A stretch of DNA of 43,144 nucleotides from a virus: IMG/VR virus record IMGVR_UViG_3300028840_003297, positions 1 to 43,144 of that record, one strand, 5' to 3'. The notes beneath the pieces were generated by a model. It was not told the DNA's origin. It saw nothing but the letters and a program-made list of their open reading frames with translations, and searched no databases. Positions 1-43,144 of this stretch are shown here, piece by piece. Numbering within the stretch: position 1 is the stretch's first letter; each line of letters starts with the position of its first letter. A program made the position numbers and the translations under genes.

Positions 1-36
1 AAAGAAGAAATAAATTTGGTATTGTTAACATGTGGA
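1..36. repeat. Left copy of 36-bp terminal direct repeat (circular closure)
   Basis: The first 36 bases are identical to 43109-43144. The simplest reading is assembly overlap of a circular or circularly permuted phage genome, since the repeat is far shorter than typical phage physical direct terminal repeats and runs through the end of one gene and the start of the next. A weak extended -10 (TGG-TATTGT, 17-25) lies here, ending 6 bases before the GTG at 32. Confidence 0.9.
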
Positions 37-496
37 GAGCGGGCAGAAAGAGTTACTAAGTATGCGCGAAATTATGGATCGCACCATAATCGACCGCCTG
101 ACCCACTTCTCCGGTAACCGCACCGCAACAGCAAAATCACTTTCCATCAGCGTGCGCAACCTGCGCATCCACCTCGAGAAGTTCCGTGCTAGTGGCAACT
201 GCAATCCCCTATTCACTAAACGTACAAACCCCGCAAAACCTAGGAGCCCCGTAATGAAAAAGACCAGCCCCCTAGAAGATGCTGCCTTTGAATATGCCCT
301 CGGCAACACCGACTCCTACAAAGCATACATCGAAGGTGCCGCATGGCACAAAGCCGACCTAGAAACTGCCAACAAAAAACTTGACATAGCACTAAAAGCA
401 CTGAAAGCCATCCAAATAAACGAAATCCACGGCGGCGAAAACGAATATCTCATCGCCGACCGCGCCTTGGACAAAATAGATGAAGTTAGAATTTGA
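32..496 (+). CDS. Fis-type HTH protein with probable internal second start
   Basis: Predicted 154-aa protein from GTG at 32. Residues about 15-52 look like a Fis/HTH_8 helix-turn-helix, with the GNRTATAKSLSISVRNL core typical of NtrC/Fis C-termini, so it probably binds DNA. Residues 75-154 form a separate acidic helical segment of a type common in small phage proteins of unknown role. An in-frame ATG at 254 (residue 75) is preceded by a good ribosome site (AGGAG, 7-nt spacing), so an 80-aa protein is probably also, or mainly, made. The linker (residues 53-74) is proline/asparagine-rich and looks like translated spacer. The GTG at 32 has no clear ribosome site. Coding strand is C-rich, like genes at 38.4-41.2 kb. 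The two-gene fusion is inference. Confidence 0.65.
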   Translation: MESGQKELLSMREIMDRTIIDRLTHFSGNRTATAKSLSISVRNLRIHLEKFRASGNCNPLFTKRTNPAKPRSPVMKKTSPLEDAAFEYALGNTDSYKAYIEGAAWHKADLETANKKLDIALKALKAIQINEIHGGENEYLIADRALDKIDEVRI

Positions 497-596
497 ACGC
501 GACGAATACTACTGGATGCTAGTAGCCTTCTGCACATGCACGATGATCACCACAATCACACTCGTATATCTACTGGTCGAACTGTTCGCTAAATAA
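480..596 (+). CDS. Small single-pass membrane protein (38 aa)
   Basis: This 38-aa reading frame starts at ATG 480 and overlaps the end of the preceding gene by 17 nt. Its first 12 residues are charged/aromatic (MKLEFERDEYYW), followed by about 22 hydrophobic residues rich in V, L, I and T that form one membrane span, then a short EL-FAK tail. The overlap suggests translational coupling. The ribosome site is weak. Size and topology would fit a small membrane effector or holin accessory, but no family is recognised and function is unknown. Confidence 0.45.
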   Translation: MKLEFERDEYYWMLVAFCTCTMITTITLVYLLVELFAK

Positions 597-609
597 AAAA
601 CGACCCCCG

Positions 610-786
610 ATGCCACTCACCTGGGAAGGAGAAAGTTCATCAAGGGCCGCGGTCCCTTTTGCCTTTCCTTTTATCCTTGCGGGGATTGCGATTTCTGTTT
701 TTGGAGGTTTTGGCAAATTCCTAAAAAAGAAAAATGAAAAACCCACAAAAAATAAAAAGAAAAACAATTCTGCTGTAACAAAGTGA
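610..786 (+). CDS. Small membrane protein with lysine-rich tail (58 aa)
   Basis: A 58-aa frame from ATG 610. Residues 13-38 are hydrophobic (AVPFAFPFILAGIAISVFGG) and should form one membrane span. The remaining 20 residues are almost all K, N, T and P, a strongly basic cytoplasmic tail. This hydrophobic-plus-basic layout is seen in small holins and other phage membrane proteins, but nothing identifies a family. No convincing ribosome site precedes the ATG, so start and expression are uncertain. It is followed by a promoter region, so it would be the last gene of the unit beginning around 38.4 kb or 32. Confidence 0.4.
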   Translation: MPLTWEGESSSRAAVPFAFPFILAGIAISVFGGFGKFLKKKNEKPTKNKKKNNSAVTK

Positions 787-817
787 TTTGGGCTTTGTCA
801 ACAGTAAAAACGCCAAA

Positions 818-836
818 GGGAGCGCTAATGGCTCCC
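818..836 (+). promoter_or_regulatory. Palindrome over the -35 zone of the 846 promoter (candidate operator)
   Basis: Perfect inverted repeat GGGAGC (818-823) / GCTCCC (831-836) with a 7-base spacer. It occupies the -35 region of the extended -10 promoter at 843-851 and is not followed by a T run on the plus strand, so a protein-binding site is more likely than a terminator. On the minus strand a T-rich stretch follows, but no minus-strand gene ends here. Confidence 0.5.
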
Positions 837-842
837 CTGACG

Positions 843-851
843 TGGTATAAT
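843..851 (+). promoter_or_regulatory. Extended -10 promoter (TGG-TATAAT)
   Basis: A perfect -10 hexamer TATAAT at 846-851 with an upstream TG motif one base away gives a strong extended -10 sigma70 site. No good -35 is present at 17 bp. Transcription should start near 858-860, only 1-3 bases before the GTG start of the next gene. Confidence 0.65.
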
Positions 852-860
852 TGAGGTGGT

Positions 861-1592
861 GTGGTAAAAAACCTCAAGAACCTTTTAATTATCAGCGACA
901 CTCAGTCGCCTTTTCACCACAAAGATACTATCGATTTCCTTACCCATGTCAAGAGACACTTCAAATGTACTGACTTCCTGCACATCGGTGACGTATGGGA
1001 CTTTAAATATTTATGCCGCATAGGTAAAGCATTTCTAGATCCCGATGACCCGGTGACTCCAACGCAAGAATACGAACAAGCTTTAGAGTTCACGAAAGAA
1101 CTCACATCAAAGTTCCCCAAACTGCAGATCTGCCATTCGAACCATGGCGCCAGGATATTTAAAAGAGCAAAGGAACATTTTATTCCCCACTTTCTTATCC
1201 GTGACTATAAGCAAATCTTGCAACTCCCGGAGAATGTCAATGTTGCTCGACGTTTCATCAAGTACGGTGGCAAGGTAGTGCTCGAACACGGTGACCGGGT
1301 AAGCTCGGGCGTAAATGCTGCGATAAAACTCGCTATAGCTAATCGTAGAAGTACTGTCATCGGTCATCATAGTGGCCACGGTGGAATTACATATCAAACT
1401 AGCATGGTCCCTGGCAATCGCAACAAAGATATACGAGAACAAATCTGGGGCATGAACGTAGGTTGCATGGTTGACGAGACAAGCTATGGAATGGCTTGGG
1501 CCAAAAATTTCACGAGCAAATTAATTTTGGGGTGCGGAGTAATTACGTGGGATGGCAAAAAACCAGTCCCTCACTTTATTCCATATGACTAA
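861..1592 (+). CDS. Calcineurin-like metallophosphoesterase
   Basis: Predicted 243-aa phosphoesterase. Motifs appear in the usual order for the metallophosphoesterase fold: ISDTQSP (D-x-Q in place of D-x-H) near residue 12, HIGDVWD near 42, a degenerate NHG in CHSNHGARIF, EHGDR, and VIGHHSGHGG (the GHxH metal-binding motif). These should hold a dinuclear metal site; the substrate could be a nucleotide, nucleic acid end or phosphoprotein. GTG 861 is the first start after an in-frame stop at 852-854. The purine-rich GAGGTG lies too close to be a normal ribosome site, and with the promoter above, a leaderless or very short-leader mRNA is likely. The gene ends 2 nt before the next start. Confidence 0.85.
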   Translation: MVKNLKNLLIISDTQSPFHHKDTIDFLTHVKRHFKCTDFLHIGDVWDFKYLCRIGKAFLDPDDPVTPTQEYEQALEFTKELTSKFPKLQICHSNHGARIFKRAKEHFIPHFLIRDYKQILQLPENVNVARRFIKYGGKVVLEHGDRVSSGVNAAIKLAIANRRSTVIGHHSGHGGITYQTSMVPGNRNKDIREQIWGMNVGCMVDETSYGMAWAKNFTSKLILGCGVITWDGKKPVPHFIPYD

Positions 1593-1594
1593 AA

Positions 1595-2095
1595 ATGTTA
1601 GAAAAAACACTTGTCACAATATCACATCCTCGGATAAGCAAGTCACTAGAGTGGACCCGCCCGTTTCTAGAAAGCGTAATGGAAGGATCAAACACAGACG
1701 TCTTAACGCGTATTACTGCCGTCGTACCAAGAAGTTATATGCGCCAGCACCAAGAGGGCAAACTAACCCAACACGATCACAATGATTTTAGAATCTCAAT
1801 TCATCTCGGCTACTACAGTTACAAGATCAAAAACAAAAAACTAACTCAAGCAAAATACTATAAATATTCACGACTTGACATACTTCACACCCTTGCCCAC
1901 GAACTCGCACACTTCATGCTAGTGCCACAAGGGCCAGCCAAGTGGACTTCGCACAACTGCGACCACAAAATTTTGGAATGTTTTATTATGAGCTCCTTTG
2001 CTATGCTACTTAGTGAGCAAGGGTATATAAGCGAGGAACAGGAGTTACTAGATGACAAGAGGAATGAATCGTCTGTCAGGCCCCGAAAGCAATGA
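1595..2095 (+). CDS. Putative zinc metallopeptidase (HExxH)
   Basis: A 166-aa protein with HTLAHELAHFM around residues 99-109, the classic HExxH zinc site in a helix, followed about 20 residues on by H and D residues (SHNCDHKILE) that could supply the third ligand. Layout resembles minigluzincin/SprT-like or WLM-like proteins but is too diverged for assignment. It sits directly after the phosphoesterase and overlaps the first fibre-cluster gene by 44 nt, so it may act on host proteins or in particle maturation. ATG 1595 is chosen because it follows the stop of the upstream gene; no strong ribosome site is visible. Confidence 0.65.
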   Translation: MLEKTLVTISHPRISKSLEWTRPFLESVMEGSNTDVLTRITAVVPRSYMRQHQEGKLTQHDHNDFRISIHLGYYSYKIKNKKLTQAKYYKYSRLDILHTLAHELAHFMLVPQGPAKWTSHNCDHKILECFIMSSFAMLLSEQGYISEEQELLDDKRNESSVRPRKQ

Positions 2096-2336
2096 AGCAT
2101 CTGCAACAGGTGAATTCGAACCTACCACAGTAACAAAGACTGGCACTAAGACAGGTCTCGATACAATCTCAGTCAACAACTTAGTCCCCGAAGCCTACGA
2201 TTACATTGATTTAAGTTATACAGGTAGTGACTTGACTGGTGTGGTCTACAAACAAGGTGGCAGTGGAGGCACAACAGTCGCTACTCTAGTACTCACATAC
2301 ACAGCAAACGTACTTCAAACTATAACGAGAACATAG
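2052..2336 (+). CDS. Small structural protein preceding tail fibre
   Basis: A 94-aa protein whose second half (residues about 47-94) follows the pattern PEAYDYIDLSYTGSDLTGV then VYKxGGSGGTTVATL and a TYTxN...TITRT ending. This beta-rich pattern recurs in small proteins encoded next to phage tail or baseplate genes. It overlaps the metallopeptidase gene by 44 nt and abuts the large fibre gene (TAG then ATG with no gap), so it is probably co-translated and part of the adsorption apparatus. The start could be ATG 2052 or 2064; neither has well-spaced ribosome site. Confidence 0.6.
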   Translation: MTRGMNRLSGPESNEASATGEFEPTTVTKTGTKTGLDTISVNNLVPEAYDYIDLSYTGSDLTGVVYKQGGSGGTTVATLVLTYTANVLQTITRT

Positions 2337-4550
2337 ATGGCCATAAGTTGGACATTCAATCCATTTACCGGCACGCTTGATGCCATCTCTAGTGAAGCAG
2401 CTGATCTAGCAACACATATAGCTGACAGTACTAATCCGCATTCAGTCACGTTCACTCAATCAGTTGCAGCCGATGGAGCTACAGACATTTCAGCTGCAGA
2501 AGCAGAAGAGCTTACTGACGGCAGTGTAACATCACTTCATTCACATGCAGGCGGCGGATACACCGATGAAGATGCTCAAGATGCAGTAGGAACCATCCTT
2601 ACAGATACAACTACAATCGACTTCACTTACACTGATGGTGCCCCCACAATTGAAGCAGATGTTATCCCTGGTGGAGTAGATCACAACAGTCTCGACAACC
2701 TCGATGTCGGTGACGTTCATACTCAATATTTAAATGAAACTCGTCATGATGGGCTCGCTTCTGACAATCCTCACTCAGTGACTTTCACTCAGGCAGTAAC
2801 AGCTGATGGCACTACAGACATTTCTGGAGCAGAAGCTGAGACTTTAACAGATACAAGTAATGCGGATGCTCTTCATGAACATGCTGCAAGTAATATTACA
2901 GTCGATGACACTAATTTCACATGGTTTAGTTCCACGGATCAACAATCTTGGGATGAAGAATTAGATGCGTTCCTATTCACTATTTATCCACCAGCTGAGC
3001 AGTTGGACGACATGGACATAGATACTTCGGGAGTATCAGGAAAATTGTCATTTGGTGCAAGTAATTCAGTTCCTGGATACACAAATTGTAGTGGCATCGG
3101 TTCTCGTCCTGCAGTAGATATCAATGAAGCTTTCAATGACAGTGGTGATAGAGCTGGCATCTTTACAGGTAGTGCTGATTGGACCGGAACTCTCAATGAA
3201 GATGCGGCTAGTACTGATAATTACCCGGCTAATAGTTTTAGGGATATAGGACAAACACTTTACTTAGAACTTAACGGGACAATAGTTCGTACATTAGATT
3301 TATCAAGTGAGACTGGTGCAGTTAATGATGGTACTAGTACAAGTGGATTCAACATCATTGCAAAAACACAAGGAACGGATACGCCTTTCTTTTATAGGAC
3401 GGGTTCTTACAGAATCGACTCGGGTGATGTTAATTTAGTCTCGGGCTGGAACTATTGTAGGGTATATGACAATCAGGGAACTCCACAAAGTACCAACTAC
3501 GTAGATTGGATTAAGGATGTAGATTATACTAACGCTACATCATTCAGTGGTGAAACGTTAGATAATCTTTCTATGGCGGGATCGAAATGGTTGAGCGGCG
3601 TGCAGTGGTACACCTCAGGAGACGCCGATTATGATATTACAATTTCTAACGCATACAGAAATTCCTATAGTTCTAGTGCAAGTGCTCTCAATTATAGCGG
3701 CACTAACTGTACTGCGAGTGATTCATCTATTCCTAATATGAGTGATGAAACAGATGACATCACAATCACAAATAAGACAGTTACTATCAATGCCACAAGA
3801 TTAGTTGATGGTGACATCAGTATGGAAGTTCAAGTAGATAGAACTTTGGCTTCTGATTTAACTTCTACTGGAGCTACTATTTCTAGTATCTTGATGGATA
3901 ATGCATCAGCTTCTCCGACTGATACGTATGATGATTTCGATGATGAAGGCTACAGACTGCCTTCTAATTTTAGTATTACTTCTACTTCTTATTCTTCTGG
4001 CCCAAATAACGGCCCTGTAACTTGGGACGAAACAATCTCCCTGATCAGTGCAACAGCAGGTTATAGCGATGGACTTCAAGTTGTTAACGACAGAGTCGAG
4101 TATCCCGATTATGATTGGTCATCAGTTACCTATCAACCAGGAACTGCTCCTAATTATACTACTGCTAGTGGTGATCGTGTTTATATTAGATACTTTTACA
4201 ACGCTTCTTCCAGGCAGAATTTCCTTTTTAATTTTAATGTCACTTCTTCTACTTTTGTTAGTGTTGCTACTGGCCCTAGTTCTAACAATATAACTTGTGA
4301 ACTCTTGGCACCAAATACTACACAAGATGGAGTAGGTACAATTGAGTGGAAAGACGCTGTCACAGCCTACACAGACGATGATTCTATAGGGTGTTACAGC
4401 TCATCAGTAGGTAGCACCATTCCTACCAATTGGGGTGTAACTTTGGGGACAAGATCAACCTCAACTTCAGGATATGCATGGTGCATTCGTATAACAGCAG
4501 CAGCAGCTTGGGCAGGGAGGATAAATAGTGTCACTTGTTCACCTCAGTAA
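2337..4550 (+). CDS. Tail fibre protein with repeated NPHSVTF module
   Basis: A 737-aa, Ser/Thr/Asp/Gly-rich protein with few charged residues and no enzyme motifs, typical of a trimeric phage fibre. Residues about 33-75 and 141-188 are two copies of a module (NPHSVTFTQ..ADGxTDIS.AEAE.LTD followed by LHSH or LHEH), and a third copy is in the next fibre gene. Between them YTDEDAQDAVG and TIDFTYTDGAPTIEA match a segment common in marine-type phage fibres. The C-terminal two thirds is beta-rich and is the likely receptor-binding part. The 3' end overlaps the HNH gene by 23 nt. Fibre role is inferred from composition and repeats. Confidence 0.75.
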   Translation: MAISWTFNPFTGTLDAISSEAADLATHIADSTNPHSVTFTQSVAADGATDISAAEAEELTDGSVTSLHSHAGGGYTDEDAQDAVGTILTDTTTIDFTYTDGAPTIEADVIPGGVDHNSLDNLDVGDVHTQYLNETRHDGLASDNPHSVTFTQAVTADGTTDISGAEAETLTDTSNADALHEHAASNITVDDTNFTWFSSTDQQSWDEELDAFLFTIYPPAEQLDDMDIDTSGVSGKLSFGASNSVPGYTNCSGIGSRPAVDINEAFNDSGDRAGIFTGSADWTGTLNEDAASTDNYPANSFRDIGQTLYLELNGTIVRTLDLSSETGAVNDGTSTSGFNIIAKTQGTDTPFFYRTGSYRIDSGDVNLVSGWNYCRVYDNQGTPQSTNYVDWIKDVDYTNATSFSGETLDNLSMAGSKWLSGVQWYTSGDADYDITISNAYRNSYSSSASALNYSGTNCTASDSSIPNMSDETDDITITNKTVTINATRLVDGDISMEVQVDRTLASDLTSTGATISSILMDNASASPTDTYDDFDDEGYRLPSNFSITSTSYSSGPNNGPVTWDETISLISATAGYSDGLQVVNDRVEYPDYDWSSVTYQPGTAPNYTTASGDRVYIRYFYNASSRQNFLFNFNVTSSTFVSVATGPSSNNITCELLAPNTTQDGVGTIEWKDAVTAYTDDDSIGCYSSSVGSTIPTNWGVTLGTRSTSTSGYAWCIRITAAAAWAGRINSVTCSPQ

Positions 4551-4995
4551 GCGTTTGTTAAATAAACGTAAGATAAAGAATGGGTGTTGGGAGTGGACTG
4601 GCGCAACCAGTAAAGGATATGGACAAATAAAATTGTGGGGAATTGTGCCTAAAATGGTTTATGTTCATAGACTTGCAGCTAAAATATGGTTAGGTTTTGA
4701 TATAAACAGTAAACATCTCGTATGCCATCATTGTGATAACACAAAGTGTTTCAATCCAGACCATTTATTTATAGGTAACCATGCAGATAATTCACAAGAC
4801 ATGTTAAACAAAGGGAGAGGAAATTTTTTAAAAGGAGAGCAAAATTCACAATCTAAGCTAACTAAAATTGATGTTTTAAATATAAAGGAATTAATTAAAA
4901 CTGGAACATTAAAAACAGTTATTACACAAAAATTTAATGTGTCAAAAGGTTTAATTACTGCCATTACTAAAGGTAGAGCTTGGAGGCATATCTAG
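4528..4995 (+). CDS. HNH homing endonuclease, inserted among fibre genes
   Basis: A 155-aa freestanding HNH endonuclease. The N-terminal domain contains WEWTGATSKGYGQI, VHRLAA and CHHCDNTKCFNPDHLFIG, i.e. the HNH beta-beta-alpha-metal core with CxxC-like knuckles. The C-terminal third (about 108-155) is a recognition-type helix-turn-helix ending VSKGLITAITKGRAWRHI, as in many phage HNH homing enzymes. Base composition is foreign: the line 4861-4920 has 11 G+C in 60. The GTG start lies inside the end of the upstream fibre gene, and the last codons carry GGAGG, the ribosome site of the next fibre gene. It is a mobile gene fitted precisely between two related fibres. Confidence 0.9.
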   Translation: MSLVHLSKRLLNKRKIKNGCWEWTGATSKGYGQIKLWGIVPKMVYVHRLAAKIWLGFDINSKHLVCHHCDNTKCFNPDHLFIGNHADNSQDMLNKGRGNFLKGEQNSQSKLTKIDVLNIKELIKTGTLKTVITQKFNVSKGLITAITKGRAWRHI

Positions 4996-6941
4996 TGGCT
5001 TTTGATACGGACAATTTAGCCAAAGCAGCAATGAAAAAACTCTTTGGCAAAGCTCACACTGGACCACCAGTAGGAGAAGGCGGCACTAAAGACTTACCCA
5101 ATGAGTCTGTGGCCTCAAGTACAACTGTCGCCTCCTCTACTGTCTACGGAGAATCCATACCACTAACTCCACCAGGTGCATCCACTTCAGCCATTCGAGT
5201 ATGTACTTCTGGAGTCGAAGGTGAACTCGATCTCACTGAAGATGGAAGTTCTAACGGTAATACTTATTATGTGACTGTGCCGACTGGACATGATCTACTT
5301 TCATATACTAATCCTGAGACAGGTTCTAACTATCAAGTAGATGAACGAGTTCAAAATATAATCCCTGCTTCTTTTGGTTCTGGCTATCGTCCTATACCTA
5401 AAGATAACGGCACCGAGATTCCACCGACTGACGCAAGCGACTGGTTCTTGGATGATAAAGCTGGCACTCTAACATCGGAAACAGATCTCAGCCTTAGCAC
5501 CACTGGAACCATCGCTTGTTATGTTTATGTCGGTGACATGGTTAGTGACCACATCGAATCAACTTCCAATCCGCACACAGTTACTGTAAGTCAGGCATTA
5601 ACGGCTGACGGAGCAACCGATGCAACCGCTGCAGAATTAGAAGAACTCACTGATGGCAGTACCACAACACTGCATTCTCATTCAGGTGGAGCTGGAACTC
5701 CTGGTGGCAGTGACACTCAACTTCAATACAATGATGGTGGATCTTTCGGAGGATTATCTACTCTAACTTGGGATGATACAGATTTTCTGTTGGGATCTGC
5801 TACAACTACCAAACTTCAATTTAGAGATCCCGGTCTATATATCAATTCTTCTACGGATGGACAACTTGACATTGATGCCGACACTGAAGTTGAAGTGACC
5901 GCACCTACTGTCGATATCGATGCATCAACTGCAATGACTATCGATACAACCAATCTAAACGTCACAGCTACTGTTGCTGTAACGGGCAATGTGTCCTGTG
6001 ATGAATTAGCTGTAGGTGATGAAGAAGCCATCAAACTTGGCAACAACACTGATGCACAAATGCAGTGGGAAAATGGCTCTACCAATGATTCTTTAGTATT
6101 AGGTTTAGGTGTAGGTAGTGCTGCTCAAAGTGGTTTCTTTTCTATCATGGAGAAGGGCGATATTGGTAACTCTTCTCGTGAACCTGCAGCAACTACTGCC
6201 AATCCAACACTAAGAGTATATTCAGCTGATCAAACACAATCATTAGATTTCATCCAGATGTATCATAATCAAACAGATGCATTTTTAGAGTCCGGTAATG
6301 GTGACTTAAGACTTAAGTTCACTACCGGTGAAATGGAAATAGATCCTAACAATATTATCTTTGATGCTGATGAAGCTAATGATGGTGATTTAAGAATTGA
6401 TACACTGACTGCAGCTAGGACATGGACACTACCTGACATTACAGGAACCATAGCCCTGACTGCAGATAACGATAGTTTTGAAGTACCTAATGGTGCCGGA
6501 GGTACTACTGTAGATACAGCTGGTGAGGTGACAGTAGACACAACGAGCGACACCTTTAATTTCCATGACGGCACCGCAGAAAGAGTGCTGTCTCCTATAG
6601 TATCTAAATCTATTACCATAGAAGATCCCGGCTCAAGTGAGGATCTTTCTATGTTTTATGCTGACGAGGCAATGACCATCACTAAGATGGTTGCAGTTCT
6701 TGTTGGCTCATCTACTCCTTCAGTCACTTGGACAGTGCGTCATGGTGCAGATCGCAGCGCCGCCGGAGCGGAAGTTGTCACAAGTGGTACCACCACAACA
6801 AGTGTCTCGACGGGTTCTGTTGTAACTAGTTTTAACGATGCTACTGTTGTAGACGACAGTTTTGTTTGGCTTGAAACTACTGCCCAATCAGGAACAGTAG
6901 ATGAAATACATTTAACAGTGTTCTATAGACAAGATGCTTAG
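4995..6941 (+). CDS. Tail fibre protein, paralogous module to the upstream fibre
   Basis: A fibre-type protein of 648 aa. GTG 4995 is chosen because GGAGG at 4982-4986 lies 8 nt upstream; a TTG 15 nt earlier is less likely. The N-terminal 35 residues (NLAKAAMKKLFGKAHTG) are helical, possibly a particle anchor. Residues about 190-235 repeat the NPHTVTVSQ.LTADGATD..AAELEELTDG..TLHSH module of the upstream fibre. The middle is a beta-rich Thr/Asp shaft. The last 110 residues (SITIEDPGSSEDLSMFY onward) form a compact beta domain, probably a head or chaperone-like tip. It starts on the last base of the HNH gene. Confidence 0.72.
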   Translation: MAFDTDNLAKAAMKKLFGKAHTGPPVGEGGTKDLPNESVASSTTVASSTVYGESIPLTPPGASTSAIRVCTSGVEGELDLTEDGSSNGNTYYVTVPTGHDLLSYTNPETGSNYQVDERVQNIIPASFGSGYRPIPKDNGTEIPPTDASDWFLDDKAGTLTSETDLSLSTTGTIACYVYVGDMVSDHIESTSNPHTVTVSQALTADGATDATAAELEELTDGSTTTLHSHSGGAGTPGGSDTQLQYNDGGSFGGLSTLTWDDTDFLLGSATTTKLQFRDPGLYINSSTDGQLDIDADTEVEVTAPTVDIDASTAMTIDTTNLNVTATVAVTGNVSCDELAVGDEEAIKLGNNTDAQMQWENGSTNDSLVLGLGVGSAAQSGFFSIMEKGDIGNSSREPAATTANPTLRVYSADQTQSLDFIQMYHNQTDAFLESGNGDLRLKFTTGEMEIDPNNIIFDADEANDGDLRIDTLTAARTWTLPDITGTIALTADNDSFEVPNGAGGTTVDTAGEVTVDTTSDTFNFHDGTAERVLSPIVSKSITIEDPGSSEDLSMFYADEAMTITKMVAVLVGSSTPSVTWTVRHGADRSAAGAEVVTSGTTTTSVSTGSVVTSFNDATVVDDSFVWLETTAQSGTVDEIHLTVFYRQDA

Positions 6942-6950
6942 GAGGAAGTT

Positions 6951-7196
6951 ATGCCTATTAGCCCCGCGCTAGAAACTGCAATTGGTCTTAAGATTGAGAT
7001 GCTTGATGAACAGATCAATAAGATCTATGCGAAAGTGAATACGCTAAAACGTCTTATCGACGATGATATCCATATTGATGATGCAATCTTGGCCATAGAT
7101 GCAGGCTTTGATTTAAATGCTATGTATGCTGACATAGTTGTCAGATGCCAAAATTATATTCAAACTGAAGCTCAATATATTGCAGACAATATATAA
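6951..7196 (+). CDS. Hypothetical helical protein in the fibre cluster (81 aa)
   Basis: An 81-aa protein with an excellent ribosome site (AGGAGG, 5 nt before ATG). It is almost wholly helical, with a heptad-like stretch at residues 9-37 (TAIGLKIEMLDEQINKIYAK) and an acidic IDDDIHIDDAI segment. It lies between two fibre genes and shares its final A with the next ATG (TAATG), so it is made together with them. A role as adaptor or assembly factor of the fibre would fit; no family is recognised. Confidence 0.6.
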   Translation: MPISPALETAIGLKIEMLDEQINKIYAKVNTLKRLIDDDIHIDDAILAIDAGFDLNAMYADIVVRCQNYIQTEAQYIADNI

Positions 7197-8515
7197 TGGC
7201 ATCTACACTCCCTGCAGATTCACTGCCTTTGTGGCCGTCTACTCATGCGAGTATCCCTGCCAATCACACTAGGCAGACGGCGTTCGATGAAAAGATGCTT
7301 CAAGGTGATGATAGTGGTTACAGTGGTCCAACAAATGGTGGATCTAGTTCACTACATGTCCATGAAGTTACCTCACATACTCATACAGAAACCAGTACGG
7401 GACACCAGCATTATTTTTCTGCTGCTTCAACTTCAATGGCATCTGATTCTGAAACAACCTCCCCTAAACCTACATCCAGATATACAATTAGATGGTCGCA
7501 TTATCATGTATCTAAGCGTTCATCAGCTAAAAATATTGTGACAGGTTCTTCTACTGCATTTGACTCTACTAGTGCTGTAACAGACGACTATCCTCCACAC
7601 CTTGAGTGTATCGTTTTGCAGCCAGACGATGGTTCTCAAAATATAGCCAATGGTGTGTTAGGCTTTTATAACGGCACATCGGCTCCTACCAACTTTACTA
7701 TTGCAGATGGCACTGGTGGGACAGTTGACTGTGTAGATAAATATATCAAAGGTGCAGACACAGGAAGTGGTAATGGCGGTAGCAGTTCCGGCTCAGCCTC
7801 GCACACACATAATTCTGCATCTCATACGCATACGGCAGACCATACGCATTATGGTATCTCGTGCGGTTCAGCTAATACAACATCAGGGTATAGCCCTTTA
7901 AGTTATCCTCCACCACAAACCATGGCGTATGCTCATCATGTTGTAAGCATGGGACTAACCAGTGGACAGGTCACAAGTGGTGCCTCGCCTTCAAGTGATT
8001 CTGAAGACAATGACCCAAAATCAAAATACATGTTAGCGATTCAAAACGTTTCAGGTTCTGCTCAAGCTCCTCCTACAGGGTATGTTATTGCTTATGATGG
8101 TAGCATTGGAGCTATCCCTTCTGGCTGGCAGTTGTCTGACGGAACAAATGGAACTGAAGATTTACAAGATTATCAAATTAAAGGCACCGACACTGGCGGC
8201 GAAGTTGGTGATGTTGTAAATTCTTCAAATTCCCACACCCACACATTTGCTCATACACATACATTTTCTAGTCACAACCATTCAGCTGGAGTGAGCGGCA
8301 ATTATTATGGTGTTAATACTAGATCAGGTATGACTTTTACAGATGCCGCTGCTTCTCACACACATACCTGGACAGTTAATAACTCCACTCCTGCAATTAG
8401 TGATAGTGATTCTACTGCGAGTGAGTCTGTTGACATACGGCGTGAATATAGAACTATAGTTTGGATACAAAAAGTAGACGTGGTTGTGTCCAGAAGGGTG
8501 ATGGTGATCTCATGA
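7196..8515 (+). CDS. Tail fibre/collar-like protein with HxH metal-binding repeats
   Basis: A 439-aa protein built from three similar blocks of about 130 residues, each with a globular part (e.g. SIGAIPSGWQLSDGTNGT, LQDYQIKGTDTGGE) followed by a His-rich string such as SHTHTFAHTHTF or SASHTHNSASHTHTADHTH. HxH runs of this kind occur in tips of T4 and lambda-group fibres, where trimers bind metal ions along the axis. The C-terminus (REYRTIVWIQKV) also matches collar-like fibre ends. Probable distal adsorption protein. Its stop overlaps the next ATG (ATGA), coupling it to the synthetase-like gene. Confidence 0.75.
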   Translation: MASTLPADSLPLWPSTHASIPANHTRQTAFDEKMLQGDDSGYSGPTNGGSSSLHVHEVTSHTHTETSTGHQHYFSAASTSMASDSETTSPKPTSRYTIRWSHYHVSKRSSAKNIVTGSSTAFDSTSAVTDDYPPHLECIVLQPDDGSQNIANGVLGFYNGTSAPTNFTIADGTGGTVDCVDKYIKGADTGSGNGGSSSGSASHTHNSASHTHTADHTHYGISCGSANTTSGYSPLSYPPPQTMAYAHHVVSMGLTSGQVTSGASPSSDSEDNDPKSKYMLAIQNVSGSAQAPPTGYVIAYDGSIGAIPSGWQLSDGTNGTEDLQDYQIKGTDTGGEVGDVVNSSNSHTHTFAHTHTFSSHNHSAGVSGNYYGVNTRSGMTFTDAAASHTHTWTVNNSTPAISDSDSTASESVDIRREYRTIVWIQKVDVVVSRRVMVIS

Positions 8516-9132
8516 ATTTTAAAGTGATAGATAAATACTTTCTAACTGAAGCAATGAGGATGGGAGCGATAGAAGAACATCTAGATAACAGAGTTGTTCA
8601 TACATTTGAAGATATTCATTTAAAATGTGGTGAGCCTGTACATAGCTGCTGCATATCTATTTTTGATTGGCTTAAAGACAGAACTGTTAAAGACTATATA
8701 GGCACCATACTCAACCGTTGCCACCGCCCTAAAGAAGGTAAGGATCATTTTGAATATGATATTTTTACAATGAGAGAAATGGTGTGGGCCGGTAACCATA
8801 AGCTAAATGATTCTGTCTTTAATCGAGTTATGGAATGGTTAAAGTTTGATGAGTTTCTTCCTAACAGTAGGATTGTTAGAGCAGAAGATTTCTTTATTGA
8901 AGCTGGCAAGCATGATCCTCACCAACTTAAATATGAACTTCAAAGTTACATAGATAGTCAATGGATAGCTATTGCATCTGTAAATATGCATGGAACATTT
9001 TTAAGTGAAAAATATGACATTAAACTTGAAGACGGTAACCATGCGTTCACTGGATGTTTTGGTATCGGATATGAACGACTTGCGCACGCTTACCTTGCAG
9101 AGGCCAAACGCCTAGAGCTGCAAGGAATATGA
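8512..9132 (+). CDS. Class II aminoacyl-tRNA synthetase-like protein (amino acid:[carrier protein] ligase-like)
   Basis: A 206-aa protein from ATG 8512, overlapping the fibre stop as ATGA. Residues 181-190 (GCFGIGYERL) match class II synthetase motif 3, and 70-94 (CHRPKEG...FTMREMVWAG) resemble the motif 2 region of archaeal-type SerRS and SerRS-like amino acid:[carrier protein] ligases, including the conserved MRE-V-x-x-G. Cys46/47, Glu89 and Cys182 are placed where those enzymes hold a zinc ion (Cys-Glu-Cys). A tRNA-binding coiled coil is absent, so it is unlikely to charge tRNA by the canonical route; activation of an amino acid as adenylate and transfer to another acceptor is the working idea. 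It is shorter than known family members, and no carrier protein is recognised nearby. Confidence 0.7.
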   Translation: MNFKVIDKYFLTEAMRMGAIEEHLDNRVVHTFEDIHLKCGEPVHSCCISIFDWLKDRTVKDYIGTILNRCHRPKEGKDHFEYDIFTMREMVWAGNHKLNDSVFNRVMEWLKFDEFLPNSRIVRAEDFFIEAGKHDPHQLKYELQSYIDSQWIAIASVNMHGTFLSEKYDIKLEDGNHAFTGCFGIGYERLAHAYLAEAKRLELQGI

Positions 9133-9138
9133 TATAAT
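9130..9138 (+). promoter_or_regulatory. Extended -10 promoter (TGA-TATAAT)
   Basis: Perfect TATAAT at 9133-9138 with TG one base upstream; the TGA of the preceding gene's stop codon forms the extension. No clear -35 at 17 bp. Predicted start near 9145, giving a leader of about 34 nt with GAAAGGAG before the ATG at 9179. Confidence 0.65.
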
Positions 9139-9178
9139 AGTGTGGAAACTAAAACCAAGCCCATGAAAGGAGACACAC

Positions 9179-9703
9179 ATGGCACAAGCAAATGGAACAG
9201 TACCAAACGAAACTTATAACATGGACATCGTGACTTTGTGCAGATACTTGGATCGCTTCGTATTTGAAGTGTGGAAAGCAGTATCAGCTAATTTCTCAGA
9301 CACAAGTGATTATGATGCAGAAAGGCTCAACGCATATCTTGAGCGCCTAAGAGGTTACCACGCATTCTGCCAAAGCGTACCTCTTCTAGACCTACCAGAT
9401 TCTTCACCTTGTTTGTATCAACTGCAAGAACCTCACGACACAAGCACATGTGAAAATGAAGCTTCTGACCACATGATCAGAATTCTTCAAAGAGGTAGAC
9501 TAGAACTAGTAGCAAGTCAGAGTAGTCGTCGTAGTAATGGATTGCAAAGCCATGACTCAATTAGGCTTCTTGCCGTTATCGAACGCGCCCAGAATTTCCT
9601 CGATAACTACATCATTCCATTGCAACCAACTGACCTTCCAGAATCAACACCTCATAGAGATATGACTGGACACGGCCGCACTGGCGTAAGCCAAGGATCG
9701 TAA
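9179..9703 (+). CDS. Hypothetical protein (174 aa)
   Basis: A 174-aa, largely helical protein with strong ribosome site (AAAGGAG, 7 nt before ATG) and its own promoter. No domain is recognised. The N-terminal 70 residues are amphipathic (CRYLDRFVFEVWKAVSANF), residues 95-150 are helical with a SHDSIRLLAVIERA stretch, and the tail is Pro/Gly/His-rich and probably disordered. First gene of the operon leading to the hairpin at 10094; expressed independently of the fibre genes. The DSI serine superficially resembles a carrier-protein site but the surrounding fold does not, so I do not call it one. Confidence 0.65.
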   Translation: MAQANGTVPNETYNMDIVTLCRYLDRFVFEVWKAVSANFSDTSDYDAERLNAYLERLRGYHAFCQSVPLLDLPDSSPCLYQLQEPHDTSTCENEASDHMIRILQRGRLELVASQSSRRSNGLQSHDSIRLLAVIERAQNFLDNYIIPLQPTDLPESTPHRDMTGHGRTGVSQGS

Positions 9704-9704
9704 C

Positions 9705-10085
9705 ATGACAACAATAAGCGAAGCTCCACAAGCTACAAACGAACTGCTTAAAGAAGTCATTGGAAAATTAGAAGGTGCTAAAAGTTACGAAGAGATAGTA
9801 CAAATTCTTAACGTAGATCTTAGGGCATGTGAATACATGTGCAATAAAAAAGCCTTCAAATTTTACGTCGAGATCTTAGCAGACCCGTCTGAAGGATTTC
9901 TAATATGGCAAGCAAATCCAGAGAAGAAAGATAAATGGGAGATTTATTATAAGCATCTACCCAAATTCCAGTACATGCCATATCATAGGCTACCCGATCT
10001 ACAAAAGATTGAATTGGCTAAACACCTGCCGGTACTGCTCAATGAGATCTATAACGGACTAATGACTTTGGATAGCAAGATCTAG
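9705..10085 (+). CDS. Hypothetical protein (126 aa)
   Basis: A 126-aa soluble protein starting 1 nt after the previous stop (TAACATG). The first 45 residues are helical; residues 60-105 are rich in aromatic and basic residues (FLIWQANPEKKDKWEIYYK) and end in a proline-tyrosine segment. No conserved family is recognised. It is the last gene before a strong hairpin terminator, so with the 174-aa gene it forms a two-gene transcript from the 9133 promoter. Confidence 0.65.
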   Translation: MTTISEAPQATNELLKEVIGKLEGAKSYEEIVQILNVDLRACEYMCNKKAFKFYVEILADPSEGFLIWQANPEKKDKWEIYYKHLPKFQYMPYHRLPDLQKIELAKHLPVLLNEIYNGLMTLDSKI

Positions 10086-10093
10086 TTTTTATC

Positions 10094-10117
10094 GGGGCCT
10101 TCGGGCCCCACTTTTAA
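10094..10117 (+). terminator. Rho-independent terminator with TTCG tetraloop
   Basis: Perfect 6-bp GC stem GGGGCC (10094-10099) / GGCCCC (10104-10109) closed by the very stable TTCG loop, followed by ACTTTTAA. It lies 8 nt after the stop of the 126-aa gene. The T run is short, so some read-through is likely. Confidence 0.8.
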
Positions 10118-10129
10118 TGGAGGGTTTAA

Positions 10130-10576
10130 ATGGGATGGTTAAAAACAATACTAGGGCTTCTACCTAGTCTGTTAAGTTTATTCAATAAGGTATGGGACCG
10201 CTGGATAGCTGGCAGCTCATCTCGCAAAGGTGATAAGGCAGCAAGTGATGTCGCTAAAGATAGAGAGAAGTTAAAGAATGATCCTAACAAGCGACCTCCA
10301 GCTTCTCCCCTAATGTTGTTTTTACCGATCCTATTTTTGTCAGCGCATTGTGACGATCTCCAAATCCCTACTACAGAACGACGCATTCACTGCGAAAGTG
10401 AAATGCTTAGAGCCAACAAACCCGTCAACGATATAGCCTTATGCCCCGATGGTAATGGGCATAGTTGTTTCTCTCAAACTGATATGGCCACACTAATTGG
10501 CCAGTGTAAGAAGTGGCAGAAAGAACTATATGAATGTCAACGAAACTGCAACAAAGGGTTCAATAAATCTAAATAG
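10130..10576 (+). CDS. Membrane-associated protein, possible lysis/spanin-type
   Basis: A 148-aa protein with ribosome site GGAGG 7 nt before the ATG. Residues 1-20 (MGWLKTILGLLPSLLSLFNK) are amphipathic or a short membrane anchor, residues 28-60 are charged and proline-rich, and residues 62-74 (LMLFLPILFLSA) form a second hydrophobic segment followed by Cys75. The C-terminal 70 residues contain seven further cysteines or cysteine neighbours (HCES, LCPDGN, SCFS, QCKK, ECQRNC), consistent with a secreted, disulfide-linked domain. An internal ATG at 10313 would give a signal-peptide-led protein. A spanin or envelope role fits, but no motif proves it; lipobox is imperfect (His before Cys). Confidence 0.55.
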   Translation: MGWLKTILGLLPSLLSLFNKVWDRWIAGSSSRKGDKAASDVAKDREKLKNDPNKRPPASPLMLFLPILFLSAHCDDLQIPTTERRIHCESEMLRANKPVNDIALCPDGNGHSCFSQTDMATLIGQCKKWQKELYECQRNCNKGFNKSK

Positions 10577-11282
10577 GTACATAGCCCCCGATGGACTAAT
10601 GTCTTTAAGGGGTGGTTGTACTTATGTCCCATACGATATGGGATATCCTCCAACGTGTGATAATGATAACGGGGTATTGTTCTTAGCGACCTTTGTCTGT
10701 CTTAGTAATATCTTTCTTTCGGACATAAATAACCTTTTTTCTATGCTGGAAGCTAAGGACTGCCCCGGCCTCTATCACCGAAACCCAGGCCGCAACAATT
10801 ACATCAACTCGCATGACAACTATACTGGGATGGCATATCTATGTGTGAGGCATCACGACACTACAAAGTTCAAAGAGATCATTAAACATTGGCCACTGCT
10901 AAATAATGTTAATCCAGGAAAGTTTCATTGGGAAGCACTTCACCAGCCACACAATTGGTTCATATATAATTTGGCTGCAGGCAAAGAGCCATCTTGGTTT
11001 CTGACGATATACTTCTGTTTGAATTTACTATATGCAGCATTTCGTTATAGAAAACTTCGTCACATTAGTGAACTTATTCTTATATGGCTTAGATGTAAGG
11101 TTGTGGATAACCGAAAAGATTTACTTAGTAAATATAAGAAAACATTAGTACTTAACATTATCGAAGGTTTCAAACAGAGATTCTATTCCATCACCGACGG
11201 CAAGGGAATCTCACAACTTACTCAGCTTTATTATGGTAATGATCCGAATCACCCGTGTCGTCAAACCTCTTTACTTTGGTAA
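10530..11282 (+). CDS. Conserved-looking hypothetical protein, possible hydrolase-like
   Basis: A 250-aa protein read from ATG 10530, overlapping the previous gene by 47 nt; a TTG 33 nt upstream and ATG 10599 are alternatives, none with a good ribosome site. Residues 24-120 hold dense conserved-type patches: GGCTYVPYDMGYPPTCDNDNG, then GLYHRNPGRNNYINSHDNYTGM, with His, Asp, Asn and Tyr clusters that look like a catalytic or sugar-binding pocket. Residues 150-180 contain a hydrophobic stretch (WFLTIYFCLNLLYAAF) and the tail is basic. I do not recognise the family. Position after the Cys-rich envelope protein suggests a role at the cell surface, by context only. Confidence 0.6.
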   Translation: MNVNETATKGSINLNRYIAPDGLMSLRGGCTYVPYDMGYPPTCDNDNGVLFLATFVCLSNIFLSDINNLFSMLEAKDCPGLYHRNPGRNNYINSHDNYTGMAYLCVRHHDTTKFKEIIKHWPLLNNVNPGKFHWEALHQPHNWFIYNLAAGKEPSWFLTIYFCLNLLYAAFRYRKLRHISELILIWLRCKVVDNRKDLLSKYKKTLVLNIIEGFKQRFYSITDGKGISQLTQLYYGNDPNHPCRQTSLLW

Positions 11283-11285
11283 GAT

Positions 11286-11304
11286 CTTGTTACAATATAA
11301 CAAG
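11286..11304 (+). promoter_or_regulatory. Extended -10 promoter overlapped by a 7+7 palindrome
   Basis: TGT-TACAAT (11288-11296) is an extended -10 site. It lies inside a perfect inverted repeat CTTGTTA (11286-11292) / TAACAAG (11298-11304) with a 5-base centre, the arrangement expected for a repressor operator. The ribosome site AGGAGG and ATG 11322 follow directly. Confidence 0.6.
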
Positions 11305-11321
11305 CATAGGAGGCAGACACT

Positions 11322-11654
11322 ATGAAAGACAAACTCAGCCCCGCAGCTTCGAGTCTCGATCAAAAGAATGACCTACTACAGATAGATGAAAATACTGTAG
11401 ATAACACTGAAATTAAAAACAGAGCTAAAGACAAACTATTTAAAGCTGCCTCCACTCTGAAGAAACTTTTGCCCGGACATACCCATACGGGGTCAATTGC
11501 CGTGCACTATTATTTTAGTGAACTGAGCGGGCCCACATACGTAACTCAGTTACATCATGGTAACACGCGTGAATACATGGTTGCAACTAGCTACAACCGC
11601 CTCTTTCATGCGCTGCTCAAGACATTTGATAAAGAAATGGAACAGAAAAAATGA
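11322..11654 (+). CDS. Hypothetical protein (110 aa)
   Basis: A 110-aa protein with ribosome site AGGAGG 9 nt before ATG. The first 50 residues are charged and helical, with two similar halves (MKDKLSPAASSLDQ and RAKDKLFKAASTLK), suggesting an internal duplication. Residues 52-95 contain HTHTG, HYYF and LHHGNTREYM, rich in His and Tyr. First gene of the replication operon, under a promoter with an operator-like palindrome; its stop overlaps the next ATG (ATGA). No family recognised. Confidence 0.65.
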   Translation: MKDKLSPAASSLDQKNDLLQIDENTVDNTEIKNRAKDKLFKAASTLKKLLPGHTHTGSIAVHYYFSELSGPTYVTQLHHGNTREYMVATSYNRLFHALLKTFDKEMEQKK

Positions 11655-11884
11655 TCGAGAAAAGTAAAACTATTCGAATCTCTACAGAACTTTATGACTT
11701 TCTATCAGATCAGATTTGTGGTGAACGCAGGACGTTTGATTCAGTTATCAAAAGGCTTTTGCCCGATCCAGATCACGAGGTAATTGGCTATGCTACAGAT
11801 CATATTATTTTTGATGATTTTGATTCTGCTTTGGCTTACGCAGAAGATAGCGAAGATCTAGTAAAAACTGTAGTACTGCGATGA
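11651..11884 (+). CDS. Ribbon-helix-helix-like small protein
   Basis: A 77-aa protein whose first 40 residues (KTIRISTELYDFL, then RTFDSVIKRLL) match the beta-strand, helix, turn, helix pattern of ribbon-helix-helix regulators and VapB/CopG-type antitoxins. The remaining acidic tail has no known motif. It overlaps both neighbours by 4 nt (ATGA), indicating tight coupling. It is a plausible candidate for binding the palindrome at 11286, which would make it autoregulatory; that is inference. No toxin-like partner is obvious. Confidence 0.65.
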   Translation: MIEKSKTIRISTELYDFLSDQICGERRTFDSVIKRLLPDPDHEVIGYATDHIIFDDFDSALAYAEDSEDLVKTVVLR

Positions 11885-12216
11885 ACATTCCTCTACTTGG
11901 TCCATCCATATCTGACCAAACTATCGACAGTTTTCACAACTATATCAACTCTCTTAGAGACGATAACTTCAAACGAAAATACAAACCGAAAAAAGAATTT
12001 CGTATAGTTTCGGTTTCCCAAAACAAGAAGGGCTCCTATATTGTCAAGGTAAAACGTAACCCAAAAGAGGTACTCCAATCAGAACTTGACGCACTAGCTA
12101 AGGAGCTCAATATCAGTATTCCTAAGATGTGGGATATATTTAAGAGCCGAAAAATCCCCATTGTGGATAAGTTAAATACGACTTTAATCTTGCGGGACTC
12201 AGATTTGCCATGGTAG
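11881..12216 (+). CDS. Hypothetical basic protein (111 aa)
   Basis: A 111-aa basic protein coupled to the RHH-like gene by an ATGA overlap. Residues 28-60 are Lys/Arg-rich beta-type (KRKYKPKKEFRIVSVSQNKK), residues 63-90 are helical (EVLQSELDALAKELNISIP) and resemble a small HTH-like unit. Nucleic-acid binding would fit the charge and position ahead of the replication genes, but no family is recognised. Confidence 0.6.
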   Translation: MNIPLLGPSISDQTIDSFHNYINSLRDDNFKRKYKPKKEFRIVSVSQNKKGSYIVKVKRNPKEVLQSELDALAKELNISIPKMWDIFKSRKIPIVDKLNTTLILRDSDLPW

Positions 12217-12265
12217 CTTCGATCCCACTCGTTAAATGTCGTATCTGACGTAAGGAGAAATCGGT

Positions 12266-13237
12266 GTGGTAGAACCCAAGCGCATGTTAGAAGCCGACCG
12301 TGTCGGTGACCAAATTGTAATCGCAATAAACTATTCTTCACTCGAACTAATACAAACTTGTTTAAGAAAAGCTCACTACAGTTTAAACAGATCTCTTCAG
12401 ATGCCTACCCCATCACTACCACTTGCATTTGGAACTGCCATTCACAAGGCACTTGAGATTTGGTATGAAGCTTTCCTTAGTACAAGAACTGCAATGACTA
12501 CCGAATGTCATGATGCTCAACAAACTTACAGCACTCACGACAAATGTACCAGATGTGCAGCTATATCAAAGTTTGTAGCAGTCTATCAAGAGATGGTCCC
12601 CGATCCTCCTAACGCAAGTGAAGCACGTTCAGTTGAGAATGCAGTGGATATCCTTAATGCATACTTTTCATATTATCTGACTAACCCAGATCCTTATCGT
12701 GTATTCGAAGATCATGAAGGTTACTTCATTGAACGCCACTTCGAATTTCCCATCTATGAAGATAAGTTTCTGAAGATTCTTTATCACGGAACCATAGACA
12801 TGGTAGTCCAGCACACAGAAACCAAAGCTCTATATCTAGTGGATCACAAGACCACTTACTCTCTGGGCAAGGACTTCATGAATCGTCACCGCCCTAACTT
12901 CCAGTTGTCTGGTTATTGCTTAGGGGCTAAAGAATGTTTTGGCATTGAGACTGAATATGCCATCATCAATGGCATCCAAGTAGCCAAGTACAAAAGAGAT
13001 TTCAGACGCATTAACACTAGACGAAATGAAACTGATTTCAATGAACTCAAGATTGCTGTTGTTCATAATGTACGCAAGTGGATTGAAGCATGTGCATCAA
13101 GATCATTTCCTATGAACACACCAAATCCTTGTACCTTTTATGGTGGATGTATGTATAGAAGCGTCTGCGAAGTAGACGAAGTAATACGTGAAAACGTGAT
13201 AAGGAGTTTTTATGAAACTGACGGAGATAGCAAATGA
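12266..13237 (+). CDS. PD-(D/E)XK nuclease, Cas4/RecB-like with probable Fe-S cluster
   Basis: A 323-aa nuclease. GTAIHKALE (56-64) is the RecB-family motif I region, GTIDMVV (175-181) supplies the catalytic Asp, and LVDHKTTY (191-198) carries the D-x-K. One cysteine at about residue 32 in the N-terminal helix plus three spaced C-x5-C-x5-C near 291-306 (CTFYGGCMYRSVC) give the split four-cysteine layout of 4Fe-4S nucleases such as Cas4 and AddB. It should resect or trim DNA ends in phage recombination or replication. GTG start follows AAGGAG by 8 nt. The gene overlaps the Sak4-like gene by 26 nt. Confidence 0.85.
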   Translation: MVEPKRMLEADRVGDQIVIAINYSSLELIQTCLRKAHYSLNRSLQMPTPSLPLAFGTAIHKALEIWYEAFLSTRTAMTTECHDAQQTYSTHDKCTRCAAISKFVAVYQEMVPDPPNASEARSVENAVDILNAYFSYYLTNPDPYRVFEDHEGYFIERHFEFPIYEDKFLKILYHGTIDMVVQHTETKALYLVDHKTTYSLGKDFMNRHRPNFQLSGYCLGAKECFGIETEYAIINGIQVAKYKRDFRRINTRRNETDFNELKIAVVHNVRKWIEACASRSFPMNTPNPCTFYGGCMYRSVCEVDEVIRENVIRSFYETDGDSK

Positions 13238-13943
13238 CGAACGAATTAAGTGCCTTGTCTACGGCGAGGCAGGAACTGGAAAAACTTGCTTTGGATGTTC
13301 GTTCCCTACTCCAATATTTGTCGCAGACTTTGACGGGAAGATCAACTCATCAGCTCGATTTCATTCACATGAACGAGTTTCGCAAATTGACTTTGAGGAT
13401 TTCCGACTTGGACGCAAAGATGACAGACCTTTTGACCGTTTTGAAAAAAGCCTCGTCGAACTCGAAACCGCATCCAAAGCAGGAAAGCTTCCCTTTCAAA
13501 CAGTAGTAGTTGACAGTCTCACTCAATATGCTGACGCAATGCTAAAAGAACTAATGCACCGAAACCCCACCAATAGATTTAAACAGAACCTGCCCTCTCA
13601 ACAGGACTATCATATCTTCTCTATCGAATTTAAAAACTTCCTCATGCGAATCCTTGCACTCGAATGCAATGTTGTGGTGACTGCACACATCCAGATTATC
13701 AAGGACGACCTGACTGGCGAGATCTTAAGGATGCCACAGCTTCCAGGTAGCAAGCTTCCCAAGTGGTTGCCTGTTGCTTTTGAGGAAGTCTACAGAACTT
13801 TCACTAAGATGAGTCAGAGTAAGATTGGTTACTTTGCCCAGACTCAAGCTGACAATATGTATGCTTGCAGGAGTCAGATACCAGAACTGCCGGGAATTAT
13901 CCCGCTTTCATACAATGAACTAACTATTGACAGGAGGAAATGA
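13212..13943 (+). CDS. Sak4-like RecA-fold ATPase (ssDNA annealing/recombination)
   Basis: A 243-aa P-loop ATPase. Walker A GEAGTGKT is at 18-25, a FVADFDGK segment at 36-43, and Walker B VVVDS at 98-102, followed by helices typical of AAA_24/Sak4 phage proteins. Family members are RecA-core recombinases working with phage SSB in single-strand annealing. Size is right for the family. ATG 13212 has the ribosome site AAGGAG 6 nt upstream, inside the nuclease gene; stop TGA overlaps the SSB-like start. The nuclease, ATPase and SSB order is a recognised phage recombination cassette. Confidence 0.82.
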   Translation: MKLTEIANDERIKCLVYGEAGTGKTCFGCSFPTPIFVADFDGKINSSARFHSHERVSQIDFEDFRLGRKDDRPFDRFEKSLVELETASKAGKLPFQTVVVDSLTQYADAMLKELMHRNPTNRFKQNLPSQQDYHIFSIEFKNFLMRILALECNVVVTAHIQIIKDDLTGEILRMPQLPGSKLPKWLPVAFEEVYRTFTKMSQSKIGYFAQTQADNMYACRSQIPELPGIIPLSYNELTIDRRK

Positions 13944-14317
13944 TGGTAGAAATTACACCTAACCTTGAGGAAGTTGAAAGTAAACAAACTGGATTTGCCC
14001 CAATTGAAGCTGGTACATATTCCGCAAAAATTGATTCAGCTGACTGGGATACCAATACTGGACGTTTAGCAGTTGCATATTCCATCACCACAGATGGTAC
14101 TTTCATGGGACGCAAAGTATGGCAGAACATTCCAATCTCTGGTCCCCATGCTTGGGTATTTACTAAGTTCCATATGGCTGCCTTACATGAACCTTATGTT
14201 AAGGATCAAAGTGTAGACACTACAGTCTATATTGGAAGAGAAGTAGATCTCACAGTTGAGCCTCGTGAATATAATGGAAAAACATATACAAACGTTAAAG
14301 CGGTAACAGCACGTTAA
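13943..14317 (+). CDS. Single-stranded DNA-binding-like protein (DUF669-type)
   Basis: A 124-aa beta-rich protein. AGGAGG at 13932-13937 is 5 nt from ATG 13943 and only 2 nt from ATG 13940, so 13943 is preferred. Features include GTYSAKIDSADW, LAVAYSIT, GRKVWQNIPI, then VDLTVEPREYNGKTYTNVKAV, a pattern typical of phage SSB-like proteins encoded beside Sak4 ATPases and polymerases. It should coat single-stranded DNA during replication and annealing. There is no acidic SSB-type tail. Confidence 0.75.
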   Translation: MVEITPNLEEVESKQTGFAPIEAGTYSAKIDSADWDTNTGRLAVAYSITTDGTFMGRKVWQNIPISGPHAWVFTKFHMAALHEPYVKDQSVDTTVYIGREVDLTVEPREYNGKTYTNVKAVTAR

Positions 14318-14336
14318 CTGAAGCTGTTGGTAGCTA

Positions 14337-14365
14337 GGGGAGTGAGGTGGCGGGCTTTGCTCCCC
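14337..14365 (+). other. Hairpin in the leader of the polymerase gene
   Basis: Inverted repeat GGGGAG (14337-14342) / CTCCCC (14360-14365) with a 17-base loop in the 70-bp gap before the DNA polymerase gene. No T run follows, so an attenuator, RNA processing site or translational control element is more likely than a terminator. Confidence 0.4.
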
Positions 14366-14387
14366 AATTATTCACGAGGGAGGGCTC

Positions 14388-16667
14388 ATGCACCTTAAGC
14401 GGCAAATTACCTCCCCAGGTCCTAAAGATGCCAAGATAGTATTTGTTGATGCTTGTCCTGGCTGGGACGAAATTCAAGACAAGCAACCACTGGCTGGATT
14501 CACTGGTCGGTTCTTCACCTCTTTAATGCGACAAGCAGACCTCAAACGTAGCGAATGCAGATTTGAATCTGTTATCCAATGTTTCACTCATTACTATCGG
14601 CACTGGGAACTTCCTACACTTGAGCTTGAGATGTGGAAAGCTGATCTGATTGAAAGACTTCAAAAACTTAAACCTAATATTATTGTGCCCATAGGGGAGC
14701 TTCCGCTTAATGTAATATGTGATCTAAAATCAATTTCAAAGTGGCATCTCTCACTTGTTCATGCTGTACCGGGACTCGATAATGTGAAATGTTGTCCGAT
14801 CCTAGACCCAAGGACGGTACAGAAAACATACAAACATGTAAGCTTTTTGATATTTGGGCTCCAACGAATTGCTGATGAATCACGTAGTGCGGAGATGCCA
14901 ACTTTTAAAGAGAACTTTGTAATCAGACCATCTTTCATGCAAGCGATGGATTGGATTAAGGAGGCTCAAGATGGGCAGTATTTGGGCGTGGATATCGAAA
15001 CTTGTCAATGCCAGATCAGCTGCGTTGGACTCTGTACGGACACAGAAAACGCAATTTCCATTCCCACTTTACCTGGAGACTGGAACAGAAACCAAACCTT
15101 CGAAATATTCAAAGCACTTGATGCGCTATTACAAAAAGAAACGCCAAAGAAGATCCTCCAAAATTTTCTCTACGACTACAGTTACTTCTCCAAATATGGT
15201 GTCACTGCTTCTAGATGCTGGCATGATACAATGCTCGCACAGAAGTTCATTTATCCAGAACTGCCGATGGGCCTTGACACGATTGCTAGAATATGGACTA
15301 AGCGTCCTTACTGGAAAGACGAAGGCTCGGATTGGCGCAAGATCATCGATTGGGATCGGCACTACAGATACAACTGCAAGGATGCTGTTGGCACATATGA
15401 ATCCGCATTTGGACAACGACGACATATGGTTCAATCGGGTAAATGCGATCTCTTCGACAACTACATCATGGCCCTCACAGAACCCGTACGAGAAATGTGT
15501 GCACGAGGATTACCACTCGACGAGAAACTACTCCTCAAAATGCGAAAAGATGTTAATGAACGCATCAAAGGACTTACAGAAAAACTCGATGAAAGAAGTA
15601 AGTCCGTCTGTGGAAAGACTATAAACCCCCGCTCTCCCAAACAAGTCAAAGATCTATTGCAGACGATGAAGATCAGGTTGCCTACTAGGCAAGGAAAAAT
15701 TACTACTGACAAAAAAGCTCTAAAACAGTTAGCGATTAAATATCCAAAAGAAAGTATATTCAAAACGCTACTGGATCTGAGTAAATACCAGAAACAGAAA
15801 TCTTCTTACTTGGAGTTTAAATATGACGAAGATAAACGCTTGCGATATTCAATCAACACTCACGGGACGGAAACTGGACGGTTTAGCTGCAACAAAAGCC
15901 CGTTTGATCGTGGACTTAATGCCCAGACTATTCCCAAATATATGCGCGGTATGTTCAAAGCACCTGATGGATTCCAATTTATCCAAGTTGACCTCAAACA
16001 AGCTGAGTCTAGATTCATTGCTTGGGACGCACCGGAGCCAAAACTTATCCAAATGTATAGTGACAACATTGATATTCACCGCTTTGTGGCAGCGAGACTT
16101 TTCGACATCCTACCTGCAGATGTTAACTCGTCGCAACGAAGCCTGGGCAAGAAGATCGGTCATGGTTCAAATTACGGCATGGCTCCAAAAACATTTGCAG
16201 TTACCTGTCTGGATGAAATTGGACTTCGAATAGATGAGGCCAAAGCCCATACACTACTAGAAGGTTACCACGAACTGTTCCCTGGAATCCGCAAGTGGCA
16301 CAAGAAGATCGAGTCCCAGCTGCACACTAACAACAAGATTCTCGAGACTCCTATAGGTCGTAGACGCCAATTCTTTGGACGACTTGATGAAGATCTATTT
16401 CGGGAAGCTTATGCATATAGACCACAGTCCACTGTGCCAGATGTGATTAATCATCTAATGCTGCATTTGTTTGGCAAGACAAAAATACTACTTCAAGTGC
16501 ATGACTCGCTCCTGCTTGAAGTCGAACACGATAGCGTTGACAATATTATAGAGATCATTAATGACTTAGCAGCTTGGCATCCAGTTATTAATCTTGAGGG
16601 CGGAAAACTTACAATACCTATTGAGATTGAAGTTGGCCACAGTTGGGGAAGCATGCAGCCAATATGA
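14388..16667 (+). CDS. polA: Family A DNA polymerase with N-terminal UDG-like domain and 3'-5' exonuclease
   Basis: A 759-aa replicative polymerase. Residues 1-165 resemble the uracil-DNA glycosylase fold (DACPGWDEIQ, PLAGFTG, PNIIVPIGE), a fusion also known in phage SPO1 polymerase; the usual HPS motif is replaced by LDPRT, so glycosylase activity is doubtful. The exonuclease domain carries VDIET (201-205), QNFLYDYSYF (258-267) and Y328-x3-D332. The polymerase core has motif A VDLKQAESRF (D535), motif B R-x4-KKIGHGSNYG (588-597) and motif C QVHDSLLLE (H705-D706-S707). His592 occupies the position of E. coli Phe762, and motif C has Ser instead of Glu. Ribosome site GGAGG precedes ATG 14388. 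The stop overlaps the helicase start (ATGA). Confidence 0.93.
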   Translation: MHLKRQITSPGPKDAKIVFVDACPGWDEIQDKQPLAGFTGRFFTSLMRQADLKRSECRFESVIQCFTHYYRHWELPTLELEMWKADLIERLQKLKPNIIVPIGELPLNVICDLKSISKWHLSLVHAVPGLDNVKCCPILDPRTVQKTYKHVSFLIFGLQRIADESRSAEMPTFKENFVIRPSFMQAMDWIKEAQDGQYLGVDIETCQCQISCVGLCTDTENAISIPTLPGDWNRNQTFEIFKALDALLQKETPKKILQNFLYDYSYFSKYGVTASRCWHDTMLAQKFIYPELPMGLDTIARIWTKRPYWKDEGSDWRKIIDWDRHYRYNCKDAVGTYESAFGQRRHMVQSGKCDLFDNYIMALTEPVREMCARGLPLDEKLLLKMRKDVNERIKGLTEKLDERSKSVCGKTINPRSPKQVKDLLQTMKIRLPTRQGKITTDKKALKQLAIKYPKESIFKTLLDLSKYQKQKSSYLEFKYDEDKRLRYSINTHGTETGRFSCNKSPFDRGLNAQTIPKYMRGMFKAPDGFQFIQVDLKQAESRFIAWDAPEPKLIQMYSDNIDIHRFVAARLFDILPADVNSSQRSLGKKIGHGSNYGMAPKTFAVTCLDEIGLRIDEAKAHTLLEGYHELFPGIRKWHKKIESQLHTNNKILETPIGRRRQFFGRLDEDLFREAYAYRPQSTVPDVINHLMLHLFGKTKILLQVHDSLLLEVEHDSVDNIIEIINDLAAWHPVINLEGGKLTIPIEIEVGHSWGSMQPI

Positions 16668-17923
16668 ATCGTAACTTTAAGCATTTCCTTGATGGCTATA
16701 TGGAGTACTCTCAGTGCTCCGAGGCCCCCGACATCATTCACACCTACACTGCCATCAGCATCACAGCAGCCGCCCTAGAGCGCAAAGTATGGCTAGGGTT
16801 AGGCAATAAAAGGTTCTACCCCAGCTGCTACATATTTGTTCTTGGTGAACCTGGTGGTACTAGGAAGAGCTCAGCGACCCAACTGGGAGTACGTATACTA
16901 GAAAATGTTGGGGAACCTGAAGGTGACCAAGGCATCGTTAAGTTCATGGCAAATCAGATCACTGCCGCTGCCATGGTCGCAGACCTGAAAGCCAGTGAGA
17001 AAGAATTCAATCTTAACAAATACCAATTCAAATGTTCTCCCATGTACATCTACAACAGTGAACTTGCGTCATTTGTAAAAGAGATCTCAGGTAGCCTGAG
17101 CGAGCTTCTGACAGATCTGTGGGACAACAGAGAATGGTTTGAGAAGAGTCTTAAAAGTGACGGACGCACTTTTGTTATTGGGCCCACACTGAATTGGTTA
17201 GCTTGTTCCACTATCAGTTGGTTGCACAGGGCTATCCCTGAAGAAGAGATTAAAGGTGGATTTGCTTCCAGGATTTTGTTTGTGGTGGTCACTAGAAATC
17301 AGGACAGACAACCGATAGCTTTCCCAGAACTTATTGATACTGGAGATCTGTTCAATAAATTAAAAGAAGATCTAGATATGATTTATAACCTTGCTGGCCC
17401 GATGGACCTGACCAGCTCAGCACAAGCTTATTACAAGAACTGGTATGAGAATGTACATAAACCAGAGATCATGGAAATCAAAAACGAAATCCAAAGAGCA
17501 CTGATTAATAGACGCGATGCATATGTAAAGAAATTTGGAATGATCAATTCTGCTATGAGGTCAAATGATCTAGTGATAGAAGCGCAGGATTTTGAACAAG
17601 GTGTCAAATGGTATCAAATGATTGAGGCTAATATGATGCAAGCTTTTCAATATAATCGAAATGAACTTTATGAGCATGGACAAAAGGTGTTAGATGATAT
17701 TACCAAAGCTGGTGGTACATCTACATATAGCGACATACTCCAAAACCATATGAAAGATCTTACCCACAAAGAACTATCACTTATTATTGAAGATCTTAGA
17801 CTTGCTGACAAAGTAGAAGTCGAAGCTAGTGGTCATCAGCAGGTGGTGCGACTACGAACATCCCGGCGTAAACATGAGCGTCCCAGCTTAATTGCAAGTG
17901 AAAATGATACGCGCCTTCTTTAA
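16664..17923 (+). CDS. DUF3987-type replicative helicase/ATPase
   Basis: A 419-aa P-loop protein, started at ATG 16664, which overlaps the polymerase stop as ATGA. It begins with a segment typical of DUF3987/YfjI proteins (SEAPDIIHTYTAISITAAAL, then KVWLGLGN) and carries Walker A GEPGGTRKSS at 61-70 (note TRK rather than GK). IYNSELASFVKEI and LLTDLWDN probably form the Walker B and sensor parts. It is likely the replicative helicase; no primase domain is present in it or nearby, so priming may depend on the host. Last gene of the rightward unit; its final 98 bp overlap the convergent peptidase gene. Confidence 0.78.
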   Translation: MNRNFKHFLDGYMEYSQCSEAPDIIHTYTAISITAAALERKVWLGLGNKRFYPSCYIFVLGEPGGTRKSSATQLGVRILENVGEPEGDQGIVKFMANQITAAAMVADLKASEKEFNLNKYQFKCSPMYIYNSELASFVKEISGSLSELLTDLWDNREWFEKSLKSDGRTFVIGPTLNWLACSTISWLHRAIPEEEIKGGFASRILFVVVTRNQDRQPIAFPELIDTGDLFNKLKEDLDMIYNLAGPMDLTSSAQAYYKNWYENVHKPEIMEIKNEIQRALINRRDAYVKKFGMINSAMRSNDLVIEAQDFEQGVKWYQMIEANMMQAFQYNRNELYEHGQKVLDDITKAGGTSTYSDILQNHMKDLTHKELSLIIEDLRLADKVEVEASGHQQVVRLRTSRRKHERPSLIASENDTRLL

Positions 17924-18176
17924 AGCGATGCCAAATCAAACTAAATAACTTGTCCAGTCGTGGAAATTTGTTGTTGATGTGAGCGAGGATCTTTTCTCGT
18001 TCTTCTTTTGTGTAGAGGAATAGACCCCCATGTTCGTCACGAAAATCTATTGCCCTGCCGAAATAATGGACCTTGCTGTCACCTTCTATGATTCCAAAGA
18101 TACGAGTAATAGTGGGTTCCACATTAGCGTATTCGATGCTTGCCCGCTCGAATTCTTCTGCCATAAGCTGTAACAT
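17826..18176 (-). CDS. M15/hedgehog-like zinc peptidase (candidate endolysin)
   Basis: From ATG 18176 this is a 116-aa protein. VHYFGRAIDFRD (His and Asp ligands) and the later YHFHLQL (His ligand) form the Zn site of the VanY/M15 and hedgehog-type D-Ala or L-Ala-D-Glu peptidase fold, which cuts peptidoglycan cross-links. The coding frame stays open upstream to 18239 and encodes family-like sequence (HLEKELTRVPLMLQLMAEEF), and a strong GGGAGG ribosome site lies 5 nt before an in-frame CTG at 18227, so the true start is probably that CTG, giving 133 aa. Last gene of the late unit. The 3' end overlaps the helicase gene on the other strand. Confidence 0.75.
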   Translation of the reverse strand: MLQLMAEEFERASIEYANVEPTITRIFGIIEGDSKVHYFGRAIDFRDEHGGLFLYTKEEREKILAHINNKFPRLDKLFSLIWHRFKEGAYHFHLQLSWDAHVYAGMFVVAPPADDH

Positions 18177-18223
18177 CAGTGGAACCCTAGTGAGTTCTTT
18201 TTCTAGATGCTCGTGTTTGAAGA

Positions 18224-20572
18224 TCAGAAATGCCTCCCAAATGGTCTGTCAGTCACTTGTTCTTGTCCTGCAGCCCTTGCTGCACCTGCTCCAGTAGTTC
18301 TAGCTTTGTCCCAAATGAGTTCTCTAAATGTCTTAGGATCGAGACCCCTATCTTTAGTGAACTTGAAATACTTTTGAGCTTGAATCCAATCATCACTAAG
18401 TTCTAGTAGCGCTTGACGGTCCTTGACGTTAGTTAGCCTTTTGGCTACTGCTTCGATGCCACCAAGATCAAAGAACTGTTTAGCTTTAGGTGCAATCTGA
18501 GATGCTACAATAGCTTTATGTAGTGATTCTTTGAAGAATGGACTTCTAATGAATATCTGGCGCACAGCTTTTTGGATGAATCCACTTGAAGCAATATCTT
18601 CTACTTCCTTGCCAGTGACTGGAAACTTCTCGAACATCTTGTAAGTGGTTACTAGACGCTTGAAATCCTGAGCTTGTGGTCCAAATATATCCTTGAACAT
18701 CTTGGCGCCAGCTTTCTTTTTGAGCATCGAGTCAACCTTGGCTAACCCTTTTGGCTTTTTGAAACTGTCTGTAGCTTCATCTACGATGTCCCAAAACATT
18801 GCACGCTTTAGTGTTTGCCATTCCTTGCTGGTTTCGCCAAAAGCATTCTTAACCATAAGTGCTCGCTTCATGTCGGTGGCGTTCGTAGTGAATTGCTTTG
18901 CAAATGCAAATGGATCACCTTCTTCACTCAAGACTCTTTTTAGTGCACGGACACTGTCTATCCTAGTGTGGAATTCGCCCATGGCAGCATTGAACTCAGC
19001 TTTGATGCCGGGATCTTCAATCTTCTCACCCATGAGTTCTATAGCAGCTCCCCTGTCTTTTCTTGCAGCTGCTGACAGTCGCTTGTTGACCTGGACTTTT
19101 AGTGGGTCACTCTTGCTGGCACCGAATGCAACTTTATCGAATTTGTCGATGCGGTTACCTATATCATCAAAAGTGAATTTACCTAGTGCATTGGCATGCT
19201 CGCCACTAGTTAGCCTGGAAAGTGCTTGATATTCTTTCATTAGGTCACTTAAGACTTTGTCTGGAAGTTTGATTTCTCCTCGAAGTGTTGCTCTTTTTAT
19301 GGAAGCATCTGATATAACACCGTTTAGTGCTTCAATACCATTCTCACGTAAGATCATCTCAAGCTCAGTTTGAAGTGAATCTGCTGCCACTGCAGTATTT
19401 GCTAGATTTACTCTTGCACTTTGCTTGACAGCCCCGACAGCTTTTTGCAATTGCTTTTCAGTTGCAGCTACTGCAGGTTCTAGTACGTCACGTACTGTAG
19501 CTTGTTCTAGCTCTGGACCTAACTTTTCAGAGAAATTCTTGAAGAGCTTTTCACTGGTCTCTTCGAATGCTTCTTTCATAGCTTTAGTTTCTGTGTCGTT
19601 AGCTAAGAATAAAAGTGAGTTGGCTAGAGTTGGATTTTCTTTGTGGAAGCTGAATACTGGTTTAATGTCATTTCGTACTGAATTGATCATGGAGATTACT
19701 TCATCAGCATTAAAGACTTCACCTTCACGTAAGCTTTTTTCGAAAAATGTAGGTTTTACTGGATCTTGTTTACCTAGAATTTTTCTTGTTGTTCCAGGGA
19801 ACATGCCAGCAGCGGCTTTACCCATAAGCTTGAATAGCTTTTGGAATACTACTTCACCTGCGCCAGACAAAGCTGCTTCAGCTGCTTGCCCCATACGTTC
19901 GGGGTCTCTACTGATGCCGAGGATTTTTTCAGCTGTTTGGTTTGCTATTGTGTTTGCTGCTGCCCCTCCAACAAATGCGCCACCTACTCTACCTGCTCCA
20001 GCACCTATTGGGCCACCTACTGCTGCCCCTGCTGCTGTTGCACCTGCTTGGATGCCAGCACTTGTAGCACCTTCAAATATGTCACGGAACCAATCGCCAA
20101 ATACATCATTAACGAATTCAAAGGATTCTGGGTCTACCTCTACGAATTTATTGGTGCCAGATTTGGCTACCATCAACTTGTTGCCCTTGCCACGCTTCAC
20201 CTGGAAGCCCATGTTTTGGAGTGCACCGATACGTTCTTTTTGGGTGCGTGCAAATGATAGTGCGGCTCTTCTAGTGAAATCTAGCCCGGGACCTACCTCC
20301 TCTTCGGGAGTAGCTGCTAGGGCATCTTGAACGGTTTCTGCTACGATGTTTAGGTCTTGTTGTGGCTCGGTTGGTTGGTGTACTTCAACTGTAGATGTGC
20401 TTAGGATACTTTGAATATCTTCTGGAGTGAGTGCATCTATTTCTTCTTCTGTCATGCCACTGTCGACTAACATTTGAGATAATTGTTCTAGTGTACTGTC
20501 TACACTTTCACCTGCTCCACCTGGAACGGGAGAAGCAAGATCACTTGGTTGTTGTCCAAATTGTTTGACCAT
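18224..20572 (-). CDS. Large internal virion / DNA-ejection protein
   Basis: A 782-aa protein. The N-terminus is acidic and disordered (GAGESVDSTLEQLSQ, EEEIDALTPEDIQ). Around residues 165-215 is a glycine/alanine zipper (AGATAAGAAVGGPIGAGAG), a membrane-inserting motif common in podovirus ejection proteins and toxins. The remaining 550 residues are mostly helical with many charged residues. This layout fits a protein packaged inside the capsid and ejected to form a conduit, like T7 gp15/gp16 or P22 gp16 functional analogues. Neighbours are two more such proteins. No lytic transglycosylase motif seen. Ribosome site AAGGGGAAG; TAAC gap to the upstream gene of 1 nt. Confidence 0.65.
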   Translation of the reverse strand: MVKQFGQQPSDLASPVPGGAGESVDSTLEQLSQMLVDSGMTEEEIDALTPEDIQSILSTSTVEVHQPTEPQQDLNIVAETVQDALAATPEEEVGPGLDFTRRAALSFARTQKERIGALQNMGFQVKRGKGNKLMVAKSGTNKFVEVDPESFEFVNDVFGDWFRDIFEGATSAGIQAGATAAGAAVGGPIGAGAGRVGGAFVGGAAANTIANQTAEKILGISRDPERMGQAAEAALSGAGEVVFQKLFKLMGKAAAGMFPGTTRKILGKQDPVKPTFFEKSLREGEVFNADEVISMINSVRNDIKPVFSFHKENPTLANSLLFLANDTETKAMKEAFEETSEKLFKNFSEKLGPELEQATVRDVLEPAVAATEKQLQKAVGAVKQSARVNLANTAVAADSLQTELEMILRENGIEALNGVISDASIKRATLRGEIKLPDKVLSDLMKEYQALSRLTSGEHANALGKFTFDDIGNRIDKFDKVAFGASKSDPLKVQVNKRLSAAARKDRGAAIELMGEKIEDPGIKAEFNAAMGEFHTRIDSVRALKRVLSEEGDPFAFAKQFTTNATDMKRALMVKNAFGETSKEWQTLKRAMFWDIVDEATDSFKKPKGLAKVDSMLKKKAGAKMFKDIFGPQAQDFKRLVTTYKMFEKFPVTGKEVEDIASSGFIQKAVRQIFIRSPFFKESLHKAIVASQIAPKAKQFFDLGGIEAVAKRLTNVKDRQALLELSDDWIQAQKYFKFTKDRGLDPKTFRELIWDKARTTGAGAARAAGQEQVTDRPFGRHF

Positions 20573-20573
20573 G

Positions 20574-21617
20574 TTACTTCCCCTTCTTTTGGCTTAATCT
20601 TTCCTTAGCTTTACGTTTCAGTAAATCTATCTGAGTTGGAGTTATTGCCGTAGGAGCTACAGAGATACCAGTTGCAGTTTGAGTTGGTGCAGGCATACGG
20701 AACTTAAGTTTTCTGATGCCACCTGGATCAAGTTCACGATCTAAGATTTCGTCTGTACTTAATCCTGGAAACGCTTCTTTTCCTAGGGATGCTGCGTAAT
20801 TGCCAACACTGATTTGATATGCTTCTTGCATTACTTTAAATACTCTAGTTGCAAGGTCTCTTACTTCAGTACGTTCCCTTTCAGTGGGTTGTCCTGATGC
20901 AAGTTCACTGAGTTTGTTTTCGAACTTGGTGAGTAGACTTCTAGATTCTAATACGAGTTCGGCATCTAGGTTAGAGAGTCTTGGATCTGCCATTCTTGCA
21001 ATTAATTTTTTAAGTTGCATGATTGATCTGGCATCACCCATAATCATTTCTTCTGCGTTGGAAAGTTCTGCTAGATCTTTGCCTGATTTTAGGAACTTGC
21101 CTTGGAAGTCTTTCTTTACGTTGAAGCGTTGTTTTGCCATGAACTGTTCGCCAATGCCAGCTTGTGAACGTTCTTGTAATGCTTTAATAATTGTTGGTGC
21201 TTGGTCTAGTACTGTATTTACATCGCCACTAGCACTGAATAGTTGTTGGAGTACTGCGGTTTTGTCACCTACTGAGATTGTACCATCTGCAGCAGCTTCA
21301 TTAAGAAATGTGAATAAATTAGCGTAAGCTTTATTTGCTTCATCACTAGATGCAATAGCTTCTGTAATGTCTTTATTAGATAACATGCTATACCCTAGCT
21401 GTCCTGCCAATGCATTCAAATGCTTGCCCCGAAGGCGCTTGGCCCTGGGGTCTTGTTCTTTTAGAAATGCTAGTGTTGCATTTGCAGCTTTGTCGGTTTT
21501 AGCCATTTCAAATTGTTGACGTTTCATTTGAGTTTCAGCTTGACGCTGCTCTAAGTCTGCTTTCATTCTGGCAAGATTCATACCTGTTTGCAGGCCCTGT
21601 AATAGATCATTTGCCAT
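20574..21617 (-). CDS. Internal virion-type structural protein (347 aa)
   Basis: A 347-aa helical protein. Residues 1-50 are a Gln/Arg/Lys-rich coiled coil (ARMKADLEQRQAETQMKRQQFEMAKTDKAAN), followed by alternating helices without enzyme motifs and a Pro/Thr-rich stretch near 305-325 (PAPTQTATGISVAPTAITPT). Composition and position between the 78-aa and 782-aa proteins point to a particle component, probably an ejection protein. Stops and starts in this cluster are separated by one base, so the genes are translated as a unit. Confidence 0.6.
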   Translation of the reverse strand: MANDLLQGLQTGMNLARMKADLEQRQAETQMKRQQFEMAKTDKAANATLAFLKEQDPRAKRLRGKHLNALAGQLGYSMLSNKDITEAIASSDEANKAYANLFTFLNEAAADGTISVGDKTAVLQQLFSASGDVNTVLDQAPTIIKALQERSQAGIGEQFMAKQRFNVKKDFQGKFLKSGKDLAELSNAEEMIMGDARSIMQLKKLIARMADPRLSNLDAELVLESRSLLTKFENKLSELASGQPTERERTEVRDLATRVFKVMQEAYQISVGNYAASLGKEAFPGLSTDEILDRELDPGGIRKLKFRMPAPTQTATGISVAPTAITPTQIDLLKRKAKERLSQKKGK

Positions 21618-21618
21618 G

Positions 21619-21855
21619 TTAACTACCTGCCCTTCTTATCATGCGAATTTGTTTCATAAGTCCCATTTGTTTATCAAACATCTTTAAGAGATCATCAGCA
21701 CTACTGTTATTACGGAACTGGGTGCCATACTTTTTACTGAGTGCACTGATGAGTTTAATGCGCCCCGGCTGATCAAATGAAAGCTTTGGGGGCATTTCAC
21801 CCTTAAAAACACCTTTAGCCATACTCTCTAACAATCTAATATCTTCATCTGCCAT
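21619..21855 (-). CDS. Small helical protein in the ejection cluster (78 aa)
   Basis: A 78-aa basic helical protein (LLESMAKGVFKGEMPPKLSF, DKQMGLMKQIRMIRRAGS). Its start shares a base with the upstream gene's stop. Likely a minor virion or assembly component because of the tight packing among ejection genes; no family recognised. Confidence 0.55.
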   Translation of the reverse strand: MADEDIRLLESMAKGVFKGEMPPKLSFDQPGRIKLISALSKKYGTQFRNNSSADDLLKMFDKQMGLMKQIRMIRRAGS

Positions 21856-22703
21856 TACGCTAACATCCCCCCTGAACCACCAGTTTGTCCAACTAAGTCA
21901 GTTCGTCCGAGACTGCCTAAATTACTTACAGGTGCACCACCGCCACTGAACATTCCGCCAGCAGCAGCTCCACCAATTAATCCGCCTAGTTGAGTGAGGC
22001 CACCAAAGGCTCCACCTATTGCTTGATATCTACTGGCTTTAGCTAACTCTGATCCACCTGCATATGGTGCGACCGGGGTTCCTGTAGCTGCAGCAACTCT
22101 ACGACGCGATACTCCACCTGCAACATCTGCTAAGGTTGCAAAAGTTGATGCACCTTGAAATGGACTTACTACTTGACGAGTTTGAGCACTTGTGTGGAGT
22201 AAACTGCCAAGCATATTCATTTGGGCATTGTTAAGAACCATGGATGTCTGATTGTCAAATTCGTTTAAAGCTCTAATGCCAGCACTTGATGTCTCGAAGC
22301 CTGGACCTAGTTGGTCTGCTAGGCGAGCTCGAAGTTCTTGACGTTGTCGTTGACGCTCACCACGGATGGGTTCAAGTACTGTAGCTTCTTTTCCTTGCAT
22401 AAGTTCTAGAGCTTGTTCACCTGCTTCTATGAGAGCGGGGTCTACTGAATCTAGCACTCGTGCATTTCTAGCATTTGCAGCTTCTGCGAATTGGATAGCT
22501 TTATCCATACTGAGAAGTTCAGTAGTTGTTGGTTCAGCTAGTTGCAGTGCAAGTTCTCTTTCTTTTCTTCTTTCTGCCAGTTGCATTTGTGCAGCACGCT
22601 CTTGCGCACTGGCGGCTTTCATACCACTGACAACCTTTCCAGCAGTACCACCAGCAACAGCGGCGGCACCGACTCCTAAAGCAATTGACGTAGCAGCAGG
22701 CAT
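21855..22703 (-). CDS. Internal virion/ejection protein with glycine-rich ends (282 aa)
   Basis: A 282-aa protein with an Ala/Gly-rich membrane-active N-terminus (ALGVGAAAVAGGTAGKVVSGM), a central charged coiled coil (QERAAQMQLAERRKERELALQ; GERQRQRQELRARLADQLGP), the phrase GPGFETSSAGIRALNEFD, and a glycine-rich C-terminus (GGLIGGAAAGGMFSGGGAP). The GPGF..S.AG..AL..F phrase is echoed in the 303-aa protein (GPGFSKVPAAARTLAQFD), suggesting related or co-assembling virion proteins. Similar proteins are found in podovirus ejection cassettes. The start overlaps the GNAT-like gene's stop by one base. Confidence 0.62.
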   Translation of the reverse strand: MPAATSIALGVGAAAVAGGTAGKVVSGMKAASAQERAAQMQLAERRKERELALQLAEPTTTELLSMDKAIQFAEAANARNARVLDSVDPALIEAGEQALELMQGKEATVLEPIRGERQRQRQELRARLADQLGPGFETSSAGIRALNEFDNQTSMVLNNAQMNMLGSLLHTSAQTRQVVSPFQGASTFATLADVAGGVSRRRVAAATGTPVAPYAGGSELAKASRYQAIGGAFGGLTQLGGLIGGAAAGGMFSGGGAPVSNLGSLGRTDLVGQTGGSGGMLA

Positions 22704-23101
22704 TACGCAATCCTCCTTACATATTGTGTGACTCCATCGTCACCCTTTTTAAAATCTAATTTTTCAAGTCGATTAATTAACGCAGCATTTTTAACAGATG
22801 TAAATATAACATTAACACCTATTGTTTTTGCTTCATCACACATGCAGTCTATAAGATGGTCTAGACCGACATTGCGTACCTCACGTTCCACATGTGGATT
22901 AGAAACTATCCATTCAAGCCATGCAATAGGTGCAGTCTTGTCGTGATAAATCCAAGCTGCGCATATATGATCGTTTAATGCAAATAGTTCTCGACCAAAT
23001 GCTGGCAAACATTCTTGTGGCGGGGGAGGAAACCTCCAAAATTTCCACCATTGAACATATCTGGGATAATCTGTAGATAAACTAATATGACGAATTTCCA
23101 C
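22703..23101 (-). CDS. GNAT-like acetyltransferase in the structural operon
   Basis: A 132-aa protein resembling the small GNAT-fold proteins often encoded in podovirus late operons: an N-terminal strand, YVQWWKFWRFPPPP, an AAWIYHDKTAPIAWLEWIVSNPH core strand pair, VGLDHLIDCMCDEAKTIG helix, and NAALINRLEKLDFKKGDDG at the end. The acetyl-CoA pyrophosphate loop (R/Q-x-x-G-x-G/A) is weak here (REVRNVGLD), so activity is uncertain. Role in these phages is unknown; it may modify a virion or host protein. Confidence 0.65.
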   Translation of the reverse strand: MEIRHISLSTDYPRYVQWWKFWRFPPPPQECLPAFGRELFALNDHICAAWIYHDKTAPIAWLEWIVSNPHVEREVRNVGLDHLIDCMCDEAKTIGVNVIFTSVKNAALINRLEKLDFKKGDDGVTQYVRRIA

Positions 23102-23123
23102 AACTCTTTCAGTCTAGCAGATT

Positions 23124-23166
23124 AATTGTTACAGAGATAGCAACTTGATGTCACAATGTAACATGC
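23124..23166 (-). promoter_or_regulatory. Inverted repeat and possible promoter before the GNAT-like gene
   Basis: The 66-bp gap between two late genes holds, on the minus strand, TGTTACA and TGTAACA about 23 bases apart (perfect inverted repeat arms) and a weak extended -10-like TGC-TATCTC between them. It could be an internal late promoter with an operator or a processing hairpin. Confidence 0.3.
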
Positions 23167-23167
23167 T

Positions 23168-24079
23168 TTATGCGACAGCTTCTTCCTCTTGCGGAGGCAA
23201 TCTTGATGGCAAATCTATATTTTTAGTTTCTTTTGCAAATTGAGATTTCAAGAATGTCATTGCCGTACGTCCCTGATTAAGTAGCTTGTTAATGTTGCTG
23301 ATATCTGATTGCTGCCCTAGAATCGCATCAAATTGTGCTAGGGTCCTAGCTGCTGCAGGAACTTTACTGAAGCCGGGACCAAACTGTCGACGCAAACGGC
23401 GGACTAGTTGCATACGCCCTAATGCATTTGGTTCAACTCCCTTGACGGCTGATTCGCGCACATCTTTTTCTACGAAGTTAGCGAACACTTTACCAAAGTT
23501 AGCTTGTAGTGCTGCTCTGGCATTCTTTAGTAAACTTTGCCTGGTTTCTATTTGCTGTGCGAATGATGTGGTAACGGGGTCGGCATCTCCTGCACGTTCA
23601 ATATTGAGTCCTACATTAAAATTGATATCGCCGAATTTATCGAGGCGTTGCTGGAAAGCATCTCGATCTTTCATCACATCGGCAGTCATGACATCATGAA
23701 ATACTCGTTCATCTACACCAGTATGAAGTTGGAACATCTGTTGGGCGCTATGGGGACTAACGCCTGATTTTGTCATGAGGTTTTTCAAGAACATGATTGC
23801 TTTACTGCGTTCTGGGCCACTAGTGAATTCTCTATTTTCGTGGAGGAAATCTTTTGCGGCAGTAAGTTCACCTTGTGAAATTTTGCCCTTGTGGAAACCT
23901 GCATTGATTGCAGTCATTACAGGTTGCATAGCAGCAGCACCAAGCTTAAAGCGTTGAATCTTTTCACCTGTTGGACGACCTTTGCGTAGGACAGGATCGA
24001 ATTCACCAAATTGTTGTGCCTCTTCAATCTGGGCACCTAAATCAAACGGCGTTAAATTTATATTACCTCGAAGTCCCAT
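23168..24079 (-). CDS. Virion-associated helical protein (303 aa)
   Basis: A 303-aa helical protein without membrane or signal segments. Residues 95-150 include KSGVSPHSAQQMFQLHTGVDERVFHD; residues 220-255 include RLRRQFGPGFSKVPAAARTLAQFDAIL, similar in phrase to a segment of the 282-aa ejection protein. It lies between the anchor-type tail fibre and the GNAT-like gene. Probable internal or tail structural component; exact role unknown. Confidence 0.55.
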   Translation of the reverse strand: MGLRGNINLTPFDLGAQIEEAQQFGEFDPVLRKGRPTGEKIQRFKLGAAAMQPVMTAINAGFHKGKISQGELTAAKDFLHENREFTSGPERSKAIMFLKNLMTKSGVSPHSAQQMFQLHTGVDERVFHDVMTADVMKDRDAFQQRLDKFGDINFNVGLNIERAGDADPVTTSFAQQIETRQSLLKNARAALQANFGKVFANFVEKDVRESAVKGVEPNALGRMQLVRRLRRQFGPGFSKVPAAARTLAQFDAILGQQSDISNINKLLNQGRTAMTFLKSQFAKETKNIDLPSRLPPQEEEAVA

Positions 24080-24118
24080 CAGTTCCCCTTACGTGTAGAA
24101 CCAAATATTCTAGTCCTA

Positions 24119-26104
24119 TTAGTGCCAAGATTGACTGTACATGGCACCTTCATAAACATAATAACTGCATTTATGTAGCCCAACACTATATTTGCTTTCT
24201 TTAGTTAAATATATAGCATTTTTACCAGTAACATCCATATTATTAGTATTCACAGTCTCCCAATAAAGATCATTATTCCCACTACCTCCATGATCATCTA
24301 TTGCCATAGCTACTGATACAGTACATGCACCTGCTGTCTGATTAGTTATTCCAGTTTGACCATCATGACGTATAATAGTTCTACCGTCAGCAGGAAACCA
24401 ATAACGTAAATATGCTTCTTCAGTAAATGTAGCTGCAGTAAAATTGCCATAACCTCCAACCAAATATTCTGCCGGTGGCATTGTAATTCCATTAATAGCT
24501 TGAGAACCATATACATTATCTGCAGATGAACTTACAAGTGATGCAATTGTTGTATCGGAACTTATAGTATTTGTTATTGCAATATCATCAAGATTACCAG
24601 TAGCTGTATTAACTGCTATTGGCGGGGTTGCTGAAGCATTATCATAACTTACATATTCCCACAAACTCGGAATATTAGAACCTGCAGCTGCATTATTATC
24701 GCCAAATTCTATATTATCATTCGCAGTAGCATCATTTCCACTTGACGTAAAAGATCCACGATGTACACCATCAATATAAAGTTCATATGTAGGGTTAGGA
24801 GTACCAGTAGTCGTTATTCTATATACATGATAATTTCCTGTATCCACAGTAATCTTATATGCAGCTACAGGATCACCAAATGTAAGAAACCCAGGTAAAA
24901 ATCCTATTGTAAATGATCTATTCAAATCAGTATCACGAGCACTAATAAAACAAGCAGCTGCTGTACTAGGAGGAAATGTGCCAGCATCAAGATCTAACTT
25001 CATTTTAAAATCAAGTGTAAATCCCGCATTAAAATCAACACCTGGAGCTGCCCCACGATTATATACAAGTGTTTGCACTCCTGTACAATTAATAGTCAAT
25101 ACACCATTTGCAACACTTCCTGCACCTGCAGTACCCGTTGTGCCCCAAGCAGAAGCTGCTTCATTATCGGGAGTTACACTCATTGCAGAAAAATGTGTCC
25201 AGGTTGGATCGTTTCGTTTGGCACCGAAAAACCACACGCCCCCATCTCCCGGGTTGATATCAATGTCCTGGGCGGTAAGCTGTGTGCCTTCTTCAGTGCC
25301 ATTAAATTCCATTTCCAAAAGATCTGTACTTGCCCCACTGTGGTCATTACAACGCCACTTAGTAGTCACAAGATTAAAGTTAGCATCTGACGCACGAGAT
25401 GAAGAACCAGCTACAGTCTTGACTACTTTAGTAACTTCTGTAGCTGCTGTACGTTCTGTAATACGAGACGTAAGATAACCAGAACTATCTAAGAATACTT
25501 CCATCCCTAATAAAGGATTAAAAGCAATATAATCATTAGAAAACAAATTTCTAAAATGAGTACTAAATGTTCCTATATATCGTTGATTATATATACCAGG
25601 ATAAGCAAGTACATTACCAGAACCTGTTATGTAACTATAGTCACCAAACTTTTTGTTGGTAGCATCAAAATCAGCTGCAACAACATCTGCAGTTATCCTA
25701 CTTAATGCATTAATAATTGAACCACGAGTTATAGTATCGCGATATGGTCCAGTAGTTCCTTCAGCCTGACCTTCTTGCCCATCAAATGGTAAATACATTG
25801 CCAAGTTTCCGGGATTGGAACTTAGTGTTGTGTCACCTGCATCATACCAATTGGTTTTATCTACGATACGCTTGATAACGAATCTAATGCGCTCTAGTTC
25901 CCCTGCAAGTGAAGTTGCTAGGGACTCAGTGCCTGTTGCACCGGGGTCGGTGGTAGTTTGCATTTGAGCTGCATTGGTTGAATAGTCGTCCATTTGGTCA
26001 GGGACGAAGTTGGTAATGATATTGTTAAATTCGGCATTGAGATCTACCGCATCTAACTCTTCGCCTTGAAGCCAGTTTTTGATTCGTGAAAATAATCCAG
26101 CCAT
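24119..26104 (-). CDS. Tail appendage/fibre with podovirus-type N-terminal anchor
   Basis: A 661-aa fibre. Residues 1-85 match the particle-binding start of podovirus fibres: LFSRIKNWLQGEELDAVDLNAEFNNIITN, a QMQTTTDPGATGTESLA segment and AGELERIRFVIKRI. From about residue 100 (LAMYLPFDGQEG) a beta-rich, Thr/Asn/Gly-rich region resembles concanavalin/laminin-G-like lectin folds, including a second block near 330-480 (NGVLTINCTG, DGVHRGSFTSS), so cell-surface carbohydrate binding is likely. The C-terminus ends YVYEGAMYSQSWH. Unlike the plus-strand fibres it is in the late operon with the nozzle, so it is probably the one directly bound to the tail. Confidence 0.78.
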   Translation of the reverse strand: MAGLFSRIKNWLQGEELDAVDLNAEFNNIITNFVPDQMDDYSTNAAQMQTTTDPGATGTESLATSLAGELERIRFVIKRIVDKTNWYDAGDTTLSSNPGNLAMYLPFDGQEGQAEGTTGPYRDTITRGSIINALSRITADVVAADFDATNKKFGDYSYITGSGNVLAYPGIYNQRYIGTFSTHFRNLFSNDYIAFNPLLGMEVFLDSSGYLTSRITERTAATEVTKVVKTVAGSSSRASDANFNLVTTKWRCNDHSGASTDLLEMEFNGTEEGTQLTAQDIDINPGDGGVWFFGAKRNDPTWTHFSAMSVTPDNEAASAWGTTGTAGAGSVANGVLTINCTGVQTLVYNRGAAPGVDFNAGFTLDFKMKLDLDAGTFPPSTAAACFISARDTDLNRSFTIGFLPGFLTFGDPVAAYKITVDTGNYHVYRITTTGTPNPTYELYIDGVHRGSFTSSGNDATANDNIEFGDNNAAAGSNIPSLWEYVSYDNASATPPIAVNTATGNLDDIAITNTISSDTTIASLVSSSADNVYGSQAINGITMPPAEYLVGGYGNFTAATFTEEAYLRYWFPADGRTIIRHDGQTGITNQTAGACTVSVAMAIDDHGGSGNNDLYWETVNTNNMDVTGKNAIYLTKESKYSVGLHKCSYYVYEGAMYSQSWH

Positions 26105-26114
26105 TTCTTGCTCC

Positions 26115-27725
26115 CTAGTTGACGACTACCTGTCGTTCGTCCCCTAATCTAAAACTTACTAGTATTGATGATATATTAATATTTTGATCTAATCCACCTT
26201 GAGTGAATTGAAAACTAATGCGTTTCCCGCTGCCGCGAAGTCGGACACGCCTAGAAACGAGCTCAGTACCACGCATCTTGTCGCCCAGAACAAACGTTCT
26301 AGATGCAGGTATGTCAGGACCTCCCAATACTTTACCGAGGCTCATTTCGACATTCTTAGTCTCCACGCTATCCCCATCTATAAAATATTCTACAGCTAAA
26401 TCCCATTTCCCTTCTGGTTTAAACACAACTTCCAGAAAGTCAAAGTGCTTGTCTTTTTGGGCCATGCTAGGATCTACGAAATTGAAATCCATATGAGGGG
26501 TCTGAAACTTAGCTGTATAAGCTGTGCCCCCTACATTACGATCCTCAATATCAGTAACGAAAACATAGCCATCAGTAGTACCATACATGGGTACAAATAT
26601 TCCATTAGCACCTTTCCGTAACGCCATACAGTTGGGATTGTCTTTGGTCATAAAAACAGCACGAGGGTTCTGTGCAAGATTATAATCTATCACTAGAAGC
26701 CTATCGTTACTGCTGCCGGCCGTAGACCTATATGTAAAAAGTGCTTGTTTTTGTTCTTCAAAATAAATGGAATGCTGTTGAGGAATACCACTTGTAGAGG
26801 TGTTATTTCTGATGAATTGTTCAATCCTAAGTAAATTCAACAAATCACCACTTTCAACATCACCAAAAGCATCCACAGCTTTAAGCGACGTAATTGATCC
26901 AGTGACGTTACCTACAAACATATCATCCAGTGCTTGCAGTGTTCCGTGCGCACTACTAACACCAAATGTTGCAGAAAGTTTTGCAAAATACCAATTAGCT
27001 GCACTGGTATCTTGATCGATCAGATAATAAACTCCAGTAGGTTCTTTCACTATAAATAGACGGCCTTTATATACGAAACCTGCAATAAGACCGTTACCTT
27101 CACCAGGGAACACTGAAAATGTTGCACTTGCACCCCCACTAAAATCCTGATGATCAGTAGAGTCACTCATATAAACACGGTGAGGGTCATTGGTGTTACC
27201 GAATGCAAATAATCTAGATCTATGTAGAACTCCTGCAGTAGGGAAGTTACTTGCCCAATCTGCAGCTGGCCCAGAGATAGTAGTTAAATCTGTAGCATCT
27301 CCATCCAGAAACTGGAGTTGTCGGGATCCAGAGAATATGAATAGTTTTCTATTGTCACTGGCACTTTCTAGACCACCAGCTACAATTTTAAGTTGGTTGT
27401 TGACGTTACCTAACTCTGTGTCAAATGCAGTGTTGGCTGTGAAGGTGCCGTCACCTGTGTCACGATATACTTTACCATCTTGAGTTACTGCTATTAGACG
27501 TTGTTGGGTTGCTGTTGGAAACCAATCATAGATTCCCATAATAGCTGCTGGCAGTGCAACTGAATTGAACTTGCTACTGCCTGGAGCTTTTTGTGCTTCC
27601 AAACTAGAGATAGATATATTTTCAGCTTGAATGAGATTTTGTGGGGGAATTGCTAACTGTGAGTCGTCAGTCCTAAGTCCCCCTTGGCCCATAGGAATTT
27701 GTACTGTTGTACCTGTATAAGTCAT
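26115..27725 (-). CDS. Tail nozzle/stopper protein (beta-propeller-like)
   Basis: A 536-aa beta-rich protein. The start (IPMGQGGLRTDDSQLAIPPQNLIQAENISI) and the repeated strands with Gly-Asp turns (FPTATQQRLIAVTQDGKVYRDTGDGTF; SRLFAFGNTNDPHRVYMSDSTD; FVYKGRLFIVKEPTGVYYL) are characteristic of podovirus tail nozzle proteins (T7 gp12/P22 gp10 functional class). Located between connector and fibre genes as expected. The start overlaps the connector stop by one base. Confidence 0.75.
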   Translation of the reverse strand: MTYTGTTVQIPMGQGGLRTDDSQLAIPPQNLIQAENISISSLEAQKAPGSSKFNSVALPAAIMGIYDWFPTATQQRLIAVTQDGKVYRDTGDGTFTANTAFDTELGNVNNQLKIVAGGLESASDNRKLFIFSGSRQLQFLDGDATDLTTISGPAADWASNFPTAGVLHRSRLFAFGNTNDPHRVYMSDSTDHQDFSGGASATFSVFPGEGNGLIAGFVYKGRLFIVKEPTGVYYLIDQDTSAANWYFAKLSATFGVSSAHGTLQALDDMFVGNVTGSITSLKAVDAFGDVESGDLLNLLRIEQFIRNNTSTSGIPQQHSIYFEEQKQALFTYRSTAGSSNDRLLVIDYNLAQNPRAVFMTKDNPNCMALRKGANGIFVPMYGTTDGYVFVTDIEDRNVGGTAYTAKFQTPHMDFNFVDPSMAQKDKHFDFLEVVFKPEGKWDLAVEYFIDGDSVETKNVEMSLGKVLGGPDIPASRTFVLGDKMRGTELVSRRVRLRGSGKRISFQFTQGGLDQNINISSILVSFRLGDERQVVVN

Positions 27726-29359
27726 TAGTCATTCACAACCAATCCTGAAGTCGTCCTAACTAATCCCCTCGTCGTAATAGATCTAACCATGTCCCTTCTC
27801 GGAATAACTCTACCCATATATTTAGCCGTTTGAACTTTCTCTTTGCGATCGGCACTTAGAAGTGCTTGCAGAGAACTCTGGGCAAGTTGAAGATATTGAG
27901 GTGCTCTGGCATCACTTTTATCTAGCATTAGATAGTAAGTGGCACCATATTCTAATATCTTTCTATGTTCACGTGGAAGTACCGGTATATCGTTATCTGA
28001 GTCCACTAATGGCACTGGCATCTGGATATAATCTATCTCGACTCGTGTTTGTTTGTCGGGATAAGTATTAAATCGTGCTTTAAGTCTACCTGTTAGTGGT
28101 TCCTCATCTAATATTGTGAACCTTGTAGGATTAGATTCACTGATCTCACTTAGAGGATATCCATGTGCAAAAGAACGTGTCTCCAAATAAAATATCTGTC
28201 TGTCACTGTCGTCATCTAATGTCTGACCCTTATGAAGTACAAACGGATCAATGAGACGCAAAATAGGATTTACACTAAGTTCAGCAGTATAAGTATATGT
28301 ATCTTCATAATCATACTGTTGAAATCCCATAACCTTGGCAGCCGATTTAAGTGAATTAGTGCCGCTAGAGAACGTAAGATTAAATGTCTCTGCAGCAGTA
28401 CCATTAGCAACAACCATCTTACGAAGCACAGTATCATACGAACAAGAAAATGATCCTGTAGTAGCTTCACTACCAGCGTCTAACTGGGTATCTAGTTCTG
28501 TTGCTAGAGATGCAGCATCATAATTGCCAACTGTTATAGTTGCTGTACGTTCAGTTTCTGCCTGAACATTTGCTATTGTTCCTGCAGCCTGACTAGCACC
28601 ATTTGTAATTACAACACCAGTTACTGCAACTACTTCTCCTGGGTCGGCACCATTGATGGTAATTTCCCTGGCACCAGTTACAGTAGCTGAACCAACTTCA
28701 GCAAAATCCGTCTGGATCTGCGAAGCTAGTGCAGTCATTGAAGTACTATGATCTGTAATGAATTCCACTGTAGTCATTGCAGTACCATTAATACTCAAAT
28801 CAATATCATTGTCAGTAACTATGTCAGCATCAAATGTTAGAGTTTGAATTTTACGGAGCCTGAAATCAATCTTGTTATTTGAAGTATCAATGTTAATCAG
28901 ATCGGAGAAGATCTCATAGTCAAGCTTGAATGCTTTATAACTTAGAGCTGCCCCGGTATCGCCTGTGTATGCAGCATCAAGAGTAAAAGAAGTGTTAGAA
29001 GCAGTATGAGCAGCAATTTTAAAAACTTCGCTTCGTCCATCAGCTTTTATATGCCAATCTGCCAAGGAGTCTGTCGGAGCAGAAGAGAATGTCCCTGACG
29101 TTGAGCCGTTAGTAAGTGAAATTGTTCCTGTTGTATGTTTAGGCTCCAATGTTATAACAATTGGACGATTTGCGCGCGCCCAGTAAAAATCTTCACCAAT
29201 CTCAATACCAAATTCACTTCCCCCAGCAATAACCGATTGATACACCGAATTAACGTATTTAAGTGCAGAACTGTCAAAATCGGAAGTACCATCAGTCAGT
29301 TCTCCAACTCTATCAAGTGCCCCGTCGACCAGGTCTTTCGTAGATAAAAAGTTTGCCAT
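27725..29359 (-). CDS. Head-tail adaptor / tail tube-type protein with domain insertion
   Basis: A 544-aa protein. The ends carry the adaptor features: STKDLVDGALDRVGELTDG and YVNSVYQSVIAGG at the start, and RARFNTYPDKQTRVEIDYIQMPVPL, LPREHRKILEYGATYYLMLDKSDARAPQY near the end, similar to podovirus gp11/gp4-type connectors. Residues about 185-330 form a long beta-rich Thr/Ala insertion (ATVTGAREITINGADPGEVV) not needed for the connector core and probably exposed as a decoration. It is roughly twice the size of typical connectors, which the insertion explains. Confidence 0.72.
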   Translation of the reverse strand: MANFLSTKDLVDGALDRVGELTDGTSDFDSSALKYVNSVYQSVIAGGSEFGIEIGEDFYWARANRPIVITLEPKHTTGTISLTNGSTSGTFSSAPTDSLADWHIKADGRSEVFKIAAHTASNTSFTLDAAYTGDTGAALSYKAFKLDYEIFSDLINIDTSNNKIDFRLRKIQTLTFDADIVTDNDIDLSINGTAMTTVEFITDHSTSMTALASQIQTDFAEVGSATVTGAREITINGADPGEVVAVTGVVITNGASQAAGTIANVQAETERTATITVGNYDAASLATELDTQLDAGSEATTGSFSCSYDTVLRKMVVANGTAAETFNLTFSSGTNSLKSAAKVMGFQQYDYEDTYTYTAELSVNPILRLIDPFVLHKGQTLDDDSDRQIFYLETRSFAHGYPLSEISESNPTRFTILDEEPLTGRLKARFNTYPDKQTRVEIDYIQMPVPLVDSDNDIPVLPREHRKILEYGATYYLMLDKSDARAPQYLQLAQSSLQALLSADRKEKVQTAKYMGRVIPRRDMVRSITTRGLVRTTSGLVVND

Positions 29360-29361
29360 AT

Positions 29362-30126
29362 TTATCTCGACTTATATACGACTCTGACAATATTCCCAGC
29401 ATTCGCAGTCCCAAAGTAAGGGATAATTCCCTCAGTTGATTCAAGTAGATGACAACCAGGTTCCATTCCGCCAACATTAGGCACAGTCCATTTGTATGTA
29501 CCATTGTCAGCTAAAGCTTCTGTGAACGCTAAAAATCTACCAATCCAAATCGCATCACATTGAACAGCCTGTGAAGTTGCTGTAGTTGCAACAACTTTAA
29601 TTGAATACATGTCACTATCGCCACCAACAGCAGCAGTAGTACCTGCAACCCAATCATGAGGAGGAATAAAAACATGATAAAGATCAGTAGCCGTATACGC
29701 AGAAATAGTTTCAACTGTAGTCAACGATGTATAAGCAGTCCCATTATAATACTCAATCGTATAGACAGGAGATCCACCTTCAGCCTGTGAAATAGTAAGT
29801 CCTATCAAACTAAAAAGATCTTTACACTGGATTAAATATCCATCATTAACAGTCGTACTAATAAGGTCAACAGTAGTTCCAGCTTGAATGTCGTCAGTAA
29901 AATCTACATAGTCTGGAGTTGCAGAAACATCAATATTTCCAGCTTTCCAAAATGCAGGAGTATCACCGTACCTGACACCAATTCCAGCATCTATAGCACC
30001 ACCACTACGATTAAAAATTTCAGCTTCGAAGATCTCGAATTGTAGGCCCGTCCCCGGGCTTAGAACTTTTGTCTTGCCCTTTTCGTTGTAGCCCCTCATG
30101 ATCGACTGTAGTGCTTGGCTTGACAT
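29362..30126 (-). CDS. Structural protein, capsid/tail associated (254 aa)
   Basis: A 254-aa beta-rich protein. ATG 30126 is chosen because AAGGAG lies 7 nt upstream; an ATG 18 nt earlier is inside that ribosome site. Its early part (GLQFEIFEAEIFNRSGGAIDAG) overlaps the preceding gene by 107 nt. The rest has strand-turn repeats (VDFTDDIQAGTTVDLISTTV; GWPVYTIEYYNGTAYTSL-like) and ends YFGTANAGNIVRVVYKSR. Such proteins near capsid genes often are head decoration or tail-side structural proteins; function is inferred from location and composition. Confidence 0.58.
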   Translation of the reverse strand: MSSQALQSIMRGYNEKGKTKVLSPGTGLQFEIFEAEIFNRSGGAIDAGIGVRYGDTPAFWKAGNIDVSATPDYVDFTDDIQAGTTVDLISTTVNDGYLIQCKDLFSLIGLTISQAEGGSPVYTIEYYNGTAYTSLTTVETISAYTATDLYHVFIPPHDWVAGTTAAVGGDSDMYSIKVVATTATSQAVQCDAIWIGRFLAFTEALADNGTYKWTVPNVGGMEPGCHLLESTEGIIPYFGTANAGNIVRVVYKSR

Positions 30127-30391
30127 CTTTTTTCTCCTTAACATCAGCCTTTACAGCTGTTTTTTGTTTTACGACATCTAATTTTGCCTTAGCAGTCTCT
30201 AGAAGCTGTTCTGCTTCTTTCAACTCCCAACTAGGGTCCACTGGCGTACCATCTTCAAAATAATGCTTGCCATCTTTAATGAAGATTGTAGGTTGATGCT
30301 GTTTAAAAATGGCTCGATAAGGAGTCACTTTCAGAATGCGTCCAGTTTTCGGATCTCTATGATGCGTTTTTAAAAGTTCTGTTCTATCCAC
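30020..30391 (-). CDS. Hypothetical late protein with charged coiled-coil tail (123 aa)
   Basis: A 123-aa protein from GTG 30391, with the ribosome site AGGGAG 6 nt upstream. Residues 1-52 are a basic beta-type domain (HHRDPKTGRILKVTPYRAIF, IFIKDGKHYFEDGTPVDP). Residues 53-100 are a charged helix (KEAEQLLETAKAKLDVVKQK). The last 35 residues overlap the next gene in another frame for 107 nt. The hairpin at 30404-30423 directly precedes its ribosome site. No family recognised. Confidence 0.55.
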   Translation of the reverse strand: MDRTELLKTHHRDPKTGRILKVTPYRAIFKQHQPTIFIKDGKHYFEDGTPVDPSWELKEAEQLLETAKAKLDVVKQKTAVKADVKEKKDVKPSTTVDHEGLQRKGQDKSSKPGDGPTIRDLRS

Positions 30392-30403
30392 AATAATCTC
30401 CCT

Positions 30404-30423
30404 GAGATGTACAAGAACATCTC
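30404..30423 (-). other. Intergenic hairpin (7-bp stem) between two late genes
   Basis: Perfect inverted repeat GAGATGT (30404-30410) / ACATCTC (30417-30423) with a 6-base loop, between the 119-aa gene and the 123-aa gene. On the late mRNA it sits just upstream of the ribosome site AGGGAG. There is no U run after it, so mRNA processing, stabilisation or partial attenuation is likelier than termination. Confidence 0.5.
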
Positions 30424-30443
30424 CTCCAAGAAAAAGAGTTAAA

Positions 30444-30803
30444 CTACCAACCGTCTACATCAACACGTAAAGTCGTAGCAGCCGGGGCAACAGTATTAGC
30501 TACTTCAATCAAAGCGGCATCTGTACCCGAGCTCAGTTCAGCATAGTACATGAGCAACTTCTCAGTACTTAAATCATACTTATAAAGATAACCATCCGTA
30601 GCTGACGGTTCACTAAAATTGAGCTTCTTAATCACATTAGGTGTTCCAAATTTAGCTTTAGCCATTGGAACTCCACCCGTGGGATAAGTAAGTGCTCCAT
30701 CACCAAATGCTACATCAAACGAATTCGATTTATTACCAGAACCCGCTGAAATAGACTGGTCAACTACGGTATAGGTAACGTCACTTGCAGCAAGTGCAGT
30801 CAT
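30444..30803 (-). CDS. Probable head decoration/structural protein (119 aa)
   Basis: A 119-aa beta-rich protein with ribosome site AAGGAG 7 nt before ATG. Features: SISAGSGNKSNSFDVAFGDGALTY and VPMAKAKFGTPNVIKKLNF. No enzyme motif. It is flanked on both sides by perfect hairpins, which suggests its transcript level is set separately from the capsid gene upstream. Role as a head-surface or minor capsid protein is inferred from position two genes after the major capsid. Confidence 0.6.
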   Translation of the reverse strand: MTALAASDVTYTVVDQSISAGSGNKSNSFDVAFGDGALTYPTGGVPMAKAKFGTPNVIKKLNFSEPSATDGYLYKYDLSTEKLLMYYAELSSGTDAALIEVANTVAPAATTLRVDVDGW

Positions 30804-30825
30804 ATTAAATCTCCTTGCAATATGT

Positions 30826-30845
30826 GGGGGTCACTAAGGACCCCC
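30826..30845 (-). other. Strong hairpin downstream of capsid/decoration genes (attenuator candidate)
   Basis: Perfect 7-bp GC-rich inverted repeat GGGGGTC (30826-30832) / GACCCCC (30839-30845) with a 6-base loop. On the leftward mRNA it follows the 153-aa gene and is followed by ACATATTGC rather than U residues, so it may be a partial terminator, or a 3' stabiliser giving higher mRNA levels of the capsid segment. Confidence 0.6.
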
Positions 30846-30857
30846 TTATTAATAACA

Positions 30858-31319
30858 TTACGCACTTTCAATTAGTTCAGTATTGTTTCCATGGTACTCA
30901 GGATCTGGATCAACTTGTATTGACCAGAAACCTATACCAGTTGGAGTTCCAACACCAACAGTATGAGAAATCTCAAGACTGTCACCAACAGCAAAATCTT
31001 CTTCAAGATCTACAAATACTGTCGTGCCAATAGCAGTTCCACTAGGAACAGTTATTGTCGCAATAACTTCTTCGTCAGTTGCTGAAAGAGGTGTAGGTCG
31101 CTTAGTGAAAATTACTGTTGGAGCGGTAGTTGTACCACTTACAGCTTCACCAACGGCCGTAAATTGAACGCGCTTAACTGTGCAGTCTTTTATGCATAGC
31201 ATTTCGCCATGATCCGCACTTGAAGCACCAATATCCATCTCTTTCAATACACCAGCATCTGTCGTAGCTAGTGGAATGTTAGGGATGAAATAGGGTCCAC
31301 CTGATTCTGGATATGCCAT
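30858..31319 (-). CDS. Probable capsid decoration protein (153 aa)
   Basis: A 153-aa beta-rich protein directly after the capsid gene. It contains LATTDAGVLKEMDIGASS, VKRVQFTAVGEAVSG and a turn-rich TITVPSGTAIGTTVFVDLEEDFAVGDSLE segment typical of small phage head decoration or cement proteins. Good ribosome site (AGGAG, AATAATT then ATG 31319). Ends at the strong hairpin. Assignment by position and fold-type, not by a diagnostic motif. Confidence 0.6.
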   Translation of the reverse strand: MAYPESGGPYFIPNIPLATTDAGVLKEMDIGASSADHGEMLCIKDCTVKRVQFTAVGEAVSGTTTAPTVIFTKRPTPLSATDEEVIATITVPSGTAIGTTVFVDLEEDFAVGDSLEISHTVGVGTPTGIGFWSIQVDPDPEYHGNNTELIESA

Positions 31320-31348
31320 AATTATTCTCCTTTATTCATTTCCCGTAA

Positions 31349-32296
31349 TTATGAACTTGTTACGTGGACTATTCGAGCTTCACCAGCTGTCGCTGTGTCC
31401 CAAATAATTCCAAATTCTAAAACACCATACCATGCTACCGAACGTGCGCGACCGAAATCTTGAGGCATTCCAACACGAAGCTCAGGATCTACAGCAACTG
31501 CCATAGCAGCAGCATCTCGACCGAAGAATACACATTCACCTAACACAGAACCAGTTCCCTTAGTTCCACTTAGTGCATTTGAATGGTTAACTTCTACGAA
31601 ACGAATATTTTCGATTCGTCCAATTTCACCATTGTACTTAGCAGATGGATCTGTATATTTTTTCCAATCTTGCCATGCGGGATCACTTAACAGACCACGC
31701 TTAGCTTTCGTAGCTATAAGTGCAACATAGTCATCACCTTCATAAGGAGGGCAATGCAAAGTTGAGAACAAATAGTCACGAATCTGCTCAACGTGATAAA
31801 CGTTTAAGTTTACAGTTGCAGCAGTAGAAGCAGTACCGTCAGTGTCCATAGTCAAGGCAGCGATTCCAGTTGGAATAGCTTTTACTTGTGCAGCTTTGAA
31901 AGCAGCAGACGCAGAAGTATCAAGAGTCAATTTCATTTGGTCTCTCAACTTCTGTTGAATGATGTTTTCAAGGTTAATGTGACCAAGATCTTCAGCTAGT
32001 GAAGTGAAAGGAACTGATCGACCATATTCACTTACAGTTACGCTAACAGTAGTGATAGTAAGGTCATCTTCAGGAATCCTTTGGTTCTCAGTCAGTTTTC
32101 CACTCGTCGGTTCACTTACGTTTGCTATACGAGTGATTGTCACGTTTTCACCTGTGCCGCGTCCGTAACCAGGTTCGGGTCTTACAAATTGCATGAACTT
32201 TGTCTCAGCGATGGCAGCCATTCGTAGCTGAGAACTTAAAGCATGGTTTTTGTAAACACCGCTGGGCGCGTCGAAGGTCCATGTTTGAAGTGCCAT
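31349..32296 (-). CDS. Major capsid protein, N4-gp56-like
   Basis: A 315-aa HK97-fold capsid protein. Diagnostic parts for the N4-gp56 group: LSSQLRMAAIAETKFMQFV, GRGTGENVTITRI, LTITTVSVTVSEYGRSVPFT, then LRDQMKLTLDTSASAAF and a C-terminal GECVFFGRDAAAMAVAVDPE and SVAWYGVLEFGIIWD. The protein forms the icosahedral head and is preceded by a scaffold gene. Strong ribosome site GGGGAGAG. A 69-bp leader with a hairpin and palindromes lies upstream. Confidence 0.85.
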   Translation of the reverse strand: MALQTWTFDAPSGVYKNHALSSQLRMAAIAETKFMQFVRPEPGYGRGTGENVTITRIANVSEPTSGKLTENQRIPEDDLTITTVSVTVSEYGRSVPFTSLAEDLGHINLENIIQQKLRDQMKLTLDTSASAAFKAAQVKAIPTGIAALTMDTDGTASTAATVNLNVYHVEQIRDYLFSTLHCPPYEGDDYVALIATKAKRGLLSDPAWQDWKKYTDPSAKYNGEIGRIENIRFVEVNHSNALSGTKGTGSVLGECVFFGRDAAAMAVAVDPELRVGMPQDFGRARSVAWYGVLEFGIIWDTATAGEARIVHVTSS

Positions 32297-32333
32297 GTGT
32301 TCTCTCCCCTTTGCTCAGTGTTTGTTAACAAGC

Positions 32334-32354
32334 CTTAAGGTCTGCTACCTAAAG
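32334..32354 (-). other. Hairpin in the capsid-gene leader
   Basis: CTTAAGGT (32334-32341) and ACCTAAAG (32347-32354) pair with one A-A mismatch around a 5-base loop, in the gap between scaffold stop and capsid start. Just downstream on the mRNA is the palindrome TTGTTAACAA. Candidate leader structure for high capsid expression or RNA processing. Confidence 0.4.
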
Positions 32355-32365
32355 CCACTTCTATA

Positions 32366-33091
32366 TTAGTCTCTCTTTTGATATTGACGCACTTGTTTGA
32401 TAAAATCAACCGGTTCTTCCTTATTTGGCTCAGTTACAGTGTCACTACTTGGTACATGTGTCACACCAGCAGTAACTGCACCACCTGTCGGCAATGATTT
32501 TTCCATTCCAAGTTGCTTCCTCAAAATACTCCCAACCTTATTCAAACCTTCCTGCAATGGTAAATCTTTAAATGCAGGATCAGGTGCATATTTTGAAATT
32601 AACGCATTCATCAATTCCTGCTTGCCTGCCAGATCGGGATTATTCTTGTAAAAACTATTTATTGCATCTGTTTGTTCTTGTTTCCAAGCAAGTTCAGACG
32701 TAACATGATCGATTGCCTCTTGCTTTGCTTGTTCTTTAGCTTTAGCAAGTGCTGCAGCTGGATCATTAAAAAACTCTTCTTCAAGTTCTTTCATCGGATC
32801 AACTTTAGGCACAGCTTCACCAGTAGGTTGCGCCTCTTTTAATCCTTGAGCATAAGCTTCTGCTGCGGCTTTCTGACTTTGTAATTGGTTAACAAAATCA
32901 GTCATTTCTTCTTTAGTTTCGAATTCTTTTCCTGCTACTTTAAAAACTTCCTTCTGAGGAAGTGACGTGGGGGAAGTAGCAGACACCTCGGAAGAACTTG
33001 GAGACCCTTCCTTGGAATCCTCCCCCGCGTCTAGATTCATAAGTTCAGTACCATCAGTTATGTGTTCTTTATTTTCGGTGTCTGCTGCCAT
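32366..33091 (-). CDS. Scaffolding protein
   Basis: A 241-aa, highly charged, helical protein with an acidic disordered start (ENKEHITDGTELMNLDAGED), a phage-type scaffold segment (FKVAGKEFETKEEMTDFVNQLQSQKAAAEAYAQ) and helices ending in a Lys-rich tail (VDFIKQVRQYQKRD). It lies directly upstream of the capsid gene, the canonical place for a scaffold that guides procapsid assembly and then leaves. Start overlaps the previous stop by one base. Confidence 0.75.
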   Translation of the reverse strand: MAADTENKEHITDGTELMNLDAGEDSKEGSPSSSEVSATSPTSLPQKEVFKVAGKEFETKEEMTDFVNQLQSQKAAAEAYAQGLKEAQPTGEAVPKVDPMKELEEEFFNDPAAALAKAKEQAKQEAIDHVTSELAWKQEQTDAINSFYKNNPDLAGKQELMNALISKYAPDPAFKDLPLQEGLNKVGSILRKQLGMEKSLPTGGAVTAGVTHVPSSDTVTEPNKEEPVDFIKQVRQYQKRD

Positions 33092-33348
33092 TATTTCGGG
33101 CCTCCTTTTAATAAATCGTTTTCTAGTCGGGCACGTTTCTTAACAGCCCGCATAAACTTATTCTCAATCTCATCAAGCACAGCAAGCTTTGCCGCGTCAA
33201 GTGGATTTGTAGTACCTTCCCGCACACTCAAAACAATACTATTTACTGTTTCTCGTTTCATTGCATGAATAACATCTTTGAGTACATCCCAAGCGAAAGT
33301 AAGTTTTCTAGTATCACTAACGAGATCAATAACGTCTGCTTGCGCCAT
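33091..33348 (-). CDS. Hypothetical helical protein between portal and scaffold (85 aa)
   Basis: An 85-aa helical, charged protein (LVSDTRKLTFAWDVLKDVIHAMK; LAVLDEIENKFMRAVKKRARLENDLLKGG). Overlaps both neighbours by one base, so it is translated together with portal and scaffold. It may be an assembly chaperone or minor head protein; no family is recognised. Confidence 0.6.
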   Translation of the reverse strand: MAQADVIDLVSDTRKLTFAWDVLKDVIHAMKRETVNSIVLSVREGTTNPLDAAKLAVLDEIENKFMRAVKKRARLENDLLKGGPK

Positions 33349-35213
33349 TAACCACCTCCAGTAGCTCGACTCGGTGGAAAGTCTGGTTTAGGTATTCCAC
33401 CTTCCTCCTCAACCCTTTCATTAACAGCAGCACCAGCTTGCGGAATATTAGATTGCATATCTGGGCCCCCTTGTGGCTCTGGCCCCGCTGCTATCTCTGC
33501 TTCATCAAGCTGTAATTTTTCTGTATTTATATCTAGCGATTTCATAACTTCATCAAGAAGCTTATTAAAATCAAACTTCTGTGAAAACGCTTGCATCAAG
33601 ATTTCACTAGATCCAATAGTCTGCAACAAGCCCTGAATCTTACGAAACTCCTTAATTTTATTAAGAGTTCTAGTAATTCCAAACACTCTAAACTTAAGTC
33701 CATTGACAGTTTCTGCAAATCTTTCTTCAGGCGAAATACTTTGAACTAAATCTGCCCTTGGGCCCAGAATTGCTTTAACATCCTCAAAATGAAGATCATT
33801 CATATGTTGCGCAATTGTCATCCAAGATCTTTCAACAACTGCCTCAATAAAACTAACTTCAATGTTTTTCGCCAGTCCCGCAAACACCCCCGTAATAGAT
33901 TGCGAAGCTTCAACAACTTCAGTCGCTTTCACACTACGAGAGGGGAGCACCCCAAGTCGCAAATCATTCGTAAACGCACTCTGGTTGAACTCGCTGCTCA
34001 TGGCGTTGTACATATTAAGTGCTTCAGCAGGTACGGAACTTGTATCAACCCGTTCAAGTACCTGTGCGCCAGGTGGCATCGCTTGCGTAACTGCTAAACT
34101 TGTTCCTGGTGGTATACCTCCACTAATTTGCTCGGGATCATCTAACCATTCAGGACGATATTGTTTAATTCCGTGCACTCCCATCATCGCACCATCAACC
34201 ATCAAATTATAAAGTTCATTCATAGCCATATTGTGACGAGTAGGTGCATCCATAACAGCTTTATGCCAAACAGAATTGGGAACTCTTTCAATTGGTGTAA
34301 CTACGAAAGGAGACTTCTGATGCCACAAAGGGTTTGGAGTGGGCTTCTGTATGAGCGTCTTTTCATCCGCAACCGTTGCAACAATGTTTTCGTAAAGTAA
34401 CTCACCAGTAGTAGGATCAACAATATTTCCCCAAAACTCGTCAAGAACAATAGTTGACCTTTTACTGCCACCTTCTGTGGTATTTTGCGCAGTTTCTGTA
34501 TGTTTGTCTCGTTCTCTCTCACTTAACAATCCGCTACTTGGTTGCAAGGATTTAACCGCTTCTAAATCATAGGTAGACCCTGGCATCTTAGCAAGTTCTA
34601 AAAGCTTATAATAATCCATCTCAATTCGCTGGATCTCATACAAACCCCGTCCAGTTGGATCTGGATACCAATCCTCTTGCCGCACCAAATCAATACACAG
34701 TTGCCAAACCTTATTTTCTTTTTCCACTAGACGTTTTTTGATGTTAATTCCGTCGACTTCATCTCTAACAATAAATTGTGGTTTATTGACAAACTTGCCA
34801 TGCACCTTCGCAATCATAAGAGAACCAAGAAGTCCAAGTTTAAGTGCATCACTAACTTTAGTATTAAAACCAACAAGTTCAAGTTGTCGTTTCGTTAATC
34901 GTCGCACATCCTCTGGACTAATTGTAAGTGCTTCAGGTGCAATACCAGGAGCAGTATCAACTCTAAACCAATCACCAATATCAATAAGCCCTTGTTGAAT
35001 GAACGCAGAAATTTGTTCTACAGCAAGATTTACCTTACCCAGAAATTCCTGACTTTGTCCTTCAACCTTATGAAAGTAACTAGAGCGCAAATGAAAACAA
35101 TCGAAGTTTAATCGATTAAGATCCATTCGATCTCGTTTAGCATCATAGGCTTCGTCAAAATAATTACGAACAAGTAATACTATTTCTTCTTTGGTTTTGG
35201 TGCCATTCGCCAC
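33348..35213 (-). CDS. Portal protein
   Basis: A 621-aa portal. Signature parts: an N-terminal helix (EEIVLLVRNYFDEAYDAKRDRMD), stem-wing segments (WYPDPTGRGLYEIQRIEMD; VLDEFWGNIVDPTTGELLYENIVATVAD), the PNSVWHKAVMDAPTRHNMAMNELYNLMVDGAM helices and a C-terminal Ser/Pro/Gly-rich tail. It forms the ring through which DNA enters and leaves the head. GTG 35213 is chosen: GGAG lies 7 nt upstream, and it overlaps the terminase nuclease gene by 34 nt. Size is in the usual range for podovirus portals. Confidence 0.82.
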   Translation of the reverse strand: MANGTKTKEEIVLLVRNYFDEAYDAKRDRMDLNRLNFDCFHLRSSYFHKVEGQSQEFLGKVNLAVEQISAFIQQGLIDIGDWFRVDTAPGIAPEALTISPEDVRRLTKRQLELVGFNTKVSDALKLGLLGSLMIAKVHGKFVNKPQFIVRDEVDGINIKKRLVEKENKVWQLCIDLVRQEDWYPDPTGRGLYEIQRIEMDYYKLLELAKMPGSTYDLEAVKSLQPSSGLLSERERDKHTETAQNTTEGGSKRSTIVLDEFWGNIVDPTTGELLYENIVATVADEKTLIQKPTPNPLWHQKSPFVVTPIERVPNSVWHKAVMDAPTRHNMAMNELYNLMVDGAMMGVHGIKQYRPEWLDDPEQISGGIPPGTSLAVTQAMPPGAQVLERVDTSSVPAEALNMYNAMSSEFNQSAFTNDLRLGVLPSRSVKATEVVEASQSITGVFAGLAKNIEVSFIEAVVERSWMTIAQHMNDLHFEDVKAILGPRADLVQSISPEERFAETVNGLKFRVFGITRTLNKIKEFRKIQGLLQTIGSSEILMQAFSQKFDFNKLLDEVMKSLDINTEKLQLDEAEIAAGPEPQGGPDMQSNIPQAGAAVNERVEEEGGIPKPDFPPSRATGGG

Positions 35214-36142
35214 AATCTATCTCCAATTCTTTCTGTCTCGGTCTCCCACGTCTTTGGTGGACCCAGTTCAGTTTTACCTAGGTTATTTTTCGCATCCATA
35301 AAAGTATAATGCGGGCTAGGTACATGAAAAAATTTATCCTGCCTATCTATAATATTTTTAACACCAGCACACACGTATTGCAAAGCATCGTGTGGATGTG
35401 AATGCTCATCTTTTAGTGGCCTAGGGTTCATACTTTCAATATCGTTCATCCGATCAGGATATCTATAACCACCTTTGAAACCTCTGGCAAGTACTGGACA
35501 ATATTGTAAACTAAGTTGCAAACAGCCACTGTCTTTAACTCTTCTCGTTAAAAAATGTTCTACAGAAGTTCTTCGCGGTTCAAACGCAACAGGTCCAGGA
35601 AAAGGATTTAATTTATAACTAGTTAACACATTTGCACAACTAGTCATATCCGTTTCACTTCTCTTATAACCTGCCGGATCAATATAATCCCGATAATCAT
35701 GTTTCTGATCAACCCATTCCGGATAAAGCACTTTAAGATGTTGCAACACCATCGGAACAAACTTTGTCGCACTCATATTCTGCGCAACAAATTCTCTCAT
35801 AATAACAAGTACATCACCTTGAAGTTGTGCAACCACACACGCAGGTGTAAGTCCAAAATCCCAACCTCTCAAAAGTGGAAGTCCAGATTGGGGAAGAAGT
35901 TCACCCTTCACTCCGTGAACTTCTTCATTGTAATCCTCATAAACAGGAAGTCCCGCAAAACTTTCCCATTGTAATTCATACTCTTGCAAGTACTGACGTA
36001 TTGGCATACTAGCTTTAATGCGTGCCCAATAATCTTCACTTTGTTTCTTTTCATCAGCACTATAGTGAATCTGATAAATCACAAATTGATTTTTAGGATT
36101 TCTCCAAAGCTCAATCCCTGTCATCGGAAATTTATGATCCAT
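35180..36142 (-). CDS. Terminase large subunit, C-terminal nuclease half (split gene)
   Basis: A 320-aa protein equal to the second half of a terminase large subunit. The RNase H-like nuclease acidic residues are visible: D95 in LRGWDFGLTP, D155 in DYIDPAGYK and D252 in HSHPHDALQY. Residues 5-35 (FPMTGIELWRNPKNQFVIYQIHYSAD) correspond to the linker after the ATPase domain in intact homologues. It has its own strong ribosome site (TAAGGAG, 10 nt before ATG), so it is made as a separate polypeptide. It cuts concatemeric DNA, presumably with the ATPase half. AT-richer than the ATPase half. Confidence 0.85.
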   Translation of the reverse strand: MDHKFPMTGIELWRNPKNQFVIYQIHYSADEKKQSEDYWARIKASMPIRQYLQEYELQWESFAGLPVYEDYNEEVHGVKGELLPQSGLPLLRGWDFGLTPACVVAQLQGDVLVIMREFVAQNMSATKFVPMVLQHLKVLYPEWVDQKHDYRDYIDPAGYKRSETDMTSCANVLTSYKLNPFPGPVAFEPRRTSVEHFLTRRVKDSGCLQLSLQYCPVLARGFKGGYRYPDRMNDIESMNPRPLKDEHSHPHDALQYVCAGVKNIIDRQDKFFHVPSPHYTFMDAKNNLGKTELGPPKTWETETERIGDRLWRMAPKPKKK

Positions 36143-36320
36143 GTTGACTTTGCTCCTTAACTCAGCTTATCATTATCATGTTTCTTTTTTATTTTTTAAC
36201 CGTTTTTCTTTTTTCTTTTGTTAAACACAAAAGGCATAAAAAATCCCGGTTCGAAAATAACAAAAGGGACAGGGGAGGAGACGCACTGGGTGCTCGACAT
36301 CTGGTGCGTCTTTGTTTTCA
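36143..36320 (-). other. 178-bp region separating the two terminase halves
   Basis: No open reading frame of note. On the late mRNA it begins after TAG-TGA, forms an 8-bp hairpin AGACGCAC/GTGCGTCT (36279-36286 with 36304-36311), passes through a C-rich then A-rich stretch (GAAAAAAG-type runs), and ends with the ribosome site of the nuclease half. It separates a C-rich from an AT-richer region. No group I intron core or intein motif is recognisable. It may attenuate transcription, or mark an insertion or recombination scar. Confidence 0.6.
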
Positions 36321-37001
36321 CTATCTTACATCCAACTGATCGAATACAAGTGACTTGAAAAATCCGGGACCGGGACTACTGATTGCAGTAAACCTTCCAC
36401 CACCTTCTAGTGTCGGAAAAGAAGCGGAATACATTTCTTGAGCGTTGTCCCAGAATGCCATTTCGTCTGCGAGTATTCCAGAAAATGTGAACTGACGGAG
36501 CTGGTCCGCCCCACTCGGGAAACCCATAATTTTGCTTTCTATCTGCGGGAATGATAGCTCACAATATTTGTATTTCCATTCGGGCACCAAGTCGGGCGGC
36601 AGCCCCTCAAGGTTTTTCAAAATGAAAACGGCCCGCTTGATTAGGTCGTCGGAGTCATCTTCCTTTTTGGAGACGATTGCATTGTTGCGACCAATGTGGA
36701 ACATGGTGTCCCAAAGGTAGAGGATGAGATTGCTCCAGGTCATGAACATTCGTCGGGATTTTGGGACCGCGATGAAATGCTCACGAACCCAGAGCTTGAA
36801 ATAAAGTTTGAGGTACTCTTGGTGAGCGGGGAACCGCTTGATGGGGTTGGCGGGGTCCACTTCGTCCTTGGTGTTGACGTGCCGAACGGCGAATTCCCAG
36901 GGGTCGTTTCTGACGAGCTGGAAATCGGATAGGATTTGGGCGTCAGAATTAGAAGAGGAGATTGTCTCCCTTTTTGCGTCTGCCTCGCTTAACTTTTCCA
37001 C
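36321..37001 (-). CDS. Terminase large subunit, N-terminal ATPase half (split gene)
   Basis: A 226-aa protein equal to the first half of a terminase large subunit. The Walker A is of the deviant type without GKT (VPKSRRMFMTW, 79-89), followed by AIVSKKEDDSDDLIKR, Walker B GILADE (175-180) and the coupling motif ISSP (207-210). It powers DNA packaging with ATP. It ends LVFDQLDVR, where intact homologues continue into the linker and nuclease. GTG 37001 start overlaps the 66-aa gene by 53 nt. Coding strand is C-rich (line 36721-36780: plus strand G 19, C 11), unlike the nuclease half. Confidence 0.85.
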   Translation of the reverse strand: MEKLSEADAKRETISSSNSDAQILSDFQLVRNDPWEFAVRHVNTKDEVDPANPIKRFPAHQEYLKLYFKLWVREHFIAVPKSRRMFMTWSNLILYLWDTMFHIGRNNAIVSKKEDDSDDLIKRAVFILKNLEGLPPDLVPEWKYKYCELSFPQIESKIMGFPSGADQLRQFTFSGILADEMAFWDNAQEMYSASFPTLEGGGRFTAISSPGPGFFKSLVFDQLDVR

Positions 37002-37149
37002 GTTTTAGTTCCCTGTATGCTTTCAATTGACGAAGTTTGCGGCGGGGGTCGAGGAGATCCACTTGGATCCCTGAGGTATCTTCTGCCCAGGGGCTCTCAA
37101 GGGAGAGTCGGGGCGATTTGCGTTTTTTACGTTTTCCCATTCGGGCCAC
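36949..37149 (-). CDS. Small basic hypothetical protein (66 aa)
   Basis: A 66-aa, strongly basic protein (GKRKKRKSPRLSLESPW; RRKLRQLKAYRELKRGKVKRGRRKKG) that is mostly disordered. It overlaps both neighbours. The charge would suit nucleic acid binding during packaging, but overlapping frames and low complexity leave some doubt that it is real. Confidence 0.45.
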   Translation of the reverse strand: MARMGKRKKRKSPRLSLESPWAEDTSGIQVDLLDPRRKLRQLKAYRELKRGKVKRGRRKKGDNLLF

Positions 37150-37342
37150 CTCCAGATTTTAGTATAGCAGAACAGCGGGCAGCTAATGCTCGGAGTTTGT
37201 CGGAGATGGATTCGGATGTCGAGTTGAAATTTTCAGTTTCTGTTTGTGATTGTGTGGCATGGGGCGATGCGTAACGACGGGACTCGGTGCGCTTGAAGCG
37301 ACGAAGTAACTCGATTTGTGATTGTGTGAACTTTTTAGTCAT
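37127..37342 (-). CDS. Small hypothetical protein downstream of TerS (71 aa)
   Basis: A 71-aa polar protein (SQIELLRRFKRTESRRYASPHAT, ESISDKLRALAARCSAILKSGG). It overlaps the small terminase gene by 8 nt and the basic 66-aa ORF by 23 nt. The ribosome site AGGAGAACC is present before ATG 37342 (GAGGAGAACCTGGATG). Unknown role; position suggests packaging. Confidence 0.55.
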   Translation of the reverse strand: MTKKFTQSQIELLRRFKRTESRRYASPHATQSQTETENFNSTSESISDKLRALAARCSAILKSGGGPNGKT

Positions 37343-37856
37343 CCAGGTTCTCCTCTAGCCATGAATCGAGTTTGTCGGGGTTATTTTGTGATTGTTGGGG
37401 TAGGGGGAGGGCTGGGACTGCGGCGGGGGTTGATTCGAATACTTGTTTTTCTTGCTGTTTGTTGAGGAGGCCCACGGAGTCAAGTGCTTCAAATAATTCG
37501 CGGATGGAGGATTTCTCGGACTCGCCGGATGGGCGGGGTTTTCCGAGGATTCGGTCCATGAAGTCATGTGCTGCGGTGAGTCTAGTTGCGGGGGGTGTGT
37601 CGGGGTCGTCCATTATGGATTCTGCGGTGTCTACGGCTTTTAGGCCGGTCTTTTTGATGCGGGATTCGAGGTTGTGACCGTAGATCTGGGCGCGCTTGGC
37701 TTCTATGGATGATTTTATGGTGGAGTCGTTTAGGAGGGCGGAGACGCGATTGGGGGAGAGGCCGGAGGCGCGGATTATTTCTTGCTGCGTCATTCCTGTG
37801 GCGGCAAAATATATTAAATTTCTCATGTTGTTGGTTAGTCGAGGTTTTTTCGCCAT
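37335..37856 (-). CDS. Terminase small subunit
   Basis: A 173-aa protein opening the late block. Residues 1-50 are a DNA-binding HTH (LIYFAATGMTQQEIIRASGLS followed by NRVSALLND), residues 55-125 a helical oligomerisation part (ESRIKKTGLKAVDTAESIMDD; RLTAAHDFMDRILGKPRP), and the tail is acidic (LDSWLEENLDD), probably contacting the large subunit. It recognises the phage packaging site. The gene is extremely C-rich on its coding strand. A minus-strand extended -10 lies just upstream (37875-37883). Confidence 0.8.
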   Translation of the reverse strand: MAKKPRLTNNMRNLIYFAATGMTQQEIIRASGLSPNRVSALLNDSTIKSSIEAKRAQIYGHNLESRIKKTGLKAVDTAESIMDDPDTPPATRLTAAHDFMDRILGKPRPSGESEKSSIRELFEALDSVGLLNKQQEKQVFESTPAAVPALPLPQQSQNNPDKLDSWLEENLDD

Positions 37857-37874
37857 AAATGCTTTCTAACTTAC

Positions 37875-37883
37875 ATTTTAGCA
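37875..37883 (-). promoter_or_regulatory. Minus-strand extended -10 (TGC-TAAAAT) before TerS
   Basis: On the minus strand TGC-TAAAAT runs 37883 to 37875, 19 nt upstream of the TerS ATG. No -35 match at 17 bp. With the similar site at 37939-37947 it may drive the late block. Confidence 0.4.
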
Positions 37884-37938
37884 TATGGGAAGTATGATTC
37901 GGTGCGGCATTATTGAATCTAGTTGGAGTTTTGGGAGG

Positions 37939-37947
37939 ATCATAGCA
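37939..37947 (-). promoter_or_regulatory. Minus-strand extended -10 (TGC-TATGAT)
   Basis: On the minus strand TGC-TATGAT runs 37947 to 37939. A good extended -10, about 83 nt upstream of the TerS start, immediately downstream of the G-rich hairpin element. Candidate main late promoter. Confidence 0.5.
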
Positions 37948-37955
37948 GAAGCACA

Positions 37956-38036
37956 GGGGTCCTACGCACTCCTTGTAGGGGTGTAGGGGGGTAGGGTCAT
38001 ATATAGCCCCCCAGAAGCTCTGGGCACCCCCTACAA
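37956..38036. other. G-rich multi-hairpin element beside TerS (origin, pac or regulatory candidate)
   Basis: Plus-strand G tracts GGGG (37956), GGGG (37978), GGGGGG (37986) and GGG (37994) could form a G-quadruplex. TTGTAGGGGTG (37973-37983) pairs with CACCCCCTACAA (38025-38036) with one bulge. Inside, G6 (37986-37991) can pair with C6 (38007-38012), which competes with the perfect hairpin CCCAGA/TCTGGG (38010-38024). A T7 run follows at 38044. Such switchable structure next to the small terminase gene is unusual. Confidence 0.6.
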
Positions 38037-38310
38037 TCGCATCTTTTTTTACCCTAGTCCACCTGCATACCCTTGCATTGAACTCATCCAGTGCTCAATA
38101 CGCTCTTCTGACAGTGAAACAGTGTCCCTAACCCCATAAATTCATACTGTCAAAGGGTAATATGACACATACGGGGCAGCTTTTCGGAAAAATTAAAACC
38201 TTCTTTAACGCGCGTGCTCCTCTATATAAGAATAATAATTTATGACACACTGCTCATTTTTTCTACATATAGACAATTAATTTTTTTCCAAAAAGCTAGC
38301 CTCTACATCT

Positions 38311-38350
38311 CACATTACCCCTGGCCCTTCGGGCCAACCACATTACCCCT
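38311..38350 (+). repeat. Two 12-bp direct repeats flanking a hairpin, upstream of the early promoter
   Basis: CACATTACCCCT occurs at 38311-38322 and 38339-38350 (28 bp start to start). Between them is the perfect palindrome TGGCCC-TTC-GGGCCA (38322-38336). The second copy ends on the first base of the -35 hexamer, so a bound regulator would contact RNA polymerase directly. Confidence 0.65.
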
Positions 38351-38378
38351 TGACAGTCCCATATCCTTTTGCTACTAT
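38350..38378 (+). promoter_or_regulatory. Strong rightward promoter (TTGACA-N17-TACTAT)
   Basis: Consensus -35 TTGACA (38350-38355), 17-bp spacer and TACTAT (38373-38378) preceded by TGC, so it is also extended -10. It is the best promoter in the window. The 5' leader forms the perfect hairpin CAGGCC-TTAC-GGCCTG (38391-38406) near its very start, likely protecting the mRNA. Confidence 0.85.
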
Positions 38379-38390
38379 GAAACTAGCAGA

Positions 38391-38406
38391 CAGGCCTTAC
38401 GGCCTG
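38391..38406 (+). other. 5'-leader hairpin of the early transcript
   Basis: CAGGCC (38391-38396) and GGCCTG (38401-38406) enclose the TTAC loop, about 6 nt after the predicted start of transcription and 10 nt before AAAGGAG. Typical of stabilising 5' stems. Confidence 0.6.
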
Positions 38407-38427
38407 AAACCTCGAAAGGAGACCCAA

Positions 38428-38688
38428 ATGAAACACACTCCCGGCCCCTGGAAAATTTCATACATGGTTGAAACAAGCGATTCATCACAAGAACCAAACG
38501 CATACTCATACGTCATTAATCATGGTGATATTGAGTTGGAGCAGCATAAAGCCAACGCCACCCTCATCTCAGCCGCCCCCGACATGCTAGAAGTCCTAAT
38601 CTCAATAGCCCACGACCCCGGTTGTCCAGAACACGTTGTAGCTTGCATTGCTGACGTCGTAGACAAAGCCACCGGAAAGGAAAAATAA
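38428..38688 (+). CDS. Conserved phage-type protein (MKHTPGPW family)
   Basis: An 86-aa protein whose opening MKHTPGPWKI and central ISAAPDMLEVLISIA are typical of a large family of small phage and prophage proteins of unknown function. ATG 38428 is set by AAAGGAG 8 nt upstream. First gene of the early operon under the strongest promoter, so it is probably made early and in quantity. Confidence 0.8.
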   Translation: MKHTPGPWKISYMVETSDSSQEPNAYSYVINHGDIELEQHKANATLISAAPDMLEVLISIAHDPGCPEHVVACIADVVDKATGKEK

Positions 38689-38690
38689 CC

Positions 38691-38897
38691 ATGAGCCACC
38701 ACGAAACCGAAAAATACTATGAGCACCTAATAGAATCCCACATCTCCCTAATCTACTGTCTCCCAACCGAAAACCTTGAAGCCGAGGGCTACCACTGCAC
38801 CAATCCCGCTTCCACCTCTGACATCTACAATGCAATTGACGCCGCCCTTTCCCGAGGCCACGACACCATCTACATCCACAACAAGGAGTACAAATAA
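38691..38897 (+). CDS. Hypothetical early protein (68 aa)
   Basis: A 68-aa protein (HHETEKYYEHLIESHISLIYCLP, SDIYNAIDAALSRGHDTIYIH). Possibly a small alpha/beta domain. No ribosome site stronger than AAGGAAAAAT before ATG. It shares its last base with the next start. Confidence 0.6.
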   Translation: MSHHETEKYYEHLIESHISLIYCLPTENLEAEGYHCTNPASTSDIYNAIDAALSRGHDTIYIHNKEYK

Positions 38898-39082
38898 TGA
38901 AATGCCAAGAATGCGACAAACCATTAGACTGCGACGAAGAACTCGCCGCCAATGACGGCAACCACCTCTGCTACCGGTGCCGCAACCAAGACGAAATCTA
39001 CGAGCGCCACAAGGACTTCCTCATGTTCGACCGTCCCTGCCCTGCGCCACAAGAACCCCAAGAACCAAAGGAGCTAAAATGA
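38897..39082 (+). CDS. Small zinc-ribbon protein (61 aa)
   Basis: A 61-aa protein with CQECDKPLDC and HLCYRCRNQDE, i.e. two CxxC knuckles about 20 residues apart, forming a zinc ribbon, followed by a charged helix and a Pro/Glu tail (PCPAPQEPQEPKELK). The ribosome site AAGGAG is in the end of the upstream gene. It may bind nucleic acid or a host protein such as RNA polymerase; that role is inference. Confidence 0.7.
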   Translation: MKCQECDKPLDCDEELAANDGNHLCYRCRNQDEIYERHKDFLMFDRPCPAPQEPQEPKELK

Positions 39083-39516
39083 CTCAACCCCAAAAAACCA
39101 CACCAACCCTAGACCTCGATGACCCCAAAGTCCGCGAAATCATTGACTCCATGCTCTACCTCCTCAACTTCCACTGGTCCAAATTCAAAGAACCAATGGC
39201 CTCCAACAAGCTCTCCGGCCGATTCGCCCGCAAGCTCTACACCCACACCTCCTACACAGACTTCCTCCCCTTCCTAAACGACCTCCACGCCACCGAAATC
39301 ATCCACCGAATCTACGGCCGCGATTCCTCCGTCTACATCTACCCCCCATTTTTCTGGCAAATCCTAGAAATGGACCGCTGTGGCATCCACGAAGCATTCA
39401 TCAACTACACCACCCGCAAAAAGGGCAGTGCCCGTTCCCACTACGTCGACGAATACGACACCCTCCTCGAAAAAGCCCTCCGAACCCTAGTAACCTCAAA
39501 AAGGAGTCCCCAATGA
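39079..39516 (+). CDS. Hypothetical early protein (145 aa)
   Basis: A 145-aa protein from ATG 39079 with AAAGGAG 7 nt upstream, overlapping the zinc-ribbon stop as ATGA. It is a helical, aromatic-rich soluble protein (LYLLNFHWSKFKEPMASNKLS, YTDFLPFLNDLHATEIIHRIYG). Its DNA shows the extreme C bias of this region (line 39241-39300: 30 C, 4 G). No family recognised. Confidence 0.65.
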   Translation: MTQPQKTTPTLDLDDPKVREIIDSMLYLLNFHWSKFKEPMASNKLSGRFARKLYTHTSYTDFLPFLNDLHATEIIHRIYGRDSSVYIYPPFFWQILEMDRCGIHEAFINYTTRKKGSARSHYVDEYDTLLEKALRTLVTSKRSPQ

Positions 39517-39800
39517 ATCCTAAAATACTACTAATCCTTATTTTACTTTCGTCCAGTGCAGCAACTACATCCTACGCATCCTGCTCCACAATCTACAAGT
39601 GCTGGGGTTTCACCTGCCGTTGGGTCTCAACCTGCGACAATTCCAACTCTGCATTCGGGACAAACTCTCTCAACACCATCAACCCCGAGCCATCCCCATT
39701 AACCCGACCGCAATCACCATCCCTATACAATCTTCCAAAGTCCAACACCACCAACCCATTCGACACCAACCAAAAGGAGCGTTACCAATGGAAAAACTAA
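39513..39800 (+). CDS. Secreted/periplasmic small protein with signal peptide
   Basis: A 95-aa protein with signal peptide: MNPKILLILILLSSSAATTSYAS, with cleavage likely after SYA. The mature part has four cysteines (SCSTIYKCWGFTCRWVSTC), likely disulfide-bonded, and a Pro/Asn/Ser-rich tail. AAAAAGGAG is 7 nt upstream. Possible superinfection-exclusion or envelope-modifying role; unproven. Confidence 0.65.
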   Translation: MNPKILLILILLSSSAATTSYASCSTIYKCWGFTCRWVSTCDNSNSAFGTNSLNTINPEPSPLTRPQSPSLYNLPKSNTTNPFDTNQKERYQWKN

Positions 39801-40003
39801 CAACAATCACCTTCCATTCCGAGACCCTATCCCACGCAGCATCCGCAATGGGATCCCTAGTCCTAATAATCTTCTACCTCGGCCTAGCAATAACCTTCAC
39901 ATCCATCTTCACCTACTTCACCCTATCTCTAGCAACACTAGTGCGAGTCCAGTACGCCAAGTTAAAAGGAGCATCCCCATGTACACCAGACAAACCAGCT
40001 TAG
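39788..40003 (+). CDS. Small membrane protein (71 aa)
   Basis: A 71-aa protein from ATG 39788 (AAAAGGAG 8 nt upstream), overlapping the secreted-protein gene by 13 nt. Residues 20-50 (MGSLVLIIFYLGLAITFTSIF then FTLSLATLV) form one long or two short membrane spans. The C-terminus is basic and ends CTPDKPA. Could be a holin or exclusion protein; no decisive feature. Confidence 0.55.
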   Translation: MEKLTTITFHSETLSHAASAMGSLVLIIFYLGLAITFTSIFTYFTLSLATLVRVQYAKLKGASPCTPDKPA

Positions 40004-40431
40004 AAGCCTATGACTACATAATATCTACCGGTGTCATTGGTAAGCGCCAACGCCAGGTCTACAAAGCCCTTTACATCTATGGTCCAATGACTGCCAACGA
40101 AACTTACGAAGTACTAAGTCGCCAACGAGGTAAATCTCTCCGATTCGACTCCAACACCCACGCCCGTTTTACCGAACTCCGTGAAATGGGCATCGCACAA
40201 GAACTAGGCACTCGCACCTGCAAAATAACCGGACGCAACTGTATACTTTGGGACGTCACAGCTCACTACCCCCGCAAGCGTTCCAAGCGCAACTCATTAT
40301 CCCTAAAACAAAAACTTGCAATAGCAAAAGAAGCCCTCACCTATTACAGCAACCTCGATTTATTCGAAGGTCACATCGCACGAGAAGCCCTAGAAAAAAT
40401 CACCACCCAAAAGGACCCCGATCATGAGTAA
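39979..40431 (+). CDS. Winged-helix DNA-binding protein
   Basis: A 150-aa protein. Residues 18-75 have the winged-helix pattern QRQVYKALYIYGPMTANETY, then THARFTELREMGIAQ and a wing (CKITGRNCILWDV). Related phage proteins start with the same TRQTSLEAYDYI phrase. C-terminal part is helical and basic. It is a likely transcription regulator of the early or late units. The ribosome site is AAAAGGAGC. Its end overlaps the next gene by 8 nt. Confidence 0.75.
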   Translation: MYTRQTSLEAYDYIISTGVIGKRQRQVYKALYIYGPMTANETYEVLSRQRGKSLRFDSNTHARFTELREMGIAQELGTRTCKITGRNCILWDVTAHYPRKRSKRNSLSLKQKLAIAKEALTYYSNLDLFEGHIAREALEKITTQKDPDHE

Positions 40432-40699
40432 AATGAAAGCCCTCGACCTCTCCCTAAAATCCCTGGAGCACGAGCTCAACATCCTCGCCAACCAACTAGT
40501 CTCCCGGCACATCGCAATCGTAGCCGCCCTCGAATCCAAGAACACCAAGTTCATCCTCGATTTCCTGGGCGACCTCCAAACCACCTTCAAAGCCCCCTCT
40601 AGCCCCGAGGTCCTATCCCTCAGTGACATTGCAACCCAACTCCAATTCCTCGACCAAGAAATCACCGCCATCATCTCCGACCACACTGCCCTCAACTAA
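40424..40699 (+). CDS. Hypothetical helical protein (91 aa)
   Basis: A 91-aa, mainly helical protein (LDLSLKSLEHELNILANQLVS, LSDIATQLQFLDQEITAI) probably forming a coiled coil. Overlaps the winged-helix gene. No known family. It is the last gene before an intergenic region with two -10 candidates. Confidence 0.6.
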   Translation: MSKMKALDLSLKSLEHELNILANQLVSRHIAIVAALESKNTKFILDFLGDLQTTFKAPSSPEVLSLSDIATQLQFLDQEITAIISDHTALN

Positions 40700-40782
40700 C
40701 TCCCCGCGCTGCAAGGGACATATAATGATCTTTGTGTCCCCAGCACCCCGCACCACAAGTATGCTATACTACAAGGTAAAGG
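40700..40782 (+). promoter_or_regulatory. Intergenic promoter pair and hairpin
   Basis: TATAAT (40721-40726) lies inside the hairpin formed by GGGACA (40715-40720) and TGTCCC (about 40735-40740), and a second, extended -10 (TGC-TATACT, 40762-40770) lies 38 bp on. The first hairpin may act as an operator over the promoter. The second site would start transcription near 40777, a few bases before the GTG of the next gene. Confidence 0.5.
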
Positions 40783-41016
40783 GTGGTGTGGTTGGCTACC
40801 AAACTAAAAGATTTGATCCCCATAATCGTAGCAATAGCAGCTGTCATCACCTTTTCATTTTCCACCTTTGCCACCATTGACTACGTCAAATCCACCACAA
40901 CCACAATCCGCTCCGACACGATCCGGGCCCTCAACGACCTAACCACCGAGGTCCGCAAGGTCCGCGACAAGCTCTGGGAGCTAGGCAGGTCCAATGACAA
41001 AAGACGATGTCCATAA
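40783..41016 (+). CDS. Membrane-anchored coiled-coil protein (i-spanin-like topology)
   Basis: A 77-aa protein: N-terminal membrane span (residues 9-33, KDLIPIIVAIAAVITFSFSTF) then a charged coiled coil (STTTTIRSDTIRALNDLTTEVRKVRDKLWELG). That is the topology of inner-membrane spanins or small membrane-anchored effectors. GTG codons at 40783 and 40786 are both possible starts. The short leader after the extended -10, with a G-rich AAAGGGTGGTGTGG stretch, resembles that of the phosphoesterase gene. Confidence 0.6.
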   Translation: MVWLATKLKDLIPIIVAIAAVITFSFSTFATIDYVKSTTTTIRSDTIRALNDLTTEVRKVRDKLWELGRSNDKRRCP

Positions 41017-41218
41017 CCTGCGCTGCACTCTCCTGCACGAATTCGACAAACACTGGAACCACATAAATAAGGGTTATGTATCTGCCTACCCCCTAGCTTA
41101 CGACATGTACTTCTCTGGCGTCACCCAAGCTCTCGAAATGATTGGACTAGACCCCGACGACACAAAATCCCTATTCGGTCCCCTCCTCACCAAACTCATC
41201 CCTCCAACCACCCACTGA
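40994..41218 (+). CDS. Hypothetical protein (74 aa)
   Basis: A 74-aa soluble helical protein (MTKDDVHNLRCTLLHEFDKHW, TQALEMIGLDPDDTKSLFGP) overlapping the membrane-protein gene by 23 nt. GGCAGG precedes the start weakly. No family recognised. Last gene with the strong C bias. Confidence 0.6.
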   Translation: MTKDDVHNLRCTLLHEFDKHWNHINKGYVSAYPLAYDMYFSGVTQALEMIGLDPDDTKSLFGPLLTKLIPPTTH

Positions 41219-41358
41219 GGCTAACGCCACGAGATCCAGTGCACCAAGCACAGTCGGGTACAAAAAACCCCACTAACTTCCTTGACACCAACCCATACCC
41301 CCGCTAACACTTTTCAAGTAGCAGGCATTGGTGAGGGGTTACAACAAAGGAGACCAAC
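41219..41358 (+). promoter_or_regulatory. Promoter region (TTGACA-N17-TAACAC)
   Basis: Consensus -35 TTGACA (41282-41287), 17-bp spacer and a weak -10 TAACAC (41305-41310). The leader carries CAAAGGAG 9 nt before ATG 41359. The remaining upstream bases show no clear feature. Composition changes here from C-rich to AT-rich. Confidence 0.6.
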
Positions 41359-41577
41359 ATGGAAATTTTTAGTATTGATGATCATTTAGCACTAGGCAAA
41401 CTAGTAAAACGATTTCGATCTGTATATCTAATGGATCGAAAACATCAAGATGTAATCAAAGCAATGAAAGCATTAGATGCATTCAAGATGGAAGCAGATA
41501 ATATTGTATGCAGAGAAAACCCAGACTTACCCGACAGAATAGTAAACACTTGTTACTACGGAAAGGATCAATCATGA
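41359..41577 (+). CDS. Hypothetical protein (72 aa)
   Basis: A 72-aa helical protein (HLALGKLVKRFRSVYLMDRKH; KAMKALDAFKMEADNIV) first in the operon from the 41282 promoter. Well-spaced AAAGGAG. It overlaps the next gene by 4 nt (ATGA). Function unknown. Confidence 0.65.
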   Translation: MEIFSIDDHLALGKLVKRFRSVYLMDRKHQDVIKAMKALDAFKMEADNIVCRENPDLPDRIVNTCYYGKDQS

Positions 41578-41849
41578 CAGTAGGAATAAAAGAAACTAAA
41601 GAACTAATCGCAGGCCTCGACGTCATTGCCACAACTGCCATAAAGGTAATGGACGACGGCAAAATCAATCTCTCCGATCTAGCTTATGCAATGGACCTCT
41701 TCAAAGAGCTCAACACCCTCATCGAATCCATCAAGGGCCTTTCCGAGCTACCCACAGAATTTAAAGATCTTGACAGCGCAGAAATTATGGATCTTGGAGC
41801 CGATGCCTATGCCCTATTCATGAAAATCTACACCGCAATCAAAAACTAG
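41574..41849 (+). CDS. Conserved-looking phage protein (KETKEL family, 91 aa)
   Basis: A 91-aa helical protein from ATG 41574 (GAAAGGAT 8 nt upstream, ATGA overlap). The phrase GIKETKELIAGLDVIA, DDGKINLSDLAYAMDLF and PTEFKDLDSAEIMDLG recurs in many phage genomes near structural or lysis genes; its role is not established. Highly acidic. Confidence 0.65.
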   Translation: MTVGIKETKELIAGLDVIATTAIKVMDDGKINLSDLAYAMDLFKELNTLIESIKGLSELPTEFKDLDSAEIMDLGADAYALFMKIYTAIKN

Positions 41850-41859
41850 GACCCAAAAT

Positions 41860-42141
41860 ATGAAAACAATAATTTTTTTATTATCGCTTTTACTATTTGC
41901 ATGTGCCACAACTCCACCCCCCATACCACCTTCCTACCCTATCCAAGTCTGCGACAAAATTTGGGGTGAAATAGATTATAAGTATTGTTTTTACCGTGTG
42001 GGCCAGAGCCCAGATGTGATTATTTTCCTACATGGAGCTTTAGGAAGTCATAAAAGTTGGCACTCCAGCAAATTTTCCAGCTTCAAACACTTCTTGGAGC
42101 TTCAATCCATCATGGGCGACGAAAGGCAGGATGATGAGTGA
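41860..42141 (+). pseudogene. Lipoprotein-type alpha/beta-hydrolase fragment (truncated)
   Basis: A 93-aa frame with lipoprotein signal (MKTIIFLLSLLLFAC, lipobox LFAC) then IDYKYCFYRVGQSPDVIIFLHGALGSHKSWHSS, which is the first strand-turn of an alpha/beta hydrolase including the oxyanion-hole HG motif. The nucleophile elbow and the catalytic Asp and His, expected over the next 200 residues, are missing. The C-terminus (GDERQDDE) is replaced by a segment ending in the same GDER as the gene two ORFs on. Looks like a decaying or recombination-truncated lipase gene, though it may be translated as a small lipoprotein. Confidence 0.6.
42115..42126 (+). repeat. GGCGACGAAAGG direct repeat, copy 1
   Basis: 12 bp identical to 42606-42617. 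Each copy encodes GDER near the end of one gene and supplies the AAAGG ribosome site of the next, so it marks a possible recombination junction of gene cassettes. Confidence 0.6.
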
Positions 42142-42340
42142 GGAAGAAAATTTATTAACTGAAGCACGATATAATTTCCTCGAAAAACATAAGAAGGCTA
42201 ATTTCATACAATATTTTAAAGAGGAAGTGCATGCAGCTATTTATATTTTCCAGGGGAGTAAATTACAGGCCGAATATGATTTAGAATACTTTTTCTCAAA
42301 GGTTACGGATGCTGAAGCGTTGGAGAAGATAAATGAATGA
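42131..42340 (+). CDS. Hypothetical protein (69 aa)
   Basis: A 69-aa acidic helical protein (MSEEENLLTEARYNFLEKHKK; LQAEYDLEYFFSKVTDAEAL). ATG at 42131 or 42134, AAGGCAGG upstream. Overlaps neighbours by 11 and 8 nt. No family recognised. Confidence 0.6.
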   Translation: MMSEEENLLTEARYNFLEKHKKANFIQYFKEEVHAAIYIFQGSKLQAEYDLEYFFSKVTDAEALEKINE

Positions 42341-42626
42341 GAAGCAGCAAGCTAGGATGGAAGAAGCTTTTCAAGATTGTTTCAGGGAGGAAACCAAACC
42401 AATTACTCTTATTAATACACAGATTCCAATTAAATATACAGATGCTGAAGAAACGGAAGCAAATGAATGGTTTCGTGATGGTTATACCGCTTGCCATAAA
42501 CATGCTGAGAAGGTGTTGGTGGAAGAAATAAAAAGCTATATCGATGAGCTTTCACATCCTCATTTAGTTTGCAACAAGTTGGTAGAAGCTCTAGCTCAAT
42601 GGCAAGGCGACGAAAGGACTGAGTGA
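42333..42626 (+). CDS. Hypothetical protein (97 aa)
   Basis: A 97-aa protein (NEKQQARMEEAFQDCFREETK; AEETEANEWFRDGYTACHKHA), helical and acidic, ending WQGDERTE. Frame and AT-rich composition match neighbours. Overlaps the upstream gene by 8 nt. Function unknown. Confidence 0.6.
   Translation: MNEKQQARMEEAFQDCFREETKPITLINTQIPIKYTDAEETEANEWFRDGYTACHKHAEKVLVEEIKSYIDELSHPHLVCNKLVEALAQWQGDERTE
42606..42617 (+). repeat. GGCGACGAAAGG direct repeat, copy 2
   Basis: Second copy of the 12-bp repeat, 491 bp after the first; both are followed within 20 bp by GAGTGA, the stop region, and by the next start. Confidence 0.6.
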
Positions 42627-43000
42627 TGGACAAGCAAAAGCTTGAATATCTTGATTTACTCACAGATCCAGATAATCATTCTCCTTATCCACCAGGTAAT
42701 TTAGAGCGTAGTGAAATAAGGTGGCTCATTAGTAAATTAAAAATAGCCTGGGCTGAACTAGAACAATTACAACGAAAAAAGGAAGGCGAGTTATTTCCGA
42801 TTTCACAAGAAATCGCTGATATGAATACGACAGAAAACATCAAGTTGAAAGAACAAAACGCCATCTACAAAGAAGCTTTGGAAACAATAGAAACTTGGGA
42901 TGTGGATATCGTGGAAGGAAAGTTTATATTCAAACAATCAGATGTAGCAATTCAAGCCCTCGCTAAAGCTGCCAAACTAGAAACTAACAAAGGAGATTAA
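42626..43000 (+). CDS. Hypothetical helical protein (124 aa)
   Basis: A 124-aa protein; ATG 42626 is preferred over GTG 42623 because GAAAGGA lies 8-9 nt upstream. Contains LTDPDNHSPYPPGN, a coiled coil (ISKLKIAWAELEQLQRKKEGE; ENIKLKEQNAIYKEALETI) and a short beta tail. Common style of accessory phage protein; no family is recognised. Confidence 0.6.
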   Translation: MDKQKLEYLDLLTDPDNHSPYPPGNLERSEIRWLISKLKIAWAELEQLQRKKEGELFPISQEIADMNTTENIKLKEQNAIYKEALETIETWDVDIVEGKFIFKQSDVAIQALAKAAKLETNKGD

Positions 43001-43001
43001 C

Positions 43002-43121
43002 ATGCCATTAAAAGATGGAACAGGGCCAGAAGGTAAGGGTCCAAGAACGGGCAGAGGCAAAGGTCCGTGTAAACCCAAAAAGAAAACTATAAAAAATAAA
43101 CCTAAACCAAAGAAGAAATAA
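43002..43121 (+). CDS. Small basic DUF5320-like protein (39 aa)
   Basis: A 39-aa frame too short for most callers. Its start MPLKDGTGPEGKGPRTGRGKG matches the DGTGP.G.GP.TGRG pattern of DUF5320 proteins, followed by a Lys-rich tail (PKKKTIKNKPKPKKK). AAAGGAG lies 8 nt before ATG. Its stop falls in the terminal repeat, so the circular join does not break it. Function unknown. Confidence 0.75.
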   Translation: MPLKDGTGPEGKGPRTGRGKGPCKPKKKTIKNKPKPKKK

Positions 43122-43144
43122 ATTTGGTATTGTTAACATGTGGA
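43109..43144. repeat. Right copy of 36-bp terminal direct repeat
   Basis: Identical to positions 1-36. Joining the copies gives a continuous gene order: the DUF5320-like gene, then the Fis-type HTH gene start, with no disrupted frame. Confidence 0.9.

Follow-up and report, generated by a model that had tools for sequence, protein, structure and literature searches.

The window, which is the whole 43,144-base virus record IMGVR_UViG_3300028840_003297, encodes a 206-amino-acid protein whose gene overlaps a fibre gene and which, by sequence comparison, belongs securely and beyond chance to the superfamily of zinc-dependent SerRS-like class II catalytic cores. An earlier note made from the raw sequence had described a synthetase-like protein at this place, and that observation, which is not an obvious one, is confirmed. 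The best reading of the sequence is that the protein was probably acquired and derives from the lineage of either the bacterial amino acid:[carrier protein] (aa:CP) ligases or the archaeal-type SerRS. With a little less than even confidence, we propose that it is a compact, highly diverged core that would bind a small amino acid through zinc, form the adenylate and transfer the aminoacyl group to a different nucleophile.

The record carries a tailed phage gene set (PolA-type polymerase, primase, Sak4-like protein, exonuclease, portal and major head protein), and no tRNA genes were found in the window. The synthetase-like frame (Table 1) is open, and its ATG lies within an ATGA whose TGA (8513-8515) is the stop codon of the fibre frame, as the earlier note had read it. 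The sole in-frame upstream start is a TTG at 8461, within the fibre gene, and the next gene downstream begins at 9179 with its own ribosome-site-like AGGAG. The description of the synthetase-like protein as fused to the fibre genes by translation coupling holds in part: the four-base overlap may couple their translation, but the genes are not fused. With a GC3 of 0.28 and a CAI of 0.76, the synthetase-like gene resembles the fibre and structural genes (GC3 0.26-0.29, codon adaptation 0.73-0.75, values slightly favoured because most of these genes were in the codon reference set), the replication genes having values of 0.35-0.44 and 0.66-0.71. The codon use therefore marks it as a resident coding gene of the phage, of late type, and it is probably expressed together with the fibre genes.

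Table 1. Positions in the window of the synthetase-like gene, its fibre neighbours and the segments discussed in the text.
Feature	Position	Strand	Evidence
Compact SerRS-like / aa:CP-ligase-like class II core protein, 206 aa	8512..9132 (including stop)	+	Profile, motif and structure-model evidence
Tail/fibre protein, 439 aa, upstream, four-base overlap with the synthetase-like gene	7196..8515	+	PHROG 5795 tail protein, E 9e-18
Fibre-like protein, 653 aa, further upstream	4980..6941	+	Context
Residues 3-16, N-terminal helix, tentatively the motif 1 helix	8518..8559	+	AlphaFold helix and MAFFT alignments; weak
Cys47 codon, aligned with zinc ligand Cys131 of Bll0957, invariant in 40 relatives	8650..8652	+	Alignment
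Motif 2 first strand and loop: Cys70, Arg72 and Phe85 kept; Lys74 and Glu81 substituted	8719..8766	+	Alignment
FTMREMVWAG, motif 2 second strand with putative zinc ligand Glu89	8764..8793	+	Alignment
Phe127-Lys140, shortened, the presumed carrier-protein-contacting segment in Bll0957	8890..8931	+	Alignment/spacing
Ala155-Ser156-Val157-Asn158, the pocket's invariant Ser and Asn	8974..8985	+	Alignment
GCFGIGYERL, motif 3, with putative zinc ligand Cys182 and Arg189, residues 181-190	9052..9081	+	Alignment

Other features of this region were also noted. The fibre-like proteins encoded at 2337-4550 and 4980-6941 have a common 50-amino-acid element (64% identity), which is partly repeated once more within the first of them, and an HNH endonuclease gene (4528-4995, GC 0.32) lies between the two frames. 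At 10094-10109, the hairpin GGGGCCTTCGGGCCCC is followed by ACTTTTAATG, a terminator-like arrangement that closes the small cluster of genes behind the synthetase-like one.

The best NCBIfam match of the 206-residue protein was the aa:CP ligase model NF005479 (E 1.6e-12, 47.0 bits), and the archaeal-type SerRS models NF002120 and TIGR00415 matched with E values of 1.1e-10 and 1.2e-6 (SerRS score 40.7 bits). Both scores fall far short of the family cut-offs (47 versus 357 bits for the aa:CP ligase and 40.7 versus 611 bits for SerRS), and the former cut-off was also missed by several cellular relatives. Against PDB sequences, phmmer retrieved the SerRS of M. barkeri (2cim, E 3.6e-5) and of M. 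kandleri (8e-5), and Bll0957 of Bradyrhizobium japonicum, an aa:CP ligase (0.03-0.09). A scan of a genome collection returned 80 bacterial relatives, and a hold-out HMM built from 40 of these, with the phage protein left out, scored it at 90 bits, whereas 2000 shuffled versions reached 6.7 bits at most. Together, the profile matches and the hold-out score make the superfamily-level assignment secure; searches of Pfam, PHROGs and PADLOC were uninformative for it. In a 41-row tree, its branch measured 4.8 changes per column, compared with a median end branch of 0.26, which is too long for the donor lineage to be placed.

Retention of residues on this branch is selective. When positions with the same residue in at least 39 of 40 relatives were taken as near-invariant, the phage protein kept 18 of the 24 near-invariant positions, compared with 35 of the 121 less conserved ones, and such selective retention on so long a branch argues that the putative amino-acid pocket stayed under selection. 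The two motifs that had been read from the letters alone, GCFGIGYERL and MRE-V-x-x-G (residues 87-94), are present, as are the residues proposed as a zinc site (Cys46/47, Glu89 and Cys182), with Cys47 being the cysteine in register, so that the alignment yields a Cys-Glu-Cys triad as a putative metal site. In Bll0957 numbering (chain number minus 20, taken from the alignment), Cys131, Arg159, Phe172, Glu176, Cys279 and Arg286 correspond to Cys47, Arg72, Phe85, Glu89, Cys182 and Arg189 of the phage protein; we take Cys131, Glu176 and Cys279 to be the zinc ligands of Bll0957. Both class II "arginine tweezers" are kept, Arg72 in motif 2 and Arg189 in motif 3, and so are the invariant Lys140, Glu142, Ser156 and Asn158. 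Class II enzymes are described as having this pair of arginines without exception, the motif 2 residue binding the carboxyl of the amino acid together with the alpha-phosphate of ATP, and the motif 3 residue binding the adenine and the gamma-phosphate (PMC8821087).

Of the six near-invariant residues that are missing, two form the Phe-Pro pair of motif 1 and one is a Leu just ahead of the zinc Cys; the other three are Glu161, Arg168 and the Pro of DPFF. Lys74 stands in place of the motif 2 Glu161, with Glu75 out of register by one residue, and Glu81 stands in place of Arg168 in the motif 2 loop; Glu161 and Arg168 are both invariant in the 40 relatives. The earlier note had named absence of the class II fold, or loss of the ATP-binding arginine and glutamate, as evidence against its proposal: a class II fold is predicted and Arg72 and Arg189 are in place, but the motif 2 Glu and the loop Arg are gone. 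Only 27 residues separate Ala19 from Cys47, compared with 42-75 in relatives, and the Phe-Pro segment after motif 1 is absent. Asp7, Phe10, Gly18 and Ala19 match the family consensus in MAFFT alignments, a weak agreement since the N-terminal helix lies outside the HMM local match. Dimerisation is normal in the SerRS-like family, and it is doubtful for the phage protein because this segment has been lost. Further along, the spacing from Phe128 to Lys140 is 11 residues, compared with 15-17 in relatives, and several presumed carrier-contact residues of Bll0957 that all 40 aligned relatives have were lost.

The earlier note had suggested structure prediction against SerRS-like ligases. AlphaFold2 with a 41-row alignment predicted a class II fold (pLDDT 85.3, pTM 0.83), for which the best Foldseek matches were M. 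barkeri SerRS (E 1.9e-11) and Bll0957 (E 8.3e-10). The single-sequence model was poor (pLDDT 33), indicating that the fold call draws on the homologues and does not count as evidence separate from them. A viral model library contained a few other short proteins with the same predicted fold, namely K7QJG2, A0A141HRQ2 (217 aa) and A0A6J5M2P2 (222 aa); compact class II-like phage proteins are therefore not unique. Like the phage protein, these are single compact viral domains of 185-222 residues, but no sequence match to the 206-residue protein was found, and none of the data searched contained another compact phage protein with the SerRS-like set of zinc residues and arginines. K7QJG2 of phAPEC8 is probably phAPEC8_0088 (190 aa), an identification that relies on length and on PHROG 4806, 'histidyl tRNA synthetase'. 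The sequence of phAPEC8_0088 (Escherichia phage; locus L188, 31932-32504) has no recognisable zinc, arginine or other class II motifs, and this protein is probably a degenerate phage relative of the class II fold. Geobacillus virus E3 was considered as the carrier of A0A141HRQ2 and dropped, as nothing supported it.

No relative was found among 50,697 phage records save MT835751, apparently a mislabelled bacterial contig. This record (MT835751.1, 'Bacteriophage sp.') was rejected as a phage relative because it looks like a bacterial biosynthetic locus, in which a 377-amino-acid full-length aa:CP-type ligase is accompanied by transporter-like membrane ORFs, a transposase-like ORF and a gene for a carrier protein. 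Scans of IMG/VR with the single protein, with alignments and with gapped motif 2-to-motif 3 patterns recovered no relative, these scans needing exact short matches that distant relatives can escape; the window itself was matched as the positive control for the gapped patterns. The synthetase-like gene was not found in 50 records with the same capsid gene, many of them fragmentary. Seven long genomes of related phages had no counterparts of the genes between the fibre region and 11282 except short fibre fragments and an HNH match, and the gene therefore lies in an accessory region. A weak profile match in five related phage loci (E about 0.1-0.2) proved to be a coiled-coil-like protein with a membrane tail and was set aside. 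In the literature searched, amino acid activation by a phage enzyme for purposes other than translation was not described.

Compact cellular relatives were also sought, and 17 of 150 genomes of one phylum gave matches, all in longer frames of 253-477 residues. Cellular relatives adjoin carrier proteins, and some adjoin glycosyltransferase, surface-sugar or natural-product genes. One relative, IE339_RS24175 of Priestia koreensis (locus L004, 5917-6552), is annotated with 211 residues; its frame is open well upstream and encodes the missing motif 1 region (SIDNLNKNNYHKNFPQN), so that the annotated start is probably too late. Another, from a Ramlibacter MAG with four matches to the query, occupies a 546-residue frame (locus L107, 1957-3594) and adjoins a protein with PP-binding and thioesterase domains.

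In the function that we propose, we infer that a zinc ion in the pocket would hold a small amino acid, that the aminoacyl-adenylate would be formed using Arg72 and Arg189, and that the aminoacyl group would be handed to a nucleophile other than tRNA or a typical carrier protein. This is the most likely reading given the homology, the predicted fold, the zinc triad with both arginines, the selective retention and the intact frame with phage-like codons. The amino acid activation suggested in the earlier note thus stays plausible with both arginines kept, but the replacements of the motif 2 Glu and loop Arg count against it, as do the doubtful dimerisation, the tie of the fold model to the homologue alignment and the single known copy.

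The same losses lead to the main rival. The protein may be a pseudoenzyme that retains the class II fold and the zinc-dependent pocket but would make no adenylate; it would instead sense amino acids, serve as a decoy or regulate a partner in the way that HisZ serves HisG. Motif 2 has lost two invariant residues while Arg72 and Phe85/Glu89 remain, motif 1 is degraded, the branch is very long, and a phage protein of the same predicted fold, probably phAPEC8_0088, lacks recognisable motif arginines. Class II paralogues without adenylation or aminoacylation do exist, as in HisZ and SLIMP (PMC9437257). Against this, most near-invariant positions are retained, and the presence of Arg189 would be puzzling in a protein that does not use ATP, because the motif 3 arginine contacts ATP in known enzymes. 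On these residues, adenylate formation is rated slightly ahead, with the pseudoenzyme appearing nearly as likely.

That the protein is a late-infection enzyme stripped down nearly to the class II core, coupled through the overlap to receptor-binding genes and aminoacylating a target that is neither tRNA nor carrier (for example a sugar on the host surface, a host protein or the fibres of the phage itself), is a specific and rather unlikely version of the proposal. Slimmer is the prospect of a working aa:CP ligase acting on a host carrier protein, by which the carrier would be diverted or a surface modification that alters the phage receptor would be fed. The score slightly above that of SerRS and the carrier proteins and glycosyltransferases beside cellular relatives would fit such an enzyme, but the usual partner genes are absent, and a search for the PF00550 (PP-binding) carrier domain, of the kind suggested in the earlier note, gave no match across the 43-kb record at E 10, whereas control genomes gave matches. 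In addition, natural Bll0957 and the carrier-complexed engineered Bll0957 (4h2w) differ in the segment after DPFF, which we take, partly on the basis of work on Bll0957, to be its carrier contact; because this is the segment that is shortened in the phage protein, whereas Bll0957 itself is long here, carrier docking may be impaired. With no carrier found in the window and a shortened docking segment, carrier-protein charging, including the host carrier suggested earlier, is less likely than in the relatives.

A role tied to the virion, as fibre chaperone, minor structural part re-using the fold or modifier of fibre residues, is less probable still: the overlap with the fibre gene and late-gene-like codon use would suit it, but overlapping genes are common in phages, a chaperone or structural part leaves the zinc triad and both arginines unexplained, and no positive evidence was found for the modification of fibres, of a carrier protein or of a peptide put forward earlier. 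A decaying, functionless fragment of a captured gene is highly improbable: the N-terminal and internal shortening relative to all relatives would suit it, but the frame is intact, the codons are phage-adapted and the pocket residues are selectively retained.

As a natural 206-residue, single-domain class II core that keeps the zinc pocket but has lost motif 1 and some of motif 2, the phage protein tests the minimum fold for amino acid activation, and it offers a concrete candidate enzyme for modifying targets with aminoacyl groups as phage and host interact; should it prove inactive, it would be a clean viral case of a synthetase pseudoenzyme.

Bll0957-type aa:CP ligases (PDB 3mey, 3mf1, 3mf2 and 4h2s; NF005479) resemble the phage protein in having a class II core without a tRNA-binding domain and Cys-Glu-Cys zinc residues, and Bll0957 shares with it the motif 2 Arg, the FxMRE strand, Lys/Glu, Ser-x-Asn and the motif 3 GxGxxR at about 25% identity. 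The phage protein is shorter (206 versus about 300 residues), lacks the Phe-Pro segment, the motif 2 Glu and the loop Arg, has a shortened carrier-contact segment and, unlike aa:CP ligases, is encoded without a neighbouring carrier protein. The family of these ligases has been predicted to help attach amino acids to cell-surface sugars (PMC2922099), a prediction that would also favour the carrier-charging alternative; use of such attachment by a phage, beside its fibres, is offered as a hypothesis only. Compared with the archaeal-type SerRS (M. barkeri 2cim/2cj9, M. kandleri 3w3s; NF002120, TIGR00415), the phage protein has altered motifs 1 and 2 and lacks the N-terminal tRNA-binding domain, in agreement with the earlier note, being a core only; because of this and because no tRNA genes were found in the window, tRNA charging is unlikely. 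The zinc site and a well-aligned C-terminal third are nevertheless common to both, and the archaeal-type SerRS is the best match of the phage protein by Foldseek and by single-sequence search of the PDB.
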